Shown: positions 1 through 64,000 of the stretch, piece by piece
Position numbering within the stretch: the stretch's first letter is position 1
Layout: each line of letters opens with the position of its first letter
Assembly (NCBI GenBank): GCA_905250025.1
Contig: CAJNOJ010000027.1
Location: 1-64,000 of the forward strand
Origin: Adineta ricciae
Taxonomy: Eukaryota > Rotifera > Eurotatoria > Adinetida > Adinetidae
DNA: 64,000 nt
Reading direction: 5' to 3'
Made by a program: the position numbers and the translations under genes
Notes under the pieces: generated by a model
Databases searched by the model: none
What the model was told of the DNA's origin: nothing
The model's input: the letters and a program-made list of their open reading frames with translations, nothing else

Positions 1-3000
1 GTTATCGTACACAATATGATGTTCCTACGAAACAAGTCGTTCTTCAAATTGACGAGGTCCGACCAGAAGATGCTGGTCAGTATGCGGTAGTTGCAGCCAA
101 CCCAATCGGTCAAGAAACAACCGTAGGCTCGTTGACAGTTGTACCAGAACGGACAGGTGAAGAGAAGCGTCCATTAGGACAACCACAAGGCAAAACGCCA
201 CGACCTGTGGAAGTAGCACCTGGTGTTGATTTTCAACCAACGGATACAACACCGGCTGCTCTGAAGGAGAATCGTGGTCCGCGCGTCATGGTGCCATTGA
301 AGGATGGTGATACTAAGGAAACTATGCCTTTAGTGTTAACGGCAACAATTGATGCAGGCTCGCCAATGTCGACGGTAAGATTTTACTAAAGCGGCATGTA
401 GGTCTATCATACAGAAGGTAGTCAACATAGATAATAAACACTATATATGAATATAATGTGTAGTTCACTTAAATGAAATCACATCCTTTGTGGCAGGAAG
501 TGGAATAAGCGTTAAATTTATTTCGTGTCTCTTTTCAGCTGACCTGGTTCAAAAATGGTCAACCACTAGTTGCTGGTGATCGATTCATCACGAAGTATGA
601 TGTCGTGCCAAAGATTCTTACGCTGGAAATACTCAATGCACGACCTGAAGATCAGGGAACATACACAGTGCAAGCAAAGAATCCTCTTGGTGCTGATGAA
701 ACAAGCGCAAAAGTCACAGTTCGACCACTGACGAACACCGATGCTCAAGAATTCGCCCAGCCAAAACCGCTTCAAGTCACTGCACCGCAACCCACTCAAC
801 AGGACCTGAAACAACCACAGGCACCAAAAGTTGTGAAACCGTTGGAGAACATCGAAGCACCTAAAGGGTCACCGGTTTTATTCCGTGCCACCATCACTGG
901 CAAACCTACACCTACAGTAAGATCGTCTGAGAAATAAATCCATATATTGACTCCTTCATTTTTCTTCGTTCGCAGTTCACATGGTTTAAAGATAACAAGC
1001 CACTGCAGGCGTCACCTCGTTATCGTACACAGTACGATGTTCCTACAAATCAAGTTCTATTACAGATCGATGAAGTTCGACCTGAGGATGTGGGCAAATA
1101 TGCTGTTGTCGCAGCCAATCCAGTAGGTCAAGAGACGTCTGCGGCTTCACTCACCATAGCCCCTGAGAGCACTGGTGAAGAGAAGCCTCTTTCTAGTCAA
1201 CCACCGAGCAAAACACCACGACCAGTAGAAATGACACCAGGCGTTGATTTTGAACCAATGGATACAACACCACTGCAACCGGAAGAAACACACGCACCAC
1301 GAGTTATCGTGCCGTTGAAAGACCGCGAAACAAAAGAGACTATGCCTGCTATTCTCTCCACCACTATCGATCTTGGATCACCAAATGCGAAGGTAAGCAC
1401 CCATGATGATAGGTACTATCTTCGTTTCGAAACGATAGACAACGTATCTCTACTTTTCATGAATACAATGATCGCCGGCATTTCAACGATTTCTCTGTTT
1501 TCAGTTCACCTGGTTCAAGAATGGTCAACCACTTGTCGCCGGTGATCGATTTATCACTAAATACGACGTTGTACCGAAGATACTCACTTTGGAAATCCTC
1601 GATGTACATCCTGAGGACCAAGGAACATATACCGTTCGTGCTACAAATCCAGTTGGAACCGATGAGACTACGGCCAAATTAATCGTAAAGCAATTGACAA
1701 ACACTGATGTTCAAGCATTCACACAGCCGAAACCGCTTGAAGTAACTGCACCGCAGCCAACTCGGGAAGACATGCAACAACCGCAGCCACCGAAAGTAGT
1801 CAAACCGTTGGAGAACGTCCAGGCACCGAAAGGATCGCCGATCCTTCTCCGTGCCACTATTGTCGGAAAACCCACACCTACAGTAAGCATCCTTGTATAG
1901 CTGACTTCTATTGCAAAAAGTACGGTTTCGGTTTTAGTTCACATGGTTCAAAGATAACAAACCATTGCAAGTATCGCCTCGTTACCGAACACAATACGAT
2001 ATTCCTACAAAACAAGTTGTTCTTCAAATCGATGAGGTTCGACCAGAAGATGCTGGTCAGTACACAGTAGTTGCTGCCAATCCAGCTGGTCGAGATACAA
2101 CCACCAGTTCTCTTACTGTTATACCAGAGCGCAATGGCGAAGACAAGCGTCCTTCTGGGCAACCACAAAGCAAATCGCCCCGACCCGTAGAAATGGCGCC
2201 CGGTGTCGACTATCAACCGACCAATGTGTCACCATTAGCACCAGAAGACAATCGTGCTCCGCGAGTATTAGTACCATTAGAGAATAAGGAAACGAAGGAA
2301 AGTATGCCTGTTATTTTCTCAACCACGATCGATACTGGCTCACCTACAGCAACAGTAAGATTTGCTTCGTTGTTTTATTAATGGTAACTCGATTTCTTGT
2401 AGTTTACATGGTTTAAAAATGGCCAACCGCTCGTCGCTGGTGATCGATTCATCACAAAATATGATGTCATACCTAAGCGTCTCACGCTGGAAATACTCAA
2501 TGCACGACCAGAAGACCAAGGAACTTACACAGTACAAGCAACGAATCCATTTGGTACTGATGAAACCACGGCCAAATTAGCCGTGAAACCATTAACAAAT
2601 ACTGATGCGCAAGAATTTGGTCAACCTAAACCTTTGGAAGTGACTGCACCGAAAGCATCTCAACAAGACATGCAACAGCCGAAACCGCCGAAAGTCATTG
2701 TGCCATTGGAAGATGCTGAAGTTAGCAAAGGTTCACCAGTGCTACTTCGCACGACCATCACTGGAAAACCGACACCGAAAGTAAGAATATTCTGCTAGAG
2801 ACGTGAACTTTGTACAGTATTCGTTCATATTTAGTTCACGTGGTTCAAAGAAAACAAGCCTTTGCAAGCTTCGCCCCGTTACAGAACACAGTACGATGCT
2901 CCTACAAATCAAGTGGTTCTGCAAATAGACGAAGCTCGGCCTGAAGACGTTGGACAATATCGTGTCGTCGCAACTAACCCAGTAGGCGAAGATTCCACAG

Positions 3001-6000
3001 GCGGCAAACTGACATTGATACCAGAGAAAGTTGGCGAAGACACATCACATACTGTACCGATGGATAAGAAACGTGGACTCGGAAAACCGCAAGGAAAGAC
3101 ACCTCGACCTGTGGAAATGGTGCCCGGTTTGGACTTCCAGCCGAGCACATCGTCACCAGCAGGTCCAGAAGAGAATCGACCACCACGCGTACTAATTCCC
3201 TTGACTGAAGGCGATGTCAAGGAAACAATGCCTGCTTTACTAACAGCCACCATAGATGCAGGTTCACCACTCGCAACGGTAAGCAGTCGGTTAGATGTTT
3301 GCAACAGGCTTGAATAAGCACCGAGGAATATATATTTCTGAGCTTCTTTCACTTCTTATTGGTCTTACAAAATGAAACCTCACTGCTCTATAAACTAGAC
3401 ACTCTGAAGTGTATCTCTCTAAAAAAAACTATACAGGAATTTACGAACACAAATATTGCATGATTTTATTTCTTACAGTTCACATGGTTCAAAAATGGAC
3501 AACCACTCGTTGCTGGTGATCGTTTTATCACCAAGTATGATGTCGTACCAAAGACGGTCACTCTGGAAATTCTCGATGCACGACCTGAGGATCAGGGAAC
3601 GTACACACTACGTGCTGCAAACCCAATTGGCACTGATGAAACCACAACCAAATTAACCGTGAAACCATCGACAAATACCGATGCACAGCAATTCGCTCAA
3701 CCTAAGCCATTGCAAGTGACAGCACCGCAACCAACTCAACAAGATCTGCAACAGCCGCAACCACCGAAAGTCATTACACCCATAGAAGATGCAGAAGTAG
3801 TTCAAGGATCACCAGCCCTACTACGTGCCACCGTCACTGGAAAACCGACACCAACAGTAAGAACTGAAAATAATAGATATCACTCTTTTGTAGAAAAACA
3901 TTGTCTATCTAGTTCACTTGGTTCAAAGACGGTAAACCACTACAGGCATCACCTCGACTTAGAACGCGGTATGACGCACCGACCAATCAAGTCCTTCTTC
4001 AGATCAACGATGTTCAACCGGAAGACGTCGGCCAGTACCTAGTGGTTGCTACGAATCCGGCAGGCGAAGACTCCACGGGTGGGAAAGTGAACTTAATACC
4101 CGAAAAGAGTGGCGAAGACACTTCAGACACGGTTCCTACTGGACTAGGACAGCCACAAGGCAAAACACCACGACCATTGAAAGTGGTGCCAGGTCTAGAC
4201 TTCAAACCGGAGAGCGCCATACCTGACGAAAATCGACCGCCACGCGTGATTATACCACTCAAGGATGGTGATGTTAAACAGACTATGCCAGCTTTACTCA
4301 CAACCACAATTGATGCTGGTTCACCCACAGCAACGGTAAGCGTGGATTCCTTATTCACGGAGAATGATTCCTTTTGTGTAGTTCACATGGTTCAAGAATG
4401 GTCAACCTCTGGTTGCTGGTGATCGTTTTATCACCAAGTATGATGTTGTACCAAAGACACTGACATTGGAAATACTCAACGTGCAACCGGAGGACCAGGG
4501 CGCCTACACGGTTCGAGCAACAAATCCCGTGGGTAGTGATGAAACGACAGCGAAGCTAACAGTTAAACCACTGACGAATGCTGACGCTCAAGATTTCGCA
4601 CAACCAAAACCGCTAGAAGTAAGTGCACCGAAACCAACTCAACAAGAGATGCAACAGCCACAACCGCCGAAAGTTATCGTGCCGTTGAAGGACGCTGACG
4701 TACGAAAGGGATCACCAGCTCTTCTTCGTGCTACTATCACTGGAAAACCGACACCAACAGTAAGCGTTCTACTACAGTGAATAGTGAACTATTGTAAGCA
4801 TTCCTTCATTTCTAGTTCACTTGGTTCAAGGACGGTAAACCACTTCAGGCATCACCTCGACTTAGAACGCGGTATGACGCACCGACCAATCAAGTGCTTC
4901 TTCAGATCAACGATGTTCAACCGGAAGACGTCGGTCAGTATCTTGTGCTTGCCACAAATCCGGCTGGCCAGGATTCGACTGCTGGTAAAGTGAACTTGAT
5001 ACCAGATAAGGGAGGGGACGAGACTTCTGGTGTTGTGCCGACGGAGAAGAATCGTGGATTAGGGAAACCACAGGGTAAAACACCACGACCATTGAAAGTA
5101 GTACCTGGTCTGGATTTTCAACCAACAAGTCCCGCGCCAGAACAGAACAGGCCACCGCGCGTTATTGTACCTCTAAAAGATGGTGAGATCAAAGAAACTA
5201 TGCCCGTGGTACTGAGTGCTATGATCGACGGTGGTTCACCCATGGCTAAAGTAAGTTGCCGTAAATTGATGAAATGGTTCGCAGTGCTGAAGATTTCATT
5301 TCTAGTTTACTTGGTTCAAGAACGATCAGCCATTGGTTGGAGACCATCGGTTTATCACCCGATACGATGTGAAGCCAAAGATCGTTACGCTAGAAATCCT
5401 TAACGCACGACCCGAAGATCAAGGAACGTATACCGTTCGTGCTACAAATCCAATTGGAAGCGATGAAACAACGGCTAAACTAGCCGTTAAACCGTTAACA
5501 AATGCTGATACGCAAGGATTCTCTCAACCAAAACCATTGCAGGTACCCGCACCACAACCAACTGAGCAAGAGATGCAACAACCGCAACCGCCGAAAGTCA
5601 TCGTACCATTGAAAGATTTAACTGTACGAAAAGGCTCTCCAGTATTATTGCGAGCTACTATCGTTGGTAAACCTACCCCAACCGTAAGAATTTCTTTCCT
5701 TCTTTGAGTTTCGGAGGATAATTTGCCACTTTGTTTCATCGTTAGTTTGCCTGGTTCAAAGATGGCCAACCATTACAAGCGTCGCCTCGTTTCCGAGTAC
5801 GCTACGATGCCCCAACAAAACAAGCTCTTCTTCAAATCGATGAAGTACGGCCTGAAGATGTTGGACAGTATCTGGTACTTGCGACAAATCCGGCCGGACA
5901 AGATTCCACAGGTGGCTCTGTCAGCTTGATACCGGAGAAGGGAGGCGACGAGACTTCCGGTGTTGTACCAGCGGAGAAGAATCGTGGACTAGGAAAACCA

Positions 6001-9000
6001 CAAGGCAAGATACCGCGACCGTTGAAGATCGTGCCTGGTGTTGATTTTCCACCAGAGATAGCTCCAGATCAAGCACGTAAATTGAAACCTGTAACACCTG
6101 CAACGAAAGCTGAGAAGGCCATACCACTAGAACAAATGAGACCGCCACGTGTCATTGTGCCATTGAAAGATAGCGAGTTTGAAGAATTGATGCCAGTACT
6201 GCTCACAGCAACGATCGATGCTGGCTTGCCAATTGCATCGGTGAGTAACTCTTCTGAAATTCAATGGTTGACATCATGTTAATGATTTGTGCTCTCTTCT
6301 AGTTTGTTTGGCTGAAGAATGGACAACCACTTCTGGAAGGTAACAGATATACTACGAAATACGATCTACCGAACCGAACTATAACCTTACAAATCCTTGC
6401 GTCGCGTCCTGACGATCAAGGTGTTTACACTGTTCGTGCAACTAATCCAGTTGGTAGCGACGAAACATCGTGCAAGTTAACCGTTCGACCTGTCGCATCA
6501 ATCGATACACGACCATTCATCGATGCTGATCGTTTTCGTCCATTGGAAAATCGACCATATTCAGGTCCACATACTAGTGACGAAAAACAACCACTTCGTC
6601 CTCCTAAAGTACTCATACCAATGAATAACCTTCAACTGAAGGAATATGAACCTATTGTACTGAAAAGTATCATCGACGCTGGTTATCCTATGGGTAAATT
6701 TACATGGCTCAAGGATGGACAACCATTACCGGCTTCAAATCGATATCGTACAAATTATGACATCAATACACGTACTGCATCGTTATTTATCGATGCTGCA
6801 CGTCCAGCAACGGACACAGGCCCATATACGGTTCATGTGGAAAATCCTGTCGGTAAAGATGAAACAACTGGTGTAGTCAATGTTGAACCAACGCCAGCGA
6901 TCGATGATCGACCATTCGTTCCACCCAGCAGATTTGGCAAACTTGAGCCACCTGCACGCACAGCCGGCATGGGTCCTCGCGGTCCCATTCTTCAACCAGA
7001 TGAAACAGGCAGAGATCGTGAAAATATGCCACCATGGATTCGTTTAGTCAAAGGTCTAGAAGATCAAGTCATTGATGAATCTAAAGCAGCACATCTTGTG
7101 TGTATGGTTGATGCACATCCAGCCGCCACCGTAAATACGCATAACTGTTTAGTTCTTTTTCTAACAATATTACAAAAAATTAATTTGATGTTTAGATCAA
7201 CTGGTTTAAAGATGATCATCCCCTCGTTGTATCGCAACGCTTCATGCCTGAATATGACAGCAAAACTGGTGTTGTTCGTCTTTCGATCTATCCTGTCTAT
7301 GCAGCTGACTCAGGACCATACACAATGGTTGCTCGTAATATAGCTGGAGAAGTAACAACAAAATGTACATTACGAATTGAACCCACTGTTGGTGTGGAAG
7401 AAAATCCGCTGGTGAAATTTGCTGGTCTTCGCAAGACACCACAGCAACCATCGACAGCTGGTTCTGAGCCTTCGCACAAGCCAGTTCTACCTGACGAAGG
7501 ACAAAAACCATACTTCATTAAAGTTCCAGTCGATCGAGAAGTGCCAGAAGGACAATTAGTTCGTCTTGATTACATACCAGCAGGACGTCCTGAGCCAAGC
7601 TTAACATGGTTTCGTAATGGTTTACCATTACAACCCAACGATGCTGATCATCATGATGTAGTCAATGAAGGTGGTGTTCATTCATTGCTTGTACACAATC
7701 CGAAATTAGGACCAACTGTTGAATATACCTGTGTGGCGAAGAACAAATATGGCGAAGCACCATTTACTGTTCATCTTAGTGTCGTTCGTACGTTGACTTA
7801 TGATATATAAAAATGACTTGAGAATATTATCGACTTTTCATTTCCTTTTAGCACGCAATGCCAATATTGCTCCTTACTTTATCGAACAACTTTACAATAT
7901 CATTATCATCGAAGGTCAAGATGCACAACTGGATGCTTCTGCAGAAGGTTTTCCTGAACCAAAAGTTGCCTGGGAGAAAGAGGGTAAACCTCTTACTCCG
8001 AACAAAGAATACAAGTAAGAAAGCTCATTTCTAATAAACTCCTACTTTTCACCAAACCGTCTCGTTTGATCATCGTTAGAGTTGAATTCGAAGGAGCGAA
8101 AACAACATTATACATACGAAATGCTAAGATGATTGATGCTGGCTGGTATCAATGTACGGCAACTAGTCCTGCAGGAACCGCAGTTACCAAATGTAAAGTT
8201 ACAGTTATTCGTATGTATTTCATTGTTGATACATTCACCGAGTTGCACTCCGCCATTTTCCTCTATTAGCATTATCTGAAGCTAGTCAATATGCAAAAGA
8301 ACTACCACAATTCGGACCTCAAACGTTATCTAAACTACCAACGTATGTTGTAATTCAATGTAAAATAGATCGTATATGTGTGTTTATTTAGTTTACCGCA
8401 AGAAGACATTCGATCGAAATACATGACTGTTCCAGCCAAACCAGCGGAGATCAAACCGGAAGAATTATACAAGTTACCAAAACGACCTAAGAAAGCCGAT
8501 AATCCTCTCGAAGAAGCGAAACGGTAAGTTTCCTGAGCAATCTTGTCGAACTTCCAAACTAATGCTCTTTTTCTTTCGAACTCGTAGACGCGGTGTTAAA
8601 GTTTTACCTGATGAAGTTTTGAATACTCTTCAAAAGAGTCTAGAAGAATATCCCGAAGAAGAAATGTATAGCAAAGATCGTCCACAACCACCAAAGTTCA
8701 AAGTTCATCTCAAATCTCATCTGAATCTCAACGAAGACGATGTATGCATATTCGAAGCCAAACTCATACCTGTTCGAGATCCGATGATGCGAGTACAATG
8801 GTTTAAAAATGGAAAACTACTTCATCATGGTAGGAAAGATCATTTTGTAGAAGCGAAATGTTTGTATGTTTGTCTGAATAGCATCAAGAATTATTCCTCG
8901 ATATGACTTTGCTGATGTTTCACTTGAATTTCTGTGGACGTTTGCTGAAGATGATGGTATTTACGAGTGTGTCGCTACTAATCCTTATGGAGAAGATCGC

Positions 9001-9293
9001 ACACGTGCTGAATTGAAATGTCGTCCGAAACGATCAATTATCTACAATACGCAATTGCCCGAAGGCATGGAAGGTGTATCCAAATTACAGATGTTGGAAG
9101 ATGAAATGAGATATACAGCAAGTATGATTGGTTTGGAAGAAAAAGTTCAAGAAAAAGAACCGAAAGCGCCAGAATTTATCATGCCATTAGAAAATATATC
9201 GGTGGATGAAGGTGATAATGCTAAGTTCATTGCTAAAGTTGATGGTCATCCACGTCCACGATTGACATGGTCAATCAACGGCGCTGATATTGC
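1..9293 (+). CDS. Kettin/Sallimus-like giant Ig-repeat muscle protein (partial, interior)
   Basis: About 20 tandem I-set Ig domains joined by 35-50 residue Pro/Gln-rich linkers, over at least 21 exons. Phase-0 exons are 1-374, 539-916, 976-1392, 1505-1882, 1938-2354, 2403-2780, 2835-3278, 3479-3856, 3913-4335, 4382-4759, 4816-5250, 5306-5683, 5746-6240 and 6303-7130. Mixed-phase exons follow: 7196-7787, 7852-8014, 8080-8210, 8270-8342, 8392-8523, 8588-8829 and 8882-9293. Domains begin PPKV-x-x-PL, carry T-W-F-K in strand C and end PEDxGxY...ATNPxG. Near the right end, after an Ig domain, the string TQLPEGMEG and the long linkers are typical of arthropod kettin/Sallimus, which binds actin near the Z-disc; that role is inferred from the family. 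In the first 13 exons both canonical Ig cysteines are replaced (LRAT and YTVRATN). Start and stop are not in the window; the gene is cut by the N at 9294. Obscurin/titin-type alternatives are less likely because of the linker style. Confidence 0.85.
539..6240 (+). repeat. Tandem two-exon (A/B) Ig repeat array
   Basis: Two exon types alternate strictly. Type A exons start at 539, 1505, 2403, 3479, 4382 and 5306, and every one is exactly 378 nt. Type B exons start at 976, 1938, 2835, 3913, 4816 and 5746, with lengths 417, 417, 444, 423, 435 and 495 nt. All introns fall at phase 0 just before the T-W-F-K of an Ig domain, so each exon carries the second half of one domain, a linker and the first half of the next. 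The genomic period is about 0.9-1.1 kb. Type A linkers contain LTNTDAQ...QPKPL and type B linkers contain GKTPRP...PG-DF. Neighbouring B units are very similar at nucleotide level (3930-4038 against 4833-4941), which suggests recent duplication or gene conversion. Confidence 0.9.
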
Positions 9294-9294
9294 N
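9294..9294. other. Assembly gap (single N) breaking the Ig gene
   Basis: The base is N. The Ig reading frame is open up to it and closes in the next few codons after it, in sequence that has no Ig character. The join probably hides unsequenced or wrongly joined DNA that includes the 3' end of the kettin-like gene. Confidence 0.9.
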
Positions 9295-10141
9295 AGAAAA
9301 GGAACTAATCTATTATATTAGTCCCAACCATCGTCGCGAGTGTCGATTACGTGAGAAGTGACGATCAAATTATGTAAACATTTGATGACGTCATCCCGAA
9401 AAAAGCTAGAGAATATGTTTGTACGTATAATATATACTCACACGCACACACATCTACATCAATGCAGCCTCCTCAAACTCGATATCCGCACGTTCTTTAT
9501 CTTCTCGAGGACAAGAAGAAGAAGAAGGAGAAAAACACTGTAAAACGAGAAAATAGATTGATAGGACGAACAAATTATGTTACAGAGACGATCAGGGTTA
9601 TTTCTCTTACTCCTTCTATTTATGTCTATAATCATTAAAAAAACACCCCAAATACCTTCGTATCACCCTTTAAAATAACAAAAATCTGTAAGATTATTAA
9701 TTCGGCATATTCAGATACATAGTTCGTTGATTTTATTACCCACAGTGAGAATAAGAGAACGCAAAGGAGAAAAAAAGAGTCCTATCAAACAGACAAATAG
9801 ACTATTTTTCGATCTTGTATTGTATTTGCGTGCGGATAGAGAGAAAAAGCGGGAGAGAAAGAAGACAGACGGGTTGTATCGTCACAAGCAAACCGAATCG
9901 AACTATGTCAATAGTGGTAGTAGCAGTGGTAGTAATCATAATAGTAGCAACATTCATGTTGATTGTATATGTTCGACACGTACAATAATCGTGTGATGAA
10001 TGAAATACATGCCGAATGCGACGACGCTTTTTCTCTCTCTAATGTATGATGGATGATTTAGTTTCTTTTTCTATTCCTTTAGATCTTTTCTTTTGATTTG
10101 AAAAAGAAAGCAAAGCATCGCCTATTGCATTCCTGTCGATA
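9295..10141. other. Non-coding stretch between the gap and the Cobl-like gene
   Basis: AT-rich DNA with a short CA-type run near 9440 and purine-rich runs (9500-9540, 9760-9780, 9840-9870). No coding exon was recognised. A polypyrimidine-AG acceptor ending at 10082 lies 59 nt upstream of the next start codon and probably marks the 5' end of the mature Cobl-like message or a 5'UTR intron. Confidence 0.6.
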
Positions 10142-12688
10142 ATGATGCCTATTCTGGATCAAAGTCCAGGCCATCATCATCATGGTCATGGCCATCAAGT
10201 ATTCTATCATCAGCAGCCTGTGCCAGAACAAGCTGGTAAAATGCAATTGACTCTTATCTTACCGAATGGCGTACCATCAGTGATTAATGTTGATGCAAAG
10301 TAATTGATTTAATTGAGTCAAACACGATTATGACAATCAAATCGTGTTATTTTGCTTCGTTTTAGCACACCAATGATGGATTTATTGGTGCAAGCAGCTT
10401 CATTGAATAAACTTAGCCCGAGCGGACACTCACTCGTTGTTCTCGATTCTAATCAGCATATGATTCATTTCAAGCCTAATCAAACCGTTGGACAAATCGG
10501 TATGTCGTTCGAAAGTTCTTTGAGAAGAAAAAGAGCTAATTAGTTTCTAATCGAAATCTTTTAGTGAGAGGCTGTCAACTGCCACAAGTCAATGGTAATA
10601 TTACTGAACTTTTATTTGACGATTCTATGATAGAATATTTGTAGGTTCATCAACAATTAGTCTACTTCCTAAAGAGATCTCTCAATCACACCCGTCATCG
10701 AAGAAGAAAGCTCAACCATTTGAAGTACGTTCGACTTTGATTACATTTTAATCGACAATTCATTTCTTTCTGCTTTTTTTCTAAAGATAACCGTTCGTCT
10801 ACAAGTGAATCTTCCAGATGCTCAAAAGATCCTATTACGTGTCGATCCAACATTGCCATTACATGAAATTAAAGAACAAATATGTAAACAAAAGAGATAT
10901 GTCGATTCAAATCGTTACACGCTACGTCTACCACATAAACTTGACGAGCCGCTATTACTTGGACTCTCTTTGGCAGAATATAAAACCAATGAGATCACTT
11001 TAGTGCGTCTGAAACATGGTACATTTCTCTTTCGATAGAAATACAACTTCTTACGATTGACTTGATCTTTAGATTCAACGACGACTACAAATCAAATTCA
11101 ATCATTCGATCGTCTCTATCGCACACGTTCAGAAAGTCAACCGCCACGAGATCTAATGCAAGAAGTTCAACAAGAACATCAGGAGTTAATCAACAGCAAA
11201 CATGTAATATCCTTTTTATTATACCATTATGATCTTCTATCTTCATCTTTTTCTTGTAGCGTCCAGCAAGTGTTCAATTGAATCCTCTGCAAGGTCAAAA
11301 TACGAGTTCATTTCCAACGCGTCCGACACATCCAAAGACGTCTCATACGTCTCTTCATGCTTATTGGAACGATCCTAACTTCGATACACAATCTCAAACA
11401 TCGAATTGTTCATCGACAACCAAGAAACGACAGGCACCAAGACCACCGGACCATGTTAGTCCAACTCTTAACGAACAATCTCAACAGTTAGAACATCATC
11501 AAAGTCAAGAGTCGTTAACCGAAAGTTTAAATGGAACAAAACACAAACGTAAAGCTCCGATTTCACCCCACACCACTACTTCTCAAGAAGAAGAAGCTAA
11601 CGGAGACCAACAAGTTAAAACCGACAACGAATCACAACCACACACAGATGAGCAACATATTGAATGCGTTCGCGTTCAGGAATCGACTTCTTCAATAACA
11701 CAAACTCAAGAACAGATTCATTCGGAATTGCAATCATCATCTACACCTATTTACTCCCAAATACAGAAAACTAAAGAAGGAACACCCAACGAGCCTCACT
11801 ATTCAACGGTTAAATCATCACCTACACAGCCGGTCCCACCACGCGAAGATCATGCTAAAACGACACCGTCGAACTATGGCGTCGAGGAAATTGTTCAAGC
11901 CGGAATTGCCGAACGTCCGACTAGATCAGCTAGCAAACCATCGAAAAAAACCAAGTCAACCGATGGTCTAACTAAAATCATCACCGATCACAATGAACGG
12001 GCACAAATCTATCAAGCAAATGAAAAACAAGCGGAAAACGTTTCGTATTTTCGTGTGGCAAAAAGTCGACATGGTAAATTCGAAACTGATAATCAAGGTT
12101 TCGTCAATACTACGTCAAATGTTTTCGATTCAACAACCGATCAAAAACAAATACAGAATACAGATGAAAATGATCAATCGCAAATTCTCGATGCCGAACA
12201 ACTAGCAGTATTATTGAATAGTAACGAAAAACCACCCACGCCCATTCAGGTTTGTTCTTGTCAATCCTTGCAATCCAATTATCTCGCTTGTTTTCGTCTA
12301 TTCTAGCTTGAAGTGACTCAGCGCACGACACATATTTCTGTAAGTAGAAGAACAGTATTGTTTACAATGGAATTATTGCATGAATCTTCTTTTCATCTAG
12401 GTAACTGTGGAAAGCGATCGAAAACAAATCATTACTCGAGCTTCACCAGTACCTCAGCAAAGTTCTTCAACTCCACCAGCAGTAGCACCGAAACCATCAG
12501 GAAAAACCATTACTGAATATCGTACTGTTCGACGTATTGGTCAAGATGGTGAAACAACAACAACGACAACCGTACGAACGGAAACAGTCCCATCAGAACT
12601 AACAGACAATGTCGATCAAACAACTTCACTCACACCGGATCAATCAAGTCAACAACCTCATGACATGGACAATTCGAACAAACAATAA
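10142..12688 (+). CDS. Cordon-bleu-like protein (Cobl ubiquitin-like domain, KRAP-type motifs)
   Basis: Nine exons (10142-10299, 10366-10499, 10565-10594, 10645-10724, 10787-11018, 11073-11203, 11260-12249, 12307-12339, 12401-12688) give 691 aa in a consistent frame. After a His-rich start, residues about 30-110 match the N-terminal block of vertebrate Cobl (LTLILPNGV, then MMDLLVQAASLN and HIKFKP-like HMIHFKPNQTVGQ). Residues about 130-215 match the second, ubiquitin-like half (ITVRLQVNLPDAQK...LPLHEIKEQIC). Two basic-Ala-Pro motifs, KKRQAPRPP and KHKRKAPISP, resemble the KRAP motifs that bind syndapin SH3 domains. The rest is low-complexity Ser/Thr/Gln. I see no convincing WH2 actin-binding motif (LLxxI...LKK), so it may be closer to Cobl-like 1 or have lost nucleation activity. 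Family role: cortical actin remodelling. Two ATGs occur in tandem; the first is used here. Confidence 0.8.
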
Positions 12689-13756
12689 TTTCAAATATTT
12701 CTTTAGAACTAGTCAAATTATTACTTAACCGCTTATCTCTTTCCGGTGCTTACTAACGCTTACAAAACAAATTATTCTTGAATTGAGAACAGTGACTATC
12801 ATCGAATATTAATCTCGAACAAATCTATCATTCACTTCTGTATAATCAATCATATCTGTCTTCTTTTCGAGCATTTCCCTATTCTCCTTACAATTATACT
12901 TGTTGTATGTGTCTCTTCTTTTCCTCATTTGTATATGTCTCTCAATATGTGTTCTATGTAGTTAATACAATGAGTAAGTTTTTATGTGTTTATATTTCGA
13001 ATTCTTTCTTTCTTTCTTTCTTTCTTTTGAAAGAGGAAGAAATATATAATCTTACCCGTTCTATTACACTAACACACATCTCATTTGATCCTACCGGTGC
13101 CTGGATAATGATTTCAGCAGATTAGGCTTATTAGAATATAAATAGTACAACTAAAATGTGGCAAAGATATTAATACATTTGTTCTACTATGTCAAGGTCT
13201 ATGTCAGAATAAATGACACGTTTAGCTAAAGACCTTAACAGACGAAACTGAATAATCGATTCGATGTTGCTGCACACCAACACTCCTAAGTCGCTTGGAT
13301 ACTCATGTTTTCTTCAAGAGCTAATTTCAACTACCCATGTCAATATTTTTGAATCGTCTCCGTGCAATTCTTTTTCCTAACAATTAACCATTGACAAATA
13401 GACAGATATGTTAATATGTGTCAATTGTGTTGATGTTTGTCATTGTCTAACACATCGACTCGATCGAAGTAAACTACTAGACAGAAACAATACGATTTCC
13501 GTTCAAAACAGTTTCATACCACCAATGAATATTTTCTAATCTTGTTAATTCGGACTACGGAAGTTCCGTTGACGTGATAAGCATTCTATTTCAACAAAAG
13601 AAAAAAGAAACATCGTATTCAACGGATAGTCTTCGAATCATTTACAAATCAGTTTTCTGGTCTAACTTATCAAGTGATACATTCGATGAAATCATGAAAA
13701 GTACAGGCTTGTTTTATTCTCATATGAACAATATCATGACGATTTTTTTCTTTAGT
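12689..13756. other. Intergenic/intronic region with CTTT microsatellite
   Basis: Cobl 3'UTR followed by AT-rich DNA. A tetranucleotide CTTT run lies at about 13003-13028. A possible signal-peptide exon for the next gene is at 12907-12971: it starts with ATG, is hydrophobic and ends at a GTAAGT donor. Nothing else was recognised. Confidence 0.5.
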
Positions 13757-15809
13757 GGTAACACCATATCCGAAACAGACGGCTGACACGTGTACATCTC
13801 TTTACAATTCATCATCTATTGCAATCAATGGTAATGATTTCGAATGCAAAGTCATCGCACTACACTTGATTGTTGCCTAGATTCGTATTGTCCTGCACTC
13901 TTCGATCGGATCGCATGTTGGCCACCGACAGAGCCAGGTTTTCTTCAGAAGATTCCTTGTCCCAGTAGTGTTTTTCCCAATGCTAGTTCCGACGGTATAG
14001 ATCTATCATCAGCACGATAGTATCAACTAATTAACAGCGTTTGTTGCTTTTTTTAGCATATGCAACACGTTTGTGCACAAATGAATCGCGATGGGAGGAG
14101 AAAAGTTACTATGGTTTTTGCATTGGTTGCTCGCCAGCTGAGTTAACCAATTCGGTAGAAGAATACTTTTGAGAAAAAACAAACCTTTATGTCTACACTT
14201 GACCTTTCTTAAACACTTCAGAATGCAACAAACGCTTTTTCATTACCTCCAACGTACGTAATCATACGTCGGTATTTTGTTGTTTGTGCAAATGGTCTTT
14301 CAATAGTTTTACTCGCTTGCGGAATCCTCATTCTACTTGGCAACAGGTTTGTGTACTTCTCGGGAACAGTATTCCTTGACTTCAATTGCCTTTTATTTCT
14401 TCAGTCGCCTTCGACGATGTTCTCGAAATATTCTGCATGTGAATATCTTTCTTGTTTTCCTCATTCGATCTATCATTCAAATCATTGCCGAACTGCGAAT
14501 GAGTCGCGGATACTTCGACCATAATGTGTTCTATCGAACAGATGCATGCAATCGAACGTCAATATATTTCAAAGAAGATCAAGTAAAATCATCTCGCACG
14601 AGAAAAGTCTTTTTGTAAATAAATCAAACCATTTAGCTGCTGGATTGTAAACTATTTACTATTTTGATGAACTATATCAATACGAGCGTTTCACATTGGT
14701 TCGTTTTCTGCGAAGCATTGTATCTCTTTCGTCTTCTACGCGCAAAAGCGTATAAAGATCGAGTTCGATGGTACATCTTAACTGGTTGGTGTAAGTCACT
14801 TCGCTGTTGTTACCCATAAAGAAGCAATGTTCTCGATTTTTCGGTTTATTTTTCTAGTGGCACCGTTGATTTTAACTATCGTCACTTATACAACACGATA
14901 TAAAACAAAAACTAATCTAGTCACTTGCTGGTTCGAGCCATCAACATACGATTGGATTCTTCATGGGCCAAATATCATTCTACAGATTGTAAGATTGATC
15001 TGATACATAGAGCACTGATTCGCTTATTCTGTTTAGTTTAATTTCATCATATTCATTTATATATGCGTCTTACTTGCCCGAAAACTAAATAAAACTTATC
15101 GAACAGCTGCTTTTTCTGATAAACGACGTTTTGCCAAATATAGGTAAGACAATTTGAAACTCAAATGGAACCACATCTCTTTATTTTGATTTGTAGTCGA
15201 CTGACTCGTTCGACGTTGATTCTGCTACCTGTTTTTGGTATTCATTATTTCCTATTTTCGTGGAATACAAAGCCACTGTTAATTCACAATTTAATTCTCA
15301 TCCATCTAACTGTACATACAGTTTCATTATCCTTACAAGTAAAAACTCTATCAGCGAGGCTTCTATGTATATAGTCATATGTTTATTTGTTTCGAAAGGG
15401 TTTAATCGTCGCGTTGATCTACACGTTGATTAACTCGGAAGTGCAACGCGAAATGTTTCGAAGTTTTGATCGATGTCTTGTTAGAAACAACACAGGCTGG
15501 CAAAAGCCACAATTCTTTCGCAACTACATGAGTAAATTAGACAACGAACGCCTCTGTTCACTTGGCTATGGTGTGCGTTCAACACCTGTTCAATACCGAC
15601 AGAAATCGCAACTAGTCGGAACGGTACGATATTACCGTTGTACGAACCAACATAAATATAGTTTAAGTAATCCTAGTCGACAGGATTCGTTCAGTACTGC
15701 AGCGGCTATCGCTCAAGAACTATCTCTAGTAAATCCGACATTGAATCATCGACAATCACTAGTGAACGTACAGAATAATCCGATTTGTTCTGTACAACAA
15801 GAGAAATAA
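13757..15809 (+). CDS. Secretin-family (class B1) GPCR, 5' end uncertain
   Basis: Exons read in frame from an acceptor at 13756. A hormone-receptor domain with conserved Cys and Trp comes first (YCPALFDRIACWPPTEPG, later IPCP, RLCTNESRW and YGFC). Seven TM segments follow: TM1 near 14255-14340; the TM2 exon with RNILHVNIFLVFLIR; TM3 with the extracellular-loop CKLF and FCEALYLFRLLRA; TM4 W-LAPLILTIVTY; TM5 NFIIFIYICVLLARKL; TM6 LLPVFGIHYFLF; TM7 QGLIVALIYTLINSEVQ, the class B signature. The C-terminal tail is about 110 residues and Ser-rich. The ligand cannot be named: PDF-, CRF-, calcitonin- or PTH-type peptides are all possible. An upstream exon at 12907-12971 encodes a hydrophobic N-terminus in matching phase and may be the signal peptide. 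A polyadenylation signal lies 45 nt after the stop. Confidence 0.85.
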
Positions 15810-15853
15810 TCGTTTAGTTACGAATTAGTTTTGATGTTGTTTTTGTGTTGAGA

Positions 15854-15859
15854 AATAAA
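15854..15859 (+). promoter_or_regulatory. Poly(A) signal AATAAA of the secretin-family GPCR
   Basis: An exact AATAAA lies 45 nt downstream of the receptor stop codon, ahead of the convergent CBX gene. Confidence 0.7.
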
Positions 15860-16052
15860 AATTCATTTTCAGACAAAACATTTTTCTTGTTTATATCAAA
15901 AAATTGATAATACATTATTTTGCATATACATAGACAGATTTATGTACAAAAATAACAATGCGATATGAATAGAAATTTACATGATAAAAAACACGCACAT
16001 ATCTGACAGAATGTTTAAATATTAAAAAAGACGCAAAAGAAGGATTTGCATG

Positions 16053-16595
16053 TCATATTAGTTCGCGAAAAGTAATAGTGACATTGTCGGAAGTAATGTC
16101 TGTGATTGTAATTTTCGTTTTTTCATCACCTTTGGGTGGGTACCAGTAATCAACAGTCGCGGGCGCAGTCGGAGTGATGTTTTTCTCTTCTTCTTCCTCT
16201 TCCTCGTCATCATTAATTTGATCTTCTTTATCTGATGTATCATGCTTGACGGATGATACATCATCAGTTTGATCTCGAGAGGATTTCTTCGGTGATGAAG
16301 TACGTCGAGTAATTGATTTGTTCTGTTTTCTATAACTATCAATCAATGATTTATCGAGAATATTACTTTCTGGTTCCCAAGAGTTGTGACTTCGATCGTA
16401 ATGTTTCCATTTGACTAAATATTCAGTTCGGCCCTAACGACAAACGAAATATGGAATTCTGTTGTTTGGAAGAAGTCGATTTACTTTTCGTCGGCGTCGT
16501 TTGAGTAATCGTTCAACTGTATAAGTTCGATTTAACGATTCTTCTCGTCGTTTATTGGCTAAGATCACTGCCGATGTTTTCTTATTTGCGGACAT
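16053..16595 (-). CDS. Polycomb chromobox protein (CBX/Pc)
   Basis: Two exons (16595-16485 and 16433-16053) encode 163 aa. The N-terminal chromodomain reads [13 protein letters not shown], then across the intron [20 protein letters not shown], with the aromatic Y, W and W expected for the methyl-lysine (H3K27me3) cage. The C-terminus holds a Polycomb repressor box ([18 protein letters not shown]), the CBX2/4/6/7/8-type motif that binds RING1 in PRC1. Chromodomain plus Pc box separates it from HP1 proteins, which carry a chromoshadow domain. Between them lies a basic Ser/Lys and then acidic linker of only about 80 residues, so the protein is short compared with most CBX proteins. The start is supported by a splice acceptor 28 nt upstream. 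It follows the NUDE gene on the same strand with 232 bp between stop and start. Confidence 0.9.
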
Positions 16596-16640
16596 GACCG
16601 ATTGCTTTCCTATTGTATATTTGTCTAAAAGAAAGAAAGA
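16596..16640 (-). other. Acceptor site next to the CBX ATG
   Basis: TTTCTTTCTTTTAG followed by 29 nt and then ATG, in the 232-bp spacer behind NUDE. Confidence 0.5.
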
Positions 16641-16827
16641 AAAAAAGAATGATAATCCTTGTTGTTCATCATCAAGGACGACGAATGAAAAAAAAGCAAT
16701 AAAATAGCTATATATGTATATATACGTATGTATGTGTATAAAAAAAAGGACATGAGAACAGAAAAGAATAAACTCTATCAGTATATTCATTGAAATATAT
16801 CTGAGAAGAAAAACCAAAACCAATCAA

Positions 16828-18104
16828 TTAAGATTGGGCTTGAGCCACAGTTGATTCATTAGGTTGCGCTTGTTTCGTCGTTGAGTTGTTTGTAGTGGAA
16901 TTCAATCTTAAGCGGTGAGAGTTCATCGACGATGTTGTCATTTGAGACTGTTTACGTTGAGCAGCCAATGTTGCTTCAATAGCACTAAAACGTCGAAATG
17001 CTTCGTTAATTAAATTTAATGATTGTAATCGTGTTGGCACAGATAATGGTTGAGTAAAATCATTTGGCAGCGTGGCCGAATAACTAGTTGGACTGTTGAT
17101 GTTTGTTGGTAGTTGCTGTTCAGTGGTGGAAGATGGAGAACCAGGAATAACGATACGAGTAAAATCAGTTGCAGATGACAGAGAAGGAGGTTTCGGTGTT
17201 GAAGGAGTCGAGATACCATTCATATGACCATGTAAAGACGATGGGACTTTGTAGTGACCGTTGGTTAAACCTAGAAAATGAATTTTAGATTATATGAGAG
17301 CATGGGGTTACGTACCTTGTCTTTGCACTGAATTATGTATTGGTGTTGCACCGGAAGCTGCCGCTTCGGATAAGATACTTTTCATTCGACTACTATTTAC
17401 AACTGGTGTGCCTTTCAAAGCTGCATTCGTTGAATTGAGAGTTCTTTCTGTATTGGTTTTGTGTAGAACATCAAGTTCTTCACGCAAATCTCGTGTTTCA
17501 TCACGTAGTCTTTGCACCGTTTCTGTCAGCTAGAAAAATAAGAGAGAGAGACTGATATGAGAAGTATCGAACTTTCATTTCGTACTTGTTGTTTTTCGTC
17601 AAGTTCGTTTTCGAGCAAAGCATTTTGTTCTAATGCACGATTAAGTTGCGTTTCAAATGTTGACAAACTATCTAGTAATGTTCGTTTACCTAAAACAAGA
17701 GAATCTCGTGGTAAAATGTTGAATAAATCATTGTCCTTACTTCGTTCTAGATCGTCATTAGTTTGTTCTAATTCCCTGATATAAGTTGTTAGTTTTTCAT
17801 TGAGATTTTTACAAGCATTCAATTCTTCTTGTAATTGATCGAAGCGTTTATCGAACTGTTTGATTGTTTGTTCATTTCGTTCTCGATATTGTTCATTTTG
17901 CGTACGTTCGACGAATAATTCTTGCTGTAAACGATGCGTTTGACTATCTAATTGCTTCAATTGGACTTCTAATTCTTGCTCGTAGTTCAATGACGATTGT
18001 TGGTATTCATCGAATTCATTTTCTAAGCGTTCAAAACGTGTGCGATATTCGATATAACGTTCCAATGCTTCTTCGTATGTACTGGGTTCATTATCATTTG
18101 CCAT
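16828..18104 (-). CDS. NudE/NDEL1 dynein regulator
   Basis: The N-terminus (about residues 8-150) is a long coiled coil matching NUDE: YEEALERYIEYRTRFERLEN, then ELEVQLKQLD, then YIRELEQTNDDLER, then an exon with FETQLNRALEQNALLENELD. This is the region that self-associates and binds LIS1 and dynein intermediate chain. A fourth section, DETRDLREELDVL, matches the end of the NUDE_C region. The C-terminal half is Ser/Thr/Pro-rich (TPKPPSLSSATDFTRIVIPG), as in NDE1/NDEL1, where it carries phosphorylation sites. Role: recruiting LIS1 to dynein for centrosome and nuclear movement. Introns are short. A TTCTAG acceptor lies 29 nt upstream of the ATG. It sits between the CEPT-like gene upstream and CBX downstream, all on the minus strand. 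Confidence 0.9.
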
Positions 18105-18150
18105 TGATCTGAGGAAAAATCCGAAACGGATTTCTAGAATAGAAAAAAAA
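18105..18150 (-). other. Acceptor site next to the NUDE ATG
   Basis: TTTTTTTTCTATTCTAG followed by 29 nt and then ATG; a second candidate, TTCCTCAG, lies closer to the ATG. Confidence 0.5.
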
Positions 18151-18369
18151 TGAAGCACATTGTTGCTTATGTGTACATATATATGTTATTTGTTTGTTTG
18201 TTTTTCACGCATGCTGGATTTAGAAGAAATAAACACTTAAAATAATAAGATAACACGAACAAAAGACAATGTATAGTCTAAAGATACAACAGTAAGTCGA
18301 GATACAGAGAGAAGAGCCGAAAAAAGAAGGAGAAAATCTTAAGCGATGACAATGTTATTGAAAAGAAAT

Positions 18370-20307
18370 TTAATGCTGTGGGTTCTTTATTGGTTCCGTT
18401 GGTGGTTTGATACGAAAACAGTGAATGCCTAAGAAATCACAAAGCTCTTGACAAACTTTGACGTTGTACCGAAGTAGATCGTATAAACTATAAAGCTAAA
18501 ACGAGAGAAAAGAAAGTATTGATAAGTTTCAGTGTGATTTATCTTTCTCATCATATATTGATACGATGTCGAAACTAAACCCTCGATGTTTACTTTCATA
18601 CCCAGATCTATTCATATATCACCAGACGTCTGCGATCGAATTCCTTCAGTGTTTATTATGAACTTAACTCGATCGATAGAATCATTCACAGGTTCTATGA
18701 CTGATTCTATCGGGATCAATCGACCTTGATAGTCAAGATATTCTCAAATTAAAAATATAGGAATTACTCTGAAGGTTAGAATTCATTCGTAATAACACAT
18801 TTATATCAAACTTACTAGAAAGAACCAGAGAAAAACATGTTCATCAATCAATAAATTGAAATATTGATTAATACAGACAGCTAGTGGACCAATATAGGCT
18901 GTATCCCATTTATTCAATGAACTTCTTGACATGTGTGCTACCTAGAGAGGAAGAGAGAACACACCTGATGATGAGAAAATGAACGTAATCAAATCGACGT
19001 ACAATTAAACGATTAGTAATTTTGGAAAAGACAATGCCATAACAAAGTAAATGAAGAGATGTATGTTCTTCCAGAACATGAGAAGTTGAATAGTTGGAAG
19101 CGATAGTAGCAAGAAATAGAAGTAAACCAATTGGCCAAGCGGGAAATATGATGCTAGTGCCCTGAAATTCATATTTGAATACAGATAAATCTGAAATCTT
19201 TTTTTTTCTTACAGCCACCGAGGAAAAATTTCGTCCACAGCCACCTCGCGATACCAAACGAATGTTATTGAACGAACTCCATACTGTCGAACCAATCATT
19301 AAAAGGGCAACTAGAATGCGATACTCAACCTGTAAGTAGGGTATCTATTAAACAAAAAGACACAGAAATGCATATGATCGACAAGATTTGTTCGTCTATC
19401 ATACCGATTTCGACCAAAATGATGGTGATAATGTACTGATCATATACACAGTAATAAAAGAGAATTGTGCTTCAGTACAATCGAGTCTAAAGTGGAAGAC
19501 AATAGAAGATATACCGATGGAATTGAAAGAAGAAGTTTTTTTTTTCAAATTACTTTCCAAATACAAGTTTGCCCGAAACGTAAGTCTGCCAATGGGCACA
19601 GTAGAAGGCAAAGAACGAGAGCATACACGAAAAATACATAAGCCATGGATAAACACCAAGTTGTACAGCACAGCAACAGGCAATTGTTACAAATACTGAA
19701 ATTTAGATGAAGATGAACATTGAATTGAAATGTTTTCAGCAAAATTTCCTACCAGCTGATACAGAATCACAACCGTGGTCAAAAAGTTCACCTAATGGTG
19801 ACTGAGAGTTCGTTCGACGTGCTTGTTTACCGTCAATAGCGTCAAGTGATTGATAGAAGAACAAGCCCAATGCAGTAAAAAAATAAATCCAGGAGGAACA
19901 CTATCCGAGAAAAAAAAACAAAGATGAATACAAAAACAAAGGCGAATCAAATCGATACAAACCTGTTCTTTGGCACCATTTGTTTCGATCATGAGTAGAA
20001 CACTTGTTCCTATATTTAGTGCTAAACCGACAATAGTCAGTAAATTTGGTGCCACCCATAATGGACAAAATTCCACAAGCCACTTCCAAAATTCTTGCAT
20101 AAATGGATCGAATAATGTAATACCTTCCGATGCATATTTATGTTCTTTTAGACGCTTCAATTCTTGTTCGGTTAACACTTCCGGCATCCGGCGAACAGCC
20201 TCTTTAGCATTATTTTGTAGTTTATCTCGTTTTTCTTTCAATTGTTGAATATTGTCACGAATAAGTGCCGATGGACTTCGGTCGAAAGGTCGATTGGGCG
20301 TCGTCAT
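18370..20307 (-). CDS. Choline/ethanolamine phosphotransferase (CEPT1/CHPT1-like)
   Basis: A CDP-alcohol phosphatidyltransferase of the endoplasmic reticulum/Golgi that transfers phosphocholine or phosphoethanolamine from the CDP-alcohol to diacylglycerol, the last Kennedy-pathway step. The N-terminus has [20 protein letters not shown] and the following [19 protein letters not shown] typical of the family. Read across introns, the catalytic motif DG-x2-AR-x8-G-x3-D-x3-D is present ([20 protein letters not shown], then ELFDHGCDS). Later exons give several TM helices and the family end segment [32 protein letters not shown] and IHCFRIK. The stop is TAA at 18370-18372. A TTTTAG acceptor ends 8 nt upstream of the ATG. 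Choline versus ethanolamine preference cannot be decided by eye. Confidence 0.9.
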
Positions 20308-20320
20308 CGTTAATCTAAAA
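20308..20320 (-). other. Acceptor site next to the CEPT-like ATG
   Basis: TTCGTTTTAG followed by 7 nt and then ATG, in the 457-bp spacer behind the HIP14-like gene. Confidence 0.5.
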
Positions 20321-20764
20321 CGAACAAGTATACTCTCGGAATATCACATGGCAGTAAAGTATCAAACTTTTGCCTCCCAGATGACTCATCGTGCATGTTT
20401 TTTTCTTCTTTTCAACATGGCACGCAAGTCAAACGGGTAAGAATATGAAAAAAAACAAGAACACACACGGAAAAAAGATAAAGAAAGTTCTATGCATGCA
20501 TACGTAAATATAACAAAAAAAACAACGAAACGAAAAACAAATACTGTCTCAAGGTTACTCATTACCACCTACGGCGTACGATAGACGTTGAATGGTGATG
20601 GAAGAGAATTTGATATTAGTGGTAAAGCATTAATTTCGAAGGAAAAAAAAGCGAATTTGATTAAAGAATGATGAAACGTCATTTCGAGCAAAAAAGAAGG
20701 GAGAATTTTTCGATATCACATAACATTTGATCACATATGAATCATTTCTATGCTTTTGTTAGTA
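20308..20764. other. Intergenic spacer between HIP14-like and CEPT-like genes
   Basis: AT-rich, A-run-rich spacer of 457 bp between two minus-strand genes. Apart from the acceptor just upstream of the CEPT-like start, nothing was recognised. Confidence 0.6.
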
Positions 20765-23542
20765 TTAAACATCAAGTAAATGCATTGATGAATTGTTTGA
20801 TCGCTTTAATCTTATAGGTATTAGTTCATAGAAATCTTCTAACGAGTAAATCGATGTCCAATCGATATTTGTTGGAGTATACCAAAGAATCCGACGATTA
20901 ACTAAATCAACTAAGTTCTGTGCCCATCCAAATGAAAATGGACTCGAAAACGGTGACTTGAAATATTTATACCGCCAGAAATTAATCCGTTCGTTGGTTG
21001 TGAATCCGAATGCTACCTGAAAGAGAAAAATACTTGTGCCTATCAACGACAATATTTATCTTGATCGTTACTTGGAACAGGATAGTGAGACAAAGTCCGC
21101 TAATCCAAATGATGTGTAGCAAGGCAAGTGCTGTAAACCAAACAGCAGATGGTGCACAGGAAAAAACATGGAAGAACGATTCCGATTCGAAGATATGACA
21201 ATGATTTTTGAAAACTAATGGAGACAACGGCGAAGTTTCACTTTTAAATTTATCAAGTAAAAAAAAGAACTTACATAGATAAGCGCCATGCAAAAAGAAT
21301 CCAAGGCAAATTGGTGTAAAAAATACGAAACCAGTAAAGTAGCGCATGTTTTTCTCACCGACGCAATTATCGATCCACTAGAAAAGCACAAGTGTTTAGA
21401 TTTTTCATCCATTGGCAGAATACAAAATGGATTGTCATAATTAATATTTCTAACAAAACACAAGTACTCCGATGTTATTTTGCTTTTCCTTCACCAAAGC
21501 GTGTTTTTTTCCGTTGTGTGTTCCGATATCGAGATTGCTTCGACAGAAAGTCTAACGTTCATCCATTAGTCGGCGTACGATTCCCATATTTATCGAAAAG
21601 ACTGATGTGAAGAAGCTTTTTTCTCTTCTTTTTAAACTCCGTCTGAGTATTATGTTACACATCACGGCATGTTCAATGAGTGCAATTTTATCATAATTAT
21701 ATGAAGATGAAAGAAACCTACCGGACAATGATGATCGAATTTTGCAACACATCTGCGACATTCGCGACAATGTTTCGATCTCAATGGTCGTCGGGCTAAA
21801 CACCACGTGCAATAAGTTTCGAAATCAAACGCATTCTTCTCTACTAATTGAATAATCATCTAAATCAAACAAAAACATTCTTGAAAAGATTTTTACAACA
21901 AAACAGATGTGACATACGCGATTCTGATGTTCACGGTTGCTTGGAATAAAACCTGGATCACATTTTTGTGAATAATAGTAATTACTCCATGAAAAATAAG
22001 TAAATATAACAAGAGCGATAAAAGAGAACGACACGACATGCACATCTAAATATTCATCAAATATATTGAAAGAAGAGCAATTGAAGAAAAATCTTACAAG
22101 GAAGAAAATAATAGAGGTAATATGCGTAGAGACAGAATATAGATGCTTGTGCAGCTGCAATCGGTAGATTTCTTCCAACATGTTCATCAAAAAACAACCT
22201 AGAATTCAAAAACAATCAATTTTCCGAATGTATCAACGTTCTTTCACATTCCAACTTACATCATGTATCCGTATGACATGAAAACAAGTCCAAGTATGAT
22301 AATTCCTTTGTGTACAAACCATATGGATAACTCCAGCACGAATGGAATCAATATCAGCACTAGATATGGAAAGAGTTTCGTTCCCAGACGGCGAATAGCT
22401 CGGTCCAATTGAAATATTTTGGGTAGATCATTATTTGAAAAAGTTAACTGGCTAAGAAGAAATATCAAACGACGTGTTTGTGAAGATTTGCCTGCAAGCT
22501 CATAAATATCTTCATTCTACAAAATTCATTAATCGATCAAACATTCTCGAAGATAGAAGATCAACATACATCAGCATTGCGTATATTCGTTTTAGCATTA
22601 CACTCAAGAAGTGTCCGAATCGCTTCAGGATTATTTCCTGCGACAGCGTAGTGCAGAGCAGTATATTTGTTATTTGAATTTTGTTCGTTAATGGAAGCAC
22701 CGAGCCTGATAAGAAATGTAGAATCTATATTTCTCTCGAAAAATTACATACCGAATTAGTAGTTGAGTTGGATCGCGACTAAAAGTACAAAGTCAATTCA
22801 TATTTTACAATCTCATATTTGGCATTACAATTTAGCTTTATGAGCGGCATGCATCAACGGTGTCATTCCAGATTTATCAGGTAAGTTTATGTCTTGACCT
22901 TTAGCTGCCAAGTAAGCAACGATTGGTGTGTGTCCAAATATACTAGCTAAGTGTATGCATGAAAAACCTAAATAACATGAAACCAGATATTGCAAATCCA
23001 TCTTTGATTGATTGGTTTAGTTACCTTCGCCGTCTACTGCAGTAGGATCTGCTCCGTTTGCAAGAAGAAAGATGATCATTTCTAATTTCCCATCGCGAAC
23101 AGCCCATTGTAATGGAGTTGATTTCAATGCTCCACCGAAAACATCGCTTTTCGCTCCTTTGCTAAGAAGATATTTGGCGATTTCGACTCGATTATTGATT
23201 GCAGCCCAATGAAGTAAAGTTATATTTTCATTCAATGGTGCCGACGCAAGTGAAGGATCAGCATCGATTAACTCGGTGACACGATCGAGAAAACCATATT
23301 GTACAGCACTACATATTTTCAATAAATTCTTGTCTTGTATGTAAATATTTTCCTTACGTTACGATATCGGCTGTGTGTGAATCAGGTACTGAAGAATTTA
23401 CCGTTGTTGTCGAGTCATCATTGGAAACTTTTAACGATTTGCTCGCGTTTCCATTCGATGTATTTGACTAAAATCAAAAAATATAGGCATGAAATTGCTC
23501 TAGTTGTACAAATCTCAGGTAAATTACTTCGTTCGATTTCAT
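20765..23542 (-). CDS. Ankyrin-repeat DHHC palmitoyltransferase (HIP14/ZDHHC17-like)
   Basis: The N-terminus reads [15 protein letters not shown], followed by ankyrin repeats ([40 protein letters not shown], then more exons to about 22500), the HIP14/ZDHHC13 arrangement. Two TM segments follow ([16 protein letters not shown] and [17 protein letters not shown]). The cysteine-rich domain has [20 protein letters not shown] and [10 protein letters not shown] joined by splicing to [10 protein letters not shown]. The catalytic DHHC is intact, unlike the DQHC of vertebrate ZDHHC13. Two more TM segments and a C-terminal tail end at 20765. Substrates of the family bear a zDABM motif recognised by the ankyrin repeats (for example SNAP25). 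The first coding exon is tiny (M-K-S-N-E); its ATG is preceded at 10 nt by a TTTTAG acceptor. Confidence 0.9.
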
Positions 23543-23554
23543 GTTTGTGTGACT
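23543..23554 (-). other. Acceptor site next to the HIP14-like ATG
   Basis: CGTTTTAG followed by 10 nt and then ATG. It may be a spliced-leader acceptor or the end of a 5'UTR intron. Confidence 0.5.
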
Positions 23555-24456
23555 AAAACGTTGTTTTCTGTTGTGTTGTCATCTCAACTTAGTGATTCTT
23601 TTGTTACGAAGGAGAGAGAGACAGACAGAAAAAAGCACTACAATGCTAATCTTTAGAGATGATGAATCATTCTAGTTGACAAAAAAGAACAAATAAAATC
23701 GATTCATTCATTGACAATGAACAGTGCAATGATTTTTTTTAATGTCCTGAAATTCAAAAAATGACGTGAAAGAAAAAATCGAACGATTTTCTGTCAACAA
23801 AGAAAAATAATCGGATTGATTGATTTTTGCCTTATAGAGGACACTAATGTATCTAAATAAACATTCCTTGCTGTTTGTATCCAATAGCAAAAGAACATTC
23901 GAACGATGATGCGGAACAAAGAACATTACCATTACCAATAATCTAATAAGCAGAAAATGTTAATGGACGTCATTTAAATATGTTTAATCTTCTATGAAAT
24001 GAAAGACATGCAGTCACTGATAAATGAATATTCAAATAGAATCAACTGGAGAGACTAGACAATGGTTATAAGTTGACTTCAAGTACTTTATATTTATGTA
24101 TATGACATTCGTGGCAGGATTGAGTGGACATGTTCAAAAAATTGAACATCGTTATTCACAGCCCGGATGATTCGTCTTTAAAGAGTGTGGCATATCAAAT
24201 TTAGCACCTTTCAGTACTGCGGATCGGTTTTCTTGTAATCTGTAAGTAAACGGCAAGTACAAGAACGTTCTTTACGCTTTATGGAGATTAGCGGCATATG
24301 TGGTTTCAATCAGTAATTAAAACTAATTAGGAAATAGCTGGTTATCAATAGAATTGACGATAAACAGCCGTCATTCTCATCTGGTAAGGCCAGTAGATGG
24401 CGTGAGTTTACAATGAATAAGTGTTCGCGAAAGACAGCCAATCGAATGACGATCTT
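23543..24456. other. Intergenic spacer, no gene seen
   Basis: 914 bp of AT-rich sequence between the HIP14-like start and the EF-hand gene stop. No open frame has family character and no repeat or RNA gene was recognised. Confidence 0.6.
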
Positions 24457-25232
24457 TTATTTACTGTAGAAATGTGCGTCTTCCATGGATGACGAAAGAT
24501 AACCTCCTATTCTTTTTTTCAATAATTTCATATCATTACTACGAAGATTTCGTACTGCTGGTCCGCAACGGTGATTTAATTTCTTCATATACTCCGGTGC
24601 TTGTGTTTTCTCACCTTGTCGAACTGCGTACTGCAGCATTCGGATCAACTTCTCGAAAGATATCTTTCTTGCTTCATCGACTATATCAAATTTCGCAAGT
24701 AATTCGAAGATTTCACGATCAGTCACTGAGATTCCCAAACCTTTCCGTAAGAAAATCGGCAGAGTGGCAACAGTTAACTTCTCATCTTGATCATCATCGA
24801 ATTTACTTGAAAAATCACGAAGAAATACGCTCAGTATTTTATGAAAGACAACAGAGAAGTAAATTACCTGAACCTTTGTTGGATATCAGTCAAGGTGAAG
24901 ACATCGTGTTTGATCAGACGAGTAAGAGCAAACACAAATTCATGAAAGTCAATCTTTTGATCATTATTCAGATCGAATGCGTTGATTATATCATAACATT
25001 CGTCATTCGTTTTTTTGAAATTTAAGGCATTGAGTATTCGTCGTAATTCGTCGAATTCGATGAATTGATCTGCATTCAGATCGAAAAATGAGAAGGCATT
25101 GATGATACTCGAAACCGTTTCAGACATTAGACGTGGCGGTACCGTATTGATAAGTTTATTAGAAATTTTCTGATGATGATACGATGATTGAGCAGTCGAC
25201 TGTTCTTTCATAGAAATATTTCGGTCAATCAT
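24457..25232 (-). CDS. Calmodulin-like EF-hand protein
   Basis: Two main exons join in frame near 24866/24806 (IQQRF then SKFDDDQDEK). Two canonical EF-hand loops are present, DLNADQFIEFDE and DLNNDQKIDFHE, with Asp/Asn at positions 1, 3 and 5 and Glu at position 12. A third loop (DDDQDEKLTVAT) and a fourth (DIVDEARKISFE) lack the usual ligand spacing and look degenerate. So probably two sites bind calcium. A basic C-terminal tail of about 60 residues (KKLNHRCGP, LLKKRIGG) has no match I recognise. The protein resembles calmodulin/troponin-C-like sensors but cannot be assigned to centrin, calcineurin B or another named family. The ATG lies 52 bp from the divergent SF3B2 ATG. Confidence 0.75.
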
Positions 25233-25284
25233 GATCTTGTTTGTTTTCTATTTTAGATTGTTTGAAAAAAGGAAAGTAGATAAT
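25233..25284. promoter_or_regulatory. 52-bp divergent intergenic region
   Basis: Only 52 bp separate the two start codons. On the + strand a strong acceptor (TTTGTTTTCTATTTTAG) ends at 25256. The SF3B2 message is therefore either trans-spliced here or starts upstream, inside the EF-hand gene. Confidence 0.6.
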
Positions 25285-28003
25285 GTCATATCAACAGCCG
25301 CCATCATCGTAAGTCATTTTTCTCTCTAATCAATTTGTTAGAATACGAAAAATTTCGATCTCTGACCGATACTTTCAATTACTGTTTGTTTTCTATTTTA
25401 GTGGACCCAACAATCAATTACCGCCCTTTGGTAAACTGATTTCCTGCTTCTTATTGATTATAGTATATATTTTCGTGTGTCTTTTTAGATTGGTCGCTAC
25501 CCGGTAGAAATTTTGGTAATGGTCCTCCACCACTAATGGGCATTCCAACTCGAGTTCGTTTCTTTTATTCATAAAACTAAATTGAATGTTTTTGTTATAT
25601 TTCGAATAGGATGAAGTTCGATTGCCATCGACTATGGAGCGTGTTTTGAAATTCCGTGATAACCAACACGAAGAAGATCGTGTTACTAGATTACATAGTG
25701 GCGGCCATGGTGGTGGTCATCAGACTGATTCAGGTATTGAGCAGAATGATGAGTATGATGATGAAGAATCTGACGATGAAACAACTGCTCAGAATGGTCT
25801 CTCACGAAAAACGAAGAAAGAAATTGAAAAGCGACGTCGACGTCGAGCGAAAAAGAAAAACAAATCCACAACAGCAACGATCGCTCCTGTTGCTCCGCCA
25901 CCGCCAGCACAACCAGCAAAATCATCGGAATCCTCTTCGAAAGACTCAGACAAAAAGAAGAAAAAGAAACAGGAGCCTGCTGATGACGAGGATCAAACTA
26001 ATGTTGAAATTGAATACGTTCCCGAAGATCTTCCCGTCAAACGCGGTGACGGTTATTATTCTCATTTTGTTAAAGTATTCGAGAACTTCAAATTAGACCA
26101 AAATGGTGGCGAAAATGGCGAATATTACTATGATAAATACGGAAAAAAGATTATGGGACCAAAAGTTCTTCAGCCCCGTGATAAAACAAATCTCGAAGAA
26201 AACGAAGACGATGAAGACAGCGACGACGAGACTAATAACGATAAAAAGAACAAAGATGGCGACGATGAGGAACAAAATAAGAAGAAATCCAAAAAGCAAT
26301 TAAAACGAGAAACACGTCTGAGTGTTGCTCAATTAAAACAATTGGTCATTCGACCTGATGTCGTCGAAATGTTCGATGTTACCGCCAAAGACCCCAAACT
26401 ACTTGTGCATCTCAAAGTAAGTTGTAAGAATTGGTGTATAAATTCTCTTCACCTTTGTGTTTTTCTTAAGGCCACACGAAATACGGTGCCCGTCCCACGT
26501 CATTGGTGTGCGAAACGCAAATATCTACAAGGAAAACGTGGTATTGAGAAGCCACCATTTCAATTGCCTGATTTCATTCGTCGTACGGGTATTATGGAAA
26601 TGCGTGAAGCTTTACAAGAGAAGGAACAAAATAAAACTCTGAAACAGAAAATGCGTGAAAAAGTTCGTCCAAAACTCGGTAAAATTGATATCGATTATCA
26701 AAAGTTGCATGATGCTTTCTTCCGTTGGCAAACGAAACCACGTATGTCAATACATGGTGATTTATACTATGAGGGCAAAGAAAACGAAACACGTTTGAAA
26801 GATAAAAAACCGGGCGTTCTCAGCGAAGAATTACGTGTTGCACTCGGTATACCAGTTGGACCTACCGCAGATAAATATCCTCCACCATGGCTGATCGCTA
26901 TGCAACGTTACGGACCACCACCGAGTTATCCAAATCTAAAGATACCTGGTTTGAACGCACCTATTCCTGAAGGTTGCCAGTTTGGCTATCATAGCGGAGG
27001 CTGGGGTAAACCGCCTGTTGATGAACATGGTCGACCGTTGTATGGTGATGTGTTCGGCACGAATCAATTTGCTTACATACGAAGTATGGCAGAAGAAGAG
27101 CATGTGGATAAGAGCTATTGGGGAGAAATTGAAACCGAAGAACAAGAACAAGACGCTGTTAGTTCATCTGATGAAGAAGAGGCCAATGAAGATACTGGTC
27201 TCGATAGTGAATTGTCCTCAGATGGACAAATGGCTGCGCCGTCGACAACAGATCATGCGCATCATCATGTACACCATCACCATGGCGCAGCAAATGAAGA
27301 ACAACCGATCCATCCAGCTGGCTTTCAAACACCACACGGCAGTGAAGGTTTCGCGACGCCTAGTGGTAAGTTTACTTACCTCTATGAGAGAAGAAAACAA
27401 GTTCAATACTCTTTTTTCTAGGTACACAATCGTCCATACTTGGTGTTGAAACACCACAACAGGTAAATACTGTCATTTCTACGTTTTTTTTCTTATTCAA
27501 ATCGATTTGAATTTCTTTAGTTTGAAATACGTAAATCTCGCTTTCATGCAGAAATGGAAAACGATGCTGCGCCTTCTCTTTACACTGTTCTACCTGAGAA
27601 AAATGTTGGCGTTGGCCAATCATCTCTGTTGTCAACGAATCGTGTTTATGATTTTCAAGCCATTAGTAAATCACAAATGGGTCAAGCGTCGAGCGGTCGA
27701 AATGATATGTCTGGTGGCGTTGACATCGCTCTCAATCCCGATGAACCCGAGATGAGTAGTCAAGCATTAGAAGCACGTTATCGACAAGAATTAAAAGATA
27801 AAGAAATAAGCAAAGAAGATCTTAGTGATATGGTTTCAGATCATTTGAATCGACAAAATAAAGTAAAATCCCCCTTTTCTTTCACATACATCTACTTTCA
27901 AGTGTATTTTCTTGTTTTCTTTTAGAAGCGTAAAGCTAAGCAAACAGATGCAAATGCTAAAGATGGCAGTGCAGCTAAACAAGACAAAAAATTCAAATTT
28001 TGA
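25285..28003 (+). CDS. SF3B2: Splicing factor 3B subunit 2 (SF3B2/SAP145)
   Basis: A component of the SF3b complex of U2 snRNP, which holds the branch-point interaction in the nucleus. Short 5' exons begin MSYQQPPS. A charged region with KKKKKK-type and acidic runs follows, then the family core VEIEYVPEDLPV and YYSHFVKVFENF. Next is the DUF382 region (KLLVHLK, spliced to ATRNTVPVPRHWCAKRKYLQ, then KPPFQLPDFIRRTGIMEMRE). The PSP domain follows (PGVLSEELRVALGI, PPPWLIAMQRYGPPPSYPNL and GCQFGYHSGGWGKPPVDEHG). An acidic, His-rich stretch (DHAHHHVHHHHG) and a Lys-rich end (KKFKF) complete it. Roughly 750-770 aa against about 895 in human; the N-terminal SAP domain and long Pro-rich region are missing. 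It converges on the Na,K-ATPase beta gene with 85 bp between stops. Confidence 0.95.
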
Positions 28004-28073
28004 TTTGTCTGTACTCTCGTGGTCGTTTTCTTTCTTGTCTTCTGTGTAAATTGTGTTTTTCTTTGTTGTCACT

Positions 28074-28079
28074 AATAAA
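28074..28079 (+). promoter_or_regulatory. Poly(A) signal AATAAA of SF3B2
   Basis: Exact AATAAA 70 nt after the SF3B2 stop and 10 bp before the stop of the convergent gene. Confidence 0.7.
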
Positions 28080-28088
28080 ACAGTCATC

Positions 28089-29226
28089 TTATTGAAACCA
28101 CAATTCGAAATGTACGGCGCCCGTCATATCTTCAATACTGGTGCTCTGACGAATATTTCTTGCGTACGCTCGACAGATAATATTCAACAGAACGTTCGAC
28201 TCCACTTTAATAAATTGTGCCCATATGTAAGGCTGCCGATAACCAGGTTGATTTAAGAACGGATAGTAATATAATGGAATGCCACCAATGGCTTTATTAC
28301 CTAAGATGGAAATATGATCGATTTGATGAATTAAATCTTGATCAGTTGGATATTGTCCGAAGCATTTGATTAAAACGTAATCTTTCATAACCGGTTGCCA
28401 GAGATCGCGAATTTCCAATGGAACTTCGTCTTTTGATTGATAAGGTTCTGGCACCCATCCAAAGACACGGTTCAATTTGATAACTACGCACGGTCGACCT
28501 TTGTTATAACCATAATTTTTCGGCTTTGAACATGGATTCGGACCAGGCTTAACATCAGTAAAGAAAAATATACAGGAAAGACCTTGACGAAAGTAATTTA
28601 TCAGCACATCGCGTGGTAAACCAGCGCAATCGATCATCTGCTGATGATACTGATCTTTAAGCCCATAACCAAGAACCCATTGGTGAACATTGTCAACCAT
28701 CTGAATGAATGATTGGTGTCCGGTCTTACGAGAAGTACGCCATTGAATTAGCGAACGATCCATATAATACTGTGGTCGAAAACCGAGTCCTTGAGAAGAA
28801 AAAGTGTTGATGAGAAACAAAGCAATAGAAATTATCAATAGTCCTACCTGGATTGATCCCATTATCGAATGCTAGTGCACTTTCATTACCAAGTCTTCTA
28901 GGCGTTTTCTTATCAAGTAGTAGAATATAAACAATGACGAAAGCCGAAAAAATGACACCTAAGACGAAGAAAAATATCGAATAGAAACATCCGAGTTTCG
29001 CCCATTCAAGACCGTCGCGTGCACAGAATCGTCGTGTGTTGCGATTCCAGATATAGTTTCGTATATTCGAAAGATGATCAAAACCAGTTAACGGACCATC
29101 CTTAATCAAAACATCTTCCCTCGTAGTCGCCGATGGGTACAATGGAGATCGGAGATTGCTTCTTGGGCGAACAATGTACGGTTCACGAGAATTGATCGTT
29201 TCAAACCATTCTTCATCTGAATCCAT
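28089..29226 (-). CDS. Na+/K+-ATPase beta subunit
   Basis: Two exons (29226-28848 and 28789-28089) give 359 aa. It is a single-pass type II membrane protein: about 90 cytoplasmic residues, one TM (LGCFYSIFFFVLGVIFSAFV), then the ectodomain. The ectodomain has the family pattern: CAGLPRDVLINYFRQGLSC near the position of the first disulfide region, CSKPKNYGY, then PCVVIKLNRVFGWVPEPY. Next come VLIKCFGQYPTDQDL and IGGIPLYYYPFLNQPGYRQP, then YIWAQFIKV and IICRAYARNI, ending in a beta-strand (GAVHFELWF). The beta subunit is needed for folding and delivery of the alpha pump to the plasma membrane. The N-terminal extension is longer than in vertebrate beta-1 (about 300 aa). H,K-ATPase beta cannot be excluded formally, but the protein sits among invertebrate nervana-type subunits. 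Confidence 0.9.
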
Positions 29227-32021
29227 TGATAAAATGCATTGATTTGCGCTGGCATCTCTACTGTACTATGATAGTTGATGGTCCGAAAACATCTTATCTC
29301 GTCTTTTTTCTTTGTCAGTTGTCTATTGATCATGTTACATGTATGATCTTTCACCTTGTGTGTACAACAGTGATTTCTTCACCTTTAAAAGAAAAGGTTT
29401 CGCACATAATCAAATTTGACGGCAAAATCAATGCGCAGACAGGCAAGAGTCAATTAACTCAAATTTTCAGATATCAAATCTAATTTTCTTTCGATAAAGC
29501 TTTTCAAACTGTAATATATCAATAGTCTTGCGCAATCGACATACGTGAATAACAGCAGCAACATTCAATGATTGAAGTAGATTTTCTTTCTTTGTGTGTC
29601 TCATGTTTCAAGAGCTGAACAAGTAACAATTTCAGGCACTTAATCTACCGGTTCGTTCATCTTACATCAATTCAATTATTCTGCAGTCGTCGGACAACAA
29701 GATTCACTGGCATACACAGAAAGACTATTCGACAAAATATCGAGTGGTGGAATAGTTCACTTTCTTCTGCTTATCATTAACTAAATATAAACAGAAAAGT
29801 TTGTTCGCCTGTCGGATTTAATCATTAATACAGACAAGAAAATGTTTATGACCAGTACAGATGATGCAACAATCAGTTTTACCGATTGAATAAACTTCGA
29901 TAAGATTTAATCATTGGAAGATTTCTCTTTTTTTTCTTGTTCTCTCTTTGTGAAACATGACTGAGAAGAAAGAAACGGAAGTAACCTTGTCTTATACTGT
30001 AATAGTCGAAAAATGAGATCTAAAACGTACATTATCTTCACAAATAATGTCCATGCTGACTCATTCGTATCTCAAGAACGTCGTCGATACGTCTGACCTT
30101 GATAATCTCATCTTTTCTTTGTCTTGTTTCAGATAGATAAGCACGGTTGAACATATTTCTTTGTTCTTCAAGGATAACTAGTAGAGTTTATTACAGGGAA
30201 CGACTGTCTCTTTTTTTCAATTAGATAAAAAGCATGTGCCCTAGTATCACTTTTCTTTTTCTTATTTCCCTTTTACACTTCACCCGTCGAGTTGATGTGA
30301 GAAGTTTTGAACACTTGATAGGTGGGTATCGCCGACATTAAATTGACCGAATGTATTAAAAACAACTTCTGTCGGAGAGACTAACATCATCAATTCGTCT
30401 GTCCTTCTGGCTAGGAAAGTAACGAAGTGTGTAAGTGCTTTCGAAAGTATCTCTTTTCTCTCATGTCGTGCTGTTGTCGAACATGTGCAATGCGTCGAGC
30501 GGATGTTTGTCACTAGTCGGCTTTTGATACTCGATAATTGTTCTAAATAAACCTTGATAATGTATGAATAAGTCGATCGTTATGTCGTCTCAGTTCTTTT
30601 TTTTCATTTCTTTTTGTCGATATTTATTGACTTAAGGCACTAACAATAAGTCTCAATCGAATCTTAGTTAATTTTCCTCATTTGAATGTCATTCTTGTTT
30701 GGAGACATCAATAAAAAATGAATTTTCTGCGTAGTCTCAATGTCAAACGTGTCTACAGGTGTTTCGTTATTTCTCCTGTCTCCTCGTCTCTTTCATGTTA
30801 CGTCGATCTGATAGTTGATAATAAGAAAAAAAGAAGGGAAGACAGAAACGATCGAGTTCAAATATATATTATTGTCTTTAACTTCTCAGCATAATACATC
30901 TGCACACACACATATGCGTACCATTCTAATCTTCTCCTATGACTATTAAGTATAACACTCTCCAACAACTCATTGAAGAGATAAATAGATTTCTTCTTAC
31001 TCAACGGATAAATCGAGTATGCATTCTTTTTACGTAACGTTCGGCTCTCTTCTTTTCATGTCATGTATTTGTGCGCCATAAATATATTATTCATGCGTAG
31101 AATAACCTTGATATTGTTCAGTCTGCTGTTACTTGGTCTTTTACTTTAGTTAAATAAGTAGAAAATGTCACGATGTTGATTTCTTTTGTTTTTTTTTGCC
31201 TTCTTTTCAAATCGAAATCAGACGACATTCGTTGTCAAATACGACAAGTTAATCGGATCAATAGTGCGTAATTGAACCGTTTTCTTTGGCAAAGTTTGGC
31301 GACGAAAAAGAATATTCGGGCGACAGATTGACTCGTCCTGTTTTATATAATTGAAAGAGACACGTTCCTATTATTATCATTTGTTGAATAGTTGACGCGA
31401 ACAATTGTTTATCATATCGAATGCGATGTGTTCTCCTTGTAGCGAACGGACATGGTCATTATTTTCCCTTAAATTAACATGAAGAGAAAGAACAGTTATG
31501 TGTGTATACAATTGTCTGCTTCTGTATATGTTTCATATTCATACGAGAGAAAAAGAAAGAGACTCGATGCCATACATACTCCCCCCCCCCTCTCGCTCTC
31601 TCTGTTTCTTTCGTCTCTTTACTTCTAAGTGAACAATCTCTGTCACATTTAGTTCAGTCAATATACTAATATTCTTTTTCTCTCCTCCCAATCGTTTACT
31701 TAGCTTGTTTTGTCGATCGATTGTGCTAATCAATCGTCGATCTTCTCCTATCTGTATCTCTTTCCCATTATTTATACAAATAGAGTGAGTAATCTTTTAG
31801 GTCGAGACAATTTTGCGCTTCATTTGTCATTCGTGCTCCATAAAAACTAAGTCATCTATACTTGTTCATCAACATACATATACAAAATGATATGTTCATT
31901 ACGTTCGTTTCTTCCTTACGCAATCGAATCAAAGAAAGAGAAAGAGAAAGATTCTTATCACTTCTTTATATATCGTGCGAAAAGAAAGATTATCGGCATA
32001 CGAGTTCTTTTCTTTTTCAAG
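29227..32021. other. Long intergenic region upstream of the Toll gene
   Basis: About 2.8 kb of AT-rich sequence with homopolymer and pyrimidine runs (a C-run and CT-rich tract at about 31581-31615). No exon, RNA gene or transposon was recognised. It is one of the two longest empty stretches in an otherwise compact window and may hold the promoter or 5'UTR introns of the Toll gene. An acceptor (TTCTTTTTCAAG) ends immediately before the Toll ATG. Confidence 0.5.
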
Positions 32022-35000
32022 ATGAATACCGTACAAGTCTATGTATATTTTCAACTTTTCACGGCAATAATATCGACAACAGCACTTCAATCTCCATGTC
32101 AATATATCGATTCAACTGAACAGATATTTAAATGTGATCTATGTCAATGTTTCTCCGCGCCAGCAAGCTTTTGTCCCGTAAATTCACGCTTAACTTGTTC
32201 GAATAACACTCAAGATGATTTTAATCAAATTCCTCTCTTGTCATCATCAAATCAACTTGAATTACATCATTTTAACAACGAAGTACCAACTTACGAACCA
32301 ATCTGTGCAATAAAAACCTTTTCGCAATTAAAATATTACCAATCAATAGTTTCGACGATACCACAATGCTTATCGTCGATCTCATCGATCTATTTCGTTC
32401 ATTCAACGATTCATCGAAATCGATTCTCTTCGAACAAGTTGATTTTCTACAAATCAATGTTAAATTTTACGAATTTGAATCTGACGTCAACGAAGATCTT
32501 GACATTGGATTCAGTTCAATTTCTTGTTAAACCATTTCATTTGAATTCGTTAATAATGTTGACACATTTAACTATCACACACACAGAAGATTTCTATCTT
32601 CTCGGTTCGTATCCTCAACTTTCGTATCTCAATTTAGACAATACGAATTTAACTGATAAACAACTAAATCGAATCTTTACTCAAACAACAATTCCGGACT
32701 TGACAACATTGATCCTTTCGAACAATTATCTCACAACATTGGGAAATCGTTTTCCTTCGACCATTCGTTACTTAGATCTCTCAAAAAACCAAATCAAATC
32801 TTTGAATTATTATTCCTTCAAATCTCTTTATTCATTGAATATCTTAAACATAAGTTACAATTGGCCATTAGAAATTCAACAGGATACTTTCACACGTATA
32901 CCTTATCTAGAAATTCTTGATATAAGTTATACTTTACCAACACTACCATTCGATGATCTATTTCTACCGTTACAGAAACTTCGACATTTGAATGTTTCAT
33001 CCAATGCACTGGATACTCTACCGCATTTACCGATTCCACATGACGCACATATGATTGAAAGCTATGATCAACATTTGCCTGTTCTGTACGTTGATCTTTC
33101 GAATAACAACTTCGAAAAGCTCGATTTGGACGTGTATTCCTCGTCATCGACACAAGATAAATACATTCTTTCGTTAAATATGAATTCGAATCGGATAAAA
33201 ACTCTGAAATCTTCTTCAATGCTATCGAATGATGCGAAACGACGTGGTCCATTCATCGAATTCGAACTGATGAACAACTCCTTGGAATGCGATTGTGATT
33301 TATATGAAAGCATCAGTCAGCTATTACAAACGAATTCATCACTGCAAAGAGCAAATACAGGAAATAGTACGTATTGATTCAAAATGTATTTCCGTGAGAT
33401 TAAGAATATGCTTCTCTTGCGCAATTAGTTGAGTAGAAGATTTGCATTTCAAGGTGAACAGAAAGATTATATGACCGGAAATTCATCGAGATAAGTAAGC
33501 TCATTTAACAACGGAAGTCTAAAGAAGTTCTATACAATGACTGTCGAAACTAAGGCCAGGCCAATAGCGATTATGATTATTGATTAGATAGATCGATTTA
33601 AGTAACAAATTGTCTTTTGTTTAGCATCGGCGTCTAATCAACTAATAAATCGTATCAGAATTATTCGATTGTCTAATCTAACATGTCTGGATTTGATTGA
33701 TCCAACAAATTTACACTCGTTATATGACTTAAACTCATCGAACAGTTTTTGTTCGTATACGAAATCTTGCCCATCAACATGTTCGTGTTGTTTAACATCT
33801 GTCTCATCAAATGATTGTCATTGTTATTCGCAATGTCCACATCAATGTTCATGTAAGCATTCAGTTGATTTAACGCATAATTCAGTGAATTGTTCCAATC
33901 AACAACTGTATCAAATACCGGCAGATCTTCCCCATTCGACAACGCATCTCTATTTGGACAATAATGAGATTAGATACTTCGATCATAACTTTACGTACTT
34001 AACACGATTGAAAGCTCTTTCGTTAGCGAACAATTCATTTGAATATTTGACAAATTATGATTTTTTTACAATGAATCGAATAGAATACCTCGATTTATCC
34101 TCGAATCATATCAAACACATCCAGTCGAAAACATTCATTAATCTGATTAAACTCAAGAAACTTTATCTACATAATAATGACTGGATGCCAAATTTTTATC
34201 ACCAGGAAAATCTTTTTCAGTCAAATATTCGCCTTGATCTGTTAACATATGGAAATGGATTGACATGCAATCGTTCGACAATCTCCTCGATGATCATTAA
34301 TGAACGACCATTAACAGCGGAAGATTGCTGCTCAACATATACCGATGTATACGCATGTGAAAAGAAATTTCGAGTGGATAGATACAATCTCAAACATGAA
34401 TTGAGTTCAACATATTCGAAAACTTATTTTTTCTTCATATTGTATCAGAAATATATCCTTTTCGGCTTAATCATTTGTTTATTCGTTATTATATGTTTGA
34501 TAACTATTTACATCAATCGGAAAAAACGAGAATTTCTCGCAAAAGAAAAACTTCTGTTAAATGCTGATCTGAAACTCGAGACAAATCTTTACGACACAAA
34601 AGGTAAAACGAGATTGCTTCCGAATGGATTGATGTTTGTTTTCTCTTCAAAGGAATGAAATACAATCAACAAGGAAATGATAATTCGATCTCTTATACAG
34701 ACGAAGATGAATATGCTTCCATACCTTTGACGACTTCTCAGACAGATTTAAGTTCAATCATTCATTCTCAAACCATTATACCTCCACTTCCACCGCGACG
34801 GCAGTTCATTTCCAATCGTCCAGTTTCACATTCATCAACTGTCTCAACGACGATCACTAGTCCAAATTTTTCCTCGCTAACCACTACTCATTCATGTTTA
34901 CAGATCAAACTCGACGTACTCGTACTCTATTCAATAACCGATAGTAAATACATTCATGACAATATCGGCCAACAACTGGAAGATGCCTACGGCAAACGAT

Positions 35001-35341
35001 TTAGTTTCCATTTTATTCATCGCGATCGAATGTTAGGTGAACTGGACTGGTTAATCGAAAATTCTTGTGTAACAATCTTAATTCTGCGTAAACCATACAA
35101 TCAGATTCATGATTATATGAAAATTTTATCCACATATGCATCGTTGAAATGTTTTATCATCTTAATCAATCATGAACCGAACCATCGATTGATTTCGATC
35201 AAAGCTCGAGAAAAGATTGCACGATTGTATCGAACATCCGACATATTCGAATGGAATTCTGATCCAAAGTCTTTGTTACATGAACAATTAGATTTATTTC
35301 TCGAGCAAAATTGTGGTTCAGCTACTTACGTCCCAGATTGA
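32022..35341 (+). CDS. Toll-like receptor (multiple cysteine-cluster type)
   Basis: Three exons (32022-33366, 33625-34602, 34653-35341) give 1003 aa. A signal peptide (MNTVQVYVYFQLFTAIISTT) is followed by a Cys-rich N-cap. Leucine-rich repeats include LTTLILSNNYLTTLGNRFP, IRYLDLSKNQIKSL and VLYVDLSNNNFEKL. A C-terminal cap (NNSLECDCDLYESI) is followed by a second Cys cluster with a new N-cap (CPHQCSCKHS) and further LRRs (THLYLDNNEIRYFD, IEYLDLSSNHIKHI). One TM follows (YILFGLIICLFVIICLITIYI). After a Pro/Ser-rich linker with PPLPPRR comes a TIR domain (KLDVLVLYSITDSKYIHDNI, YGKRFSFHFIHRDRMLGELD, then NSCVTILILRKPY). Two Cys caps inside the ectodomain mark the Drosophila-Toll-like class. The ligand is unknown. 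The start was chosen at the signal peptide; an in-frame ATG at 31887 would add a non-secretory N-terminus. Confidence 0.9.
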
Positions 35342-35986
35342 TATCTCAAATCCGACTACGTCATGTAATTCTGCCGGTGCTTTCATAGTTTAGTGGTCAT
35401 TCTTGCTTTGACATGCATTCTGTTTTTTTTTCTTGCTTGTTTGTATGTATAATATATGTATGAGTTTTTCTATAAGAACGAAAAATGAAATTGATCTTTT
35501 GTCGGAGAAGAAAATATCATTTCAAAACTCGATTAACTAATTCGAATGGTTTCTTTTGGCATTGTAAATCATCATCAATTACAAAGCGAATACTTAGCAA
35601 GTCACATGTGTTCATCGAATAAATTTACATATTAATCAGAAGAAAAGATAAAACCTCATGTTCTCTCTGTCAATAGTCAGCGAGTCGGACAACTTCTAAT
35701 GTAACACTTCACATCGGTTCAACCTTCATGTCTGTATCAGAAGGCAAAATAAACTTACTAAACACTTGAATATCCTGATGGATTCAATTAGAACTCTCTT
35801 CAATAATGTACACCGTTGCTTTCTTCCCCTCTCTCTCTTTATGCTTCTCTTCAATCAACGTGTGAGTCAATATGTACATAGAGGTGAATTGAAATAATAT
35901 GTCTGTTTGCTCTTTTGCTTTTCACTTCCATTCAATCACGTACAAATTTTCTCTTTTACAGATTTCACTTTCGCATTCGACGTACA
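35342..35986. other. Spacer between the Toll and helical-repeat/TIR/SAM genes
   Basis: 645 bp, AT-rich. A splice acceptor (TTCTCTTTTACAG) ends at 35961, 25 nt before the next ATG. Nothing else was recognised. Confidence 0.6.
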
Positions 35987-38590
35987 ATGAATGAAATTCG
36001 TCAATTGTGCACAACATCAGCATTGCCTAGTAAACATCTCGATGAAATTCTCGCACTTTTTCAAGCATGTCCGCCACAGTATCGACTTCCTTCGTTGTCG
36101 TTAATCTGTCAATCGATATCATGCATGTCCATCGAACAATTGGATGTTAGTGTTCTCAATCATCAGTTGTTTTTTGTTATTCGACAATCTTCGGAACATT
36201 TACTACAATCATGGTTAACGAATGGCTCGTTGAATGGTCATGAATATCGGGCAATCTTTTATATTTATCAGTTATTTAAACTCGTATCAGAATGGTTGAT
36301 CGAACAGGATCATATGATCGTTGATATGAAGGCGAAAGAATTAACTAAACGAGTTATGAAAAGCCTCTTTCTTGACGAGAGTTTTCTGAAAACATTATGT
36401 CGAGTTATTCAGCAATTGGTTCGTTATGAAAATGATGAACAACGTAGTACAGTAACAAGTCCTCTGTTTGTAAGTTCAGTTTATTATCGTTTCTTGTCAA
36501 CAATTTTCCAGTGTATTTCCAGGATGGCGATGATAATCCTGTTTCACCCGATGATGTTCATCTTCAAACTCATGTATCAGATATTCAAGCGGAACAAACC
36601 GACATCATCGATGTTCTGTTTCGTTGTGTGAATTCTTTAGTGATTCTGTATACTCACCCAATCCTATTGAATAGTTCGATTGTGGATAAAAATCTGACAC
36701 CTTGCGTGATCCATTGTCTTCATTCGTCGCTATTTCTTCAACTTGCCACAGATTTTCTACGTCAGAATATCACCAATGATCAAATCAACATTCAATCGAT
36801 CTTTCTACTATTTACTTGCTTAGATTATTGCATTCTCTCAGCAATAACCATTTCCACATTACGATTAATTCCGTCAATCCGGGAAATCTTTCAAACCTGG
36901 TCGACAATACCTCGAATGGACATTTCACCTTTAATTATTCGTCTTATTCGTTTTATCAATCAGTTAACCATAGCAGATAAAGAAGCAATTATTCGAGAAA
37001 ATCTCTGTTCGTTCTTTCTTCCATCATTTGAACTTCTCTGTCAAACATCGAATTTAACTGATGAGATTGCGTCTATACTCATAACACTCTGCTCGATCAA
37101 TCTCGGAAGAAAACATTTACGTCAATTAGGCTTCATTCGTCACATTCTACACGGAACAAAACGTTATGTTCAATTATGGCGCCCATTGGCGTTATTACTC
37201 ATTCAGCAAGATCTACAAGAAACGTCGTTTCTAAATCGATTGATTCATTTGTTAACACAACGAACTATAACTCTTTTTCAATCATTAACAGCCACATCAA
37301 ACGATACATCGTTTGATTCGACTTCACCTTCATCCAAAGTTCAACTTACAGAAGTCACGATTGAATGGTTGCTCTTATTACGAACGAGTTTCTTAACATT
37401 TTCATCGATCGTCGATGGATTGATCAGTACCAAGCGAAAAGTGAACTTTATCAATGTTTTAATCGATACGATTTTATCGGTTCAGCAAGATGAAGATACC
37501 CTGCCGAAATTGATCGATGTTATGATCGAATTTCTGTGGACATTTGTTTTCAGTACAACAACAACTATTTCTGAAACTTTACCGAAACATCTCGATTTAT
37601 GTCAATGGTTGAAAAGCAACAATGCTGAATCATTGCCGAGCATACGCTTAACATCGCAAGGTATCCTTTCGACTCTAGAATTCAATTCGAAGACGCTAAG
37701 TAAGTTAACATTTTCATTTAAGACTTCAATGTTCACATCCGATTCGAACTTTAGATCGGTCGTCAATTTCAACAAATATTCTCATCTGTATGATTTATGC
37801 TGATGAAGCACACCGAGATTTATGTGTGATTCTTCGAGATCGATTGCAAATGGAACAACAGTATTCTGTTGAACTTCTCTTGACTTCAACATGTCAATCA
37901 ATTGAATCGTTAATTCAACTTCTCAATCGTTCATCGCTCGCTCTCTTCTGTGCTAGTACACAGATGAAAAGTGATAATCTCTCGCATTTCATCCATCACT
38001 ATCTCTCCCATCAATCATATAAGACACCTCTGTTGGCTATTCTGACAGAACAAGATTGCGAACTCGATGGAAATTGGTTAGAGAATATTTCCATCGTTGA
38101 TAAACAATCAATGCTCAAACAAATTCGACGATATCTAAACCAAAATGATGAGAGTCATCTGCCGTTGACTGACATTCCAAATGAAAGTTATCGCCGTGTT
38201 AGCAATTTTCATGATATACATAACCAATCAGGAAATTATACTCAACGGCCTGTTACATATTGGACAGCCGATGATGTGACACAATGGTGTGAGGCAACTC
38301 CGGGCAATTTCGAAACACTACGACCGCTTGTCAAGCGTCTCAACGGTCCTGCACTGGTTCATCTCGCGGAAATTCTCTCGATCGAACCAGCATCGATGTA
38401 TCATAGTCTGAATAGCGAATTAATACAACGAACAGGTTCTAATGTTCCATTGACCGATTATGTGTCGTTAAGAAGTGAATTGCAACGATTACTAGTTGAA
38501 AAACTTCCGGAGAATATACCAGATGCCGATGTTAAAGCTAAGCCCAAGAAAAGAAGATGGAAACATAGTCGTTTTTGTACTATAATTTGA
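35987..38590 (+). CDS. Helical-repeat + TIR-like + SAM-like protein, SARM1-related architecture
   Basis: Three exons (35987-36469, 36523-37699, 37755-38590; introns 53 and 55 bp) give 831 aa. Residues about 1-560 are almost entirely alpha-helical Leu/Ile-rich sequence, consistent with an ARM/HEAT-type solenoid. A TIR-like alpha/beta module follows at about 570-690: strand NILICMIYADEA, helix LCVILRDRLQ, strand YSVELLLTS, helix SIESLIQLLNRSS, strand LALFCAS, strand TPLLAILTEQD. A SAM-like module lies at about 720-800 (TYWTADDVTQWCEATPGNFE, LVKRLNGPALVHLAEIL). The tail is basic (KPKKRRWKHSRFC). The order helical-TIR-SAM differs from SARM1 (ARM-SAM-SAM-TIR). At the position where SARM1 has its catalytic Glu (WVHKE helix) this protein reads HFIHHY, so NADase activity is doubtful. 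It is probably a cytoplasmic innate-immune or cell-death adaptor next to a Toll gene; the function is inference. Confidence 0.7.
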
Positions 38591-38608
38591 TGTTACTTGT
38601 CAGATATA

Positions 38609-38614
38609 AATAAA
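38609..38614 (+). promoter_or_regulatory. Poly(A) signal AATAAA of the TIR/SAM gene
   Basis: AATAAA 18 nt after the stop codon, with further AATAAA-like repeats directly after it. Confidence 0.7.
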
Positions 38615-41600
38615 AAATAAATTCATGTTCTTCGATTTGATTTTCTTGAGACAAATGCGCATGATATTTCGCTTGCCAGATGCGCGAAGGCGTTAATGTT
38701 GATTTTAGATCTAGACGACACAGTATGCAACCTTCGAATCGGTTAGAGATAATCACACAATACTGAGAAAGACGCGTCTGTGTAAGTACATTCATATCAT
38801 CGACAAACGTCCTTTAATACAAAAAAAAAGCTGATCGAAATTAAAGTTGCCTTCGCTAAAGCATCGAGTAAATTTCCATATGACTTTACAGCTTACTGAT
38901 CCTAATCTAAAGAACTTAAGACGATTGAATTTAATCGATCTAATACCCGTGATCATTTTTCAACTAATTAAGCAAGATGTTTGTACTGAAGGCAAATATC
39001 AAGTAGACTGCATTGATGTTTAGGAGATGGAAATAATTTCAATATGCTATTAAGTGTCATTCGATCATTGTGTTAGACAATATCCTCAAGCTATCGAATA
39101 GTGTGACGTCAAGAAAAATGACAAACTAATTGGTCGTAATCTAGGCTTTTAGTGTTTTGTCAGTTTATAAACATCTGACTGACATATTCTGATGATTTTT
39201 TTTTCATCTCTTAACGATGCTTACACAATACAAAGATCTTTTTTCGCTATTGTTTTTCGTCAACATGCTTTTAGTCGTTCAGTTCACTGGAAGAACTTTA
39301 TGACAGTCCTGTCAACAACGAAGTCTTTTCTTTCTGCGCTATTTATATCCAGAAATTCAGTCATGCATTCATCAAAGAATCATTTATTGATAGGTGCCTT
39401 CATTGACTTGAACTACCCGTTGTGAATTGTACTTTACATAAGACGATTCAAGGAAATCTTTTCAGTTGATTGTTGAGTAGAACTCACAGAGAACAACAAT
39501 ATCAGTAATCAACACAGTAAGATTTGTATTGTGAATCCTTTTTCTCGTTGATATCTTTATCATTTTTTGGAAATCCTTTTAAGTGAGATGAGACAGACAA
39601 CATATCGTCTTCTTTCTTTTGTCATTGTCACGATATTGCTGAAAGATGCTTTCATTGTCACGAGTTACCATACAGAATCCAACGACAACAACAAACTCGA
39701 TCGATTCGACAAATGTCTCTAATTCATATTTCGTATGTGCGAAGAGAAAGATGATTTCATTTTAATAGAGTACATCAATGTCGAATTTTCTGCTTGTTGA
39801 TAGATATTTATCCATATCTCCGCCTCCAATGCTCTCGACTACTATCCATGTTCTATGAGTCTATTTATGTAGGAGTCTCTTATCTGTTTCTGTGTGTATG
39901 TTACAAACAGAGATAATATAAATGATAAGCTAGCTATTAATATCATAAAGAACATCGATTTATTCAAGCAGAAAACTATATTCGATTTCGGTCATTTCCA
40001 TCGGCGCCTTTTCTTCTTCTCGGTTGATTGTTTCGAATGGTAAACTTGCTTATTACTTATTAACACAACAAGAGAACAATGCTAAGAAGTAATATATCTG
40101 AAGAGAGCGGCGAAAAAAATCTTTAGTCAAAGACATGAACATTTTGTTAGCGGAAAAGAAAAGTGAGCGTAAAATGACAATAATAACCATCCTAATATTA
40201 ACAATAAAAAAGAAACAATTGATTATGTGGGCGTAAAGCTGTTTTCAAAAGGAGAAAGAGACAGTCGTCATTAAGGGTTTGTCCTTGTTTTTCTTCTTCT
40301 TTCTATTAAAAAAAAAGACCTAATGGTAATGTAAAAGATAGAAGCTCGCATGAATAAGGGACATGAAAGAAATGCTGATGACGTTCTCGTATTGAACAGA
40401 GAGAGAGAGAGAGAAAATGCTTTTCCTCTGATTTGCCTTGGTATTCTGCTGACGAGGCAAACTAGATATAGCACAGCTCGAAAGCGAAGAAGATTAGGTA
40501 GGAATTGACATATTCCTGGAGTTAAAATGAGAAATGTCCCCTAACTTTTTAATCTCTCAACTTTGATATGAATAGAAGAGAAATGGCAAGATAAAAAAAG
40601 AAACAGAACTACAAAAAACATCAGAACAATAAGCAAAGAGACTCTGAATAGCTCTTTTTCGTCTTCTTGTTTCTTAGATGGCAATGACATTAAACTCATC
40701 TGACACTGAATGCCACTTTTCTATTCTCTCGGTTTTTTTTTCTCTCTCCCACTTCTTTAACCGAAATTTGCTTCGCCCTACATGAGATTGTGTTATGATA
40801 TGCATCCTGACAGCTGTATATCGTTGATAGAAGTCTTGATCAACTGACACGACATCACATGTAATTGGTGTCTTATTAGATTTCAGAGAATTGAAAACTG
40901 TTTTATTTCATGCGCATTAATTAACCCACAATCAGATCTTCTTGTCCAAGGTATTGATTTGTCATTTTTATCAGCTTTTTTGAGCGGATTCTTGCTCGTA
41001 ATTGACGACATTTTCTTCTCGTTTATTATCAAATAGAAAAGATGTTATGTTGAGATGGATGTATATACTCATTAGGGAGAAGCGGATTGTCGAAAAAGAA
41101 AACACGACGCGCGCGTGAGAGAGAGACAGAATTTTCTTGACTTTGACTAGAGTACCGAAAAAGAAGAATTTTCAAGTCAACAAGTGATCATTAAAGAACT
41201 CTTAATAATGATTGCTATGTCATGCACTATCAAGCGTCCGGAAATCGAACGTTGATATACGACATTTTTAAGTTTAGTTTTGCTCCAAAGGTGTTGACAG
41301 TCATTATTCTGAATGTTCGTCGGGAAAGAACAGATCTTTTGAGTAACATACACATTTGTGCGTTAGATAATGTATTCTTTTCTCTGCGACCCAAGCGACA
41401 TGGATAAACTGGTAGTCAGAGAGAAAGAGAGACGCGAAGTAAATGAGGATGAGATAGAAGCAGAAGAAGAAAAAAAAATCCAAGGAGTAAGAGAATAAAG
41501 AGAAAATAGAAGATGACTCGAGGGAAATAAGCAATGTGTCATGATGAAAAAAGGAATCTTCGTCGATGCCTTTGCTATGTTGTTAAATAAATACTTTCCA

Positions 41601-41708
41601 AGGAAGATCGACGCGTTAACTTGATTACAGTTAACTACATATCTATTTTGCTACTATTTTTATCCAATATCATCAAATATTCCTTTATTTTTCTTTTAAG
41701 AGCAAACT
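38615..41708. other. Long intergenic region, no gene recognised
   Basis: About 3.1 kb of AT-rich DNA with short GA runs (about 40399-40418 and 41110-41125) and a CG-rich spot (GACGCGCGCGTGAGAG at about 41106). No coding exon, RNA gene or mobile element could be supported. A polypyrimidine acceptor (TTTATTTTTCTTTTAAG) ends at 41700, 8 nt before the next ATG. Confidence 0.5.
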
Positions 41709-43449
41709 ATGACAAGATTGCCCTCTGCAATTCTTTTCACCTTATTAGTACATATTAATGAAGCACACGTGAACCCGTCGACGGAGTTGTCATTTATGTT
41801 CAATTCGACGATTTCCAATCGAACAACATTAACTTCTCCTTTGTTGAGACAACCGACGCGACAAGCAACCTATCTCGGTGCCATACTCGCATTTGTTTTT
41901 ATTTTCTTTGGTCTGATCGGAAATATTCTTCTTATAACAACAATCCTTTCGGTGAAAAAACTTCGAATTAATATTATCAATATCTTCATTGTATCGGTAA
42001 GTTTATTATGTCGAACTATTTCCATGTCTTTTACTACAAATTGACGACGGAATGTATCTGTGCGCAAACATACATCCAACACTTCCGTCTTCTCTTCGTT
42101 GTTCTCAATAGAAGTAGGCAGGATGGAGTAAACATACCGGAAACTATTTTCACATTTAATAGTTCAATCATGTACTTTGCCAAGAACTCATCGTCATGTT
42201 CTGGTCACGTTCTACATTTTATGTCGAACCTCTTCTTCGTAACGAATGCGGCCAAACGTAGTGTTTTCTTCTTCAAGTAGATCAAATTTGCGTTTGATAG
42301 GGAAAGAAAAAGCTTCCACTTATTCCTCTTTTCATAATGATCTAATCAAGCAGAAAAGCTTTCATTTCCGTTTTTTCTTCTTTTTCAAAGCAACTATTTT
42401 ACTGCAGGTCATAAAAGTGTTTAATCGGTGGAAAAAAAAAGAAAAATGCCATTCAGAATGAATCCAAATAGGAACTTTTGTCAGTTCCGATTGCTGTCGA
42501 ATAATGATTTACTTTCGTTTAGTTACAATTCAATGATTTACTCAACATTGGTTTTAATCAATTCTTCGTTGGACTTTCCTATGCCAATCATCATTGGGTT
42601 GGCGGGCCTTTGATCTGCAAATTAGTAGTCTATTTTTCAACTGTTTGTATGGGTTGTCTTCTTTGGCATCATTGTCTAATTGCTATTCACCGCTTAATTG
42701 TTGTTGTTTATCCATCTTTATTACGTCGCATGTCAGTCAAAACGTATGTGATTGTTTCACTTGTCATTACTCGAGTCTTACCGATCTTATGTTGCATTCC
42801 TTCGTTTGCAACATATTCGATCGAGTATTCACCTCAAGCATTACGTTGTTCCATAAGAAATAAAGTGCAAATATTCATTAACTTAACTGTTTTAATTATT
42901 CTACCTAATGTTATTATTATTTTTTGTTTTCTCGGCATCTTCTTTCATGTTTATCATGCATCATATACAAGCGGAAGAACAACGACTCCTTCGACATCTG
43001 TTTCGCATTCATTAAGACGTGAAATACGTATTACAAAAATGTTCGCCGTTTTATTCACGTTGTTCTTTCTCGGCTATCATCCCTACGGATTCGTACGTGC
43101 CTATGATAAACGTCGTCAATTACATCCGGATATATTTGTTCTATTGACATTACTCTATTGTATATCAATATGTGCCTCACCATTCGTCTATGGGATAATG
43201 AACAATCAATTGCGTCACGAGTGTATGCGCGTGATTTTCAACTGTTGGCATTGTCAAAAGATTGATGATTATCGGAAATATTCGCACGGCCGATTGAATT
43301 CAACGGTGACAACAGCATTAACAGTTGCTAATGATGGAGGTGATGACGGACGGGCAAGTCCATCAGCAGCGTCAATGCGTGACTTATCTTGTAAAACAGT
43401 GCGAAAGAAAACATCAAGTGCAACCATAGTTGATACTGCTCATATTTAA
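41709..43449 (+). CDS. Rhodopsin-family (class A) orphan GPCR
   Basis: Two exons (41709-41996, 42523-43449) give 404 aa. An N-terminal signal-like segment is followed by an Asn-rich extracellular part with N-glycosylation sites (NSTISNRT). TM1 has the class A GN (FFGLIGNILLITTIL). TM2 spans the intron (FIVS/LQFNDLLNIGF). TM3 starts after a conserved Cys (GPLICKLVVYFSTV) and ends IAIHRLIVVVYP, where DRY is replaced by HRL. TM4, TM5 (IFINLTVLIILPNVIIIF) and TM6 (FAVLFTLFFLGYHPYGF, with the FxxxYxP form of CWxP) follow. TM7 ends ICASPFVYGIMN, where NPxxY is SPFVY. The tail is Ser/Thr-rich. It resembles the moody/Tre1-type and other invertebrate orphan receptors more than amine receptors. The ligand is unknown. 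Confidence 0.85.
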
Positions 43450-43454
43450 ATAAA
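43449..43454 (+). promoter_or_regulatory. Poly(A) signal overlapping the stop codon
   Basis: AATAAA begins on the last base of the TAA stop of the class A GPCR. Confidence 0.5.
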
Positions 43455-45007
43455 TTGCTCTTCTTCTTCTTCTTTTTCTTTTCTATTCTATATCTCAGTG
43501 TTCTCATATTTGTGAATAATTCAACTCGAATCCTCTTAGTTCTGTTTGCAAGTAAACATGCGAAAAGTAATTCGAAAAGCGTATAAACTAAGATCGAATT
43601 AGATCGAACCAATAAGGTTATCCGAATATTAATCTGATCAGTATTTCCCCTATTCCCTCAACATCATTGAATATAAACATGATTGAATCACGTTATCCTA
43701 AACGATGGCAACTTACATTAACACACTAGTGTCATGACTAAAACTGAATTCTATATGACAAAATGTTCGAATGGCACAACGCGTGGGCATATTATCTCTT
43801 TGACACACATTCGCAAACAATATATCGAAAGTCTTTCAAAGTTTTTCGCGCACTAATCAAAGTCACTTTTTCCATTAGTTCCAATCCCTAAAACAACAAT
43901 TTTGTATTAACATTCAAGCTGATTACATTCTATCAATGGTCTCTAGGACAATTTTTCCGATCAAATCATTTATTTCAGTCATCATGACATGAAGTGTAAT
44001 TTATTATCATGACAAACTTCTCCTCTTTCTTTCTCAGCGCATGAGTTTTGATCAGTTCAAACGAGATGTTCGTTGTTCATCTAATTAAAATTCATTGCCA
44101 GAGGCATAGTGTCAAATTTGCATATCCAACTTATTAGCCACATATCAAAGATCAGATACAAATGCTTAGTAACAATTATCGCTGTTTGTTCTGCCGTATA
44201 GAATATAAAATTATCAACATGAACGTTGTCTAAAGATTTTCGATGCTCGTCGTAAAATTTTTTATCATGAACTTATGATTCAATACGGGCAGGGTAAATT
44301 TTATAATCCTGTTCGGACAGCAGAAAGTCATTGATTGTTCAGTGAGCTGAGAATGATGTAAACGATCAACCAGAAGAGAAACCTTCGATTTTTGAGCACA
44401 AGCATACACGTGAATTGACTTTCACGTTCAGTTCAATTTTTAAAATCAATTCGATGTCTTAATATTGATTTCAAGACTTCATGAACGTTTCTCGATTGTA
44501 CATCCTTGCACAGTATAATTCAGTTGAGGAGTAGAGTTGATTGAGTAATGATTACGTCACCTCCGAACATAAGTACAGAACAAATTTTCGTTTTGTTCGC
44601 TTGTGTTATTGACCTTATTCGAACACTTCTTGTCATTGAACTTGCTCGCGAAGTCAGAATGTAACCAACGGTATTGATCACATTCCAATCAAACATATGC
44701 AATCGATTAATTAAGAATTATTTTCTTTCTTCGAAGGAGAAGAAAGGTTGTGTTGATGGATATTAATTGTATGGAATGAAGACAATGCATATCGATGTTC
44801 GATTTGGTGAAGAAAAAAGGAGAGAAGAGAAAAGAAAAGTAGGCGAGATGGAGAGTAAAAGAGATTAGAATACTACAAAGTGGTGCACACTATTTGTTGT
44901 CAGGGTGAACGAACGAAATAGGATTGACTGTGAGAGAAGAGTCGGTCAGCATTTCGTCACCTTTTTTTCGAATCGAAACGAAGACTTTCGTTTGTTTAAA
45001 TTGAGAA
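43455..45007. other. Intergenic region between two GPCR-like genes
   Basis: About 1.55 kb, AT-rich, with purine-rich runs at 44810-44870. No gene or repeat was recognised. Confidence 0.5.
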
Positions 45008-46084
45008 ATGATTTCATTCGAATTTGTCTGGTTAATTATTTTGATTTTATTCATTTTTGTTATCAATATTTCTCACATATTGTATTTAATTCTGCATCAC
45101 AATGATCAACGATTTCGATTTTATCGTTCGATATTATTGAATTTCTCCTTTGCATCAATGATTATTTCCATCTGGCTCATCCCATTCTTCTATTTTCGTT
45201 TAATCTGGTCGTCCGATTCCTTTCCATGGCGTTTATGGTCATTTCTTTTCCATGTCGTTGATGCTGTTCAACTCTATTCTCTTCTCCTTCTCGTTTCAAA
45301 CAACAGCTTTATTAATTATACTCTTAAACGTCTTCTTCTATTTCTCACTTGGCTCGCACCTATTCTTACCTATTCGCCATTATTATGGTTGTCATTATCT
45401 AATGACCAGATGGATTATTTACCCTATCGTCGTCTGTCGATCAGTGTTCCATGGTGGATTCTACCAACAATATATTCTTGTATGTATATTGTTCCGATAT
45501 TGGTCTCATTTGTTTTAATTGGAATGGGATTATGCTGGCCTTGGATTTATAAACAATACAAACAACGAGAACATGTCGCACATGGTCAAACAAATGAACA
45601 CCGAGAGAATATGGCAGAATTGACTAGTTTAGTCGAAACGGTACTAAGTTTTGAATTGGATCAATCAACATCGAGCACTATGAATGTACGTCACTTGTTT
45701 CCTCTTTTGTCTTTTCTTCGATTGTCGTACTTTTAGACATGGGTTCCTTCGATATCTTCATTATCCAAAGATCAATCATCTCTATCCTATCTTTCAAACA
45801 AATTTGATCGAACCTTGTCCTGTAAAACTTCCCAGGATCATTCATCTTTATTATTTGACGATATTTCATCATCGGTACAATTAAAAACTTTCTTATGTAA
45901 ACAACATGCACCAAAACATTATTATTTATTATTTATTATCACTACTCTGTTCTTGCTCGCTCATTTACCATACGTACTTTTTTCTCTTTTGAACATTTAT
46001 TCATCTCAATTACCCAGATTTATTTACCTACATTGGTTCGGAACAATGTTTATTCCAATTGTACACTTACAAAAACTCTACTAA
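45008..46084 (+). CDS. Divergent 7TM receptor-like protein
   Basis: Two exons (45008-45685, 45737-46084; intron 51 bp) give 341 aa. Seven hydrophobic helices can be read: VWLIILILFIFVINI, SILLNFSFASMIISIWLIPF, WSFLFHVVDAVQLYSLLLLV, LLLFLTWLAPILTYSPLLW, a long TM5 (YSCMYIVPILVSFVLIGMG), YYLLFIITTLFLLAHLPYVL and [16 protein letters not shown]. The order, the long third intracellular loop between TM5 and TM6, and the AHLPY in TM6 fit a rhodopsin-type fold. Class A signatures are missing: there is no Asp in TM2, no DRY (SNNSF instead) and no NPxxY. The protein stops at TM7 without helix 8 or a tail. It is an orphan and may be a fast-evolving chemoreceptor. Its stop codon overlaps that of the convergent LENG1 gene. 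Confidence 0.7.
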
Positions 46085-47182
46085 TGTCCTCTCCAGTTCA
46101 TCTCATTGGTTGCATATTGTTGACTATTTTGTTTGGCTATGTCGGGATTAAATTGAGAATTATATCGTCGTTTTCGGTCGTCGATTTCGACTCGTACTGG
46201 TTCAGGTGTAGTTGGTGTTGAATCACTGCCAGTAAAAACTCGTGATAAATAGGCTGCAGTTTTTGTACGTTCTTGTGCTTCACGTTTCAATCTAAATATG
46301 AATAAATGAACAGGAAAAAAAAAGAAAGACAACGATCAATTTACCGATCGGCACGAAGTTGTTCGATACGAGAAGTTGTCGACGACGAGGATGATGTTGA
46401 TGATGCAGAAGTTTTTTTCGTCGAATTGCTTGATGAAGATTTGTTTCCATCTTCGTGTTTACGTTTCAAATCATCGACACATTTCGACATGTGATGGAGT
46501 GGATCTTGCTTTTGAATGCGTAGACGATCACGTTCTTCTCTAGAGTATTTCTTTGAATATAAATCCAAACAATCAAATTAATCTTACCGATCTGTTCTAG
46601 ACACATCTCTTACATCTGATTGATTGCTAGTATTTCGTTCTAGATACCATGGAACGCTTCCTAAAGAAATCATCGGGTGAATGTTACCGAGAGAATTATC
46701 CACTTACCTTTACTTTCCACAATACTACCACCAAGATAAGTCAATAAACCAATTTTCTTTTCGAACTCTTCGTTTTCTGCCTTTTTCTCCTTTTCGTGTT
46801 CAGCATTGGTCGCATCGGTAGTTTTCAACTAAATATGTATTATAAGAATAATCACAGCGACCTCAATTTACGTACTCCTTGTTCTTCAAGTTGAAAAAAG
46901 TTCACATGTTCCTGGGGATTTTGTGTCGCTGCTGCATCTTGAGCGTTTTGAAACGAAATCGGTTGATCACCGCGTTTAGCTCGGAGATAATTTAGACGTA
47001 CTTCTTGTTCCTAGACAAACAAACCGATATAAGATTCACCACTTCCGTGAATGACTTACCGCGAGAGTTTTTCTTCGAATTGCCTTTTGTTCGTCTTCCG
47101 CAGCTTTCTTTTCATCGCGTAAAACTCGAGCGATATTGTCTTTATTTCTAACATGCCAACGTTTCTTCGGTAAAATATTCAT
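46081..47182 (-). CDS. LENG1: Leukocyte receptor cluster member 1 homolog (LENG1)
   Basis: The N-terminus [20 protein letters not shown] is the highly conserved CIR/LENG1 start. A charged coiled-coil region follows, with [20 protein letters not shown], then [12 protein letters not shown] and PWYLER. The middle has [16 protein letters not shown]. The end is [29 protein letters not shown] and [18 protein letters not shown], all strongly LENG1-like. LENG1 is a small nuclear protein reported among spliceosome-associated factors; its exact function is not established. Four or five short introns interrupt it. A TTTATAG acceptor lies 2 nt upstream of the ATG, and NADK ends only 161 bp upstream on the same strand. 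The TAG stop (46083-46081) overlaps the TAA stop of the opposite 7TM gene. Confidence 0.9.
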
Positions 47183-47198
47183 ATCTATAAACATGAAA
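47183..47198 (-). other. Acceptor site next to the LENG1 ATG
   Basis: TTTCATGTTTATAG followed by AT and then ATG, in the 161-bp spacer behind NADK. Confidence 0.5.
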
Positions 47199-47343
47199 TA
47201 AGCGAAAGTATTGTTTGTTATGCAACTACAGTTATTAAGTTAGAATAGTACAGATATTGTTTAATAGTTAATAAGGAATGAACGAAAATATGAAACATTG
47301 TAAGGCAAAGGTTTACAGAGAATGCCTTTTTTGTTCTTTTGAT

Positions 47344-49761
47344 TTATTCGAGTTTTGGCGAAGATGATGGATCGTGTTTGTCTTCAGTTTCATCATGTTG
47401 GTAGTCTTCCGAAGAATGGTTATGATCAAAACTCAATTGTGTTTTACGTAGGTTCCAATGGAGAATGTCAGCTAGTGATTCAAACCAATCGCCCAATTGA
47501 TCAAATCGACAGATAGACGGTACAGGATAAACACTTGTGGTGATGCGAACACTAGAAATTAACATTACGTAGAGAAGATTCTTGAGGATGTTTCGCCATT
47601 ACCTGTCTTGCTGTTGAAGTTCGTGCCTATTTCGTCCATCAACAGAAAGCCAAGCTGTGAGACGAGTATCCTCGGAAACCTTCACTTTTAATTCAATACC
47701 AGCAGGTACAACAATTGGTCTGAATGATAGCGAGTGTGGACAAATGGGACAGATGACCATCGCAGGAACATTAGGATGAACCATTGACGACCCAGCTAGA
47801 GAAAATGTTTTTAGTTTCATACCGAATAGTTGATAGAACAAAACAAAAACAACGTACCAGCCATCGCATAAGCTGTCGAACCAGTTGGTGTTGATACAAT
47901 TAAACCTAGAAAAGAATTCTCCAACTTGAAGAAAGTCATGGATAAAAGCAAGTGTTGCAATTAGAAGAGTGAAGCAACCTAAATCTCTGCTACAGGTGAG
48001 AATACAGACAATAGATGAGGTATATCTACAGATCTTGGCGAAAAAGGAATAATCTACTAAAAAACAAATCAATTGTCTATTGTTCTTTTTCTCATTTATT
48101 GCGTAAGATTGAATCGAGCTACGAAACAATCATCTTACCGTCGCCTTGAACTTTAGTAATAAATCTGTCATTGATATACAAGTCTAGATTGGATAAGTAC
48201 GAGTTCGGTCCTCGGTCGATGACGACTTCATTCAATGCTAGATGAGAAATTTTCTCATCTTTTTGTGCGTGTTGATGTTTTTCATCTTTGGATATTTCTT
48301 CTGGTGACAAGGATCGAAACGATGCTTCCGATGAAGATTTCTTCTTTAAACCATCTTTGACAATTGAGCATTTTAAACGTGTACGTAAGAGAACAGCTAC
48401 ATTGCCTGATATAACCTCATTGATGATTTTATCATGATGCTTAAAATCGAATGGAGTTAGAAAGCCCAAAGATCCCATGGAGAATGATAAGACTGGTGGA
48501 CAACTTCGTTGAAATATACTTGAAGCATGTAAAAGTGTACCGTCACCACCCAAACAAACGATTAGATCAATCTTGGCTATGTCATTCTCTAGAATGAAAT
48601 CGATTAAACAGAATAAGTAAGATTGATGAAGAGGTACCACGATCGAAGGCAAGACATCGTTCAGCGTGTTCTTTTAATTCAGCATCTTGAGCAAATGGAA
48701 GATGCATATGTTCAGAAAGTTCAACATAAACATTCAGACGACGCTAAAATCATGTTTTTGAAATTTGTTCTTCTCGAACAAATCGTATGCCAAGATTTCT
48801 TACTTTAAGAAGTTTCACGATTAGTTGTCGAAATTCTAGCATAGTTTGTGGTCCTGGTTTACGAATGATAAGAATATTGTTTGGCGGAGATATCCAATGT
48901 AGACGTTGAGTCGATGGATCTTGTATAACACTACAAATGCGAAAGGACAATTGTGAGTTGTTTTAGGGAAGTAGAAACGAACATGAGTTGATCATTGTTT
49001 TGTATCTTTTTCAATGTGGCTTTTGGACCAAAATTTGACTTGGGTGATGGAGCAAATGCTGAACGTGCACGCCTAAAAATTGAATCAAAGAAATAGTTGA
49101 AAAATCGTGTGCGAATTTCGATTAGAGTAAGCCAATTTGTTAACGTATATTATTTGGCGTAGATTCGAGAAGCATTACCTCGTTTTACTATTATCCACTG
49201 ACATCGAAATTGATCGTCTCGAAAACGAGATAGGAAATGCAGGTGGTGACGATGTCATTATCCTAGTTAAAGAAACTTCGCGCCAAAGGCAGGTACGAGT
49301 ATTTAAATGTACAAAGACACGTCGGCAGACGAACATATTTTCAGGCACATAGAGGAAAAACTATTGTGAAATATATACGTAGAGAGAAGAGAAAGCAGTA
49401 AATTGATGATATAGTTTGTAATCTATAACAAAAAGCATATTTTAAAGCGTTATTGCTCATAGATAGGAATTAGTTCGGATCACTCAAATCGATGACGCAA
49501 GGACAATAAGATAGAAACTAACCAGCATGTCTTCGCAGTCGGTCGATTGTTACAATGTGGAAGTGGAGCACAGATATAACCATCATCGTCACATTTTGTT
49601 ATGTATTGATTATAATTTTCAGTTGAATTAGTCGCTGCGAATGTTTCTGAATCGTCATCATCTGCAGCTGATTGTAATGGAGAATCACCAACACTAACAG
49701 ATCGTCGTTGAAAAAGAAAGGTCCGTGGTGGTGAGGTTTCAGAAATAGCGTGATTACTCAT
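47344..49761 (-). CDS. NADK: NAD kinase (NADK)
   Basis: A cytosolic enzyme that phosphorylates NAD+ to NADP+ using ATP. Exon 1 encodes a Ser-rich N-terminus with QRRSVSVGDSP. Exon 2 carries RARSAFAP and FGPKATLKK. The next has VIQDPSTQRLHWISPPNNIL. The catalytic core shows the GGDG motif (IDLIVCLGGDGTLLHASSIF), SMGSLGFLTPFDF, LNEVVIDRGPNSYLSNLDLY and the NAD-binding STPTGSTAYAMAAG. It then has MVHPNVPAMVICPICPHSLS and FRPIVVPAG, and TAWLSVDGR. The C-terminus DWFESLADILHWNLRK matches animal NADK and is followed by an acidic tail, again typical. A 104-bp piece of exon 1 is repeated at 54201-54304 next to an N, most likely an assembly artefact. The upstream neighbour on the same strand ends 189 bp away. 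Confidence 0.95.
49529..49632. repeat. NADK exon-1 segment, copy 1 of a 104-bp exact duplicate
   Basis: Base-for-base the same as 54201-54304, in the same orientation, 4.67 kb apart. This copy lies inside an intact reading frame and is the genuine one. Confidence 0.9.
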
Positions 49762-49950
49762 CTTAAGTCAGGAGGTTAAATCATACATTTATATATATAT
49801 ATATACATCAATAATAATAGAAAAGAAGGGAAAAACAACATCTTACTAGGGAGAAATCATCCATTCCTCCATAACAGCATAAATGAAACAAAAGACAGGC
49901 ATGTATGGCTTTCTTTTTTCCTATTTTTATTAGTACAAACTCTGAACGTA

Positions 49951-50436
49951 CTACAAGGCATCGATTTTCATTTTGCCAGCATTGCGTTTGTGGACTTGAC
50001 CAATACGATATTCATTATCGACTCGTTTCGCAGTGCCTAAACGCCGAGCGTGAAAATTCAGTGCACCACGCGAACATATCACAGGTAATTGTCGATGTTG
50101 AGTAGTGATCGTTTCATTACTAACAACGCTCATTGAAGGACATTGAGCAAATGTTCGAGCAGATCGGAGTGCATGAGTTGGCAGTTGAAGACGAGTTTTA
50201 GGCAGCAGACGAGCTATGTTCGATTTGTTCGATGCTGTTCGCGATGAAATGGCATCATCTTCTTTGATAACATTTGTTGGAAGCACTGGTGGAATCGATG
50301 CAGTTTTTTTTCCTGGTTTCTGATTGAGTTCACGAAGAAATGGATCTTTGAAAAGCTTCGTTTTCTTCTTGGAAATTTTTTTCGTCAGAACTTTCTTCTT
50401 CTGCTTCATCTTCGTATCGGCTTGTGTTTGTTTCAT
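49951..50436 (-). CDS. Lysine-rich basic protein, unrecognised
   Basis: An uninterrupted frame of 161 codons from ATG 50436. The first 45 residues are strongly basic (KMKQKKKVLTKKISKKKTKL) and followed by KDPFLRELNQKPGKK, which looks like a nucleolar or nuclear localisation region. The rest is neutral to basic with no domain I recognise. The end (RRLGTAKRVDNEYRIGQVHK, then RNAGKMKIDAL) is again basic. Codon choice resembles the neighbours and the frame is long for AT-rich DNA, so it is probably a real gene. It lies 189 bp upstream of NADK on the same strand. A ribosome-biogenesis or chromatin role is possible but only a guess from composition. Confidence 0.55.
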   Translation of the reverse strand: MKQTQADTKMKQKKKVLTKKISKKKTKLFKDPFLRELNQKPGKKTASIPPVLPTNVIKEDDAISSRTASNKSNIARLLPKTRLQLPTHALRSARTFAQCPSMSVVSNETITTQHRQLPVICSRGALNFHARRLGTAKRVDNEYRIGQVHKRNAGKMKIDAL

Positions 50437-53400
50437 TGCAAATATGACCCTAGTCGAATTATTTTAAGTAATAACGCGTCAAGTGATCGATGTAATTGCG
50501 CTCGGTATGGTTAATTGTTTGAAGCAATGAAAATCATACGTTGCTCCATACATTCATAAACATCGATAGATGGCGCTCGGACACAATTCATTAACGTAAA
50601 ATTAGTTGTTTCATTATAGTGACGAAGAACCTTGTGCAAAAAAAAGAATCACTTGTAATGAACGTATCTTAATGATTTCTTTTTCTCTAGAAAACAAGTG
50701 TTTCAATACCGAGATTCAAGACCGAAAATGTACAAGGTTATATAAAATCAATAATATGTACGAATCTACCTATTAAATTGACATCAAGTATTCTTCAATT
50801 TACACTGAAAATAATCAAATCCCACATTGATGTGAAGGTAGCACACTCGATTCAGTATTTAGATTATAAATAGACGAACAGACGAAAAATAAAGATGTAG
50901 GAAGAAATTGCAGAGTTGAATTCTGAATCGAATGGACTAGTTTTTATGATTGAGACCTACTTCGTTAAAAAGTACTCAGCTAAAACATATTGTTTCGTCG
51001 CGCTAGCTTCACATCGATGAAAAGAGGAAGAATGTTTTGAAAATAAAAGATCATTTTGACGAAGAAAATATTCTTTGTCATTAAAGAAAAATGGTGACTC
51101 TCTAGTGGGAATAAGCAGTATCACTTTCCAAAGGATTTTAATCAATAATCGAGTATTAATTAAATAGTTATAAGCAAGATATAACAGGGTTGGAACCGGT
51201 CCGGTCGAATCGGACAAGACCGGATGAAAAATTAAATTGGTCCGGACGATTATCTGTGTTTTCACTTTGAAATCTTGCTAATCATTAAAAGTACAGATGT
51301 ATAAAACATTTTTTCTATCATGCAGAAAAGATTTTTACAACCATTTTAATTTTCATTTGTTTAAACGATTATCTATTGTTCACAGAAGCTTTTTCGTCTT
51401 CATTTGAGTCCACAGACTACGATAAAAAATTTGTGATTTCGCCGATTTTACGTCTAAACTCATCTGGTTCCAACTCTGACATACAGAAAAAAATAATTAT
51501 ACGGCATATATTTTGATCTTTTCTTCTATCACTATAGAAACAAGTATTGTTGTGGGTGTGATGGTGTGCAACGTATTTTGAGAATCCGTAAGCGATGTGA
51601 AACATATTTGTCTAGCGTTGATAGTATAAGAAATTGTGAGTTATATGAATTTTCTGAGAAAATTTATGTAAATAGTTCGTATTGAAACTGCTAAGATTCT
51701 CCAATTCAATAAAAGACTTTAAATCAACTATAATACGTGGAATTCATTGCATATTAAAATGAAAAGAGATTGAAGACCTTACTCACTCCACACTCTTTTC
51801 TATATTATTTAAGCAAAAGAATATAACGGTTATCGGATGCAACGAATATGTGACTTGCGCGATGCATACATTTTGAATAGAAGTTTGTCAAGCATGAAAT
51901 ATTACTAAACGAAGAAAAAAAAAGCAAGATTTAAAGGTAATTTCTCCTAATGTATAGATAGATAGATGATCAATATCAGTATACATGATAGTTTTCGTCA
52001 TTACACGACAAAAAAAGTAACTTGCATCATACACAACGTATGGTTACATTGACGAACATTTCTTTTTCTTTCTTGTGAGTATTCGACAATATTCTATTTT
52101 CTTTTCTTTCTGTTCTTAGTGACGCAGAGTTGTGTATTTGTTTGAAATAAATTGCGTTTCGCAATAACTGACATCACATGACGGTATGTGTGGGCGATAC
52201 ATCGAAGGCGAAGCTTCTCGATTTTTTTTCCTCTCCCTTCCTTTTTCTTCGTCATCGAGGAAAAATCCAGCGTCTATGATAAACGAGAGAAATCAGAGAA
52301 AAAGAGAGGGAGAGAGAGAGGAAAAAAGAGAGAAGGCGACAACATGTATATAAGTGCGTCAGCAACATCGTTTGTTTCATTCGTAACGTCGTCGTTTACC
52401 ATTTGGTGGTACTCTTTTTTTCTCTTTTCTCCTCTCATACATCGACTCCTTCAATGTGAAACAGAAATCAACAACGACGACGGTGATACACCGCGTCAAT
52501 GACAAATAAGGTAAGTGAAAACAGATTTTATTCTTTTGCGCATCAACAATCCACATACATACTCTTGTATGCTGGCGTGTTTTTCTCTTTTACTTTCATA
52601 GAATATCCACCCGTATACAAAAAAAAAATAACATAATATCGAACCATTCAGGTTTCATCTTTTTATTTGAGAATCTTTACTTCTCTTTTGTAGTTTGCTT
52701 CGGCCAAAGCGAATGCAACGAATCCGATGAGTTCCCTTTTTCGCTCTGATCCATTTCTCATTTTCTTTTATCTATATATTATTTAGTTCAGTTCAGACAC
52801 GATTTTCCTTTTTAGTTCTCGGGATAGTAATACAATAATTCACCGGCCATTGTTTATCATACATAAAGTGTCCAGAATACACATGCACAAGTATCACTAA
52901 AATCTAATCAGTGATCGAGAAAAAGGGCTAATCGTCTGTCCTCTGGTAGGGCATCATTTGTTCTCTTGCCCAATGTTGTTCTACTATAGTATTACACCTC
53001 CATCTATGTAATGATCTAATTAATCCATAAATGTCATTGGTGGTAGGATACATTTGTATAACTCGGCAGATTTTTTACCATATAGTTAAAAAAAACTATC
53101 GTGACCATTTCGCATACGCATAATCAATGATATGATATTCCAACAATGGTAAAATCCTTTTGATTTTCGTCAAGATTTCGTTCTTGTATAGAACAACAGA
53201 AAAAACTAATTCATTATCAGCCAGCAAATTAATCTATCAGCCACGAGTTGTTCGACCTATGCGTGTGTGTGTGGTAAGAAGATTTTCATCGCACATCGTC
53301 AACCTTTTATACTTAGTACTACACGTCAAAGACCAATTAATGAAATTACATATGAATTGTTATTTTATATAAAAAAAAAATTCGATTTTTCTTTTCTGGC

Positions 53401-54200
53401 ATTTATCTATGTTAAACCAGGTAGAATTTTTGTTATACCAACCAATTGTTTATTTACATAGAAAGAAAAGAAATAACGTAATATGTTTGTCATGCTTGCC
53501 TTTTACTCGGACAAGTGAAGCAGTCACCTGTGGCCTAGCCGTGAGCCTATTTGTTTATCCTCAAGTCCAATTTGCGAAATTGTAGGTTGCTCTCGAGAAA
53601 GAAGCGAAGCTATTATCGTGTTCCAAATCAATTTCCGTCGGTTATTCATTCGTCTGATATACATATACGCACACACATATACATACATTACAGAGAAGCA
53701 AAAATCTCTTTCGATTAGAATAAATTTTGGGTGGTTCGTCGTTTTCAGGGTAGCGTTCGTGCGCGCATAACGTGCAAGAAGTGGGCAGCCAAAGCCTGGA
53801 CGAGTCGTAATTAGACTCTCTATGTGCAGCAATATATGTTCGTTGTAACATCAAACCGGTCGATTTGATAGTACAAGAAAAATAAAATACTAAATTGCTC
53901 AAGAGAAATACATAAAGAAAAAGCCTTCACTCGTAAGCCAAATTTACGCTTATTAAATGCGTTCATTTTCAAGGGCAGCCGCGGCAGCATCAGAAGACCA
54001 AAAGAAAAGAAGATTCTTGTCCATGCTTTCTACGCTAAGAAGTCACGCGTTTTTATTTGTACAACAACAATAAGTAACGAAAGATTCGTTCAATAAGAAG
54101 TGAGATTATCTTTAATTACCTTCAACCCATGGCTGAAATTTCAGAAGTCTTACCTTTTCACCACGTAAAACTCGCGTTTAATCATCACGTTCCTGTGTAA
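50437..54200. other. Large mostly non-coding region
   Basis: About 3.8 kb. It contains a GC-rich hAT-like terminal motif (51185), a CT/GA-rich tract (52200-52340), a GTAAGT donor after an ATG-ACA-AAT-AAG string (52499-52511), a weak tRNA-like stretch (about 53528-53600) and a slightly GC-richer patch (53750-54010) with short open frames. No gene with family identity could be supported. Part of it may be 5' exons and introns of the gene interrupted at 54305. Confidence 0.5.
51185..51235. mobile_element. Possible hAT-type terminal inverted-repeat remnant
   Basis: The segment begins CAGGGTTGGAACCGGTCCGG, then contains nested ACCGG/CCGGA units that stand out from the AT-rich surroundings. Many hAT transposons have termini starting CAGGG-TTGG. 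No second, inverted copy was found in the window, so this is at best a solo end or a decayed MITE. Confidence 0.3.
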
Positions 54201-54304
54201 GTCTTCGCAGTCGGTCGATTGTTACAATGTGGAAGTGGAGCACAGATATAACCATCATCGTCACATTTTGTTATGTATTGATTATAATTTTCAGTTGAAT
54301 TAGT
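54201..54304. repeat. Displaced 104-bp copy of NADK exon 1 ending at an N
   Basis: Identical to 49529-49632 and abutting the N at 54305. The position at a gap edge points to a contig-end assembly artefact rather than a biological duplication. Confidence 0.85.
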
Positions 54305-54305
54305 N
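54305..54305. other. Assembly gap (single N)
   Basis: Single N between the duplicated NADK piece and an open + strand exon. The gene to the right lacks its 5' end here. Confidence 0.9.
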
Positions 54306-56844
54306 AACAATCGACTTCGGGTACTTTGTCGTCGGATACGACAATAACGACATCAACTTCCAGCGGATATTCCACTGGTGGTTCATCAGTAGCAACAACG
54401 ATTCCTTCATCTGGAAAAAGACTTCCGTCTAATCAACACAAAGTCAAACCAAAGGGTAAGACAAGAAGAAAATAAAACAGTCTACAACAAAAGAAGTTAT
54501 TTTTCGCCCTCATCTGAGAACTATATATATATATCTGTCCGTGATTCCGTGCGAGGGGAGAGAAAAGAGACGTTGGCAACATAACTAACGCATTAATTTA
54601 CTTACCCGATTCTATCGAAGCATTGACAATCCTATTATAAACAAAGCTCCGTCTTTTATCTGCATTCGATTTTTGTCTTATAGGTTTACATAATTTTCTA
54701 ACCAAATTAAAAACTTTCATCATTACACCCAAAGCCAAACATATACACTTATCACCATCGAAAGATATGCCGATAACAAATATCATTCTTCAATCATCTT
54801 CTCTCTCGTCATCAACAACCTCAAGCAACAATCCAATTTCACTTCCTTTCACATATATCAACTCAACTAAGCAACAAGAATATCACGATGACTCTTATGT
54901 AACCACAACAGCTAATTTTGAAAAGATTGCTGCATGGCTTGATCATACAGACATTCCTTCACATCAACACGATGACTTATTATTCATAGACGATATCCTC
55001 ACTGAATCACGTTCAACGACTCCAATTGAAAATAACCATCAGAGTAAGATTATCTCTCGATAGGATATCTATTCATCATCCTGTCTTTTTGCCATTTAAA
55101 CCATTTCATGTCTCGTATGTTCTTGCTTTCGACCCCAATCTTTTCTTTTGCTTCGAATATTCGCGACCTGTTTTAACATCGAATATTGACTCATATCTGT
55201 GTATGTTGTTAGTAAGACGCAAATGCTTGTTGCTTGACTGCCGTGTGTATGTGTATGTTAGGAGAGAAGGAAGAAGGAGGAAAGGACGAAGAAAAAATGA
55301 AGATGGATAAAGAACACGAGACAGAAGAGAATAAGAAACAAGGTAGAAAAAAAAAGACGAAAAGTACGATTCACTTATAAAATCAAAATTGTGTTCGAGG
55401 TCGCGGTGCTTGTTGAAAACGTCAATCAAGACTGAGCTATAATCATCTCAACAATCGTAAGTTACTATACCATACATTCAACATTTCTTTCAACGAAAGA
55501 GGAAGTTCGCTTTATTAATGGGAAACATTCCTTCTCTCGCTCTCTCTTTCTTTCTTTTTTTCAAATTTCATCAACTTGAGTCGTTTTAGATTTCGAATCG
55601 TGTTGAATTTCACTCCTTCATAGAATTTCTCTGAACTACGAGAAGGAATAATTAATTCTTTTCCCTTCATTGTGTCGTTTATACTTTGCTATGGTTACCA
55701 GTAACAATGTTTATTCTGACACACTAGAATAACCAAGTCATTCATGAATCATATCATGTCTCAAAATTTACTCGCCGTCGTTCACTGTTACTCATTCTTT
55801 CCTGTTGTCATTCAATATTCTAACGAGGAGAGACTTGTATACAGATCAATCATTCCGTGTTTGCTCTTTTACATTCCTATGTATATAGATTCTGATTAAC
55901 TATTAGACTACCTTATCAACCACCTTCTCGTTGCATTCGCTTTTCGTTTCTTGTTGTTTTCAATATTACAAACATCAACAACTTGTTGAGTATAGAAAGA
56001 GAAACGGGAGAAAGACGTAGGAGTTGCAATGGCATTACTTATTTTAAAGTAAATATTCATACATACAGAACGTGTTTTGTATATTTCAGTGACGATGAAG
56101 AAACTTTCGTCGAACAGTAAAGCTCCTAAACGAAGTACATCATTAGTTGCTACATTAACTCGGCCGATTATCGAACGAAAAACTTGTGAAAAGCCCAGCT
56201 CACCAACCCTATCATTTTCATCATCAATCTTAGCGCGAGGAATGACCGAAAGGATAACGCCACAAGTAAATCAGTACCCATCTCGAACGGATCCATCCGA
56301 AGAACAAACAAATACATTACAACCGAAATCGAACCGTCGTCGTGCAATCGATTTCTCTCGTCGACGAACTGTCGCTGGTCCAGCTGATCAATTGACTGTA
56401 AACAAAGAAAATTTCCCATCTAATCCTAATCAACAAATCTACCGGTTCTCTCCCACAACATCTACGAATCCAGTCATAAAAAAATATTACTTTCATCCGA
56501 GTACTCCAGCAAAAAATGAAGACATACTGATGAATTCATATGGATTAACTATTCTTCAACAACAACGACAGTCGTCTGCATCGACTGCAAAAAAGTCTCA
56601 ACCGAGCGTGTCACGTACTCCATCGAAAACGTTCAATATACGACCAGCGATGCATGTGCCACAGTATGATAACATTTCTGATTCTTTAGACGATCTCCTC
56701 TGTGATCGCGAAGTGGAAAGTTATTTCTATCCAAATCGATATCAGACACCGATTTCGATTCCTCAACATATCTATGTTAACTTAGGAAATTCGACTATGA
56801 ATCATTATCAACCATCAACGTACATTCACAGTACTTTGTGTTGA
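54306..56844 (+). CDS. Ser/Thr-rich protein of unknown function, 5' end missing at the gap
   Basis: Three exons join in consistent phase: 54306-54455 (QSTSGTLSSDTTITTSTSSG, ...), 54684-55043 and 56090-56844 (ending HSTLC and TGA). The visible part is about 420 aa. It is rich in Ser, Thr, Asn and Gln and probably largely disordered. Short ordered-looking pieces are LHNFLTKLKTFIITPKAKHI, FEKIAAWLDHTDIPSHQHDD, DLLFIDDILTES and, near the end, DNISDSLDDLLCDREVESYF. Basic patches (KSNRRRAIDFSRRRTV, TPSKTFNIRP) and many S/T-P sites suggest a phosphorylated nuclear or cytoskeletal regulator, but I do not recognise the family. The 5' end is lost in the gap at 54305. A 1046-bp intron (55044-56089) is far longer than usual for this window. 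Confidence 0.55.
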
Positions 56845-57886
56845 AGTTGCTTTTTCATATCTTTGTTTCTTTCTTTTTCTACTCGTCATTTGTATTATAC
56901 ATATATCGATACAGAAGAAAGCATACAGTCATCATCTGAATTATCATTGTTGTACATCAACATTCGATCGCAAGTGAAAGATCTTCTGCTGATAAGATCC
57001 GATGTTTAATGTCGAATTATTGACAGTTGAATGAGCAAATAATACGTTCGTTGTGGTCCAAGGTCTATCATCAAATGTTGATTTATTACAAAATTGACAA
57101 ACAAATGTTTCGAAATCAATGAATTTGTTCTTTTTTACTTCAATGAAATCTAACAAAAAGCTTTCACGATAAGCCTAAACGTCGTGTCAATAGGCGGATA
57201 ACTTTTTTCTTTATGGTCAATTATACCCATTGAATTGAGTCAGTCGCTTATTAGACCGAAGAAAATTGACTAAAAATAACTGACAACAGGACCAGAACGA
57301 ATCAGCAGCTTGCTAACCAAGTCAAGAAGGTGAAATATGCAAGTGGAAAATTGTCGTTACGTCCTTTGTTGAATTCCGATTAATCGGACGAATATTTCAT
57401 TCGACCTGAAAATATCAGTTTAGAAAAGAGATTATGCAAAGGTCGTATGAGCATATAGTCGATCATAAAATGCTAAATTATTTCTCGAAAAGAAAAGATT
57501 TACAACGTAATATCAAATGACATCATAAAGTCAAGCAATTATCGAGAGAACTTACTTTGCATATTCGGATCGAATGATGTTCTTCATTAGACTATCCAAA
57601 CAGTCTAGAAGATCAAACGAGAGAAGAAAACAATTGTTTAAACAGATTGTGACCTTGCCATCAGATTCTACTAATCGAAGAATTCCGTTTTGCCTTGATA
57701 TATGTTATTTATATTTGAAATTAGTAAGAAATATTTGTGTACAATTCGTAAACAAAGAATGAGAATAGTCAATACTGTATATATATATATATATATATAC
57801 GCATCTACTAGTAAATAAAACGTGCGTGCACTTCGATAAATACTGCACAACCTGAGTTCAAATGAGAAGTTTGCATTGGATTGAAG
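56845..57886. other. Gap between convergent genes with possible weak exons
   Basis: About 1 kb between the unknown + gene and the beta-PIX stop. It contains a (TA)n microsatellite at about 57777-57800 and the weak minus-strand exon candidates listed separately. Confidence 0.5.
56944..57693 (-). CDS. Doubtful small multi-exon gene
   Basis: On the minus strand several short open exons have matching splice sites. About 57692-57556 reads NGILRLVESDGKVTICLNNC, then LDSLMKNIIRSEYA. About 57405-57359 reads SNEIFVRLIGIQQR. About 57332-57300 reads KLLIRSGPV, with a weak donor. 57174-56944 reads AYRESFLLDFIEVKKNKFID, then FETFVCQFCNKSTF and so on to a TGA stop. No start codon or family match was found. 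It may be a real fast-evolving gene, a decayed gene or chance. Confidence 0.25.
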
Positions 57887-60704
57887 CTATTTTGCGGAGG
57901 AGACTGCGTGGAGCTTTTGTATCTGACTTTCTAATTGTTTCCGTGCTCGTTTTTCTTCGTCAAGTTCTTGCTGAAGTGATTTGTAAGCTAAGCGAAGTTC
58001 ACTCAACATGTCATACATTGTTTGTCGTTCGCTACGAAACACACATTCAAAGAAAAATAGTACATGAAATACCATTGTGTAACTTACTTATCAGCGCTTT
58101 TCGGAGATGAACTGGGAAGATTCGCATATTCAACGATACCTTGAACTGAATGTCTTGTTTTCGGTAGAAGAACATTCAAATTAGTAACTGCTGTTTTGGT
58201 CGTATTAGGGGTTGATGTAACACAGTAGGCTTCGATAACTGAGAGTAATAATGCATCGTCTCCGCTTGTTTCCACTAATTAAGTAGAGAGGATAAAGATG
58301 CCATTGACTAGAAACTAAGAATGATTACCTCGTTTGAGAAAATCATTTGTCTTTGGCTTTTTCATCGTCATGAATCGTTTCAATGTGCGGTTCGATCCGC
58401 CTTCATTTGCATTCGTCGATGCACCATCGCTCGTACCTACGCTAGAGGATGGCATTGGTGAATGGCTTCCATTCACTGTTGAAGAATTCGGTCGTAGAGG
58501 CGAATGTGGTCGTAGGCATCCTTTTGACCAGATCGGCATTTTAGTTGGAAATTTCGAAGGTCCATTGCCTGTGTTCATCGGCGCAGATTTCGTTCCCGTC
58601 AATGGCGAGGGTGCCTAGATGAACAAAATCGATCCACGAATCGAATCACGATTGATCTACCTTCAACATTTGCTGAGATGTGTTCGATTTCGATGTTAAT
58701 AACGTGTAGAATTTCTCGCACCAATCATGATACTCCGTGTTGCTCGCAAATGAAATAATCAATGATTGGTTCACGGGAACTACAAGACAAGTATGTTTTT
58801 TCTTAATCCTATGGTGCATTTAACCTTCGCTTCCATACCATTGATTTTTAAAGCACGTTTACTGATATCAACGATTTTACTAATCGTTATTTGATTGATT
58901 TGGAAGCGATTCTGGAGAGAGACTGAATAGAAAGCAAGAATGAATTATACGTTTTCGACATACTTCAATTTGATATTCTTGTTGATTTGATAAAGTCGAT
59001 AAGAGAATGAGAGCCGTTGGATAGAGAATTGCAATTCGTTCGAATGTTATTTGAGTAATATTATTATCGATGAGAACGTTCACTGGACTAAGACACAAAG
59101 CATCGCCAAAAGATGCTAAACTCTAAACCGGCGAAACAATTCATACAGAAATCGATCTGTTTTTGCTGATGGTACTACTTACATCAGAACCAAGACCATG
59201 AATAGGACTATGAACTATATCAAGTTCCCACTCTTTACGTTTACGCCATTCAGCAGCCGACGTCTAAAGAATAATCGCGATTCAAACATATTTGGGTGAT
59301 GGAAGTGTCTTACGGCTAGTTCTGCATAATATTCAGCAGCTCGTTGAGCATCACCACGATCCATATGAAATTCCTAGAAAATCTTCAATTTCTTCTAAAA
59401 ACGAAAGAACCATTTAAGAACTTACAGCAAGGTTGTATAAATATTCTTTTAGAAAAGCCGCATATTTTTCCAAACGATGAACTGGTAACGAGAGATTCTT
59501 GATCAATTGAGAATAACTATCGTTATTTGTACCATAATACGGATCCACTTTCGACAAAACATTTAGAATTTGATCTCTGGATATAAAAAAGTCAGAACTT
59601 TTCCTCAAGTTTGATTCTCGTACTTGTTATGATTGAGTAAAAACAAGACTTTCGCATGTTGATAGCAATAGTTTTCAAAAATCGGCTTCAACATGGGAGC
59701 CAACTGAAGAAAAATTCCACCGATACGGTGTTGAGTTCTACGGTTGAAAAAATAAGACAATTTTCTCCAAACTTCATCGCGTTTTACTTCATTGAATCGC
59801 GTAGGAGATGAGAAAAATGATGATGGAATTTCACCACTTCGTCAAAACAATGACCGTCGAGTTGAACAACTGATTGATTCCATCTATTGACACATCGATT
59901 CATTGATAAGCACAATTCAATCGTAAATACTTACGATGGAAGAGATGAAATCAACGGCTGGATGACTTTGGTCGTGAAATTTTCCAATTCATAGATATAA
60001 TGTTGTTCACTTTCAAGTAACGATTCCAAAATCTATCAATCAATGACAATGTTCAGCAGCTGAAGCTAATTTCAATCAACTCACTGTTTCACGATGCTGT
60101 TGCATTTCAACACATTGTTGCGAAGATGTGCTTTGTGTCGACGGTGTCGAATCTAAATAATTCATGAACTTCCTTGATTTCTCTTAATGTAATCTCGCCT
60201 ACATGTTTTACAAGTAAATATTCCGCATGATAGACACTCTGTCGATCTCATTACACTTATAATAATTACTCATGAAGAATGCACTACCACTCGATTAGAT
60301 CAAAGAAAACAAAAAGAAAAATTTTCTTCCTCTAACGGCCAACTGATGATGGATATCAACAAATCGAACTGATGTTTATTTACGATAGTAACAAAATCGA
60401 TTATTTACATAGAAATATACTTAGCAGGAATGTCCATACCTGTTTTCTTCACAGTATGTTCGACATAATTGGATGGAAACCAGCCGGTCTTTCCATCTAA
60501 GGTGCCTTCCCACCAACCACCTTCAAGTGGTGTTTGTGTCAAAACGATCACGTCGTTTTTTGAGAAAGATAACTAAATAAAGATTGGATTTTCATGCTTC
60601 ATCAGTAGAGATGTCAACGATTGTCTTACCTCATCCGTATTCTGGGCCTTGAAAGCGAACAAAGCGGTCACGGAGACTTTTCCATTTGGATTTGGTTGTT
60701 CCAT
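57887..60704 (-). CDS. Beta-PIX/Cool Rho guanine nucleotide exchange factor (ARHGEF7-like)
   Basis: Activates Rac1/Cdc42 and scaffolds PAK and GIT at focal adhesions and synapses. The N-terminal SH3 (residues about 10-70) has ALFAFKAQNTDE then LSFSKNDVIVL and GGWWEGTLDGKTGWFPSNYV, the PAK-binding type. A DH domain follows (ETILESLLESEQHYIYELEN, RIGGIFLQLAPMLKPIFENY, LSLPVHRLEKYAAFLKEYL). A PH domain has KIVDISKRALKINGME and TEYHEWCEKFYTLL. Next come a Pro-rich stretch (CLRPHSPLRPNSS), the GIT-binding segment (DDALLLSVIEAYCVTST) and a C-terminal coiled coil (LRLAYKSLQQELDEEKRARK) for trimerisation. There is no CH domain, as in short beta-PIX. A TTTCAG acceptor lies 3 nt upstream of the ATG; WDFY2 ends 227 bp upstream on the same strand. 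Confidence 0.92.
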
Positions 60705-60722
60705 AATCTGAAATCGATTAAA
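60705..60722 (-). other. Acceptor site next to the beta-PIX ATG
   Basis: TTTAATCGATTTCAG followed by ATT and then ATG, in the 227-bp spacer behind WDFY2. Confidence 0.5.
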
Positions 60723-60931
60723 ATTTGTTTGATTATTTCGTTTTTGAAAATTAGTATCCTTCTCTGTTGTTTCAAGATCATTATCATAGAAAGCCAAGCA
60801 ATATACAATACACATGCATTAAACGCTAGTAAGATAAAAGTGAATGTTCGGAATAAAAGACGATAACAACAAAGAAACAATAAATTAAGAAATAGAACAA
60901 GAAAACATCTTTGGTTACAGTTCACTCGAAT

Positions 60932-63032
60932 TTATAAGATTGTTGAGATATTCCATATCTAAAAGAGAAGAAAGATTGTATAATTCTCTCGTGCGTCGTA
61001 GATCTAGAAATGATCACATCTAAAATCAACCTAGCACTACCAGTTCCTTGCAAAGATCTAATGATTTTTTTTTATCAATCGATCGTATTTATACTATGAA
61101 GGCTTTCTTGGTTTGAATAAATAAACAAATCAATGTCTCACGATGAGGTATCCAATATCATCGAAGGATACGTCAGACATTTTCTTATTAAAACTTCGCT
61201 ATTTCAATCAAATACAAGCAGTGAAATTCGTCGTACACACGGAATAAATCCAGTGATCTTTTGAACATATTCAACAGTATGAGGAACTATTCCCAGTCGA
61301 TTGAATATTATATAACAAGATATGTGTCATATCCTCGGAGAGTATCAAGTGTTTTATATAAAGACAATCGATATATGCAAAGTGTTATCAAATGAGAAGA
61401 AATAGACCAAAGATGATCTCGTGATGTTAGAAAACATACACTCTTGCTCATCTGGAAGTCAATCAGTGAAGGTAAAGACTCACTTTGATTGTTCGATCAG
61501 TTCCTACTGTCATCAGAATCTTTTTCGTTGGACTATAATCCATTTTAATCGTTCCTTGACGTATGTCATAGAAGGAAGCCAGTGGAGTTGTCCTGAAAAA
61601 AGTTCGTTCAATCAAATGAGAAATTTACAAATATCAGTACAAGTCATACTCATTATCTTTCAATGCTTTGACGCAATCATTGCAAATGCGTTGAATAGTT
61701 TCATAACCTATGAGTGGAAGTGCTTTTCTTGTTTGTGAACACGTATCACAAATAGCGCGACCACATTTTCGGCAATGATGCTGAAATCATTGCAGAATGA
61801 AATAGAATCGAAAGCAAGTTCTATTAGTTTTCTGCTTACTTGTCGTAATCCGATCTGTTTTTGTGACCACATTGCACGAACATTCCAGAAGAACGGCAGA
61901 TGACATATCTGACAATTATCGCTCTCAAGCCATTTCGGTGTTTCGCAACGTTTCACATTCATTGGCCATGTACCAATATGACCATCTGCTGAACATGTTA
62001 TTAAAAGTTTACGTGATTTGTCAAATGTTATCCCGATCAGACGATCCGAATGGCCATTCAGTTCGAGAGCAATACCTTGATGTGCGCCGATATTCCAACA
62101 GACAACTGATCCATCGAAACTACCCGAAAATAACCACTCAGCTTCCGGATCCCAGAAAAGTGTTTGAACACCACCTTTAAAAAACCATTTTCAAAAGTTC
62201 AATTGAAACAATAGTTCAAAAGATTCCTAACCTGTATGGCCAGATAACGTCGTAATCAGTTGACATTTGTTATCGGCGTTGATTTTAAGAAAGTGTATAT
62301 TTCCGGTTGCATCACCGATAAAACACTGTTGAGATAATTCATCCAAAGCTATGGACATAGCCCATGATGGTAAAGCATAGTTTCCACGTGGATGTTGATG
62401 ATTTTCATCATTGGGATTCGTTGAATACCAATTCAATTTCTTTTCTCGACAAACGCTTAATAAAAGTTCCTTTTGCGGAGAGAAATGCAATGCATGTATG
62501 CGACTTTGATGACCCAGATAAGTACATTGAAGCGTGATTTTGTTTAAATCTTCCGATACGAGAAATTCCTAGAAAAAGAAAAAGGTGAACGTGTATGATT
62601 GAAATACAATCATCAAATTAGTAAAGTAGCTTACATGAAGAAGACCCGTATCACAACCACAGAAGAGACGACACGATGATTCATGGTAAAAAAGTGTTGT
62701 CGGTGCACCTGAAAGAAATGCAAAAGAAAGTACATTCGATAAAATCCATCGAAAATAATTGTATATGTTAAATTACTTTCTAATGTGTAGCAAACCGATG
62801 GCCAATATTTACCAGTTTGTCGTCGTATCCAAATACGTAATGTTCTAAATAGCCATGATTAACCGGGAGAAAAACAAACTCGCGAAAATCTGTACCTGTC
62901 ATCAAGGGCAGTGATTAAACCATCTTCCGTTGCTAATAAAATAGCATCGTTGATGTTCACTTCAATGTCAATCTTATTGAGTAGTTCAGGACGACGACCA
63001 TTGTTTGTAGTTTCATTGATTGATGTGGCCAT
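60932..63032 (-). CDS. WD40- and FYVE-domain protein (WDFY2/WDFY1-like)
   Basis: An early-endosome protein that binds PI3P through its FYVE domain and scaffolds signalling kinases. WD repeats run from residue about 15 to 270: NDAILLATEDGLITALDDR, TLRIWIRR, HQSRIHALHFSPQKELLLSV, DATGNIHFLKI, WDPEAEWLFSGSFDGSVVCW, KLLITCSADGHIGTWPMN. The FYVE domain is inserted before the last repeat: CQICHLPFFWNVRAMW, GLRQ, then HHCRKCGRAICDTCSQTR and RICNDC, with eight zinc ligands and the basic RxHHCRxCG-like core (QHHCRKCG). The last WD repeat ends GTDRTIK, joined by a 525-bp intron to a nine-residue terminal exon (IWNISTIL, stop at 60932-60934). This WD-FYVE-WD order matches WDFY1/2. Confidence 0.92.
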
Positions 63033-63466
63033 AGACCTTTTTCATAAAATCTGATACTGTCCGATCGATCAGTTCACACCGTGCTTACGTATGTTTGGTA
63101 TATGCGTGTGCGTGCGTGCATGCATGTTTACGACACTTTCCGATTGGTTTGATTCGAAAATCAATTGGAACAGAATAACATGATTTATAGATGTCTATAC
63201 TAGTTTCATGTTCAACGCGATGTTCATACACAAAAGAATCTAATTCTAATTCTAATTGCCGGATGTCGGCGTTAGATTTTCTAATCTATCAATTATACAT
63301 TGCTTTGCATGACAAACAAGTCTTGAGAGAAAAACATTCGCAAGGACATTTATGTTTTCTACGATTATATCGGAAATCTGAGTGTTTTATAAATATTTTT
63401 GGCGATCGAGAGATGATATTGTTTTCTTAGTTGATTTTATTATGAGAAATTCATTGATGTTTACAG
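63033..63466. other. Spacer between HPDL-like and WDFY2 genes
   Basis: 434 bp with a GTGTGCGTGCGTGCATGCATG run around 63105-63126. No gene was seen. Confidence 0.6.
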
Positions 63467-64000
63467 TCATGACCTATCGCGAGTTTGTTGTTGAACGATT
63501 TTCCACAACGCACGAATATTTCCAGCGCCGAAACCAGTTGCTCCTCGACGTTCAATCAGTTCCAAAAAGAATGTATCGTTATCAAAAATTGATTTGCTGA
63601 AAATTTGCAAAAGAACTCTAAAAAGGAACATTGGTGAAAATGTTTTCGATCTAATTATTTCATGGTGTATGTTACCGCTTCTTGCATTGGAATATTTCAG
63701 CAGTTTCAGCTTCATTGTCTAATAAAATTCCTAATTCTGCAAGTTCATCAGCATTTTCGTTAGCTTCTTCGATGACTCGACCATTATTTTCCTTTGTTAT
63801 ATCGAAAAATAAGAATACATCGATATTTTCACCTTTTGTGCCTACTTTCAAGTAATACTCTCTACATGGTTGAAGGAATTGAGCACCATTGACTTTCGTA
63901 GTACGTACAGCATTCTTTATATTACTCGTACATGTGAATCCAATGTGTTGAATACCGGCTTGATGATTATGGTGAGTAATAAAATTGGTTATTTGATCTT
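63467..64000 (-). CDS. 4-hydroxyphenylpyruvate dioxygenase-like protein (HPDL-like), C-terminal part
   Basis: Exons 64000-63676 and 63617-63467 (intron 58 bp) cover the C-terminal vicinal-oxygen-chelate domain; the 5' part lies beyond the window. Visible are [15 protein letters not shown], with the metal-binding His (QH), [23 protein letters not shown] and the closing [20 protein letters not shown], with the metal-binding Glu. [16 protein letters not shown] matches HPDL better than HPD (where the equivalent is RHNHQGFGAGNFKALF). HPDL makes 4-hydroxymandelate for the coenzyme Q head group in mitochondria; HPD catabolises tyrosine. The call between the two rests on this short block and remains tentative. 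The stop is 434 bp upstream of the WDFY2 start. Confidence 0.8.

Follow-up and report, generated by a model that had tools for sequence, protein, structure and literature searches.

A TIR-like and SAM domain protein without the catalytic glutamate, encoded beside a likely Toll-like receptor gene in the rotifer Adineta ricciae

The window analysed here, a stretch of 64,000 nucleotides from the genome of Adineta ricciae, carries two neighbouring genes on its forward strand, a likely Toll-like receptor gene at 32022..35341 and, downstream of it, a gene at 35987..38590 whose predicted product joins a helical region, a TIR-like domain and a SAM domain. The downstream gene extends from an ATG at 35987 to a stop codon at 38588-38590 and encodes 831 amino acids in three exons. 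Enumeration of splice sites gives two introns, both GT-AG, at 36470-36522 and 37700-37754; the exon joins are inferred, because alternative GT-AG pairs in both gaps also keep the frame open (826-854 codons including the stop). Exon 1 (35987..36469, 161 amino acids) appears by eye to form a helical N-terminus, exon 2 (36523..37699) holds a helical region without a Pfam family, and exon 3 (37755..38590) holds the TIR-like domain, the SAM domain, a basic tail, a CaaX-like end and the stop codon.

A search for paralogs in the 130.5-Mb assembly (1,033 contigs), which the initial annotation had proposed, located two further copies of the 831-residue protein, on C39 and C234 (loci L009 and L010). These two are near-identical to each other, and the window copy is 53-54% identical to them over exons 2 and 3; such a near-identical pair combined with a pair at 54% would fit the structure of bdelloid genomes. 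Between the C39 and C234 copies dS is 0.09-0.21 and dN/dS is 0.05-0.22, with values by segment of 0.08 for exon 1, 0.22 for the helical part, 0.048 for the TIR-like domain and 0.13 for the SAM domain plus tail. The window copy stands at a dS of about 2 or more from both paralogs, where some segments are not computable and ratios of 0.09-0.18 are rough; for exon 2 against C39 the ratio is 0.18 at a dS of 2.0, and exon 1 is 60% identical to that of C39 with a ratio of 0.085 at saturated dS. Every segment of the gene is under purifying selection in the three copies, with no decay.

The SAM domain lies at 38252..38488 (+). A profile built from 32 SAM stretches that follow TIR domains elsewhere in the same genome matches the window protein at E 5.8e-16 and spans E 5.8e-16 to 7.5e-17 over the window copy and the two paralogs, against E 0.25 for the best of 2,100 shuffled sequences. 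The 32 stretches were gathered by iterated search from five seeds that included the SAM domains of the three copies, and these three were removed before the profile was built; the profile is not wholly independent because the copies being tested were among the search seeds. A plain protein search of the genome matched two post-TIR SAM stretches at E 3.3e-4 and 8.8e-4. General libraries respond more faintly: Pfam returns SAM_Ste50p alone for the window SAM (E 0.083), and for the SAM stretches of L019 and L050 it returns SAM_3 (E 0.0033) and SAM_PNT (E 0.13), both under the cut-offs, while the ETV6 SAM chains that phmmer picks up in the PDB owe their scores chiefly to repeated copies, single stretches matching weakly. 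A single-sequence model places five helices in the region at low confidence. The profile comparisons indicate strong SAM homology and assign this part of the protein to the SAM domains.

Between the helical region and the SAM domain, at 37772..38146 (+, limits approximate), is the TIR-like domain, which we define from profile comparisons and from the beta-alpha topology of a low-confidence model. Pfam TIR and TIR_2 yield no TIR family at E<=10 for the window protein, a result that counts against the label. A profile of 42 TIR hits from the same genome scores the window domain and its two paralogs at E 0.05, 0.045 and 0.12 (9.5-10.9 bits), above all of 2,100 shuffles (best 8.5 bits) and above every open reading frame of the window; above the trio stands a single row, the L012 N-terminus, which served as a second TIR-like control. 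When profiles are compared with profiles, the trio scores 29.8 over 90 columns in local mode, where the best of 200 column shuffles scores 26.2 over 26 columns, and 23.2 over 124 columns in global mode, a value inside the local-mode shuffle range. Its score against 17 TIRs is 26.2, and a PDB search with the trio profile returned no match. AlphaFold, run on the single sequence, models the region at pLDDT 44 with a beta-alpha order resembling that of TIR domains. In Foldseek searches with this model non-TIR folds rank first and no E value falls below 0.013; the RPS4 TIR stands at rank 8 and SARM1 (7djt) at rank 18 amid unrelated Rossmann-like folds. VIA-align gives mainly Rossmann-like folds of other kinds, and TIRs are found in its tied rows. 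These comparisons point to TIR homology that is weak but consistent, and descent of the domain from a TIR is likely. The order of helical region, TIR-like domain and SAM domain read in the initial annotation is borne out by the family SAM profile and by TIR scores above those of shuffled sequences.

The helix in which other TIRs carry the catalytic Glu reads DNLSHFIHHYL in this protein (37973..38005, +), and the observation that its HFIHHY contains no Glu extends to the paralogs. The catalytic column was placed by alignment with Cat1 and RPS4, and its identity also leans on the residues established for TIR active sites. In the hmmalign alignment this column is Ile in the window copy and Val and Ala in the two paralogs, and a shift of one residue would bring Phe to the column in all three. 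Among 52 TIR_2 hits from the genome the column holds Glu in 51 and Gln in one; the 52 were drawn from the better-scoring of 152 genome matches, with the hits of L011 and L012 added, and represent fewer independent genes, since alleles, tandem copies and pairs of matches within a single frame occur among them. Profile columns W33, D35, Y65 and C71, which are 96-100% conserved in the other TIR_2 hits, are also replaced in the trio, and G98-W99-L100 is retained. As aligned, the catalytic Glu is absent from the window copy and from both paralogs. Passages of PMC8635717 report that mutating this Glu in SARM1 leads to loss of activity.

No Pfam family matches the helical region of the window gene or of a paralog, and the Pfam ARM and HEAT families gave nothing significant in ten open reading frames, where the best repeat match was HEAT_2 at E 0.13; 'ARM-like' is accordingly our own label for such regions. 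The last stretch before the TIR-like domain, at 37378..37680 (+), resembles the corresponding end of the helical regions found before other TIRs in the same genome. When the last 95-155 residues of the trio were compared by hhalign with a profile of 10 pre-TIR regions, scores of 32.0-33.1 were obtained, collinear up to the TIR, at E 0.004-0.0025 and a probability of only 8-12%; the best of 60 column shuffles scored 22.8. Comparisons of the window helical region with canonical N-termini as single sequences were not significant. The N-terminal regions of the intact family members are for the most part related to one another.

The protein ends in a basic tail and a CaaX-like motif (KPKKRRWKHSRFCTII, 38540..38587, +). 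Its last four residues are CTII and those of both paralogs are CTIL, despite a diverged linker before the tail. Such ends recur among the SAM-bearing C-terminal frames of the genome: Cys occupies position -4 in 24 of 44 distinct frames, or 22 of 42 without the two paralogs, a rough fraction, as an intron may cut a frame short and near-copies do not count independently. In all 24 the last residue falls within a broad list of those usual at this position. Within the last twelve residues, any position other than -4 has Cys in 0-4 of the 44 frames, and among 201 other frames of at least 100 amino acids from the same loci, 5 have Cys at -4. The remaining 20 SAM-bearing C-termini have no Cys at -4, and some of these frames may stop at an intron. 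Judged from these sequences, the cysteine of CTII is probably prenylated.

The domain order belongs to a larger set of genes. Forty loci (L013-L052) were chosen by TIR_2 score alone, and 33 of them carry a SAM domain after the TIR, in the same orientation. In 22 of the 40 both domains share one open frame; in 11 of the 33 a single protein is assumed, because the SAM sits in another open frame downstream. L023, L024, L030, L034, L037, L042 and L052 have no downstream SAM, though a later exon may fall outside the stretch examined. L011 and L012 were kept out of this count because they had been found through their SAM; when they and L053 are added, 35 of 43 loci have a downstream SAM. L012 and L028 come closest to the window gene in plan, sharing with it a long N-terminal region, then TIR, SAM and a CaaX-like end; they differ from it in keeping the catalytic Glu and in matching Pfam TIR_2. 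From their sequences, most other members of the family keep the Glu and are probably enzymes. A tree built from 29 TIR-SAM pairs unites the three copies in one clade with support of 100/100, on a very long branch (4.33 changes per column). Their place in it is unsure given that length; the tree is also arbitrarily rooted, and the program cautions about long-branch joining. The best reading is that the trio is a fast-diverged branch of a large lineage-specific family of helical-TIR-SAM proteins. The suggestion of a lineage-specific family therefore stands, given TIR-then-SAM at 33 of 40 loci; the same count goes against the description of the domain order as new, since TIR-then-SAM is usual in the loci examined, and passages of PMC2575513 describe an amphioxus TIR-SAM hybrid in which TIR and SAM occur in one predicted gene with a cDNA. 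In the part of the literature searched, mostly titles and the openings of abstracts, we found no published account of a bdelloid TIR-SAM family or of a TIR family bearing CaaX ends, and the helical-TIR-SAM-CaaX family may already be catalogued in Gerdol et al. 2017 or in the Adineta vaga genome paper.

The upstream gene (32022..35341, +; start codon and exon joins predicted) comprises two LRR blocks, a Cys-rich junction, a hydrophobic helix recognized by eye and a C-terminal TIR-like domain. Pfam LRR_8 matches at E 1.1e-15 and 4.7e-12, and the sequence indicates an LRR ectodomain followed by one transmembrane helix. In the PDB both LRR parts match the acid-labile subunit best, ahead of 8suf and TLRs, so the LRRs alone are not Toll-specific. 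The 8suf entry, a 1007-residue 'TIR domain-containing protein' that we take to be C. elegans TOL-1, matches both LRR parts in order (283-390 onto 409-518, and 26-214 onto 683-869). The cytoplasmic TIR-like domain at 34898..35338 (+) was assigned from a model of pLDDT 57 and from Foldseek, in which all six matches with E<0.001 are TLR1, TLR5, TLR2 and TLR10 entries, at TM-scores of about 0.5 and with the TLR5 entry being a homology model. VIA-align of the same model lists mainly other Rossmann-like folds, with receiver and Rab folds tied with TIRs; neither Pfam nor the PDB sequence searches detected a TIR in this C-terminal domain, and its score of 19.4 against the same-genome TIR profile was exceeded by 2 of 200 shuffles. 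Taking the ectodomain matches with the modelled fold, the upstream gene is likely a Toll-like receptor.

Our preferred reading, to which we give a probability of about 0.6, is that the gene at 35987..38590 encodes a membrane-anchored, non-enzymatic TIR scaffold on a fast-diverged branch of the helical-TIR-SAM(-CaaX) family. The initial annotation had raised a scaffold that signals without cutting NAD+, and with the Glu missing from three copies the alignments favour this as the likeliest role. Under this reading the prenylated cysteine of CTII and the basic tail would hold the protein at a membrane, the SAM domain would polymerise or pair with other SAM proteins, and the TIR-like domain would enter TIR assemblies in the role of scaffold, adaptor or brake and would not cut NAD+, while the helical region might sense or dock a partner. 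The likeliest partners would be the other members of the family and the linked Toll-like receptor. TIR assemblies of both scaffold and enzyme type are described in passages of PMC8635717, which include MyD88 and MAL as cases of the non-enzymatic assembly that we propose as the working mode here; the window protein differs from these in that no Death domain was found in it, with a SAM domain and a CaaX-like end instead. Passages of PMC6321704, PMC6836662 and PMC9334734 describe the invertebrate ecTIR-DC and ARM-TIR proteins, multidomain TIR proteins that are proposed adaptors and some of which carry ARM repeats, among them the family 6 ecTIR-DC proteins with an ARM-like region, Death and two TIR domains (PMC6836662), a clam gene of the order ARM-Death-TIR-TIR (PMC6836662) and ARM-TIR proteins in Aplysia (PMC9334734).

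Several other accounts of the gene have to be weighed against a scaffold. The protein could be a dominant-negative regulator that poisons assemblies of the enzymatic TIR-SAM-CaaX relatives, an idea that we hold as possible and short of probable. SAM and TIR are both assembly domains, and the protein combines the order and anchor of many intact relatives with a TIR that has no Glu; the long divergence of the trio may nevertheless block co-assembly. It is unlikely that the TIR-like label is wrong, with another alpha/beta domain in the middle and the SAM alone real. Pfam and PDB profile searches without a TIR, the mixed Rossmann-like folds matched by a poor model and profile scores that vary with alignment mode all speak for such an error, and they must be set against profile comparisons that beat all same-mode shuffles, some 90 aligned columns with the G-W-L motif retained, and a position where a TIR precedes the SAM in relatives. 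Should the domain be a TIR, it might still cut or bind a nucleotide through another residue. Purifying selection on the domain (dN/dS 0.048 between the two paralogs) and a retained G-(x)-W-L motif, also present in intact relatives, would accord with an unconventional enzyme of this kind; we regard it as improbable, in view of the replacement of the Glu and of the conserved W, D, C and Y columns together, and of a Glu column that varies among I, V and A, unlike a retained active site.

Derivation from SARM1, with the TIR moved inside and NADase activity lost, seems to us very unlikely. SARM1 has the order ARM-SAM-SAM-TIR, with the TIR terminal. Helical (ARM) repeats, SAM and TIR occur in one protein in SARM1 and C. 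elegans tir-1, and the window gene likewise joins helical, SAM and TIR-like modules; human SARM1 (7djt) does appear, at the rank given above, among the Foldseek matches to the poor model. In SARM1, however, the TIR follows two SAM domains, whereas the TIR-like domain of the window gene precedes a single one; the SARM1 TIR has a catalytic Glu, according to passages of PMC8635717, and the window gene has none, while relatives that share the TIR-SAM order of the window gene retain it. In PDB searches, intact relatives reach E 5e-12 to 3e-6 with Cat1, RPS4, TLRs and MyD88, far better than the E 0.006-0.008 obtained with tir-1 or a SARM1/tir-1 chimera. No SAM-SAM-TIR order occurs in the 43 loci L011-L053, which cover part of the TIRs of the genome and were read with the family SAM profile, and for this reason the proposal of a SARM1-derived protein in the initial annotation finds no support. 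Because that profile fails to see at least one Pfam SAM_2 match, the one in L053, it could also overlook SAMs of SARM1 type at other loci. By eye, comparison of SAM_2 with TIR_2 matches (61 for SAM_2) gave C186 alone, among the matches listed, as a candidate for a SARM1-like order: twice on this contig a SAM_2 match precedes a same-strand TIR_2 match by about 2.7 kb. L053, taken from C186, was read as not SARM1, with its SAM_2 stretch, other frames and a degenerate TIR (HCRNVLRTA).

Returning to the scaffold reading, a more specific and doubtful version of it joins the two genes of the locus: a cryptic Toll-like receptor would signal through a dedicated, prenylated and catalytically dead helical-TIR-SAM protein that stands in for MyD88, and that plugs Toll signalling into, or restrains, a large set of prenylated TIR-SAM NADases. 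According to passages of PMC8609888 and PMC6043800, which both refer to the A. vaga genome paper, no canonical TLR was found in Adineta vaga; PMC8609888 lists none for the Rotaria tardigrada transcriptome either, and says that TLR-like proteins were present, with data not shown there. The locus suggests a Toll-like receptor that sequence-profile searches missed, and it suggests a lipid-anchored set of TIR-SAM proteins with both enzymatic and Glu-less members. Bdelloid Toll signalling, membrane-based TIR enzymes held by CaaX ends and a dead TIR paralog that steers them become testable in this form. The same LRR-transmembrane neighbour lies upstream of both paralogs (L009 and L010), and its cytoplasmic part, 74-76% identical among the loci, has no other clear copies in the genome.

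The gene at 32022-35341 of the window, which encodes LRRs, a hydrophobic helix and a TIR-like domain, and its copies upstream of the two paralogs of the main gene (6518-8768 at L009 and 6560-8750 at L010) likely encode Toll-like receptors. The TIR-like domain of this gene was undetected by Pfam and phmmer; a Foldseek search with the predicted structure of the TIR-like domain returned TIRs of Toll-like receptors. If the genome is that of a bdelloid, a canonical Toll-like receptor would be unexpected there. Other genes identified in the window by Pfam encode a DUF382/PSP protein (25610-27418, + strand), a Na/K-ATPase beta chain (28092-28871, - strand), a rhodopsin-type GPCR (42523-43446, + strand) and an NAD kinase (48122-48673, - strand).

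A profile search of this single 130-Mb animal genome gave 152 TIR_2 matches at E<=0.01 (for example on contigs C19, C7 and C162), several of them in tandem. Two loci encode two-TIR proteins with CaaX-like ends, L030 (1425-3089) and L042 (1454-3511). The L042 protein, in which one TIR has Gln at the column of the catalytic Glu, additionally contains a Death domain (Pfam, E 3.6e-11), an arrangement reminiscent of ecTIR-DC family 6. At L012 an open frame of 943 aa (906-3737) begins with a second, degenerate TIR (E 9e-11 with a profile of the genome's TIR hits), in which Ile occupies the Glu column of the profile alignment; after a lengthy central region the frame continues with an intact TIR and a SAM domain and ends in CMLM. 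At L053 a SAM_2 stretch (2080-2154, Pfam) lies about 2.6 kb ahead of a degenerate TIR (4346-5254) with HCRNVLRTA replacing the Cys-x-x-Glu motif, and another, similar SAM_2/TIR pair of matches occurs elsewhere on that contig.
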